Origin: Parafrankia sp. EUN1f
GTDB taxonomy: Bacteria > Actinomycetota > Actinomycetes > Frankiales > Frankiaceae
Reading direction: 5' to 3'
Length of the DNA stretch: 33,029 nucleotides
NCBI RefSeq assembly: GCF_000177675.1
Contig: NZ_ADGX01000093.1
Coordinates: 1 to 33,029 of the forward strand
The notes below the pieces were generated by a model. It was not told the origin of the DNA. It did not search any database and worked only from the letters and a program-made list of their open reading frames with translations. The first letter of the stretch is position 1; every line of letters begins with the position of its first letter. The position numbers were made by a program, and so were the translations under genes. Of this stretch, positions 1 to 33,029 are shown one piece after another.

Positions 1-2
1 GG

Positions 3-86
3 CACGGTCGTGGTAGTTCGGCGTACCGCTACGCGGTCCCTCCCAACCGGACCCGGGTGGATGTGTGGTGGGCGTCGGGTGACTGA
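3..86 (+). CDS. Possible C-terminal end of a gene cut by the window edge
   Basis: One plus-strand frame is open from the left edge to a TGA at 84-86 and gives about 27 residues ending in VDVWWASGD. The composition is protein-like (Tyr, Trp, Pro and Asp mixed), but it is too short to assign. If real, it is the end of a gene lying to the left and is co-directional with the Gly/Trp peptide gene that starts 191 bases further on. Another frame is also open across the edge, so the call is weak. Confidence 0.25.
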   Translation, partial: HGRGSSAYRYAVPPNRTRVDVWWASGD

Positions 87-277
87 ACCGTCACTGAACC
101 GGGGCGGGGCACGATGAGGCTCGGACGGGTGCTCCCATCCGCCTGACTCCGATGGGCCGGGCGGGCGGACGGATTGTCCGGCAGGCGCCGGACGAGGCGC
201 GCTCGGAGCGCCGGACCAAATCGGCGGCCGGATCAACAGGAGCCGGACGTACGAGACTCGGACGGAAGGGGTAGGTC

Positions 278-469
278 ATGAAGGCCAGGTACGAAGCGCC
301 CGCGATTGCATCTCAGGGCTCGTTCCGGGACGTCACCCGGGGAGTCTTCGTGATCGTCGGCGGCGGCGGTGGATGGGGCTGGGGCCGCAGCTGGGGTTGG
401 GGCTGGGGCGGTGGCTGGGGCTGGGGCTGGGGTGGCGGCTGGGGCTGGGGCGGTGGCTGGGGCTGGTGA
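278..469 (+). CDS. Putative RiPP precursor: lasso-type leader with a Gly/Trp-repeat core
   Basis: This 63-residue peptide starts at ATG 278 behind a purine-rich ribosome site (GGAAGGGG, about 264-271). Residues 5-22 match the spacing of lasso-peptide leaders: Tyr5, Pro8, Gly14, Phe16, Thr20, Gly22 (Y-x2-P-x5-G-x-F-x3-T-x-G). Residues 28-63 are 22 Gly, 12 Trp, one Arg and one Ser, in a roughly 8-residue WGWGWGGG pattern. The tail has no Asp or Glu, so it cannot form the isopeptide ring of a true lasso peptide, and no Cys or Lys. No RRE protein, leader peptidase or asparagine-synthetase-like cyclase is in the window. The next gene on the strand is a flavin hydroxylase (734-2146). The leader call rests on motif spacing; the product and its maturation are unknown. 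A non-RiPP Gly/Trp-rich structural peptide is the alternative. Confidence 0.65.
   Translation: MKARYEAPAIASQGSFRDVTRGVFVIVGGGGGWGWGRSWGWGWGGGWGWGWGGGWGWGGGWGW
392..466 (+). repeat. Imperfect 24-bp tandem repeat encoding the WG core
   Basis: Two near-identical 24-bp units (392-415, 416-439), an 18-bp shortened unit (440-457) and a partial unit (458-466) encode WGWGWGGG-type blocks. The units differ mainly at third positions (GGC/GGT/GGG and the preceding base), so the peptide is kept while the DNA varies. Unit number could change by slippage without breaking the frame. Confidence 0.8.
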
Positions 470-663
470 GCCCGGCGAATCCGCAACCGTGACCGCCACT
501 CGCCCGAGGAAGTGAGTGAGTCCCGGGGCCACTGAGCCCCGCGGCGGGTTCCAGCCTGGGTAACCCGCTCCTGGTCGTGCAGGTCGGTGGACCTTCCTCC
601 GAGCTGCACGACCCTTGTCGTTCCGGGGCTGTCGTCGCGTTCCGGGCAGTCGTCGTTCCAGGA

Positions 664-721
664 CAGCCGCGGGAAGTCGTCCACGTCTAGGGCAGCCGCG
701 GGAAGTCGTCCACGTCTAGGG
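664..721 (+). repeat. Perfect 29-bp tandem repeat, two copies
   Basis: Two identical 29-bp units (664-692 and 693-721) lie head to tail in the leader of the flavin hydroxylase gene, and the first three bases of a third unit (cag) follow. Because 29 is not a multiple of 3, the repeat is unlikely to be coding. This supports a hydroxylase start at GTG 734 over an upstream start at 587. The rest of the 470-733 gap shows no other gene. Confidence 0.85.
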
Positions 722-733
722 CAGGGGGACCGT

Positions 734-2146
734 GTGAGGATCGTCTGTGTGGGTGGGGGGCCGGCCGGGCTGTACTTCGCGATCTCCGCGAAACGCCGCG
801 ACGCCGGCCACGAGATCACCGTCATCGACCGGGACCCGCCGGGCGCCACCTACGGCTGGGGGGTCGTCTACTGGGACAACCTGCTCGACGTCCTGTTCCG
901 CAACGACCCGGTGAGCGCGCGGGAGATCCGCGCGGCGTCGACCCTGTGGCAGGAGCAGGACATCAGCGTGGGGCCCGGCCGGGTCGCGCACTTCGCCGGG
1001 TACGGGTTCAGCGTGCAGCGCTCGGCCCTGCTCGACATCCTCACCCGGCGGGCGATCGAGCTGGGGATCCGTGTCGAGCACGGCCGTGACATCACCGACC
1101 TGGCCGATCTGGCGGCGCTGGGCTGGCGCGGGGGAGCCGGCACGCGACCCGAGGACGAGCCGCGTTCCACCCTTGATCTCGTCGTCGGCGCGGACGGTGC
1201 GAACAGCCGGGTGCGATCGATGTTCGACGGCCAGTTCGGCACCTCGACGGACGTCGGGGCGAACCAGTACATCTGGCTTGGTACGCGCCGACACTTCGAC
1301 CGGTTCACGTTCGCGTTCGAACGGACCCCGTCCGGCTGGGTGTGGTTCCACGCCTACCCCTCCGGCGCGGACGTGAGCACCTGCATCGTCGAGTGCTCGC
1401 CACAGACCTGGGAACGGCTCGGGTTCGCCATCTCGTCGGGCCCGGAGATGCTGCGGACCCTGAGCGACATCTTCGCGGTGCCGCTCGCCGGGCACGGCCT
1501 GACCGACAACCCGCGCCGGCCGGCACGCTGGCAGCGCTTCACGCAGGTCAGGAACCGGACCTGGTCGGTGGGCAACACGGTGCTCCTGGGCGATGCCGCG
1601 CATACGACGCATTTCACCCTCGGCTCGGGCACGACGCTGGCGATGATCGACGGGGTCATGCTCGCGCAGATGCTCCACGAGCACGGCGAGGTCGCCCCGG
1701 CGCTCGCGCAGTTCGACCACGAGGGCCACGCGGCCCTCGAACCGCTGCAGGCCAGGGCGCGGACCAGCATGTCCTGGTTCGAACGGGTGGACGCGCTGCT
1801 CGACCGGGAGGCGGTGGGTGCGACCGGTGCCGACCCGGTCGAGTTCGCGTACGCCATGGCGACCCGCCAGAGCGACCAGCCGCCGTGGAGCTACCAGGCG
1901 CATCGGGCGATGCAGGTCCCGGCGCTGCGACGGGCCCGCCGCGCCCTCGACACGTCAATGCGGTGGTACCTGGCCCGCCGCCGGGGTGAGCCGGCCCGCC
2001 TTACCGCGGGCCCCTTCGGCCCGGCCGCCACCCGCGCCGACTCCGCTACCCGTGCGGACTCCGCTACCCGTGCGGACTCCGACACCCGCGCCGAGGCCCA
2101 CGCCGCCGCCCACACGAACAACGACGCCCAGGTCCGCGTCCCGTAG
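734..2146 (+). CDS. FAD-dependent aromatic hydroxylase (salicylyl-/anthraniloyl-CoA monooxygenase N-domain-like)
   Basis: This class A flavoprotein monooxygenase of about 470 residues probably hydroxylates an aromatic substrate using NAD(P)H and oxygen. The N-terminus has the Rossmann dinucleotide motif GGGPAG (residues 7-12). A middle motif GADGANSRVR and the FAD-ribityl motif LLGDAAHTTHF lie in family order. The segment around YGWGVVYWDN resembles the N-terminal half of salicylyl-CoA 5-hydroxylase and anthraniloyl-CoA monooxygenase, and also VioD, but the second (old-yellow-enzyme) half of the CoA enzymes is absent. GTG 734 is chosen because AGGGGG sits at 723-728 and the 29-bp repeat upstream is out of frame. 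The last 40 or so residues (TRADSA repeats) are low complexity and antisense to a HAF-repeat gene, so the tail is probably not part of the enzyme fold. The substrate is unknown. Confidence 0.8.
   Translation: MRIVCVGGGPAGLYFAISAKRRDAGHEITVIDRDPPGATYGWGVVYWDNLLDVLFRNDPVSAREIRAASTLWQEQDISVGPGRVAHFAGYGFSVQRSALLDILTRRAIELGIRVEHGRDITDLADLAALGWRGGAGTRPEDEPRSTLDLVVGADGANSRVRSMFDGQFGTSTDVGANQYIWLGTRRHFDRFTFAFERTPSGWVWFHAYPSGADVSTCIVECSPQTWERLGFAISSGPEMLRTLSDIFAVPLAGHGLTDNPRRPARWQRFTQVRNRTWSVGNTVLLGDAAHTTHFTLGSGTTLAMIDGVMLAQMLHEHGEVAPALAQFDHEGHAALEPLQARARTSMSWFERVDALLDREAVGATGADPVEFAYAMATRQSDQPPWSYQAHRAMQVPALRRARRALDTSMRWYLARRRGEPARLTAGPFGPAATRADSATRADSATRADSDTRAEAHAAAHTNNDAQVRVP
2039..2092 (+). repeat. 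18-bp tandem repeat in the hydroxylase 3' end
   Basis: Two perfect 18-bp units (2039-2056 and 2057-2074) and a third diverged unit (2075-2092) encode the ADSATR-type tail of the plus-strand hydroxylase. The opposite strand reads as RVAESA repeats in the continuation of the HAF-repeat gene. Confidence 0.8.
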
Positions 2147-2540
2147 TTCTCCACCAGCACCTGGCCGCGGTCGTTCAGGCCGATCGCCGCGCTGTCGCGG
2201 AAGCCGGGTGCCACGCCGAGATCGATGATCAGCCCGTCCTCCCAGAGGACCGCGTGGCCGTGCCAGTCGGGGGTGTCGCTCATGCCGGGCTCCCGTTGTC
2301 GGCCCAGGCCAGCCCGACGATCAGGCCGTCGTTGTTCACCAGGCTGGCGTTGCCGGCGGAGAGGCCGGCGGGTAGCGCCAGCGCCACCAGCTCGAAGTGA
2401 TCCCCGAAGTAACTCGCGCCCGGATCCGCCCGCGCCACGGCGAGCGGATCGAGCGCGCTGAGGGAACAGAACGCGGCGAGCACGCCGAACCCCGTCGTCC
2501 GCAGGCGCGTGCGCGCCCGCGCTCTTGTCGTTACCTCCAC
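2111..2540 (-). pseudogene. Secreted HAF-repeat protein gene, frameshifted and truncated
   Basis: GTG 2540 has a good ribosome site (GGAGGA, 2545-2550). The product starts with an Arg-rich, then hydrophobic signal-peptide-like segment ending near VARADP. It continues into a HAF-type repeat (NNDGLIVGLAW) and stops at a TGA at 2280-2282. The next frame, from an overlapping ATG at 2283, continues the same repeat family: HGHAVLWEDGLIIDLG, then LNDRGQVLVENYG. One missing base near 2283-2290, in a GGG/CCC-rich stretch, would join the two. Recognisable similarity ends near 2111, where the region becomes antisense to the hydroxylase tail, so the C-terminus appears lost. HAF repeats are named for a His-Ala-Phe motif in extracellular proteins; their function is not known. 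A translationally coupled gene pair is possible but less likely, because one repeat is split by the break. Confidence 0.6.
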
Positions 2541-2563
2541 CAGATCCTCCCCGAATATGGATG

Positions 2564-2578
2564 ACTACTATCAGTAGT
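2564..2578. promoter_or_regulatory. Small dyad in the divergent region before the response regulator
   Basis: ACTAC and GTAGT arms with a 5-base spacer sit between the divergent HAF-repeat gene (start 2540) and the response regulator (start 2717), followed on the plus strand by a short T run. It could be an operator or a weak hairpin. The surrounding 2541-2716 region shows no other gene. Confidence 0.25.
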
Positions 2579-2716
2579 TTTTCTCGGATGGTAGGTGGTG
2601 CCGGGACCGGTGCCGTCCAGTGCCGTCCAGCGCCGGCTGTCGGATGGGTGACGGCCGCCGGTCGGGCCGCCAACCTGGCATGCTGTGGCGAACTGGCACG
2701 TGACGGGAGGTGATGG

Positions 2717-3427
<711 letters not shown>

Positions 3428-3503
3428 TCCAGGGCGCTCCACCAGCGAGTATGGCCCGGCAGGGTCCCTGCGGAAGGGGTGCCCCGGCCGGATTTCTGAC
3501 TGT

Positions 3504-3527
3504 CGTGTCTACCTTCTGGTAGACACG
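3504..3527. promoter_or_regulatory. Perfect 10-bp inverted repeat, TetR-operator-like
   Basis: Arms CGTGTCTACC and GGTAGACACG are exact inverted repeats around the 4-base spacer TTCT. The element lies 76 bases after the response regulator stop and about 40 bases before the LLM oxidoreductase start. The spacing and symmetry suit a TetR-type operator controlling the LLM/SDR pair. It could also act as a terminator for the gene before it, but no T run follows. Confidence 0.55.
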
Positions 3528-3565
3528 TTTGAGACACCGGCCCAGATCCGGCTCGCGCGGGACGC

Positions 3566-4492
3566 ATGAACAGGGTGACGACAACGATGCGCTTCATCTT
3601 TCATTACCCAGAGACGTCAGGCACCGAGGGCGACATGCTCGATCCCGGGCCGCTGCGGGACGTCGCGCAGGCCGCCGAGCGCGCCGGCTTCGACGCGCTC
3701 TCCCTCACCGAGCACCCGGTTCCCGGTGCCCGCTGGCTGGAGAGCGGCGGTCACCAGAGCCTCGACCCGTTCGTCGGCCTCGGCTATGTCGCCGCCGCGA
3801 CCGAACGGCTGCGGCTGCTCACCCACCTGTCGGTCGCGCCCTACCGCAATCCGTTCCTGCTCGCCAAGGCCGCGGCCACCGTCGACAAGATCTCCGACGG
3901 CCGTTTCACCCTGGGGATCGGTGCCGGTTACCAGAAGTCCGAGTTCTACGCCCTCGGCGTGAACTTCGAGGAGCGCAACGCGCTGTTCGACGAAATCCTG
4001 GACGTCCTGCCACTGCACTGGAAGGGCGAGCCGTTCAGCTACCAGGGCCTGCATTTCGACGCCCGCAACGTCATCGCCCGCCCGCGGCCGGTCCAGGACC
4101 CGATTCCGGTCTGGATCGGCGGGAACTCGAAGCTGAGCCGGCGCCGCGTCGCGGCCCGCGCCCAGGGCTGGATGGCGATGTCCGGTGGGCCGGAGCTGTC
4201 GACAACCGCCCGGACGGTGTCCATCGGCTCCCTCGACAACCTCGCCGGCATGATCCGCGAGGTGCGCGACACCGCCGCGGCGAACGGCCGGACCGACCTG
4301 ATCGACGTCTCGTACTCCTACTCCGGGGTGCCGTCCGAAACCAGCATCACCGCCGAGGCCGACCGGCACCGCGAGGCCCTCGCCGAGATCGAGAAGGCCG
4401 GTGTGACCTGGGTCGTGATCTCCTCCCACACCCGGTCGGCGGCCGAGACCATCAGCTTCATCGAGACCTTCGGCGAGACCCTGATCCCCTGA
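3566..4492 (+). CDS. LLM-class F420-dependent oxidoreductase
   Basis: This 308-residue TIM-barrel enzyme of the luciferase-like monooxygenase superfamily is most like the F420-dependent branch. Recognisable features are the early ERAGFDALSLTEHP segment, the RNPFLLAKAAATVDKIS helix with DGRFTLGIGAGY just after, and RPRPVQDPIPVWIGG in the second half. It probably transfers hydride between reduced deazaflavin F420 and an unknown substrate. The start is uncertain: ATG 3566, GTG 3575 and ATG 3587 are in frame and none has a strong ribosome site. The SDR gene begins 50 bases after the stop, so the two probably form one transcript controlled at the inverted repeat 3504-3527. Confidence 0.8.
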   Translation: MNRVTTTMRFIFHYPETSGTEGDMLDPGPLRDVAQAAERAGFDALSLTEHPVPGARWLESGGHQSLDPFVGLGYVAAATERLRLLTHLSVAPYRNPFLLAKAAATVDKISDGRFTLGIGAGYQKSEFYALGVNFEERNALFDEILDVLPLHWKGEPFSYQGLHFDARNVIARPRPVQDPIPVWIGGNSKLSRRRVAARAQGWMAMSGGPELSTTARTVSIGSLDNLAGMIREVRDTAAANGRTDLIDVSYSYSGVPSETSITAEADRHREALAEIEKAGVTWVVISSHTRSAAETISFIETFGETLIP

Positions 4493-4542
4493 ACCACCCG
4501 GCAGGTATCGAAACCCAGAATCTGAATGGAGGCGAACCGGGC

Positions 4543-5421
4543 GTGGGCTGGTTCGAGGAACGCAGTGGCCTGGCGGGCAGCGTCGCCGTCATCAGCGGTG
4601 GGGCGGGCGGCCTCGGCGGAGCCATCACCGCCGACCTGGCCGCCAACGGGGTGCGCGTGGCGGTGCTGGACATCGACCCGGCCGGGGTCAAGGCCCTGCG
4701 CGACTCCCTCGCCGCCCAGGGCGCCGACGCGATCGTCCACCACGGCGACTCCCGCGACCCCGCCGAGCTCGACAGGCTGTTCGCCGCGGTCGACGAGACC
4801 TGGGGCAGGGTGGACACCCTGGTCAACGTCGTCGGCGGCACGTTCCGCGCCCCGTTCGTCGAGACCCGGGCCAAGGGCTGGGACGCCCTGCTGCGGCTGA
4901 ACCTCATGCACGTCCTGCACGCCTGCTCGCTGGCCGTCCCCCGGATGCAGGCCGGTGGGCGCGGCGGCAGCATCGTGAACCTGACGACCATCGAGGCGCA
5001 CCGCGCCGCCCCGGGCTTCGCGGTCTACTCGGCGGCCAAGGCAGCCGTCGAACAGTTCGGTCGCACCCTGGCCGTGGAGGTCGCCCCGGACGGCATCCGG
5101 GTCAACAACGTCGCCCCGGACTTCACCCCGACCCCGAACATGCGCCGGATGGTCGGCGGCGACGGCGCCTACTCGACGCCCACCGGCCTGCAGGTGGGCA
5201 TCCCGATGGGCCGCGCCGGCGTGCCGACGGACGTCTCCGGGTGCGTCGTGTTCCTCGCCTCGGGCCTGTCGTCCTACCTCACCGGTACGACCCTGCACCC
5301 CGACGGCGGCACCTACGCCTCCTCCGGCTGGCTGAACTGGCCCGGCACCGGCTGGGCGAACCACGCCCCGTCCCCGGTCCTCGCCTCCCTGGAAAAGTCC
5401 GCCACCGAACCGGCCCGATAG
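4543..5421 (+). CDS. SDR-family NAD-dependent oxidoreductase
   Basis: About 292 residues. The classical SDR layout is visible: nucleotide-binding SGGAGGLGG (residues 18-26), VLDID at the end of strand 2 (an acidic residue favouring NAD over NADP), NVVGG in place of NNAG, a Thr-rich strand before the active site, and YSAAK as the catalytic Tyr/Lys motif. It is longer than the 250-residue norm because of a C-terminal extension (about 30 residues, WLNWPGTGW). The GTG start at 4543 has GGAGG at 4528-4532. It likely works with the LLM oxidoreductase just upstream on an alcohol/ketone pair; the substrate is unknown. Confidence 0.85.
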   Translation: MGWFEERSGLAGSVAVISGGAGGLGGAITADLAANGVRVAVLDIDPAGVKALRDSLAAQGADAIVHHGDSRDPAELDRLFAAVDETWGRVDTLVNVVGGTFRAPFVETRAKGWDALLRLNLMHVLHACSLAVPRMQAGGRGGSIVNLTTIEAHRAAPGFAVYSAAKAAVEQFGRTLAVEVAPDGIRVNNVAPDFTPTPNMRRMVGGDGAYSTPTGLQVGIPMGRAGVPTDVSGCVVFLASGLSSYLTGTTLHPDGGTYASSGWLNWPGTGWANHAPSPVLASLEKSATEPAR

Positions 5422-5440
5422 CTTCGGGCGACCCCTAGGC

Positions 5441-5476
5441 CGTCGGTCGTGGGTTCGAACCCCACCCGCCCCACCA
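5441..5476 (+). other. 3' tRNA fragment (T arm, acceptor strand and CCA), att-site-like
   Basis: A T arm with stem GTGGG/CCCAC and loop TTCGAAC (5449-5465) is followed by a 7-base acceptor strand CCGCCCC and ACCA (5466-5476). The matching 5' acceptor (GGGGCGG) and a D arm are not found in the roughly 75 bases before it, where the SDR coding region ends. The upstream CCTAGG stretch does not form a good anticodon stem. Such 3' tRNA ends are left at the borders of elements that integrate into tRNA genes. No integrase is seen nearby. Confidence 0.7.
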
Positions 5477-5779
5477 CGTTGCGTAGTTGGCCTCTGACCT
5501 GGTCGAATAGGTTCGATCTATTGATCGGGTTGGTCCTCGGTGTTCCGTAGATGCAGGTCAGCGGGCACGGGAGCCGGTTCGTACAATGCAGGGGCCCCGA
5601 ACTGACCGGCTCCGGTGGTGACTGCGGGTGCTGGGTACGCGCCGTCTGGCGTCGGTGGTGGTCGTGCGAGGTCCTGTCTGCGGGTCGCGTCCCGTCCGTA
5701 ACCTTGACGACCTCCGCACCGGGCGGGCCATCACCGCTGCGGCGCGCGAGTCAAGTTACCCGGCTCAAGCCGAAGGATG
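5477..5779. other. Gene-free stretch after the tRNA fragment
   Basis: No protein-like reading frame, ribosome site or strong hairpin is evident on either strand. It lies between the tRNA 3' fragment and the end of a minus-strand pseudogene, consistent with the degraded border of a mobile element. Confidence 0.4.
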
Positions 5780-6848
5780 TCAGGTCTCGCCCTTGTGGAA
5801 GAGGCCGCGCGGCCGGCCGAGGGGCAGGTCAAGGTGGGTTCGGATGCCGGGCGGCGCGGCCACGACGTCGTGGATGAGGTTGACGACCGACATGCCCGTC
5901 CAGATCCGGCCCGGGTAGCCGGGGTCGCCGGTCACGCTGGGTTCCAGATGCTCCAGGGCGATCGCGTGGACGGCTCGCCGACGAAGTCGACGATGTAGCG
6001 GTTCGTGCCGTCGCAGATGTCGGGCGTGAGGTCATCGGCCATCTTCCAGTTCGACAGGAAGACGAGGGCGGGGCGGCCGTCGACGATCGCCTCCCACCGC
6101 CGCCGCATCCCGGCCACCGTCCCGGCCTTTATTTCCCCCGCCGCGACGGTGAGATCCCGGTCGCTCACGGCCATGGTCAGTTCGTGGGTATACCTCTCGA
6201 TCTGAAGGCCCAGCCCGTCCGCGAGCAGGGCCATGGACTCCTGGTAGGGCGCGTCGACCTCTCCCATGACCGCCAGGGCCTGCCCGCGGGCCTCGTCGGG
6301 CTCGAGCCCGAAACCGAACAGATCGAAGATCATGGCAGCGCCGGGATGGTCACTGAAGTCGCACACCTCGGTCACGACCAGCTGGTCGATCCGACTCATC
6401 AACCGGGAGCTGACGAGCGGGAAGATGTCGCCGATGAAGCCCGGGTGAATGCCGCCGCCATGCAGCGTGGTCCCCCCGCCTCGCAGGCGGTCCGCAGCCG
6501 GACGGTCCGTTCGTCGTCCGGCGGTGGGAAGGTCAGGCCCACCGCGGTCACGACATTCTTCCCCGACCGCAGCAGCGACTCCAGGTCGTCGACGTCGACC
6601 GCCAGCGGCAGATAGTTCACGCAGTCGGCGTCCAGCGCGAGAATCGCTGCTTTGTCCGTCGTGGCGGCGACGCCGATCGGGCCGATCCCGGCGATGATGC
6701 CGGCGTCGACACCGTCCTTGTCGGCGGAGGTCGTGTACACGCCCTTCAGCTCGAACATCGGGTTCGAGGCGAAGTGACGAATCGAGATCTGGCCGATCTT
6801 CCCGGTCGCCCATTGGATGACACGAACGGGTTGGGACGAAGTGGCCAT
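5780..6848 (-). pseudogene. DapB-like NAD(P)-dependent dehydrogenase, two frameshifts
   Basis: Three successive frames encode one protein of the dihydrodipicolinate-reductase/amine-dehydrogenase-like family, the family of the intact gene at 30564-31601. Frame one (ATG 6848) gives VRVIQWATGKIGQ and a Rossmann domain as far as TACEAGG. At a run of six C (6472-6477) the frame shifts, and the protein continues as HGGGIHPGFIGDIFPLV down to IVDFVGEPS. Near 5975 a second shift leads to a third frame ending VAAPPGIRTHLDLP...HKGET, with a TGA at 5780-5782. The span is 1069 bases; adding two bases gives an exact multiple of three and about 356 residues, the expected length. It lies downstream of the ferredoxin/LLM operon. 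Real decay is favoured, but sequencing errors at homopolymers are possible. Confidence 0.8.
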
Positions 6849-6970
6849 CAGTTATCTCCGATCATCGTGGACACGGAAGCCGACGCAGCGGCCAACGAAC
6901 AGGCGGGAGGGCCCCGGGCAGCGGCCGCTTCGTTTCCTTCGGGCCAAGCCGAGATATCCTGTACCCCCCC

Positions 6971-6986
6971 GGCCCTGGCCAGGGCC
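6971..6986. repeat. 16-bp perfect palindrome after the ferredoxin operon
   Basis: GGCCCTGGCCAGGGCC is its own reverse complement. It lies between the ferredoxin stop (7118) and the DapB-like pseudogene start (6848) and may help end the operon transcript, though there is no T tract. The rest of 6849-7117 shows no gene. Confidence 0.45.
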
Positions 6987-7117
6987 AGCACGCGTTTGTC
7001 CTTGATCTGTTTTCTTGCCCGGTCAACGCGGCGTGATCGATCTCGTCGAGACACGCGTGGATGTCCGCGTTCCTGCGCCGGATTGGCTGGCGCGTGGCGC
7101 GCGTATGCGAGGCCGCG

Positions 7118-7312
7118 TTAAGCGCCCGTGAGGAGGATGGCCTGCCGTGGGCAGGCCGCGGCGGCGGCACGGATGCTTGGTGTCAGGTCGTCGTCGGGGT
7201 TGTCGTCGAGCACTGTCAGGTGATCGTCGGGGCTCAGTTCGAAGACGGTGGGCGCGATGCCAGTGCAAAGGGCGTTCTGTTCGCACTTGTCTAGGTCGAC
7301 AGTCACTTTCAT
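7118..7312 (-). CDS. [3Fe-4S] ferredoxin, P450-partner type
   Basis: A 64-residue acidic ferredoxin beginning MKVTVDLDKCEQNALC. It has a C-x5-C pair (Cys10, Cys16) and a distal Cys in AACPRQA: three cluster cysteines, the pattern of single-cluster [3Fe-4S] ferredoxins that pass electrons to bacterial P450s. Its ATG overlaps the stop of the LLM oxidoreductase gene by 4 bp (ATGA, 7309-7312), so the two are translationally coupled. The only P450 in this operon is the first gene (11427-12701), which makes it the likely partner. No ferredoxin reductase is present, so one must come from elsewhere. Confidence 0.9.
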   Translation of the reverse strand: MKVTVDLDKCEQNALCTGIAPTVFELSPDDHLTVLDDNPDDDLTPSIRAAAAACPRQAILLTGA

Positions 7313-8292
7313 CGCGTGCTCCGTTGGTTCGCCAGTTCGCTGGCGGTGGCGTGCGGGTTTGGGTCGGTGGGGTCGAGGAGTTCGCGGAGCAGGGTGATGG
7401 TGCGTCGGGCTGACGCGGCTCTGGCCGCTGGTGTGTCGCCGATGCCGAAGACGGCGGCCCAGATGTCGGTGGCGCCGGCGTCGAGGAGGGACTGAAGTTG
7501 ATGGCGTACGGATGTCTCGGTGCCGACGATGGCGGCGTCGGCCGGGTTGTTGGCGCCGCCGATGGCGAGGATGCGCTGGTAGTTCGGCATCCCGCCGTAG
7601 GTGGCCGCGTGGGCGGCGGCTGCCGCGCGGGCTTCGGTGAGGTCATCGTGGAGGGCGACGGGGAGGCCGGCGACGATGCGTGGCGCGGGCCGTCCGGCGT
7701 TGGCCGCGGCGGCGTGGACCCGGGGGGCGACGTGTGTCTCGATCGCGCGGGCGGGTGCCATCCACAGGACGGTGCCGTCCGCGTGTTGACCGGCGACGCG
7801 TAGCAGCCGTGGGGCCATCGCCGCGAGCAGGACCGGGACAGGGTGCGGTAAGGAGGCCATCCTGTCGGCGGAGCGGGTGGACCAGTCCTCGCCCTTGAAG
7901 TTGACGTCGTGTCCGCGGAGCAGGCTGGTGAGGATGGTCAGGTATTCCTCGGTGCTGCGCCCTGGGTGGTCGTAGGACATCCCGTACACGTCGCGGATGA
8001 GGGCTTCGTGGGAGGGCCCGATGCCGAGGGTGAACCCAGGTCGACCCATGGCGGCGGCGACGGACGCGGCGCGGTTGGCCTGCAGGAGCGGGTGGCAGGG
8101 GTAGGTCTGCAGGACGGCGGTGCCGAGTTCGATCCTGGTGGTCTCGCGTCCGGCCAGTGTCATGGCGACAAGAGGGTCGCCGGTGACGACGCTGGCGTAC
8201 CACAGGGAGGTGAAGCCGTCGGCTTCGGCGCGACGCGCCTGTTCGATGATCTTTTGGGGTGTGGACGCGCCCCCGGTGAGGCCGATGCGCAC
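7309..8292 (-). CDS. LLM-class F420-dependent oxidoreductase
   Basis: About 327 residues. The N-terminus VRIGLTGG, the EQARRAEADGFTSLWYAS helix, RIELGTAVLQTYPCHP and GRPGFTLGIGPSHEAL match the LLM fold, in the group usually classed as F420-dependent. GTG 8292 is preferred because GGAGG lies 8 bases upstream; a GTG at 8301 overlaps that site. It is 95 bases downstream of the dioxygenase gene and overlaps the ferredoxin gene by 4 bp. It should reduce or oxidise a pathway intermediate using F420, or possibly act as a flavin monooxygenase; the substrate is unknown. Confidence 0.82.
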   Translation of the reverse strand: MRIGLTGGASTPQKIIEQARRAEADGFTSLWYASVVTGDPLVAMTLAGRETTRIELGTAVLQTYPCHPLLQANRAASVAAAMGRPGFTLGIGPSHEALIRDVYGMSYDHPGRSTEEYLTILTSLLRGHDVNFKGEDWSTRSADRMASLPHPVPVLLAAMAPRLLRVAGQHADGTVLWMAPARAIETHVAPRVHAAAANAGRPAPRIVAGLPVALHDDLTEARAAAAAHAATYGGMPNYQRILAIGGANNPADAAIVGTETSVRHQLQSLLDAGATDIWAAVFGIGDTPAARAASARRTITLLRELLDPTDPNPHATASELANQRSTR

Positions 8293-8387
8293 GGTAAGCA
8301 CCTCCGTCTGTGCCGTGTGAGGCTGTCTTCGGGTTGGTGGCAGCTGCGGGCTATGGGATGGACGGCCCGGGAGCCGTGTCGCGCGGG

Positions 8388-9221
8388 TCAGGCGATGGCT
8401 TCGATGCCGGCCAGGGTGGTGCGGTGCATGAGTCGTGGTGCGGTCGGCTGGTAGGGCAGGGCTCGGTGGAGCATGCCGGTGTTGTCCCAGATGACCAGGT
8501 CGCCTCGACGCCAGTCATGACGCAGCACGAAGCTTTCCTGGGTCGACCAGGCGAGGAGCTTGTCGAGCAGGGCGCGGCTTTCGCGCGCGGGGAGCCCGAC
8601 GACGTGGTCGGTTGTGGCTCCGATGAGCAGTGACTTGCGTCCGCTGCGGCGTGTCCAGATCAGGGGGTGCTCGCGGGACGGTACCCGGTTCCAGGCGGCG
8701 CGTTCCTTGTCGGAGGGATGGGGGTGGACCAGGATCTGGGAGGCGGCGAAGCTGTGCACGACGCGCAGCGTCGCCAGGTACTCCTTCTCGTCGTCGGGTA
8801 GTGCGTCGTAGGCGGTGTAGGTGTTGGCGAACTCGGTCTCACCGCCCTCGTCGGCGACCTGCCGGGCGGTGAGGAGGCTGGCCTTCTGCGGCACGTCGTC
8901 GTTGACCCCGTCGATGTGCCAGAAGAACGTGCTGCGCCGGTAGTTCGCCAGGTCGCTCTTGGCCGGGTCGAGGCTGACCGGGGAGATTTCGGGGTGGGAT
9001 GCCAGCCCACCCATGGGGGCGACGACGACGTCGCCGAGCAGGCGACTGAAGGCGACGAGGTCGTCGTCGCCGATGTTCGCGTCGCGGTAGATGAGGACGC
9101 CGTAGGTGTCCAGCGCGGCGAGGCTGTCCGCGGCGACCTGCCGGTCGACGAGCTGGTGGCCGGACAGTCCGACGACCTCGGCGCCCACCGCGGGTGAGAC
9201 CGGGGTGACGGTGATGCTCAT
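8388..9221 (-). CDS. TauD/TfdA-family Fe(II)/2-oxoglutarate dioxygenase
   Basis: A 277-residue non-haem iron dioxygenase. The metal motif H-x-D is His102-Asp104 (FFWHIDG) and the distal His is in GMLHRALPY. An Arg in MHRTTLAG is the expected 2-oxoglutarate carboxylate ligand. Family members hydroxylate taurine, chlorophenoxyacetates or carnitine precursors, often releasing a leaving group. The ATG at 9221 has a strong GGAGGA site and overlaps the stop of the upstream gene by 4 bp (9218-9221). In this operon it gives a second oxygenation step besides the P450. Confidence 0.88.
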   Translation of the reverse strand: MSITVTPVSPAVGAEVVGLSGHQLVDRQVAADSLAALDTYGVLIYRDANIGDDDLVAFSRLLGDVVVAPMGGLASHPEISPVSLDPAKSDLANYRRSTFFWHIDGVNDDVPQKASLLTARQVADEGGETEFANTYTAYDALPDDEKEYLATLRVVHSFAASQILVHPHPSDKERAAWNRVPSREHPLIWTRRSGRKSLLIGATTDHVVGLPARESRALLDKLLAWSTQESFVLRHDWRRGDLVIWDNTGMLHRALPYQPTAPRLMHRTTLAGIEAIA

Positions 9222-9820
9222 GGATTCCTCCCGGCGGTGGGGGCGGCGTGCAGGTGGTGGAGCTCGTCGTCGAGGTCGAGCTCGAGAGAGCGCATCATCC
9301 AGGCGATCGTTTCGTAGGCACCGACAGTGAAAATCACGTCGAGGAGTTGCTGGCTGTCGAGTCCTTCGGCGAGTACCGCCCAGGTCGGGACGCTGATCGC
9401 GCCGTCGGCGATCAGCTCGTCGGCCGCGCGCAACAGCGCCGCCTCCAGCGGTGTCCAGAAGGGCGCGTCCGGTCCCCACGCGATCCGGCCGATCTCCTCG
9501 TCGGTCAGCCCGGCGTCACGGCCCATGTAGACGTGCTGGGCCCATTCGTAAGGGCACTGGCGCAGTGTCGATACCCGCAGGACCAGCAGCTCTCGCTGTC
9601 GTTCGGACAGCGTGGTCGCCATGATGACGTGACCGTTGAAGGTGAAGAACGCCTGGGCGAGCGCCGGATGATGCGCGAGCGCCCCGAGCGTGTTCATCGA
9701 CTTTGGTCGGTTCTCCAGGACCGGACGGGCGTGCCGTGGCTCGGGTGGGTCCATCGCCGCCAGCGCCTGGCGCATACGCGCCGGCCACTGTCTGATCGCG
9801 AGCGGTTCGATGCGTGCCAC
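9218..9820 (-). CDS. Carboxymuconolactone-decarboxylase (AhpD-like) family protein
   Basis: A 200-residue helical protein. The core shows LSERQRELLVLRVS, then RQCPYEWAQHVYMGRDAGLTDEEI with the single Cys, Glu and His of many CMD-family proteins in place of a CxxC pair, then a TIAWMMRSLELDLDDEL tail. Without CxxC, peroxidase chemistry of the AhpD kind is unlikely; decarboxylase, lactone or isomerase activity is open. The GTG start at 9820 lies one base after the SDR stop, with AAGGA inside the SDR gene end. It overlaps the dioxygenase gene start by 4 bp. Confidence 0.8.
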   Translation of the reverse strand: MARIEPLAIRQWPARMRQALAAMDPPEPRHARPVLENRPKSMNTLGALAHHPALAQAFFTFNGHVIMATTLSERQRELLVLRVSTLRQCPYEWAQHVYMGRDAGLTDEEIGRIAWGPDAPFWTPLEAALLRAADELIADGAISVPTWAVLAEGLDSQQLLDVIFTVGAYETIAWMMRSLELDLDDELHHLHAAPTAGRNP

Positions 9821-9821
9821 G

Positions 9822-10613
9822 TCAGGTTGTCCTTCCGCCGTTGACTGCGATGACCTGCCCGGTGATGTAGCCGGCTTCCTCGCGCACCAGGTAGGCACAC
9901 GCCGCGGCGATGTCCTCGGGCAAGCCGACCCGCCGGACGGGTGTCGTCGACTCGTGCTGACCGACGCCCTTGCCGAGAAAGCCACGGGTTTCCGACCTGC
10001 GCAGCATGGGAGTGTCGACAAAGCCAGGCGGGATGGTGTTGACCGTGATCCCCTCGGGTCCAAGCTCGAGAGCCAGGGCCTTGGTGAACCCGACAACGCC
10101 CGCCTTGGCCGCCGAGTAGTGAGTCATCAGCGGGTTTCCGGTCTGGGCGCTGGACGAGGAGATGGTGACGATCCGGCCCCACTTCTGCTCGACCATGTCG
10201 GGCACGACGGCCTGGCAGCAGTGGAAGGTGCCGGTGAGGTTGACCGCCAGGATGCGGTCCCACGTGCTGGGCGCGATGGTCAGAAACCGGTCGAACCCAT
10301 CGAGTCCGGCGCTGGTGACCAGAATCGTCGGCCGGCCCAGCCGCTCGCGGACCTGTGCCACCGCGTCGTCGATTGAGGCGCGCTCAGCGACGTCGGCCGT
10401 CAGCCCGAGGGCGTGTCCGCCTGCCGCGGTTATCCCGTCCGCCGCGGCCTTGGCCGCGGCGGCGTCACGGTCGAGGACAGCGACCGCGGCGCCCTCGGCC
10501 GCCAGCCTTCGGGCGATGGCCAGCCCGATTCCGGAACCACCACCGGTCACGATCGCGGTACGCGACTGCGACCAGGCGGGCGACGGTGCGGTCGGTGGCA
10601 GCTGCCTGTTCAC
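9822..10613 (-). CDS. SDR-family oxidoreductase (second of a tandem pair)
   Basis: 263 residues. The TGGGSGIG cofactor loop, VLDRD acidic residue after strand 2 (NAD preference), SISS-type Ser strand and YSAAK catalytic motif are all visible. Its GTG start overlaps the stop of the previous SDR gene (GTGA, 10610-10613). It shares long near-identical blocks with that neighbour, such as WGRIVTISSSSAQ and ALALEL-PxGITVNTIPP, so the pair arose by duplication. It probably oxidises an alcohol made by the P450 or the dioxygenase. Confidence 0.88.
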   Translation of the reverse strand: MNRQLPPTAPSPAWSQSRTAIVTGGGSGIGLAIARRLAAEGAAVAVLDRDAAAAKAAADGITAAGGHALGLTADVAERASIDDAVAQVRERLGRPTILVTSAGLDGFDRFLTIAPSTWDRILAVNLTGTFHCCQAVVPDMVEQKWGRIVTISSSSAQTGNPLMTHYSAAKAGVVGFTKALALELGPEGITVNTIPPGFVDTPMLRRSETRGFLGKGVGQHESTTPVRRVGLPEDIAAACAYLVREEAGYITGQVIAVNGGRTT

Positions 10614-11368
10614 AGGTACCAGCCGCCATTCACGCCGATCTGCTGGCCGGTGATGAAGCCCGCGTCCTCCGAACAGAGGAACTCGCACGCCGCCGCGATA
10701 TCGGCCGGGACACCGGCACGACGCACCGGCGTCACCGCGGCGACCGCGTCGACGCCGGGGAAGTGCCCAGCTGCCTGGCCGGCGTGGGCCATTGGGGTGT
10801 CGATGACCGACGGCGGGATCGTGTTCACGGTGATCCCGTGCGGGGCCAACTCGAGCGCCAGCGCCTTGGTCAGCGCGATGACCCCGCCCTTGGACGCCAC
10901 GTAGTGCGCGCGGTTCGCGGCGCCGTGCTGCGCACTCGACGACGAGATCGTCACGATCCGCCCCCACCCGGCCGCAAGCATGTCGGGCACCACCGACTGC
11001 AGGCAGTGAAAGGTGCCCGACAGGTTGATCGCCAGGACGCGTTCCCACGTCTCCCACACGATCTCCGTGAACGAGCCGTCCGCGTCGACCCCCGCGCTGG
11101 TGACGGCTATCGCGATCGGCCCGAACGTCCGGCGGACCGTATCCATCGCCGCGTCGACCGCGGCTCGGTCCCGGACATCGACCTCCAGGCCCACCGCCTG
11201 GGCGCCTTTCGCATTCAGGTCCTCGGCGACCTTCCGGGCGACGTCACCCTGAACGTCCAGCAGGGCCACCCGGTCTCCACGAGCGGCAAGACGCTCGCTG
11301 ATCCCCAGTCCAATCCCCGATGCGCCGCCGGTCACCACGGCCACACGATTCGCCACGATCTGTTGCAT
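10610..11368 (-). CDS. SDR-family oxidoreductase (first of a tandem pair)
   Basis: 252 residues from ATG 11368. It has TGGASGIG, an LLDVQ strand end, SSSSA and YVASK motifs, and a C-terminal INGxxITGQQIGVNGGW-like closing loop. ATG 11368 gives the standard SDR length, but the ribosome site is poor and GTG or ATG codons upstream to 11413 are possible. It follows the P450 stop by 58 bases. Paralogous to the next gene; the two may act on different stereoisomers or on successive steps. Confidence 0.88.
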   Translation of the reverse strand: MQQIVANRVAVVTGGASGIGLGISERLAARGDRVALLDVQGDVARKVAEDLNAKGAQAVGLEVDVRDRAAVDAAMDTVRRTFGPIAIAVTSAGVDADGSFTEIVWETWERVLAINLSGTFHCLQSVVPDMLAAGWGRIVTISSSSAQHGAANRAHYVASKGGVIALTKALALELAPHGITVNTIPPSVIDTPMAHAGQAAGHFPGVDAVAAVTPVRRAGVPADIAAACEFLCSEDAGFITGQQIGVNGGWYL

Positions 11369-11426
11369 ACCTTTCCCGAGAATTCTCACGACAGGCCCAC
11401 GCCTGGCGGGCACGCACGCCTCGGCG

Positions 11427-12701
11427 TCAGCCGATCGGTGTGAAGGCCAGATGGAGCTTGGTCAGGCCCCGCAGGATGAACGTCGGCTCGTACTCGTACT
11501 GACGGGCACCGGCCGGCCCGTGAGCGGACTCCGAAATCCGGATGTCGGTCATCCGATCGAGAAAACGTTCGATACTGACCCTCGCCTCGGCTCGGGCGAG
11601 CGGACCACCCGGGCAGGAGTGCGCGCCACGTCCGAACGCGATGTGCTCACGCACGTTGCTCCGGTCGAGGCGGAACCGATCAGGTTCGTCGAACTTGCGG
11701 GGATCACGGTTGGCGGCCCCCGGGTGCATCATCACCGTCGTTCCCGCCGGGATCTCCACACCCCCGACCCTCGTCGTCACCCGGGCCAGGCGAAAGTCGC
11801 TCTTCGTCGGGCTCTCCAGCCGAAGCGTCTCCTCCACGAAGTCCGCGATCCGGCGCCGGTCGCCCCGCAACAGCTCCTGGTACTCCGGATTCTCGGCGAG
11901 AATCCGCATCGCGGACGCGATCAGCCGTGCCGTCGTGTCCCCACCCGCCGCGAACAGAAACGTCGAGAGTCGCACGACCACGTCGAGCTCTGGCGTGGAC
12001 CCGTCCGGGTAGGTCGCGAGGGCCAGTTCGGACAGCACGTCCGAGCGGGGCTCCCGGCGGCGTTCCTGGATGTACTCGGTGAAGCGCTGGTGCAGGAACT
12101 CCAATGGGTTGTGCGATGTGGCCTGGGCAGGCTCGCCGACATCCGGCGCCGGCTTCTCCGCGCCCAGCTGCCTGCGGAAGTCGTCGCGGTCCTGCTCAGG
12201 AACACCCAGAAGATCCGCGATGACCATCAGCGAGAACGCGTTGGCGTAGTGCGCGCCGACCTCGAACTCGCCGTCGTCGATGAACTCGTCGATCTGCCGG
12301 TCCGCCAGCCGCCACATCGCCTCCTCGTTGTCCCGGAGGCGGTTGGGAGTCAGCAGCCTGCGCAGCAACGCCCGCTGCATGGTGTGAGAATCCCCGTCAA
12401 GATTCACCACGAAATTGCTCATCGGCAGCTGGTCGCGGTACTGCTCGATGAGCGCACCGATGTCATCGCCTTCGGGTGCCACCGGAAGCCCTGGGAACGG
12501 TCCGCTCACCGCATTGCACGAGGAGAACGCCTCGCCGTCGCGGTACACCTCGACGGCCTCCGCATAGCCGGTCACAGAGACCACGCCGGGCTGCGCCACC
12601 GGATGCACCGGGCACCGGCCACGCAGCTCATCGAAATATGGATAGGGATCGTTCACGAGTGTCGGCTCGGTGAAGAAGTTCACCGACTCCACGTCCACCA
12701 T
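11427..12701 (-). CDS. Cytochrome P450, first gene of the catabolic operon
   Basis: 424 residues. The I-helix oxygen-binding motif is FAAGGDTTARL, the K-helix ExxR is EETLRL, and the haem loop is FGRGAHSCPGG with ligand Cys363. It is a soluble bacterial class I P450 that needs a ferredoxin, which the last gene of the same operon provides. ATG 12701 is chosen for its GGAG site 9 bases upstream; another in-frame Met exists at 12746, where a dyad begins. It likely performs the first hydroxylation of the pathway substrate. Subfamily not assigned. Confidence 0.92.
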   Translation of the reverse strand: MVDVESVNFFTEPTLVNDPYPYFDELRGRCPVHPVAQPGVVSVTGYAEAVEVYRDGEAFSSCNAVSGPFPGLPVAPEGDDIGALIEQYRDQLPMSNFVVNLDGDSHTMQRALLRRLLTPNRLRDNEEAMWRLADRQIDEFIDDGEFEVGAHYANAFSLMVIADLLGVPEQDRDDFRRQLGAEKPAPDVGEPAQATSHNPLEFLHQRFTEYIQERRREPRSDVLSELALATYPDGSTPELDVVVRLSTFLFAAGGDTTARLIASAMRILAENPEYQELLRGDRRRIADFVEETLRLESPTKSDFRLARVTTRVGGVEIPAGTTVMMHPGAANRDPRKFDEPDRFRLDRSNVREHIAFGRGAHSCPGGPLARAEARVSIERFLDRMTDIRISESAHGPAGARQYEYEPTFILRGLTKLHLAFTPIG

Positions 12702-12745
12702 CGCGTGACTCCGCTCACCCTCGACGTTGTGACAGGCCGTCACCA

Positions 12746-12788
12746 ACCAGCTAGATCATGCTGGTCAGACGTCCAATTATGTTGGACG
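12746..12788. promoter_or_regulatory. Two dyads between the P450 operon and the divergent TetR gene
   Basis: Dyad one has ACCAGC/GCTGGT arms (12746-12751, 12760-12765) with an 8-base spacer. Dyad two has CGTCCAA/TTGGACG arms (12770-12776, 12782-12788) with a 5-base spacer, and its symmetry extends imperfectly to TGCT/AGCA flanks (14 of 18 positions). On the minus strand a TTGGAC box lies 17 bases before TAGCTG, a possible promoter for the P450 operon overlapping both dyads. The natural candidate ligand is the adjacent TetR protein. The remainder of 12789-13018 shows no gene. Confidence 0.5.
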
Positions 12789-13018
12789 CTTGTCTAGCAT
12801 CCGGCCTCGCGGAGGGTCAACCCGATCGACACCGCGCTCGGCCAGTCCGTGAGGCCCGCGGATCCATCACAAGGCCTGCGGCCTCGGCGGATCCTCGGTA
12901 GTCCCTGCGGCAATCGATCAACGCCCTCACCCCGCCAGGGGCCTCCGCCAGTCGCCGATGTCCTCACCAGCCGGGCGCGGCGGTCCTCACGACGTCCGCG
13001 TGGCCGCTCGGCCGCCAA

Positions 13019-13024
13019 TACGCT
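13019..13024 (+). promoter_or_regulatory. -10 box for a leaderless TetR transcript
   Basis: TACGCT fits the actinobacterial TANNNT -10 box and ends 6 bases before ATG 13031, the spacing seen for leaderless genes. No clear -35 or ribosome site is present. Confidence 0.4.
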
Positions 13025-13030
13025 GTGCCG

Positions 13031-13732
13031 ATGACGACCTCTTCGGCTCGACCGACTGCGGAGGTGTCGGACACGGACATGCCCAAGCCCGACGTCCCGA
13101 AGTCCTCACCCACCGGCGCCAGGCCCGGCGGCCCCCTCTCCCCCCGACGCAGGGGTGCGACGGACTCGAAGACGCGCGCCGCCCTCATCGACGCGACCGC
13201 TCAACTGATGCTCGACGAGGGACACGCCGCCGTAACCGCACGGCGGGTCGCCGCGAAGGTCGGCGTCAACCCCGGCCTCGTCCACTACTACTTCCAGAAC
13301 ATGGACGACCTCTTCCTGGCCGTATTCCGGCAAGGAGCCGAGGCCAACCTGCGGCGCCAGAAGCGGGCCCTCTCCTCACCCCATCCGCTGAGATCGCTGT
13401 GGAAGATAAACTCGGATCCTCGCGGCGTGAAGCTCCTGATGCAGTTCATCGTTCTCGCTCAAGATCGGAAAACGATCAGGCTTGAAATCGCCGCCTATGC
13501 GGAAAAATTCCGGGAGGTAGAAAAGCAGGCTATTTCCCGGGTCCAGAAAGAAAGAGGTTCAGATCTTGGGTCGGTCTCGCCCGCCGCGGTCAGCGTGCTC
13601 ATCGATGGCCTCGCCCGCATCATCGCCATGGAGCGAGTGCTGGGAGTGGCGACAGGCCATGCCGAGTTGATCGAGATTGTCGACGGCTACCTCCGTCGCT
13701 TCGACCCTCTGGAGACGAAAGAAGATCCGTGA
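13031..13732 (+). CDS. TetR-family transcriptional regulator
   Basis: About 233 residues. After a disordered N-terminal stretch of about 45 residues comes a TetR helix-turn-helix: ALIDATAQLMLDEGHAAVTARRVAAKVGVNPGLVHYYF. The helical C-terminal half forms the ligand and dimer domain. It is divergent from the P450 operon across a region with two dyads, so it most likely represses that operon and itself until a pathway metabolite binds. The start is uncertain: ATG 13031 would be leaderless, and ATG 13079 would remove the disordered leader. The segment about 13430-13570 is lower in GC than its neighbours. Confidence 0.88.
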   Translation: MTTSSARPTAEVSDTDMPKPDVPKSSPTGARPGGPLSPRRRGATDSKTRAALIDATAQLMLDEGHAAVTARRVAAKVGVNPGLVHYYFQNMDDLFLAVFRQGAEANLRRQKRALSSPHPLRSLWKINSDPRGVKLLMQFIVLAQDRKTIRLEIAAYAEKFREVEKQAISRVQKERGSDLGSVSPAAVSVLIDGLARIIAMERVLGVATGHAELIEIVDGYLRRFDPLETKEDP

Positions 13733-13812
13733 CCCGCCATGAACGTCGAGGGCGGACCTTGGGGAATCGCGGTCACGCGAGAATGTCGAAGACTCCTCGC
13801 CGAGCAACTGGG

Positions 13813-14684
13813 TCAACGCGGGGTCGACGAGCAGCACCGGTCAGGGGCCTGATGCCCCCTCCCGGCGCCGCGCTGTCCCTCGAGTGCCGCTGGTACTGGC
13901 CGGGCGGGTGCGAGGATGCCATGGGTGTCAGCCCGCAGTTGGGCGACCAGACTGCGGGCGGTGCCAGCGCCGACGTGTAGCCGTTTGCATAGTGTCTCCG
14001 CGGAAATGGGCCGTTGGTGGTGCTGCCAGTGGAGCACGTCCTCGGCGCGTGCCCGGTGGAGCAGGTCCCGCCGGCGCGCCTGCGGTCCAGCCGCGGACCG
14101 CGACGGACCGGTCAGTGGACCCTCGGCGCGCGTCGACCTCTCGGTGGGCGCGGCTGCCAGCCGTTGGTGCTCCACCGCCTGTCCGATGGGCGCATCCGCC
14201 AGAGGTGCGTTGGTCTGCGCTTTTTCTCTTGTCGTGGTTCGATCGCTTGCAGGAGTCCGGGAGCGACTTCTGCCCAGCCGATAAGTAGAAGTGGTCCGAC
14301 GGCGTCGAACGCGGCCTTGCCATAGCGGCCGGCGATCAACGGTTCCGCGATGTTCAACGCCAGGGCGACCATGCTCGCGAAGAGGAGCAGTCGCCGCGCC
14401 GCGCGCAGCACCTCCACCGGCCGGCCGCTTACAGCCAGTTGCTGGCTGCCCAACAGGAGGGCGACGATCGACAGGCCCACCGCGGGCGCGGCCGGCGGTG
14501 CCACCCATACCGGAACGCCGAGACGCAGCCTGAGCGCAAGGCCATTGCCGAAGCCGAAGCAAAACGTCAACGCGACCATGACACCGACGATCACAGTCAC
14601 CAGACGGGTAGGAGAGTCCGGAACTGCCAGGTCTGCGGAACGCGCGTTCGATTCGGTAGATGATGTGACGGTCGGTGCAGTCAC
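13813..14684 (-). pseudogene. DUF2637-like membrane protein with C-terminal HTH, frameshifted (copy A)
   Basis: GTG 14684 opens a frame with about four hydrophobic helices: VTVIVGVMVALTFCFGFG, WVAPPAAPAVGLSIVALLL, LLLFASMVALALNIAEPLI and AVGPLLLIGWAEVAPGLL. This resembles DUF2637/Spd-type proteins of actinobacterial integrative elements. At a run of five A near 14230 the coherent sequence moves to another frame: REKAQTNAPLADAP, then a helical DNA-binding-like region DLLHRARAEDVLHW...ISAETLCKRLHVGAGTARSLV, ending at 13813. The span of 872 bases needs one extra base to be in frame, so a single deletion explains it. Programmed slippage at the A run is a weak alternative. A second broken copy lies at 15107-15553. 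Confidence 0.6.
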
Positions 14685-14825
14685 TGGGCATCGTCCCTGG
14701 CCAGGGCCCGGGTACCTACCGGTCGGACAGTGATTTCAGGGCCAGCAACCAAGATCAATCGGTTCGGATGCTGGTACACAGGGTCCACCACGCAGCGTTA
14801 CGTATCGTCTGACCTGCATAAATAG

Positions 14826-15104
14826 GTGCCCGGCACGATCAAGCCGCCGTCGAAGTCAACCATGACCCAGCTCCCCCCAACGTGGGCCAGCGCCGCCCCG
14901 ACTCGGCCCAAGATGTCTGTGCCTGAAGAAGAGGTGGTGGACGAGGTCTACAGAAAGGTCGTCCAGGAGTCGCGCGGCGTCGCGTTCGACAAAGACAAGG
15001 TTGTCAGGTTCCTGGGTAAAAGCTTCTTGAGAAACCACGCGGATCCTCAGCTGAAGGATAAAATGCTCAAAAAAGGGGCGCTGAGGCTTCTTCGCCGGCG
15101 GTAA
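14826..15104 (+). CDS. Small protein of unknown function between two DUF2637-like copies
   Basis: I do not recognise this protein. The frame is 92 codons from GTG 14826; ATG 14862 and ATG 14913 are alternative starts, and the last gives a 63-residue product. The C-terminal part (VPEEEVVDEVYRKVVQESRG to KDKMLKKGALRLLRRR) is charged, helical-looking and strongly basic at the end, with lower GC than its surroundings, which supports real coding. CATAAATA at 14818-14825 could be part of a promoter. It replaces the missing C-terminal end of DUF2637-like copy B, so it may have arrived with the rearrangement. Confidence 0.5.
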   Translation: MPGTIKPPSKSTMTQLPPTWASAAPTRPKMSVPEEEVVDEVYRKVVQESRGVAFDKDKVVRFLGKSFLRNHADPQLKDKMLKKGALRLLRRR

Positions 15105-15106
15105 AT

Positions 15107-15553
15107 CATCGTCGCGACCACGACCAGTGGAGGACGTCTTCGGCGCGGGCGCGGTGGAGTAGGTCCTGCTGGCGTGCGTCCCGCTTGGTCTGATGTGATG
15201 TGGCGTCTGCTGGTTTCCGTCGGCTCTGGGCGATCGGCGGTGGCGTTACCGATGTCCGTGGTTGGCCGGCTTCCTTGACTTTGGCTGCGGGGTAGGGGCT
15301 TCGGGGTGGGGTGGTGGTCTGGATGGCGTGGAGGAGGCCGGGGCAGACTTCCGCCCATCCGATAAGGAGGAGGGGCCGACGGCGTCGAAGGCGGCTTTGC
15401 CGTAGTGGCCGGCGATAAGGGGTTCGGTGATGTTCAGAGCGAGTGTGACGGTGCTTGCGAGGATCAGTAGGCGTCGTACGGCGCGGATGACGTCGGCGGG
15501 TCCACCGTGCAGGGTGAGGTGGCGCGGGCCGAGGGGGAGTCCGACGACGTCCT
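15107..15553 (-). pseudogene. DUF2637-like membrane protein remnant (copy B)
   Basis: The minus strand encodes LILASTVTLALNITEPLIAGHYGKAAFDAVGP and, after a one-base shift near 15370, LLLIGWAEVCPGLLHAI and QDLLHRARAEDVLHW. These are clear counterparts of copy A (13813-14684). The N-terminal helices are missing, and the C-terminal HTH breaks off right after DVLHW, ending at a TGA at 15107-15109. The frameshift lies at a different place from that in copy A, so the two decayed independently. Confidence 0.7.
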
Positions 15554-15556
15554 CAA

Positions 15557-15670
15557 TCAGGCGATCTTGGTCTGGTCGAGCGCGTCGGCGACGCGCAGCC
15601 CGACCAGGGCGTGAACTTCGGCCGCCTGGATCAGTTCACCGCGAGGCAGTCGCGCAGCCGGATGAGCTCA
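15557..15670 (-). pseudogene. Short C-terminal gene remnant
   Basis: About 37 codons end at a TGA at 15557-15559, reading ELIQAAEVHALVGLRVADALDQTKIA near the end. It looks like the amphipathic C-terminus of a real protein but has no start and cannot be assigned. It abuts DUF2637-like copy B. Confidence 0.25.
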
Positions 15671-15757
15671 GGACCGGGCGGGATCGAGGAACACCCCCAA
15701 AAAGATAGTCGCGGTGTGCTCTGGGACACTCCGAAAATGGTGACGGGGAGCGATGCT

Positions 15758-18460
15758 GTGAGTCGCGGTGACGCCAGGCGGGTGTTCATCAGCGCGGCGG
15801 ACGCGGATCGCGGCTGGGCCCAGTGGATCGCGCTACAGCTTCGCCAGGCGGGTTACATCGTGGAGTACGAGCGGTCCTGGCAGGCAGACGCCAGTTTCCC
15901 GGCCAACATGGACAACGCGCTCGCCCGAGCCGACAAGATCATTTCGGTGGTGTCGCCGGTCTACATCGACCAGAGCACCTATGGGCTTGAGGCGGTCGTC
16001 CGGACCGCTCGGAACCGCGACGGTGTGCTCGTGCCCGTCCTGGTCGCGCCGACCACCCTGCCACCGCTGCTCGGCCGGCTCTCGCACGTCAGCCTGATAG
16101 GTCTCGACGAGGCGGAAGCGCAACAGCGACTGCTCGGCGGGGTGCGCGGCATCCCGCTTCCGAGAGCAGACGAGGGCGTGCTCTGGCTCGGCAGCGTGGC
16201 ACCCACTCGCCAGGTCCCGCCGGCACCGGCCACCCCACCCCCTGCGCCGAAGCTGCCCGCGCCGTTCCCCGGCCGCATCGACATGCTGGCCGACCAGGTC
16301 GCCAGGGCGCTGCCGCCCTATGAGATCGGCGCGCGGCTCGGCGCGGGCGGCTTCGGTGTCGTGTTCGAGGGTCGGCACCGCGCCCTGAACCGCCGGGTCG
16401 CGGTCAAGGTGCTCTCGGCCGACCGAGAGGACGCCCAGGCTCGGTACTCCTCCGAGGCGCGGGTCCTGGCCAACCTCGACCACCACGCCCACGTCGTCCG
16501 GGTCTACGACTACGTCGAGCAGGACGAGCTCCACATGATCATCATGGAGCTGCTCTCCGGAGGAACGCTGACCAGGCGCCTTCGGCGGCTGTCGCAGCCG
16601 GACGCGTGCGCCGTGGGACTGGCCGTCGCCGAGGCGCTTTCCCATGTGCACGGACATAATGTGCTGCACCGGGACATCAAACCCGACAACATGCTGTTCG
16701 ACGATGACGGTCTGTTGAAGGTGACCGACTTCGGCATCGCCAAGATCTTCGACGGGTCGGGGGCAAGCGCCACCGCGATCGTCGGCACGCCGAAGTACAT
16801 GGCCCCGGAGCAGATCAGTGGCGAACGGCTCGGACCATCGACGGACCTGTACTCGCTGGCCGCGGTGCTTTACGAGCTGCTGTCGGGCCAGCCGCTGTTC
16901 GGTCAGGACCTGTCGGTGCCCGTCCTCTACCACCGGCACCTGAATGTCGTGCCACCGCCGCCGGCCGGGGTGCCCTCGGAGATCGGCGCGGTCGTGGTCC
17001 GGGCCCTGGCGAAGCAGGCGGAGCAGCGCCACCCCTCAGCCCGCGACTTCGCCCTCGACCTGGCCGCCGCTGCACGGGAGAGCTTCGGCCAGAACTGGCT
17101 GGCCAGCTCGGCTGTCACGGTGCAGCTCAGCGAGGAAGTGCGCACGGCCGTCACCGGGCCGCTGCCCGGCGGCCACCCCGGACCGAGATCGAAGACGTCC
17201 TCAACGTCCGTGTCCGTTCCGGCGTCCGGCGGCGCGGCGGCGGGATGGGACACTCCGCCGACCACGGTGCCACCGCACGTGCCGTCGGTCGTGTCCGTCC
17301 CCCCGACGGCGCCGGCTCCGGGCGACGACGATCGAGGTGGCCGAGGTGGCCGAGGTGGCCGAGGTGGCCGAGGTGGTCGTCGTCGGGCGTGGCTGGCTGT
17401 CGGGTTCGCGGTGATGGTGGCACTGGTCGCGCTGGGACTCGTGGTGCTCCAGCCCGACGACGAGCCGCCCGCGGTGCTGGGTGGATGCACTCAGGTGACC
17501 GTGTTCTCCGGCGGTGAGGGGACGCCCTACGACGGCTACGGGACCGTGCTCGCCGGCCTGATCGAGGACGCCTACCCGGGTACCTCGGCCAACAACGTCC
17601 CAACCGCGGGCAGCGCCGCCAACCTGGAGAGCGTCCGGATCCCTGCGAACGCCCGGTGCCTGCTCGCGGTCTCGCAGCTCAACACCGCGGTCGACGCCTA
17701 CGGCGGCACACCGGCGCAGTTCCCGACGCCGATCAAAAACCTCCGGATCGTGGGGCCCCTCGGGTTCGACCTCGTCCACCTGGTGGTACGGCGGGACGCC
17801 GGCTTCACCCGGGCCGCTGACCTGTGTGGGAGGCAGGTGCTCAGCGGGCCGACACGGTCGGGAACGTTCCAGATCGGCAGCGCGCTGTTCCGGGTACTCG
17901 GCTGTGAGGGCTCGGTGCGGCCCGAGGAGGCGGCGCTGACCGACCAGCTGGCGCGGGTCCGGCGCGGCGCGGTTGACGCGGTGCTGTGGGCGGGCGGCTC
18001 GCCGACGGCCGAGATCCGGGAATCGCTGAGGGACGGTGAGTGGGCCACCCTGCTGCCCACAGGCGACAGCGTAGGACCGATGATCAACGACTGGAACGGT
18101 CGGGTCGGCACCACGTTCGGTGCGAACTTCGTCGCCGGGGACGTCTACACCGCCGAGGAGATCCTGCCCAGCGACTACCCGGGCGTCGGGCGGACGCTGG
18201 CGGTCGCGGTGCCGAACGGCGTGGTCGCGAACCAGAGCGCCGATCCCGACCTGGTGGCCTTCGTCGCCAGGGCGCTGTTCGACGACCGGAGTACGTTCGA
18301 GGCCGCGCTCTGGGTCGACGGCGGCGGCGGCCGACACTTCCCGACCGCCGCCGAGTCGGTGGCTCGCAATCCCGTCTACTGCCTGGTACCGCTGCACCCG
18401 AGCGCCCGGACCTACTATGCCGAGACCGGCTCGGTGCCCGGCTGCACCGCCGGGACCTGA
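15758..18460 (+). CDS. TIR domain - Ser/Thr kinase - TM - TAXI-type solute-binding receptor
   Basis: About 900 residues, apparently one intact gene. Residues 7-135 are a TIR domain (VFISAADADRGWAQWIA; SPVYIDQSTYGLEA), with Glu78 at the place of the NADase catalytic Glu. A Pro-rich linker (152-172) leads to a Hanks-type kinase (188-450): glycine loop GAGGFG (195-200), Lys217, Glu233, HRD Asp306, Asn311, DFG Asp324, then MAPE. A disordered region and five RGG repeats (526-540) precede one transmembrane helix (545-564). The outside part (570-900) resembles TAXI-family periplasmic solute-binding proteins of TRAP transporters: VFSGGEGTPYDGYG, GSAANLESV, LAVSQL. GTG 15758 has GGGGAG 7 bases upstream; ATG 15737 is an in-frame alternative. 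Inferred role: ligand sensing outside controls kinase and TIR output inside. It lies among decayed genes, with no obvious partner. Confidence 0.85.
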   Translation: MSRGDARRVFISAADADRGWAQWIALQLRQAGYIVEYERSWQADASFPANMDNALARADKIISVVSPVYIDQSTYGLEAVVRTARNRDGVLVPVLVAPTTLPPLLGRLSHVSLIGLDEAEAQQRLLGGVRGIPLPRADEGVLWLGSVAPTRQVPPAPATPPPAPKLPAPFPGRIDMLADQVARALPPYEIGARLGAGGFGVVFEGRHRALNRRVAVKVLSADREDAQARYSSEARVLANLDHHAHVVRVYDYVEQDELHMIIMELLSGGTLTRRLRRLSQPDACAVGLAVAEALSHVHGHNVLHRDIKPDNMLFDDDGLLKVTDFGIAKIFDGSGASATAIVGTPKYMAPEQISGERLGPSTDLYSLAAVLYELLSGQPLFGQDLSVPVLYHRHLNVVPPPPAGVPSEIGAVVVRALAKQAEQRHPSARDFALDLAAAARESFGQNWLASSAVTVQLSEEVRTAVTGPLPGGHPGPRSKTSSTSVSVPASGGAAAGWDTPPTTVPPHVPSVVSVPPTAPAPGDDDRGGRGGRGGRGGRGGRRRAWLAVGFAVMVALVALGLVVLQPDDEPPAVLGGCTQVTVFSGGEGTPYDGYGTVLAGLIEDAYPGTSANNVPTAGSAANLESVRIPANARCLLAVSQLNTAVDAYGGTPAQFPTPIKNLRIVGPLGFDLVHLVVRRDAGFTRAADLCGRQVLSGPTRSGTFQIGSALFRVLGCEGSVRPEEAALTDQLARVRRGAVDAVLWAGGSPTAEIRESLRDGEWATLLPTGDSVGPMINDWNGRVGTTFGANFVAGDVYTAEEILPSDYPGVGRTLAVAVPNGVVANQSADPDLVAFVARALFDDRSTFEAALWVDGGGGRHFPTAAESVARNPVYCLVPLHPSARTYYAETGSVPGCTAGT
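17333..17377 (+). repeat. 9-bp tandem repeat encoding RGG
   Basis: Four perfect CGAGGTGGC units and a fifth with one changed base encode (RGG)5 just inside the transmembrane helix of the kinase. The basic stretch fits the positive-inside rule. Unit number may vary between strains without shifting frame. Confidence 0.85.
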
Positions 18461-18687
18461 CGGCCGGCGCGCCGGGCGTGGTGGTCGTGGTGGTCGTGGT
18501 GGTCGTCTCTCGGAGGCTGAGCGGCCCCGGTACGGCAACGCCACCGCCAGCGCGGCGCTGCATCGGCTCTCCTGATGCAGGCCGCGCGCCAGACCGCGTT
18601 GCTGCCTGCGCCGGGTGACGCGTTGTTCCCTGGTGTCCTGTGTTCTGAGTCGTTAGTCCGTTCACGCCAGGCGGCGAGGGTCCCGGT
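18461..18687. other. Gene-free stretch with a 9-bp simple repeat
   Basis: Holds a 12-bp palindrome CCGGCGCGCCGG (18465-18476) just after the kinase stop and three GTGGTCGTG-type 9-bp units (18481-18507, last unit imperfect). No coding is evident. The palindrome may help end transcription. Confidence 0.5.
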
Positions 18688-18939
18688 TCAGGAGGCTCGC
18701 CAGGCGTAGGCGTACGGCTGGGCGTCCATGGTGATCCGGAACGCGGTGACGGCGACCTCGACGTCGCCGGCTGGGACCTCCGGCCAGACCACCTGCGCCC
18801 AGTACGCCCCGTAGGTCGGTCGGAACTCGGGCCGGTCGTTCTCGCTCGCCCCGACGACGATCGCGTTCTTGGCCGCGGACTCGGAGTGGACCCGGGCACC
18901 GTCGTCCTCGTAGGGCGGCTCGAACAGGTCGTGCGGGTC
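18688..18939 (-). pseudogene. Subtilase (S8 peptidase) C-terminal remnant
   Basis: A minus-strand frame without a proper start encodes DPHDLFEPPYEDDGARVHSE followed by AAKNAIVVGASENDRPEF and a C-terminal beta-rich end (VEVAVTAFRITMDAQPYAYAW), with a stop at 18688-18690. The first two parts resemble separate regions of bacterial subtilases, but the stretch between them and the catalytic Ser region are missing, so the gene has lost internal sequence. It is non-functional as it stands. The assignment rests on recognised motifs only. Confidence 0.5.
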
Positions 18940-19188
18940 AGGTCGACCAAGGTCGGCCTGACCTGGCTGCGGCGTCCCTGACCGTCACGACCGGTGGGTT
19001 CGCGGGTACTTGACGTCAGCGGATGTGAGGGAAAGACTATCTTTTGTGTCGAGAAACTGGGGATTCGCCCGACGTCTCGCCATCGACCTGCGCCGCGCCA
19101 GCAGCGCGCTGTGTCGTCGGGCAGGGCTCGCGCACTGACACCCGGCTGACGGCACGAGGCCCGGATCCCGGGCACGGTCAGGATTTCC

Positions 19189-20301
19189 GTGATCTCTGTA
19201 GAGGGTCTCCGCAAGGTCTATCGCACCCGTTCCGGTGAGGTCGTGGCGCTTGACGGCATCGACCTGCATGTCGCCGTGGGGCGGATCCATGGTGTCGTCG
19301 GCCGCAGCGGCGCGGGTAAGAGCACGCTGGTCCGCTGCCTGACAGCCGTCGAACGTCCGACCTCGGGGTCGGTGCGTATCGACGGGCGGGATCTGACCGC
19401 GCTCGGTGAGGCCGAGCGCCGCCGGGCCCGGCGCCGGATCGGCATGGTCTTCCAGCATGTGGACCTGCTGGCCAACCGGTCGGCGGCGGCGAATGTGGCG
19501 TTTCCGCTGGAGCTGGCGGGCGTGCGCCGGGCGGCCCGCCGGGCCCGCACGGCAGAGCTGCTGGAGCTGGTCGGCCTCGCCGACCGCGCCAGGGCATATC
19601 CGGCGCAGCTCTCCGGCGGCCAGCGCCAGCGGGTGGGCATCGCGCGGGCGCTGGCCAGCGATCCCGCGGTGCTGCTGTGCGATGAGCCGACGTCCGCGCT
19701 GGACGGCACGACGACCCGGCAGATCCTCCGCCTGATCAAGGACGTCCGGGATCGCCTCGGTGTGACCGTCCTTCTCATCACCCACGAACTCTCAGTGGTC
19801 AGGGAGGTGTGCGACAGCGTGACACTGCTGCAGGACGGCCGGGTAGCGGAGCAGGGGGATCTGGCGACGGTGCTCACCCGGCCGGGTTCGCGGCTGGCCC
19901 GCGACCTGCTGCCGATCCTCCCGCCCGACCGGTCGGGGCCGCTCGCGCTGCTGGAGATGTCGTTCGCCGGCCCGAGCCCGGACGGCGGTGGCGAGAACTG
20001 GGCCAGCCTCGCCTTCGCCCAGCTGGTGCGGCACCTGGACGCCGACGTGGCGATCCTCGGCGGCGCCGTGGAGGCCTACGGCGCCCAGCGGTTCGGACGG
20101 ATGCGGATCGGCCTCCCGCCGACGGTGTCAGTCCCCGACGCGATCACGTTCCTGCGTGCTCGAGGGCTCGCTGTCGAGATCATCCCAAACAGTGACAAAA
20201 AAGACGAAGTCGACGGGATGGGCGAGGCGGATGAGGCGAACAAGACGAAGGCGGATGAATCGGAGGGCGCTGGCGGGGGAGGGGGAGGCGGCGAGCGATG
20301 A
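19189..20301 (+). CDS. metN: Methionine ABC transporter ATP-binding protein MetN
   Basis: 370 residues. The ATPase has Walker A GRSGAGKS (38-45), Q-loop MVFQH, signature LSGGQRQRVGIARAL, Walker B VLLCDEPTSALD and the H-loop ITHE. A C-terminal NIL-type domain (about 260-340, ENWASLAFAQLVRHLDADVAILGG) is the methionine-sensing domain typical of MetN, which shuts down transport when cytoplasmic methionine is high. An acidic, poly-Gly tail of about 28 residues is unusual. GTG 19189 has AGGA at 19180-19183. The metI gene overlaps by 4 bp (20298-20301). No SAM riboswitch was recognised in the 18940-19188 leader. Confidence 0.92.
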   Translation: MISVEGLRKVYRTRSGEVVALDGIDLHVAVGRIHGVVGRSGAGKSTLVRCLTAVERPTSGSVRIDGRDLTALGEAERRRARRRIGMVFQHVDLLANRSAAANVAFPLELAGVRRAARRARTAELLELVGLADRARAYPAQLSGGQRQRVGIARALASDPAVLLCDEPTSALDGTTTRQILRLIKDVRDRLGVTVLLITHELSVVREVCDSVTLLQDGRVAEQGDLATVLTRPGSRLARDLLPILPPDRSGPLALLEMSFAGPSPDGGGENWASLAFAQLVRHLDADVAILGGAVEAYGAQRFGRMRIGLPPTVSVPDAITFLRARGLAVEIIPNSDKKDEVDGMGEADEANKTKADESEGAGGGGGGGER

Positions 20302-20987
20302 GTGTCGGGGCGAGCGGCGTGTTCGAGGTGTTCGACAACCGGGTGCTCAGCGAGCGCCTGCCCGACGCGACCCTGGAGACCATCCAGATGGTCGGCTTCA
20401 GCTCGTTGTTCACCCTGCTTCTCGGACTTCCGCTCGGCCTGCTGCTGCACGCGAGCTCGCCCGGGGGGCTCTGGCCTTCGGCCCTCGCCCACCGGGCGCT
20501 CGGACTGGTCGTCAACGTCGGCCGGTCGCTGCCGTTCCTGATCCTGTTGATCGCGGTCATTCCGTTCACCCGGTTCGTCGTCGGGACGAACATCGGCCCC
20601 GAGGCGGCGGTCGTGCCGCTGACGCTCGGCGCGTCACCCTTCTTCGCCCGCCTTGTCGAGAGCGCCGCGCGGGAGGTCGATCCGAACACCGTCGAGGCCG
20701 TGGTGGTGATGGGCGCCTCCCGGTCGCAGGTGGTGGTGAAGGTTCTCGTACCCGAGGCGCTGCCGGGCATTGTCGCCGGTTTCACCACGACCATCGTGAC
20801 CATCGTGTCGTATTCCGCGATGGCCGGTTCGGTGGGCGGCGGCGGGCTCGGATACCTCGCTGTCAGCTATGGCTACAACCGGTTCCAGACCGACGTGATG
20901 GTGGTGACGGTCATCGTTCTCGTCGCCATCGTCCAGATCATCCAGCTGGCCGGGGATTTCGCTGCCCGGCGGCTGGACCATCGTTAG
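20298..20987 (+). CDS. metI: Methionine ABC transporter permease MetI
   Basis: 229 residues with about five hydrophobic helices. The EAA cytoplasmic loop (VEAVVVMGASRSQVVVKVLVPEALPGI) couples to the MetN ATPase. ATETIQMV-like first-helix and MAGSVGGGGLGYLAV segments are typical MetI landmarks. The start overlaps metN by 4 bp. It forms the membrane channel as a homodimer. Confidence 0.92.
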   Translation: MSVGASGVFEVFDNRVLSERLPDATLETIQMVGFSSLFTLLLGLPLGLLLHASSPGGLWPSALAHRALGLVVNVGRSLPFLILLIAVIPFTRFVVGTNIGPEAAVVPLTLGASPFFARLVESAAREVDPNTVEAVVVMGASRSQVVVKVLVPEALPGIVAGFTTTIVTIVSYSAMAGSVGGGGLGYLAVSYGYNRFQTDVMVVTVIVLVAIVQIIQLAGDFAARRLDHR

Positions 20988-21055
20988 CCACCGTGCACCA
21001 CCGCGATCTGTTCCCGTTCCGCCCGCCCGGGCGAGCAACAACGGAAGGAAACCAC

Positions 21056-21892
21056 GTGCGCAGAAGACTCCTGCCGATCGCCGTCTCCGTTCTTTCGATG
21101 GTTGTCGCCCTCGGTGCCTGCGGTGACTCCGACGATGACGACGGCGCGGGCGGCGGTTCCGGTATTCAGACGATCAGGATAGGTGCGAGCCCGACGCCGC
21201 ACGCGGAGATCCTCCAGTTTGTACAGGACGAGCTGGCAGCCAAGGCCGGGCTGAAACTCGACATCGTTGAGTACACCGACTACATCCAGCCGAACGTCGC
21301 GCTCTCCGAGGGCGATCTCGACGCGAACTACTTCCAGCACCTGCCCTACTTCGAGGCCCAGGTGGCCGAACGGGGCTACAAGTTCGACCACTTCCCCGGT
21401 GTCCACATCGAGCCGTACGCGGCGTACTCCGACTCGATCGACGACATCGCCGACCTGCCGGAGGGAGGCCGGATCGGCGTCACCAACGACCCGTCCAACC
21501 AGGCCCGCGCGCTGGACCTGCTGGTCGAAGCCGACTTGATCACCCTGGACGACACCGGCGACGAGGACCCGACCATTCTCGACGTGGCGGACAATCCCAA
21601 GAAGCTGAAGTTCGTCGAGACCGACCCCGAGCAGCTCCCGCGCAGCCTGCAGGACTTCGACCTCGCCATCATCAACGGCAACTACGCGCTCGAAGGCGGT
21701 CTGAACCCGGTCACCGACTCCCTGCTGCTCGAATCCGGCGAGAACAACCCCTACGCGAACTTCGTGGCGGTCCGGGCCGAGGACCTCGATGACCCCGGGC
21801 TGGTCAAACTCGACCAGCTGCTGCACTCCGCGGAGGTCCGTACGTTCATCACCTCGAAGTGGCCGAAGGGCGAGGTGCTGCCGGCCTTCTGA
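21056..21892 (+). CDS. metQ: Methionine-binding lipoprotein MetQ
   Basis: 278 residues. A short Arg-rich signal leads into a lipobox LGAC with the lipidated Cys at 22. The mature domain has the NlpA/MetQ marks: IRIGASPTPHAEIL, VEYTDYIQPNVAL, GDLDANYFQHLPYF, IGVTNDPSNQARAL and INGNYALEGGL. GTG 21056 has GAAGGA just upstream. It delivers methionine, possibly other methionine forms, to MetNI. It is the last gene of the operon; the following 21893-22051 shows no gene. Confidence 0.93.
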   Translation: MRRRLLPIAVSVLSMVVALGACGDSDDDDGAGGGSGIQTIRIGASPTPHAEILQFVQDELAAKAGLKLDIVEYTDYIQPNVALSEGDLDANYFQHLPYFEAQVAERGYKFDHFPGVHIEPYAAYSDSIDDIADLPEGGRIGVTNDPSNQARALDLLVEADLITLDDTGDEDPTILDVADNPKKLKFVETDPEQLPRSLQDFDLAIINGNYALEGGLNPVTDSLLLESGENNPYANFVAVRAEDLDDPGLVKLDQLLHSAEVRTFITSKWPKGEVLPAF

Positions 21893-22051
21893 GCGGTGGG
21901 CCTCACCGTGCCTTTTCGGCGGACCTGGCTGCCGACGTCCACGGGCTGCGGCGGCGCGGTGGGGCCGAGAACGAGGGCGCCGGAGCGGTCGAGTGTTCGA
22001 CGGGGCAGAACTCGTGATCCTCCGGATCGGCTATGCCGACGACCCCGACGC

Positions 22052-22410
22052 CTACCCGGTGCCGGGCGGCCTTTCCAAGGTGTGGACCCTGACAGGCCTC
22101 CCGAACAGGATGTCGTCTCGGGTCGAGGTGAATCCCAGCCGTTCCGCGACGCGGATGGACGGCGTGTTGCCCGGGTCGATCATCGCCGTGAAGTAGTCCT
22201 CGTCGAGGGTTCGGAAGCCCCACGCGCGGCGAACAGCCCATGGCCACGTTCGGCCCATTGCCGTTCGACGGCTGCCAGTCGCGCCAAGACCTGCGCCCGC
22301 GTGTGCGCTCCCACGAACCGGCTCACCCGCTCGTCCGCGTGCAGGGCCACGAGAAGGTCGGCATCGGCCACCCGCAGCGGCCGCAGCACCAGCCGGGCTG
22401 TCTCAAGCAT
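22052..22410 (-). pseudogene. GNAT N-acetyltransferase with internal deletion
   Basis: ATG 22410 begins METARLVLRPLRVADADLL-type RimJ/RimL N-terminal sequence and runs to GHGLFAA. After a junction near 22215 the frame changes and the C-terminal acetyl-CoA-binding end follows: DYFTAMIDPGNTPSIRVAER, then LGFTSTRDDILFGRPV, with a stop at 22052. The middle third (about 180 bases by comparison with a usual 170-180-residue GNAT) is absent. Confidence 0.65.
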
Positions 22411-22783
22411 CAGTGTAGGTTCCCATTTCGATGGCGTGAGAACCACCGGGCCACCAGCTCCTCGTGCTGAGCTGCGTGACCCGGATCGGGATCTACCCCG
22501 AGGAGACCATCGAAGAACCTGGCGCGATCAAGGGCGAGATGGCAGGCGAGAGTTTCTGAATTATCGTCGTCCTCGCCCTTCTCGCCCTCAGTGTGGGCAT
22601 CAGCCGGGACGCCCTACGACACAATCATGAACTTGCTGCAAGAAGACGGTAGCGCGCGAAGGTCCGGCGCTGGTTATCGGAATTCGCGTGCCGGTCGAAG
22701 AATGATCTGCCGAGTTTGTTCCGTTCCTTCTCGGCCTCAGGAACCTGGCCGCGGGCATCCACCCGTCGGCGAGCGGTGGATGA
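22411..22783. other. Gene-free stretch upstream of the terminator
   Basis: A short plus-strand frame (about 22470-22559) ends GEMAGESF-stop and may be a gene scrap, but nothing assignable is present on either strand. Confidence 0.35.
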
Positions 22784-22816
22784 CCGGCCGGCTTCGGGGG
22801 TGTCGAAGCCGGCCGG
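22784..22816. terminator. Strong 13-bp hairpin after the P450 gene
   Basis: Arms CCGGCCGGCTTCG (22784-22796) and CGAAGCCGGCCGG (22804-22816) pair perfectly over a 7-base loop. It begins 24 bases past the stop of the minus-strand P450 gene. There is no T run, as is common for high-GC actinobacterial terminators. Confidence 0.7.
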
Positions 22817-22839
22817 GCCCGCGTGCGTGGGGGGAGAGG

Positions 22840-24030
22840 TCAGCCGAGAACGAAGTGGAGCTGCTCGTAGCCCCTGACGGTGCTGGTGTGCGAGCGCACC
22901 GACCGCTCGCGGTCGACGCTCCACTCCGGAAAGCGCTTGAGCGTCTCCTCCAGGCCGATCCGCCCTTCGAGACGGGCCAGCGAGGCGCCCAGGCAGTAGT
23001 GCGTCCCGAGGCCGAAGGAGACATGGCTGTCGAACCGGCGGTGGATGTCGAACTTGTCGGCGTCGGGGTACTTGCGCTCGTCACGCCCGGCCGAGCCGGT
23101 GATCAGCAGAACCCTGGACTTCGCCGGCATCTGCACGCCGTGCAGCTCGACGTCCTCGGTGAGCATCCGGGCCTGGACGGGGGACGGCGACTCGTAGCGC
23201 AGCAGCTCCTCGATCGCGCCACCGAGCAGCGACGAGTCGGCCGCGAGCTCGGCCCGCTGGTCCGGGTGGTCGGCCAGGACGGAGCCGGCCCAGCCGAGTA
23301 GCCGGGCGACGGTCTCGGTGCCCGCGCTGACGAGCAGGTTCGTGAAGTCGGCGCACTCCTGGTTGGTCAGCCGCCGGGTGCCGTTCTCGTTGACGATCTC
23401 CGCCTGGACCAGGCTGGTCATCATGTCGTCGCGCGGGTTCTTGCGACGCTCGTCCAGCATGTTGGTCAGATACTCGTGGATCTTGATCTGGGCGGCGAAC
23501 GACACGTCGTTGACCATGCCCTGACCTTCCTCCTGGTGGAAGGTCTGGTCGATCAGCTTGCGGATGTCCTCGCGGTCGGCGGGGTCGACACCGATCAGCT
23601 CGGAGATGACCTTGGACGGCAGCTGCGCGGCGAAGTCCTGCACGTAGTCGAAGCCGTCGCCGCCGATCTGCGGGTCGAGCATCTCCGCGCACAGCTGCCG
23701 GATGGACGTCTCGAGCGCGGAGATCCGCCGCGGCGTGAAGGCCCGGGAGACCAGCGTCCGCAGCTCGGTGTGCTTCGGCGGGTCAATGAAGATCATGTGG
23801 CCGGTGCCCAGTGGCTCCGATGACATGATCTCCAGGACCGTGCCGTAGGCCGAGCTGTAGAGCAGCGGCTCCCGGCTGGCGGCCTCGACGTCGGCGTGCC
23901 GCGACAACGCGAAGAAATCCAGGTCGTCGTTTCGGTAGACCGGTGCCTCATCGCGAAGTCGACGCCACACATCGTAGGGCGCCAGATGAAGCACTTTATC
24001 GTAGGGGCTCCAGCTGATTTCCTCACTCAT
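22840..24030 (-). CDS. Cytochrome P450, second
   Basis: 396 residues. The I-helix is VSAGTETVARLLG (Glu-Thr in place of Asp-Thr), the K-helix ExxR is EELLRY, and the haem loop is FGLGTHYCLGASLARLEGR with ligand Cys346. It is a soluble class I enzyme; no ferredoxin gene is adjacent. ATG 24030 lies 6 bases after a CATAGT box, so the transcript is probably leaderless. It sits downstream of the OB-fold/thiolase and thioesterase genes, suggesting hydroxylation of a lipid or CoA-bound intermediate, which is inference from context. Confidence 0.92.
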   Translation of the reverse strand: MSEEISWSPYDKVLHLAPYDVWRRLRDEAPVYRNDDLDFFALSRHADVEAASREPLLYSSAYGTVLEIMSSEPLGTGHMIFIDPPKHTELRTLVSRAFTPRRISALETSIRQLCAEMLDPQIGGDGFDYVQDFAAQLPSKVISELIGVDPADREDIRKLIDQTFHQEEGQGMVNDVSFAAQIKIHEYLTNMLDERRKNPRDDMMTSLVQAEIVNENGTRRLTNQECADFTNLLVSAGTETVARLLGWAGSVLADHPDQRAELAADSSLLGGAIEELLRYESPSPVQARMLTEDVELHGVQMPAKSRVLLITGSAGRDERKYPDADKFDIHRRFDSHVSFGLGTHYCLGASLARLEGRIGLEETLKRFPEWSVDRERSVRSHTSTVRGYEQLHFVLG

Positions 24031-24036
24031 GACACC

Positions 24037-24042
24037 ACTATG
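24037..24042 (-). promoter_or_regulatory. -10 box for leaderless P450 transcription
   Basis: On the minus strand CATAGT ends 6 bases before the ATG at 24030, the spacing of leaderless promoters, and no convincing ribosome site is present. The rest of the 24031-24187 gap shows no gene. Confidence 0.35.
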
Positions 24043-24187
24043 ACACAGAATGGGCGCCGCTGATTGGCCGGGCCAACGGGGCGATCCGGCGGCGGCAAGG
24101 CGCGACGGGACTCGGCAACGAGCCGGTAATCCCCGTGCATTCCGCGCCGCCGGGCCGGCATTCGTGGCACCGCCCTGGGACGGGTTT

Positions 24188-25819
24188 TCAGGAACCGTCG
24201 CGCTGTAGCAGCAACACGCCGGACGGTGTGCCGCCACCGGAGGTGACCACCGCCGTCCGGGCATTCGCCACCTGGCGCTCACCGGCTTCATGGCGCAACT
24301 GGGTGACCGCCTCGTAGAAGAAGCCGTAGCCGTGGGTGCGGCCCTCGGAAAGCTGGCCGCCGTGCGGGTTGAGCGGCAGTTCGCCGTCGATCGCGATCCG
24401 CCGGCCCTTGTCCAGCCAGTCCTGTGCCTCGCCGAAACCGCAGAACCCGAGGCCCTCGATCCAGGAGATCGCGTTGAAGGTGAAGCCGTCGTAGACCAGC
24501 GCCAGGTCGACGTCGGAGGGGCGCAGGTCGGTCCTCGTCCACAGGTGGGCGGCCTGGCCGAGCACCTGCGGCTCGTGGGTGATGACGCCCTGCTCCCAGG
24601 AGACCCGCTCGAGGATCTGCGTGCCGACGGCCTCGACCCGGATCGCCGGCTTCGGCAGGTCCCCCGCGACGGAGGCGTCGGAGACGACGACGGCGATGGA
24701 CGCGTCGCACGGCACGTCACAGTCGTAGAGGCCGAACGGCGTCGTGACCATCCGCGCCGACATGTAGTCGTCGAGGGTCAGCGGGTCGCGGTAGATCGCG
24801 TTCGGGTTGAGCGCCGCGCCGGCCCGGCCGTTGAGGGCGATCGCGGCGAGCATCTCCCGGTCGGCGCCGTAGCGGTGGAAGTACTGGTTGGCGTTCATGG
24901 CGATCCAGTTCGCCGCGGACAGCGCCCCGAACGGCGCGCGCCACAGCGAGGTCGCGTTCGACAGCCGGCCGCCCCCACCGCCCCCGCCCAGGCCCAGGGT
25001 CCGGTAGGTCGACTCCCACACCGTCCGGAAGCACAGCACATGCCGGCACAGGCCCGAGGCGACCGCCAGCATCGCGGCGATGACCGAGCCTCCCGGGCCG
25101 GGCAGGTCACCGCCGCCGTTCGTCCAGGTGGGGTGCAGCCGCAGCGCCTCCTCGACGGCGGTCACCCCGCCCTCGCTCATGCCCATGCCGACCGCGCCGG
25201 GGTAGGTGGACAGGCCGTCGATGTCGTCGAGGGTCAGGCCCGCGTCGGCGACCGCCTTCAGGCAGGCGTCGACCGTGAGCTCGAGCGGGTCGACCATCAG
25301 CCGGCGCCCGATCCGCGACCGGCCGATGCCGGAGAGCACCGCCCGGTGCTCGAAGCGGTGGTCACTCAGCGGCGCGCGCGGGGCGGGCAGATCGGGCTCG
25401 CCGACCCGGTCGGTCGGGTCCGTGCCGCCGGTCGGCTCGAACATCGCCAGCCAGACGTCCTCGTGCTGCTCGAAGCGGACGGCGACCTCCTGCCCGATGT
25501 GCACGTCCGCCGGCTCGCACCCGGTGATGTTCGTGGTCAGCCGGACGCTCGCGTCCTCCACCAGCGCCACGTTCGCGACCACGTAGGGCGGCGTGATCGC
25601 GGGCGTCCACGGCTGCACGTTCACGGTGAACCCGACGACCGTCGCCCGTCCGGAGACCTCGGTGGGTGTGTGGGCCCGGCTGCGGCACCGCGGGCAGATG
25701 GGGACCGGGGGGTGCACGAGCTGGCCGCAGTCGTCGCAGCCCTGGATGCGCAGCTTTCCGTCGGCCCCCGACTTCCAGAACCACTCGGTGGCGGGGGTGA
25801 TCTCGGGAAGCGGGCGCAT
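24188..25819 (-). CDS. Fused DUF35 OB-fold/zinc-ribbon and thiolase-like lipid-transfer protein
   Basis: 543 residues. The N-terminus (1-130) is an acyl-CoA-associated DUF35 protein: a rubredoxin-like zinc ribbon C-x2-C-x11-C-x2-C (CDDCGQ...CPRC) followed by an OB fold. From about 160 on it is a thiolase-superfamily domain of the lipid-transfer (Ltp2/SCP-x) type: VDPLELTVDACLKAVADAGL, DIDGLSTYPG, NPNAIYRDPLTLDDYMSARM, DVDLALVYDGFTFNAISWIEGL, and a final HGGQLSEGRTHGYGFFYEA block. In steroid degradation the separate proteins ChsH2 (DUF35) and Ltp2 form a retro-aldolase; here the two folds are one chain. ATG 25819 has AAGGAG upstream. It likely cleaves or forms a C-C bond in a CoA thioester. 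Confidence 0.85.
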   Translation of the reverse strand: MRPLPEITPATEWFWKSGADGKLRIQGCDDCGQLVHPPVPICPRCRSRAHTPTEVSGRATVVGFTVNVQPWTPAITPPYVVANVALVEDASVRLTTNITGCEPADVHIGQEVAVRFEQHEDVWLAMFEPTGGTDPTDRVGEPDLPAPRAPLSDHRFEHRAVLSGIGRSRIGRRLMVDPLELTVDACLKAVADAGLTLDDIDGLSTYPGAVGMGMSEGGVTAVEEALRLHPTWTNGGGDLPGPGGSVIAAMLAVASGLCRHVLCFRTVWESTYRTLGLGGGGGGGRLSNATSLWRAPFGALSAANWIAMNANQYFHRYGADREMLAAIALNGRAGAALNPNAIYRDPLTLDDYMSARMVTTPFGLYDCDVPCDASIAVVVSDASVAGDLPKPAIRVEAVGTQILERVSWEQGVITHEPQVLGQAAHLWTRTDLRPSDVDLALVYDGFTFNAISWIEGLGFCGFGEAQDWLDKGRRIAIDGELPLNPHGGQLSEGRTHGYGFFYEAVTQLRHEAGERQVANARTAVVTSGGGTPSGVLLLQRDGS

Positions 25820-25854
25820 CGGAGGGCTCCTTGGTCGTGTCGCTGGCGTGGTGG

Positions 25855-25890
25855 TCCGGGCGGGTCGGGCGGTCCGGGCGGGTCGGGCGG
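25855..25890 (-). repeat. Perfect 18-bp tandem repeat upstream of the OB-fold/thiolase gene
   Basis: Two identical 18-bp units (25855-25872 and 25873-25890), G-rich on the plus strand, fill the 107-base gap between the thioesterase-like gene and the OB-fold/thiolase gene, followed by degenerate copies to about 25920. They lie in the transcribed leader. Confidence 0.8.
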
Positions 25891-25926
25891 TCCGGTGGCC
25901 AGGGCGGCTCGGGTGGCCCGGGTGGG

Positions 25927-26730
25927 TCAGCCGGGCGGCGCTGCCGGAAACGTCCGGGTGGTGGCGTACACGGACAGCCTGTCGCCGTCGCCGGCGTCGC
26001 GCACCTCCACCCGGCCCAGGCCTGCCTGCGCGGTGGCCGTGGCCACGGCGGGCCCGGTGCGGACCGGCCGCAGATAGCGCAGCGCCAGCAGGGAGAGGGT
26101 GGCCCCGGGAGCGAGGGAGAGCGCGGCCTCCTCGACGGCCAGCGCGATGAGTCCGCCGTTGACCGTCTGGGCCGCGTTGAGCGCGTCCTCGGAGCGGGGC
26201 AGCCGCGCGACGCCGGGACGGGGGACCTCGCACCGGGCCCGGCGGGCGAAGGGCATGCTCAGCCGCTGGTGGGGGAGCGCCACCGGCAGGTCCATCGCGT
26301 CGGTGAGCTCCGGTGGCATGAGCACGGACGGATCCGGCGCCGCCATGAACGACGCCACGCCGACGGCGAGGCTGCGCCCGTCCGACCCGGTCAGGTCGAC
26401 GTCGATCACCGCCACCGAACGGCCTTTCTTCACCAGCCGGCCGACCGCGCTGATCCGTTCGAGCTCGCGGGGCGGCTCGTGGACGTGGATGTCGAGATCG
26501 AGCGTGACCGGCACCCGCGGCGCCAGAAACTCCAGCACCAGGTAACCCGCGACGACATCGGTCCAGGTCGCCAGAATCGACGTCCGGACGCTGGACGTTC
26601 CGGGCACGAACATTTCCGGTACGACCGCCGCGGACCCATGTATCTCGTCGCCGACCCGGCTGGTCTCGAATCCGAGTTCACGCAGAATGTGGCCGTCCTG
26701 GCGCCGGCCGTCACTGCTCGTCGTCGTCAT
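25927..26730 (-). CDS. Double-hotdog acyl-CoA thioesterase-like protein (PaaI-like)
   Basis: 267 residues with two similar halves. Each has the helix and five-strand pattern of a hotdog fold: SVRTSILATWTDVVAGYLVL...LDLDIHVHEPP, and AAQTVNGGLIALAVEEAALSL...LSLLALRYLRPVRTGPAVA. The central N-G-G and later acidic residues fit thioesterases of the PaaI type. It may hydrolyse or bind an acyl-CoA made by the neighbouring enzymes. ATG 26730 has only a modest ribosome site. It is co-directional with the OB-fold/thiolase gene 107 bases on. Confidence 0.7.
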   Translation of the reverse strand: MTTTSSDGRRQDGHILRELGFETSRVGDEIHGSAAVVPEMFVPGTSSVRTSILATWTDVVAGYLVLEFLAPRVPVTLDLDIHVHEPPRELERISAVGRLVKKGRSVAVIDVDLTGSDGRSLAVGVASFMAAPDPSVLMPPELTDAMDLPVALPHQRLSMPFARRARCEVPRPGVARLPRSEDALNAAQTVNGGLIALAVEEAALSLAPGATLSLLALRYLRPVRTGPAVATATAQAGLGRVEVRDAGDGDRLSVYATTRTFPAAPPG

Positions 26731-26756
26731 CCGTTCCGTTCCGAGGAGGGCATTGG

Positions 26757-26820
26757 GCCTTTTCCATCGCACGGTCCACGGTCAGGTATGTCACGAGTCC
26801 GCGTCGACGATGGAAAAGGC
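26757..26820. repeat. Perfect 13-bp inverted repeat with 38-base spacer
   Basis: GCCTTTTCCATCG (26757-26769) and CGATGGAAAAGGC (26808-26820) are exact inverted repeats. They lie between the SDR stop (26849) and the thioesterase-like gene start (26730), both on the minus strand. This could be a long-loop terminator, a paired regulator site or a small inverted-repeat element. Confidence 0.6.
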
Positions 26821-26848
26821 TCAGTACTGACCGGCTACGGCCAAACTA

Positions 26849-27676
26849 CTAGAAGCGGCCGGAGAGGAACTTCACGATCGGGGTCGCGGCCGGGTAGACC
26901 TCGGTGAGGCCGGCGGAGAAGTAGCCGGCGTCGGTCACCAGCGTGATGCCGTTGATCGCGGAGGCGGCGGAGCTGATCAGGAACAGCAGCGGGTAGGCCT
27001 GCTCCAGCGAGGTCGCGGCCTCGATGCCGACCTCGGCCCGGTAGTCGGCGCCGAAGCCCAGCCACATCTCCTTGTTCTCCTGGGCGAGCGGGGTGTCGGT
27101 CGGGCCGGGGCAGATCGCGTTGATGCGGATGCCCTTCTTGAGCAGGGGCATCGCCTGGGTGGCGACGTACGCGCAGACCGCCTGCTTGGTGTTCATGTAG
27201 TCGGCCTTGTTGTTCTCGACGGCCCACTTGGTGGCCTCGTCGAAGTCGGTGATGGCGATGAACTCCTTCAGCGACTCGAGGTTGGCCTCCCAGCCCAGGC
27301 CCGCGGCCGAGGAGATGAAGCCGATCGCGGAGCCGGCGGCCAGCTGCCCTGAGTCGATCAGCTTGTCGATCAGGTAGCGGTGGCCGATGAAGTTGATCCG
27401 CTCGATGCCCGGGGTGCCGTCGGCGACACCGGCGGCCGAGGCCAGCGCGTGGACGGGGCCCTCGAGCTGCGCGAGAGCGGCGTCGATGGAGGCGGCGTCG
27501 GCGAGGTTGACCTGGATGGCCTGCACGCCCTCCAGCTTCACGGGGGCGTAGTCGAGGACCACGACCTCCGCGCCGGCGGACAGCGCCAGCTCGGCGGTGG
27601 CGGCGCCCATGCCCGTCGCGCCACCGACGACCACGACCCGCTTGCCGTCGAACCGGAAGGCGTCAAACAACGTCAT
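26849..27676 (-). CDS. SDR-family oxidoreductase (hydroxysteroid-dehydrogenase-like)
   Basis: 275 residues. The cofactor loop GGATGMG (18-24) and the VLDYA acidic residue indicate NAD binding. The catalytic motif is Y-M-N-T-K (NNKADYMNTKQAV), in a segment longer than in typical SDRs, as in 3-alpha-hydroxysteroid dehydrogenase-like members. ICPGPTDTPL closes the substrate side. ATG 27676 has AGGAG upstream. It starts 33 bases after the CoA-transferase stop, so the two form an operon and probably act on the same CoA ester. Confidence 0.85.
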   Translation of the reverse strand: MTLFDAFRFDGKRVVVVGGATGMGAATAELALSAGAEVVVLDYAPVKLEGVQAIQVNLADAASIDAALAQLEGPVHALASAAGVADGTPGIERINFIGHRYLIDKLIDSGQLAAGSAIGFISSAAGLGWEANLESLKEFIAITDFDEATKWAVENNKADYMNTKQAVCAYVATQAMPLLKKGIRINAICPGPTDTPLAQENKEMWLGFGADYRAEVGIEAATSLEQAYPLLFLISSAASAINGITLVTDAGYFSAGLTEVYPAATPIVKFLSGRF

Positions 27677-27709
27677 GTCTTGTTCTCCTGCTCTTCTTTG
27701 AGGTGGGTG

Positions 27710-28927
27710 CTACGCGACGACGCCGCGGATCTTGAGGTCCAGCACCGCTTCGTCGTCCAGGCCCAGTTCGGCGAGGATCTCGTCGCCGTGCTCGTTGAAC
27801 AGCGGCGCCCGCTTCGGCGCGGCCGGCTTGTCGTCGTACTGCACCGGCACGGTCGTCAGCTGGAAGGGGACCCCGGCCGCGGTCGTGCATTCCTGGACGT
27901 AGCCGTTGGCGACCGTCTGGACGTCCACGGCGGCCTCGAGGGTGTCCTGGACGACGGTCCACTGACCGACGAAGTTCTCCAGCCGCTCCCGCCACTCGGC
28001 GAGCGGCCGCGCCGCGAACGTCTCGGTCAGGATCGCGATCGCCTCGGCGCTGTTCGTCATCAGGCTCGCGTGGTCGGCGAAGCGGGGATCGGTGGCGAGC
28101 TCCGGGCGCTCGATGACGTCGCACATGGGCGCCCAGTACCGGCCGGCCTGCAGGCAGGTGAAGGCCAGCCAGCGCCCGTCGGCGGTCAGGTAGTTGCCGG
28201 TGAGCGGGTTCATCCGCTGCTGGTCGCCCGGCGGCGGGGTCCACGGGACGCCGAGCAGCAGCGACAGCGCCATGGCCTGCCCCATCGACCACATCGCCGT
28301 GCCGAGCAGGGAGACGTCCACGGTCGAGGCCTCACCGGTGCGCTCCCGGTGGAACAGCGCGCCCATGATGCCGCCGGCGATCGTCATCGCGCCGATGGAG
28401 TCGCCGAAGCCGGGCGCCGGCGGGACGGGCACGTGGCCGTACTCGGGGCGCATGATGCCGGTCGCGACGCCGGAGCGGGCCCAGAACGCCAGCGAGTCGT
28501 ACGAGCCGCGGTCGGCCTCCGGGCCGTGCTCGCCCTGGCCGGTGCCCCGCACGTAGATGATCTTCGGATTGTGGGCGCGGATCTCGTCCACGTCGATGTG
28601 CAGCTTGGTGCGCACGCTCGGCAGCTTGTTGGTGAGGAAGACGTCCGCCGTCGCGGCGATGCGGTACAGAATGTCGCGGCCCGCCTCGGAGGTGAGGTCG
28701 AGCCCGAGGCTGCGCTTGCCGCGGTTGGAGTGCTCGAGCAGGACGTGGACGTCCTTGGGGACTACCGCGATACCCGAGGAGGCCAGGGCCCGCATGGCGT
28801 CGCCGCGCTCGACGTGCTCGATCTTGATGACGTCGGCACCGAGGTCGGCGAGCAGGGCCGAGGCCGCGGGAACGAATGTGTGCTCGGCGACCTCGAGAAT
28901 TCGGACGCCCTGCATCACCGAGGTCAC
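27710..28927 (-). CDS. Family III CoA-transferase (CaiB/BaiF)
   Basis: 405 residues. N-terminal MQGVRILEVAEHTFVP and LADLGADVIKIE, then NRGKRSLGLDLTSEAGR and the YGHVPVPPAPGFGDSIGA region carrying the catalytic Asp, define the family. GTG 28927 has AGGAGG 6 bases upstream. It transfers CoA from an acyl-CoA donor to a free acid, starting degradation. A paralogue lies at 31764-32969, with the same layout and a shared GRYW segment. Confidence 0.88.
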   Translation of the reverse strand: MTSVMQGVRILEVAEHTFVPAASALLADLGADVIKIEHVERGDAMRALASSGIAVVPKDVHVLLEHSNRGKRSLGLDLTSEAGRDILYRIAATADVFLTNKLPSVRTKLHIDVDEIRAHNPKIIYVRGTGQGEHGPEADRGSYDSLAFWARSGVATGIMRPEYGHVPVPPAPGFGDSIGAMTIAGGIMGALFHRERTGEASTVDVSLLGTAMWSMGQAMALSLLLGVPWTPPPGDQQRMNPLTGNYLTADGRWLAFTCLQAGRYWAPMCDVIERPELATDPRFADHASLMTNSAEAIAILTETFAARPLAEWRERLENFVGQWTVVQDTLEAAVDVQTVANGYVQECTTAAGVPFQLTTVPVQYDDKPAAPKRAPLFNEHGDEILAELGLDDEAVLDLKIRGVVA

Positions 28928-28984
28928 GACCGTCCTCCTGCGTATGGGAAGGCCGGGGGTCCGGCCGCCTGAGAAAAATTTAAC

Positions 28985-28996
28985 ATCGACGTCGAT
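28985..28996 (-). promoter_or_regulatory. 12-bp palindrome upstream of the CoA-transferase gene
   Basis: ATCGACGTCGAT is a perfect palindrome about 58 bases before the CoA-transferase start. On the minus strand it is followed by a TTAAATT-like -10 region, so it sits where a promoter operator would. The other contents of 28928-29206 show no gene. Confidence 0.4.
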
Positions 28997-29206
28997 ACCA
29001 GCGTCGCGTGCCGCAGTCCAGCGTCTCCGATGCCTGCGGGCGCGGCGGCCGGCAGGCTCGGTTTATGATCTTGGAAATGAGCATCCGACCAGGTCCGCCG
29101 ACCGGAGATCGGCGCCGGGAGGCGGGCCGGCGGCATCGGCGCAGCGCCGGCCGACGCCCTGGCCCGGGTGCCACTCGCCCGTATCGAACCTGACCGCCAC
29201 ATCTGT

Positions 29207-29226
29207 GATGACACTCTCATGTCATC
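29207..29226. terminator. Hairpin after the 3-hydroxyacyl-CoA-dehydrogenase-like SDR gene
   Basis: GATGACA and TGTCATC arms pair perfectly over a 6-base loop 31 bases past the stop of the minus-strand SDR gene, with an extra G-C pair outside a wobble. It is a probable terminator or regulatory hairpin; no T run is seen. Confidence 0.4.
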
Positions 29227-29256
29227 GCCGCAGAGGCCAGCCACGCCCGGGGGAGG

Positions 29257-30021
29257 TCAGCGGGGCGCCATCCGCAGCGCACCGTCGAGCCGGATGACCT
29301 CGCCGTTGAGATAGCCGTTCTCCAGCAGGTCGGCGGCGAGGCGGCCGAAGTCGGCCGGTGTGCCCAGGCGTTTCGGGTGCGGGACGCCGGCGGCCAGACC
29401 GTCGCGGATGTCGTCGCGCAGCCGGCCGAGCATCGGGGTCTCGAACACGCCAGGCGCGATCGTGTTCACCCGGATCGCCCAGCTGGCGAGGTCCCGGGCG
29501 GCGACGATGGTCAGCCCGCGCACCCCGGCCTTCGCGCTCGCGTAGGCGGCCTGGCCGATCTGGCCCTCGAAGGCGGCGACCGACGCGGTCAGCACGATCG
29601 CGCCGCGGTCGCCGTCGAGGAGCTCGGCGTTGCGGGCCATCCGCGCCGCGGCCAGACGCACCACGTTGTACGTGCCGACCAGGTTGATCCTGATGATCTC
29701 GGCGTAGCTGTCGAGGGCGCCGGGATTGCCCGCCCGGTCCAGCACCCGCAGCCGGTCACCACCACGCCCGGCGCAGTGCACGACCCCGCGCAGCGGGCCG
29801 TCGGCCGCGGCGGCGTCGAGCGCCGCGTCGAACTGGTCGGTGTCGGTGATGTCCGCGGCCACGAAGCGCACGCCGAGCTCGGCGGCGACGTCCCGGCCGG
29901 GCGAGGTCGCCACGTCGACGATCGTGACGGCCGCGCCACGGTCCAGCAGCACCCGTGCGGTGCCGAGGCCCAGGCCGGACGCCCCGCCGGTGACCAGGGC
30001 CGATGTTCCGTCGAGCAGCAT
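29257..30021 (-). CDS. SDR: type II 3-hydroxyacyl-CoA dehydrogenase-like
   Basis: 254 residues. The layout follows the HSD10/3-hydroxy-2-methylbutyryl-CoA dehydrogenase group: [21 protein letters not shown] acidic residue (NAD), a strand with [32 protein letters not shown] with the catalytic Ser and Y-A-S-A-K, and [11 protein letters not shown]. This family oxidises the 3-hydroxyl of acyl-CoA in beta-oxidation. ATG 30021 has GGAGGAAACC just upstream. It fits the acyl-CoA theme of the region. Confidence 0.88.
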
Positions 30022-30206
30022 GGTTTCCTCCAGTGGGGGACGGTGCAGCAAGATCGCGAGAAGTGGGGGTCCGGGGTCACCGCTATTGGACTGGCGGTCC
30101 GTGCCGACCCGCCGTACAGCGAGCTGTCGGGGATGCCGCGCCTGCGCGCACGCCAGCAGTTCACACCAACAGGGGCAAACGGGGCGCAGAGTCACCTGGC
30201 GATCGA

Positions 30207-30256
30207 CAAGAAGTGAGGATCTCGCTTGTTCCAGCAGCCAGAATCCTCACTTCTTG
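30207..30256. repeat. Perfect 14-bp inverted repeat between divergent genes
   Basis: CAAGAAGTGAGGAT (30207-30220) and ATCCTCACTTCTTG (30243-30256) are exact inverted repeats around a 22-base spacer. They sit between the minus-strand SDR gene (start 30021) and the plus-strand DapB-like gene (start 30564). Options are a terminator for read-through transcripts or a paired binding site. Confidence 0.6.
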
Positions 30257-30331
30257 CTCGGCGACAGTCGCGGCTGTGGCGGCCCGAAGCTCGGGATGTG
30301 ACGGGCTCGGGGGTGGCGAAAAGGCTCAATA

Positions 30332-30361
30332 TTGACGATCGTGTCAAGATCCGCCTAGGCT
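30332..30361 (+). promoter_or_regulatory. Sigma70-type promoter with overlapping dyad
   Basis: A TTGACG -35 box (30332-30337) and TAGGCT -10 box (30356-30361) are 18 bases apart and point to the DapB-like gene, leaving a leader of about 195 bases. TTGAC and GTCAA arms (30332-30347) form a dyad over the -35 box, and TCAATATTGA (30326-30335) is a palindrome next to it: a likely repressor site. The leader 30362-30563 shows no gene. Confidence 0.55.
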
Positions 30362-30563
30362 GTGGCACGCAGCACACGGGTCCTGTGAATCGGGTGGATT
30401 TCCGCCCTCTGCTGGCAGGCCCGCCGCAGTTCGGCGGGCGAGCCCCGCGGCCGACGGTCGCGGCCGGTCGCACGCGATGTCCGCACCAGGCGATCGCTTC
30501 CGCGGTGATCCACCCAGGCTGACCCGAACGCGATGATTCGATCCCGACGAGGGGAAGACACAC

Positions 30564-31601
30564 GTGGGGAAGTTGCGCGTCGTTCAGTGGGCCACCGGGA
30601 ACATAGGCACCTACGCGTTGCGCGAGGTGATCGCGCACCCGGAGCTGGAGCTTGCCGGTGTCTTCGTCCACGGCGCCGAGAAGGCCGGCCGCGACGCCGG
30701 CGACCTGTGCGGTGTGGGCGCGACCGGCGTCGTCGCGACGAGTGACGCCGAGCAGATCCTCGCACTGGGTGCGGACTGCGTCCTGTACATGCCGCGCTAC
30801 TTCGACGCCGACGAGGTGTGCCGCATCCTCGCCTCGGGCGCGAACATCGTGACGACCCGCGGCGAGTTCCACCGGCCGGCCGGCATGGATCCCGAGATCC
30901 GCAAGCGGGTGGAGGAGGCCTGCGAGCAGGGCGGAACGTCGGTGCACAGCACCGGCAGCAGCCCGGGGTTCATCACCGAGGCCGTGCCGCTGGTGCTGTC
31001 GTCGATCCAGCGCCGGCTGGACCGGCTCGCCATCCAGGAGTTCGCGGACCTGTCCCGGCGTGACTCGCCGGGGCTGCTGTTCGACGTCATGGGCTTCGGG
31101 CAGCCGCCGGCGGCGGTGGACGAGGCGCGGCTCACCCACGGCCGGATCAGCTTCGGGCCTTCGCTGCTGCTGATCGCCGAGACGCTGGGGATGCCGCTGG
31201 ACACGCTGGAGGCGTCCGGCGAGGTCGCCACCTCGCCGCGCCCGGTGCACATCGCCGCGGGCACCCTGGAGCCCGGGACGGTGGCCGCCCAGCGGCTGAC
31301 GGTCGTCGGGTTCCGCGGCGGCCGGGAGGTCATGAGCTTCCGGGCGAACTGGTACTGCACCCGTGACCTCGAACCCGCGTGGGACCTGCGTGGCACCGGC
31401 TGGCACATCGACATCGAGGGCGACGCCCCGCTCGACATCTCGCTGCGCTTCCCGTTCCCGCTGGAGCAGATGGCGGCGATCTCGCCGGCCTACACCGCCA
31501 ACCGGGCGGTCAACGCGGTGCCGATCGTGTGCGCTGCGACGCCCGGGATCCGCACCTCGGTGGACCTGCCGCAGATCGTCGCGAGCAGCCTCGGCTCCTA
31601 G
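30564..31601 (+). CDS. DapB-like NAD(P)-dependent dehydrogenase
   Basis: 345 residues. The N-terminus LRVVQWATGNIG is the Rossmann glycine loop of the dihydrodipicolinate-reductase/amine-dehydrogenase-like family. A second domain begins with VHSTGSSPGFITEAVPLVL, and AATPGIRTSVDLP closes the chain, as in the pseudogene at 5780-6848. GTG 30564 has GGGGAA 8 bases upstream. Relatives include 2,4-diaminopentanoate dehydrogenase; in this lipid-type cluster the substrate is unknown. It is followed after 162 bases by a CoA-transferase gene on the same strand. Confidence 0.82.
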   Translation: MGKLRVVQWATGNIGTYALREVIAHPELELAGVFVHGAEKAGRDAGDLCGVGATGVVATSDAEQILALGADCVLYMPRYFDADEVCRILASGANIVTTRGEFHRPAGMDPEIRKRVEEACEQGGTSVHSTGSSPGFITEAVPLVLSSIQRRLDRLAIQEFADLSRRDSPGLLFDVMGFGQPPAAVDEARLTHGRISFGPSLLLIAETLGMPLDTLEASGEVATSPRPVHIAAGTLEPGTVAAQRLTVVGFRGGREVMSFRANWYCTRDLEPAWDLRGTGWHIDIEGDAPLDISLRFPFPLEQMAAISPAYTANRAVNAVPIVCAATPGIRTSVDLPQIVASSLGS

Positions 31602-31670
31602 GGTTCTCCGCAGGTCGGCGGTTGATTTCCACTTCGCGAGAATGTAACTTTCGGACCTCGTGAGGCTGTG

Positions 31671-31731
31671 AGCCCGTGAGCCCGTGAGCTCGGGAGTTCA
31701 CGGGCTCCGGAGCTCACGGGCCCGTGAGCTC
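31671..31731. repeat. Cluster of CCCGTGAG direct and inverted repeats, with a 22-bp palindrome
   Basis: Several CCCGTGAG units occur in direct order (31673-31688) and inverted order (31695-31730). GAGCTCACGGG (31710-31720) meets its exact complement CCCGTGAGCTC (31721-31731) as a spacerless 22-bp palindrome. An earlier CCCGTGAGCTC (31681-31691) can pair with 31710-31720 instead, so two mutually exclusive hairpins are possible. It lies between the DapB-like gene and the CoA-transferase gene and could work as a terminator or attenuator. Confidence 0.7.
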
Positions 31732-31763
31732 GTGGACAGCAGCGCGATCGCGAAGGGTGCCGC

Positions 31764-32969
31764 ATGAAGCCGCTCGACGGAGTCAGGGTTCTCGAAGTGG
31801 CGATGTACGGCTTCGTGCCGTCCGCGGGCGGTGTGCTCGCGGACTGGGGCGCCGAGGTCATCAAGATCGAGCACGCGGTGACCGGCGACCCGCAGCGGGG
31901 CCTGAAGCAGACCGGCAACCTGAAGGTCGGCGACGGGCCGAACCCGAACATCTGGCACGCCAACCGCGGCAAGCGCAGCCTCGGCCTCGACATGTCCCGG
32001 CCCGAGGGCAAGGAGATCCTCGACGAGCTGGTCCGCCGCGCGGACGTCTTCCTCACCAGCTTCCTGCCCCGCTCGCGCCAGAAGCTCGGCATCGACGTCG
32101 AGGACATCCGGAAGCTGAACCCGAAGGTCATCTACGCCCGGGGCAGCGCCCTGGGGCCGCGCGGCCCGGAGTCGGACAAGGGCGGCTTCGACATGACGGC
32201 CTTCTGGTCGCGGGCCTCGTCGGCGGCCAGCATCACCCCGCTCGGCCAGGAGGGCATCACGCCGCCGCCCGGCCCGGCCTACGGTGACACGATCTCGGGC
32301 ACGAACCTCGCCGGAGGCATCGCCGCGGCGCTGTTCCGGCGTGAGCGCACCGGGGAGCCGTCGGTCGTGGACGTCTCCCTGCTGGGCAGCGGGCTGTGGG
32401 CGATGGGCCAGACGATCTCCCTGTCCATGCTGCTGGACGAGGCGCTGCAGGCCCCGAAGACCGGTGCGCACGGCTCGCCGACCAACCCGCTCTCCGGGCT
32501 GTACCGCACCGCCGACGGCCGGTACCTTTCGCTGGTCATGCTCCAGCCGGGCCGGTACTGGGCGGACGTCGTGCACCACATCGACCGGCCGGAGCTCGCC
32601 GACGACCCGCGGTTCTCCTCCGCGGAGCAGATCGCCGCGCACACGGCGGAGGCGGTGGAGATCCTGCGGGAGGCCTTCGCCGCGCGCACCCTCGCGGAGT
32701 GGACCGAGCGCCTGGGCACACTGTCCGGCCCGTGGGCGCCGGTGCAGGATTCGCTGCAGGTCAGCGGCGACCCGCAGATCCGGGCCAACGAGTACCTGCT
32801 GTCCGCCGGCGACCTGGAGCTGGTCTCCAGCCCGGTCCAGTTCGACGTGCAGGCGCCCGAGCTGGGCCCGGCGCCGGACTTCGCCGCGCAGACCGAGGAG
32901 ATCCTCCTGGAGTTGGGGCTGGACTGGGAGCGGATCATCGAGCTGAAGACCGCCGGCGCGGTCACCTGA
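31764..32969 (+). CDS. Family III CoA-transferase (CaiB/BaiF), second
   Basis: 401 residues. MKPLDGVRVLEVAMYGFVP, ADWGAEVIKIEHA and NRGKRSLGLDMSRPEG are family marks; Asp175 in YGDTISG is the likely catalytic Asp that forms the aspartyl-CoA thioester. ATG 31764 has AAGGG upstream. It is a paralogue of the gene at 27710-28927 on the other strand. Together with the DapB-like gene upstream it may be one transcript, controlled at the palindrome cluster before it. Confidence 0.88.
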   Translation: MKPLDGVRVLEVAMYGFVPSAGGVLADWGAEVIKIEHAVTGDPQRGLKQTGNLKVGDGPNPNIWHANRGKRSLGLDMSRPEGKEILDELVRRADVFLTSFLPRSRQKLGIDVEDIRKLNPKVIYARGSALGPRGPESDKGGFDMTAFWSRASSAASITPLGQEGITPPPGPAYGDTISGTNLAGGIAAALFRRERTGEPSVVDVSLLGSGLWAMGQTISLSMLLDEALQAPKTGAHGSPTNPLSGLYRTADGRYLSLVMLQPGRYWADVVHHIDRPELADDPRFSSAEQIAAHTAEAVEILREAFAARTLAEWTERLGTLSGPWAPVQDSLQVSGDPQIRANEYLLSAGDLELVSSPVQFDVQAPELGPAPDFAAQTEEILLELGLDWERIIELKTAGAVT

Positions 32970-33000
32970 GCCGCGCCGCGCGCTGCGCGTCGCGGGCAGC

Positions 33001-33029
33001 GGCCCCGCGCGTCGCGGCCCCGCGCGTCG
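33001..33029 (+). repeat. 15-bp tandem repeat at the right edge
   Basis: GGCCCCGCGCGTCGC is followed by the first 14 bases of the same unit up to the window end. It lies in the GC-rich stretch after the CoA-transferase stop; the preceding CGCGCTGCGCG can fold weakly. Continuation outside the window is unknown. Confidence 0.6.

Follow-up and report, generated by a model that had tools for sequence, protein, structure and literature searches.

A Gly/Trp-repeat peptide with a lasso-type leader in Parafrankia and its pairing with a VioD-like flavin monooxygenase in several actinomycete families

The main result of this analysis is that a short peptide consisting largely of Gly and Trp is paired with a tryptophan-hydroxylase-like flavin enzyme in several actinomycete families. 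The pair was found in the window, by which we mean the whole stretch of 33,029 nucleotides from the soil bacterium Parafrankia sp. EUN1f that was analysed. We propose that the two genes form a RiPP-like system in which a VioD-like flavin monooxygenase (FMO) would oxidise the Trp residues of a Gly/Trp-repeat peptide with an exchangeable N-terminus and in which, in Frankiaceae, a lasso-type RRE/B2 cassette would act on the peptide in trans without closing a ring; we give this reading a probability of roughly 0.6.

RESULTS

The precursor peptide and its leader

The peptide gene (278-469, forward strand) encodes 63 residues. A preliminary description, made from the sequence of the window, had reported a leader with the lasso-type spacing Y-x2-P-x5-G-x-F-x3-T-x-G and a core in which 22 of 36 residues are Gly and 12 are Trp, with no Asp, Glu, Cys or Lys. 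Both observations hold: in the ORF translation the motif starts at residue 5, residues 28-63 consist of 22 Gly, 12 Trp, one Arg and one Ser, and the peptide matches the NCBIfam model NF033521 (lasso_leader_L3) with 24.8 bits (cut-off 19, E = 1.5e-5). The score against Pfam DUF5972 was 22.4 bits, slightly below the cut-off of 22.6. From the NF033521 match, the alignment and the pS/pN values we delimit a leader of residues 1-21 (278-340, forward strand; Y5, P8, G14, F16 and T20), followed by a predicted core of 42 residues (341-466, forward strand; 23 Gly, 12 Trp, no Asp, Glu, Cys or Lys), the DNA of which is a GGC/TGG-type repeat. The B2 peptidase presumably cuts after residue 21, which would place the conserved Thr (T20) at position -2.

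The preliminary description had made its reading depend on homologues in other genomes that conserve the leader positions. Such homologues exist: Y5, P8, G14, F16 and T20 were invariant in 27 aligned sequences, and the leader was kept while the length and repeat pattern of the core differed. Within the genus Parafrankia the leader is under purifying selection (pooled pS 0.53 and pN 0.11 from 15 non-independent pairs among six genomes). Furthermore, a six-frame translation amounting to 2.44 million residues contained the motif Y..P.....G.F...T 23 times, in every case apparently in a short leader-bearing precursor, although the 100 loci sampled had been picked for RRE/peptidase or monooxygenase genes, so that precursors were expected among them.

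In its 9.35 Mb genome, the window corresponds to contig C304. The end of another contig (C289) overlaps the first 439 bases of the window with 99.1% identity; we rejected it as a second copy and took it to be the same gene at an assembly break, apparently with small indels in the repeat. The break falls inside the repeat (window 1-469 and the end of C289). Contigs also end inside or near such genes at eight other loci, so the Gly/Trp peptide genes are probably undercounted. Between the peptide gene and the FMO gene lies a 29-bp tandem repeat (643-724, forward strand; 2.2 to 2.9 copies), which may be incidental.

The peptide and FMO genes in Frankiaceae

A protein search with the peptide matched 24 of 58 genomes, its own included (E <= 0.01; five weak matches that lacked the leader motif were dropped). 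With all sources combined, 25 of the 35 family genomes have a leader-bearing Gly/Trp peptide (G020 shows a contig-end remnant only), the distinction between Gly/Trp type and lasso precursor being made by eye. The cores vary in length and may hold His, Tyr, Phe, Ser or Arg, and they are always rich in Gly and Trp; at four loci two peptides lie side by side.

FMO was the next gene at 12 of the 21 Frankiaceae precursor loci. At two of the same 21 (L049 and L052) the contig breaks off next to the peptide, and one (L053) is the window's own locus. Six have other neighbours (MFS-domain proteins, one P450 and other genes), and the contig of one of these (L046) stops 72 bases past the peptide. At L051, a Parafrankia locus, the Gly/Trp precursor occurs together with a P450 and an MFS transporter (~7.3-10.5 kb), and at L044-L046, from Frankia-group genomes, with an MFS-domain protein. 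The window also encodes an OmpR-type response regulator (2717-3427, forward strand), with low confidence a possible regulator of the system; members of its protein cluster lie close to the precursor at 12 of the 21 loci.

Counted from the enzyme, 23 of the 35 family genomes have a close FMO homologue, one each (G017 has an extra one, 39% identical). In 18 of these 23 a lasso-leader peptide lies within 1.5 kb of the FMO, and in three more the contig breaks inside the peptide: the contigs of L238 and L248 start with its last codons, and L247, judged from the length of its contig and its position there, is the same contig end as L189, which likewise starts with them. The remaining two loci, L250 and L252, showed no such peptide within 1.5 kb of the FMO. 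In genomes G011 and G028 the FMO has no such peptide beside it; G028 (L252) carries one at the end of another contig. Over the 35 genomes, 22 have both genes, one has the FMO only, three have the peptide only and nine have neither (Fisher p = 2.8e-5, kinship ignored).

The pair recurs in other actinomycete families

We searched GTDB genomes with an alignment of the Frankiaceae FMOs only and kept the best 80 of 545 relatives. A Gly/Trp-repeat ORF (at least 15 of 30 residues G or W, with at least four W) lay within 2.5 kb of the FMO at 61 of the 80 loci, 55 of them with at least 20 of 30 residues G or W. Fifty-two of these 61 peptides are encoded directly upstream of the FMO on the same strand, with a median gap of 115 nt. 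Outside Frankiaceae the pair occurs at 52 of 68 loci, as obtained by subtracting the 12 Frankiaceae loci, nine of them positive. As a background, the same loci beyond 2.5 kb contained one such ORF in 355,847 bases, itself another precursor, and 21 B-cassette loci contained six in 397,079 bases, four of which were lasso precursors. None of 29 more distant FMO relatives (18 fused, 11 stand-alone) had a Gly/Trp ORF within 1.5 kb, some flanks being shorter than this at contig ends. These data strongly support a pairing of the Gly/Trp peptide with a VioD-like FMO in several actinomycete families. The preliminary description had suggested asking whether flavin hydroxylase genes co-occur with leader-bearing (GW)n peptides in actinomycete genomes; the FMO gene does so in Frankiaceae, and elsewhere it stands beside Gly/Trp peptides with other N-termini.

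In three of the 19 negative loci (L184, L189 and L223) the contig begins with the last part of the repeat, one locus has a Gly-rich remnant (L199) and one a Trp-poor version (L224). In three others (L183, L186 and L211) the contig starts inside the exporter gene, and L221 ends 69 bases past the enzyme, its sister loci having the peptide further downstream. At 10 of the 80 loci there was no Gly/Trp ORF and no obvious reason for this. In a sample of the phylum, 44 of 396 genomes gave an enzyme match at E <= 1e-90; among the 30 loci listed from this sample the pair was found only at the window's own, and it is thus patchy in the phylum.

Three Streptomyces loci (L217, L218 and L224) encode, beside the same enzyme, related peptides with little Trp and much Gly, His, Tyr and Asp, which suggests that the core may drift in composition. 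Among the top matches in the open-access literature, judged by title and the start of the abstract, we recognised no description of these peptides or of the pair.

The N-terminus of the peptide differs between lineages

The peptides of Nocardia and Streptomyces begin with an apparent Sec signal (by eye), and those of Pseudonocardiales and Saccharopolyspora with a short M-[KRQ]-I-K-x-x-F start (MKIKEIF-like). An ABC exporter gene stands beside many of the latter and overlaps the start of the FMO gene by 4 nt in seven loci; in four Saccharopolyspora loci the peptide is encoded downstream of the enzyme on the opposite strand. The leader is not the defining feature of the system, as the Gly/Trp core and the flavin enzyme recur with different N-termini. 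The overall interpretation in the preliminary description, a RiPP class that borrows lasso-type leader recognition, needs to be amended in this respect and is otherwise partly supported.

We built an enzyme tree from the 80 loci, the window and one outgroup (three further outgroups, L254-L256, are absent from it; among its N-terminus class labels, L166 stands as short but is Sec-like, and those of L208 and L229 are doubtful). The 13 Frankiaceae rows formed one clade (99/95), which grouped with Saccharopolyspora with moderate support (90/85), adjoining the Pseudonocardiales enzymes. A single acquisition of the lasso leader is compatible with this tree, although it is not proven by it.

In the Nocardia nova group (L168, L169, L179 and L182) the Sec-type Gly/Trp peptide and its FMO are followed, ~2 kb downstream, by a canonical-looking lasso locus with a YEKP-leader precursor (~8.0-10.5 kb). 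Its large ORF is an Asn_synthase protein in L169, the one tested, and a small RRE-like ORF (by eye) is present in three of the four loci. A leader swap could arise in such an arrangement.

The FMO resembles VioD, and its likely substrate

The proposed Trp-modifying partner is a group A flavin monooxygenase of 470 aa (734-2146, forward strand) that resembles VioD and salicylyl-CoA 5-hydroxylase. Its closest solved relative is VioD by sequence, by profile (E = 1.1e-59) and by predicted fold (TM 0.85 on target and 0.67 on query, 25% identity; pLDDT 80); kynurenine 3-monooxygenase and other FMOs share this fold. The signature motifs of group A FMOs are GxGxxG, DG and GD, and in 34 FMO sequences G7, G9, D154-G155 and G286-D287 were invariant and G12 nearly so. 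The enzyme falls short of the curated cut-offs, with 159 bits against 620 for the NCBIfam VioD equivalog and 324 bits against 1078 for the salicylyl-CoA 5-hydroxylase/oxidoreductase profile, the latter over the N-terminal half only. By these profiles VioD is the more distant of the two and the N-terminal half of salicylyl-CoA 5-hydroxylase the closer one, so that an aromatic acyl-CoA is a conceivable substrate. Fifty records of plasmid-borne relatives were found, each below 60% identity; of 10 that were listed, four are annotated as salicylyl-CoA 5-hydroxylase/oxidoreductase and four are without annotation.

Could the two genes be a functional pair in which the FMO acts on a small aromatic compound (e.g. 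an acyl-CoA), while the peptide, under common control, is secreted unmodified as a structural, adhesive or binding component? The top curated score, that of salicylyl-CoA 5-hydroxylase, and the occurrence of some Gly/Trp peptides without an FMO would agree with this. We nevertheless consider it unlikely, as the FMO stands beside Gly/Trp peptides with three types of N-terminus in several families, the 18 fused salicylyl-CoA-type relatives have no Gly/Trp peptide within 1.5 kb, and exporter and FMO genes overlap. An unmodified fibre-like product, which the preliminary description had allowed for, is less likely because a conserved enzyme adjoins the peptide gene. Its other suggestion, a modification on Trp, can now be tied to a specific candidate enzyme, the FMO, with oxidation as a plausible chemistry.

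It is also improbable, in our view, that oxidation of Trp leads beyond simple hydroxylation, through cross-linking, pyrroloindoline formation or ring opening, to a cross-linked aromatic polymer. Many Trp residues at even spacing and the shared fold of kynurenine 3-monooxygenase and other FMOs would suit such an outcome. However, no second enzyme recurs across the lineages: the largest recurring neighbour cluster is the ABC exporter (15 of the 80 loci), most clusters being unannotated.

A lasso-type RRE/B2 cassette elsewhere in the genome

The genome has a single PqqD-type RRE and a single Transglut_core3 B2 peptidase above the cut-off, adjacent at the end of contig C365; a second PF13471 match was below the cut-off (19.8 versus 26 bits). 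The gene at 278-469 encodes the only above-cut-off lasso leader in this genome. In the other five Parafrankia genomes the gene order is BTAD regulator, RRE, B2 and ABC exporter, and the cassette contig of the window's genome ends before the exporter. The RRE of a sister species (L090) matched NF033530 with 109.5 bits (cut-off 70). The Cys and His of B2 peptidases are catalytic, and both residues of the related proteins are conserved in the Parafrankia B2.

In the six Parafrankia genomes the cassette contains no cyclase and no recognisable lasso precursor. All eight lasso-leader matches in these genomes (E <= 0.01) were Gly/Trp peptides, two of them being the same gene, so no other substrate with that leader is visible for the cassette. 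By this argument from absence the Gly/Trp peptide would be its substrate. The window's genome has just two PF00733 matches (345 and 296 bits), which we judged by score to be asparagine synthetases. Moreover, in four of the six genomes, this one included, all Asn_synthase matches scored 293-345 bits, and none fell within the 105-128 bits spanned by the lasso cyclases of this analysis.

Three candidate cyclases were rejected. An extra Asn_synthase-like match in G002 lies on C116, and the sole RRE and B2 of that genome lie on C1. The extra low-scoring Asn_synthase of G004 belongs to a distinct lasso locus, which encodes an RRE, a B2 and a cyclase of its own; the precursor candidate there did not match the leader model. 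The third, a protein of 753-917 aa encoded upstream of the Parafrankia cassette, gave no Pfam or NCBIfam match for its L090 member; by eye, we take it to resemble a membrane PI-PLC-like protein.

The corresponding cassette of Pseudofrankia and Frankia generally comes with a cyclase and its own precursor, which has Asp at core position 8 (for example T-x-G-R-W-G-W-G-R-D in L093, where the cyclase is nearest to the NCBIfam albusnodin/ikarugamycin type, with 223 bits and thus below the cut-off of 300). A called cyclase is also missing from the cassette of L097, within these two genera, and from that of L102, in a third one. Nine loci of Frankia and Pseudofrankia encode lasso precursors whose ring is rich in Gly and Trp (mostly GRWGWG[RH]D) and whose tails are Gly-rich; these are possible ancestors of the Gly/Trp peptides.

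On genomic grounds, the presence of one RRE and one B2 without a lasso-cyclase-like Asn_synthase supports the earlier idea that lasso-type leader recognition has been borrowed. The co-occurrence of the RRE and peptidase genes, which was to be looked for, was found; B2 is present in 31 of the 35 family genomes, and since nearly the whole family thus has the RRE/B2 cassette, its co-occurrence with the peptide is weak evidence.

Can the product be a lasso peptide after all, its ring being closed by a cyclase in trans or through an unusual acceptor? A leader above the NF033521 cut-off and an RRE and B2 encoded in trans speak for this, but residues 22-63 contain no Asp or Glu, and four of the six Parafrankia genomes show only matches in the range of asparagine synthetases. 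We regard it as very improbable. The usual lasso chemistry would not apply, as the preliminary description had held, with neither an acceptor acid in the core nor a cyclase found in the genome; for these two reasons we do not class the product as a lasso peptide, although it appears to use lasso-type leader logic.

A Trp-sensing translational attenuator of the trp-leader kind, which a Trp-rich ORF immediately 5' of an oxidase gene might suggest, can practically be dismissed as the control of the downstream monooxygenase, since the leader is conserved at the protein level, other lineages have signal-like N-termini, the peptide has tens of residues with many Trp, a promoter and terminator scan of 100-900 found nothing (no terminator-like hairpin), Rfam gave no match in window 1-3000 and the peptide is encoded downstream on the other strand in the four Saccharopolyspora loci.

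DISCUSSION

A proposed RiPP-like system

The peptide gene combines a conserved leader and a variable core, and a candidate modifying enzyme is encoded alongside, as in RiPP systems. In the reading that we prefer, the FMO would hydroxylate or otherwise oxidise the indoles of many core Trp residues, probably in the cytoplasm before export, and the N-terminus would be a swappable module that sets recognition, trimming and export. In Frankiaceae, leader binding would fall to the RRE/B2 cassette, which lies at another site of the genome together with genes for an ABC exporter and a BTAD-type regulator; B2 would cut after residue 21, and the core would be exported as a linear product. No ring would be closed, because the core lacks an acceptor acid and the Parafrankia cassette lacks a cyclase. 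The route in Nocardia and Streptomyces would lead through the Sec-like signal, and that in Pseudonocardiales through the MKIKEIF-like segment and, in most cases, a dedicated ABC exporter encoded nearby. The RiPP-like reading is weakened by the 10 unexplained loci among the 80 with an FMO, the 11 stand-alone relatives without a peptide and the six of 21 peptides without an FMO, as well as by the presence of the pair at a single one, the window's own, of the 30 phylum-sample loci listed.

As a guess, the product could be an extracellular peptide bearing hydroxyindoles, with adhesive, pigment-like, or redox- or metal-active properties. We tentatively go one step further, to a proposal that we hold at somewhat less than even odds: the peptides may be an undescribed ribosomal class found in several actinomycete families, a hydroxyindole polymer made by a dedicated VioD-like enzyme that hydroxylates the many indoles of the core, in which the leader was exchanged (Sec, ABC-coupled or lasso-RRE) around an ancestral pair of core and enzyme, the cyclase-less Parafrankia cassette only trimming and exporting the peptide. 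Such a polymer, if real, would be a Trp analogue of the DOPA proteins, and the system would be a RiPP-like class with multi-site oxidation of peptidyl-Trp. It would also be a natural leader-exchange experiment, with one core type and one enzyme behind three unrelated N-terminal modules, and a case of a lasso RRE/peptidase cassette that has been retained with neither cyclase nor lasso precursor. Three small genes would suffice to test whether RREs act in trans on unlinked substrates outside the lasso class. The general logic of RiPPs is already known; this would be a new class within them if the chemistry were shown.

Comparison with known systems

With lasso peptides the system shares the YxxPxI/L...GxF...T leader, the NF033521 match and a lasso-type RRE and B2 in the genome. 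It differs from them in that there is no acceptor acid, no cyclase was found in its own genome, the precursor is not linked to the RRE/B2 cassette and the core is a Gly/Trp repeat. VioD, an indole hydroxylase, is the best match to the FMO in both sequence and fold among solved structures, but the two are only 25% identical and the FMO scores far under the NCBIfam VioD cut-off. The substrate of VioD is a small molecule.

Other related systems have been described, and LPP, canucin and ChlH among them offer precedents for the proposed mechanism. The LPP family of Bacillota consists of RiPPs outside the lasso class, the lasso-like YxxP leader of which is recognised by an RRE; it involves a SpI-like peptidase and phosphorylation, whereas here a B2-type cassette of the actinobacterial kind and a flavin enzyme are encoded (PMC13381572). 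Canucin is described as a linear lasso precursor that is hydroxylated with the help of B1 (review PMC9266682). RES-701-2 and RES-701-4, peptides from a lasso pathway, carry 7-hydroxy-Trp at the C-terminus; there the hydroxylation concerns one C-terminal Trp, and ResE, for which a role as the hydroxylase has been proposed, is a hypothetical protein (PMC7280977). Finally, the flavin halogenase ChlH modifies two Trp residues of the chlorolassin precursor whether the leader is present or absent (PMC12518702); ChlH is a halogenase acting on a lasso core with acids, whereas the enzyme described here is a VioD-like monooxygenase encoded beside a repeat core.
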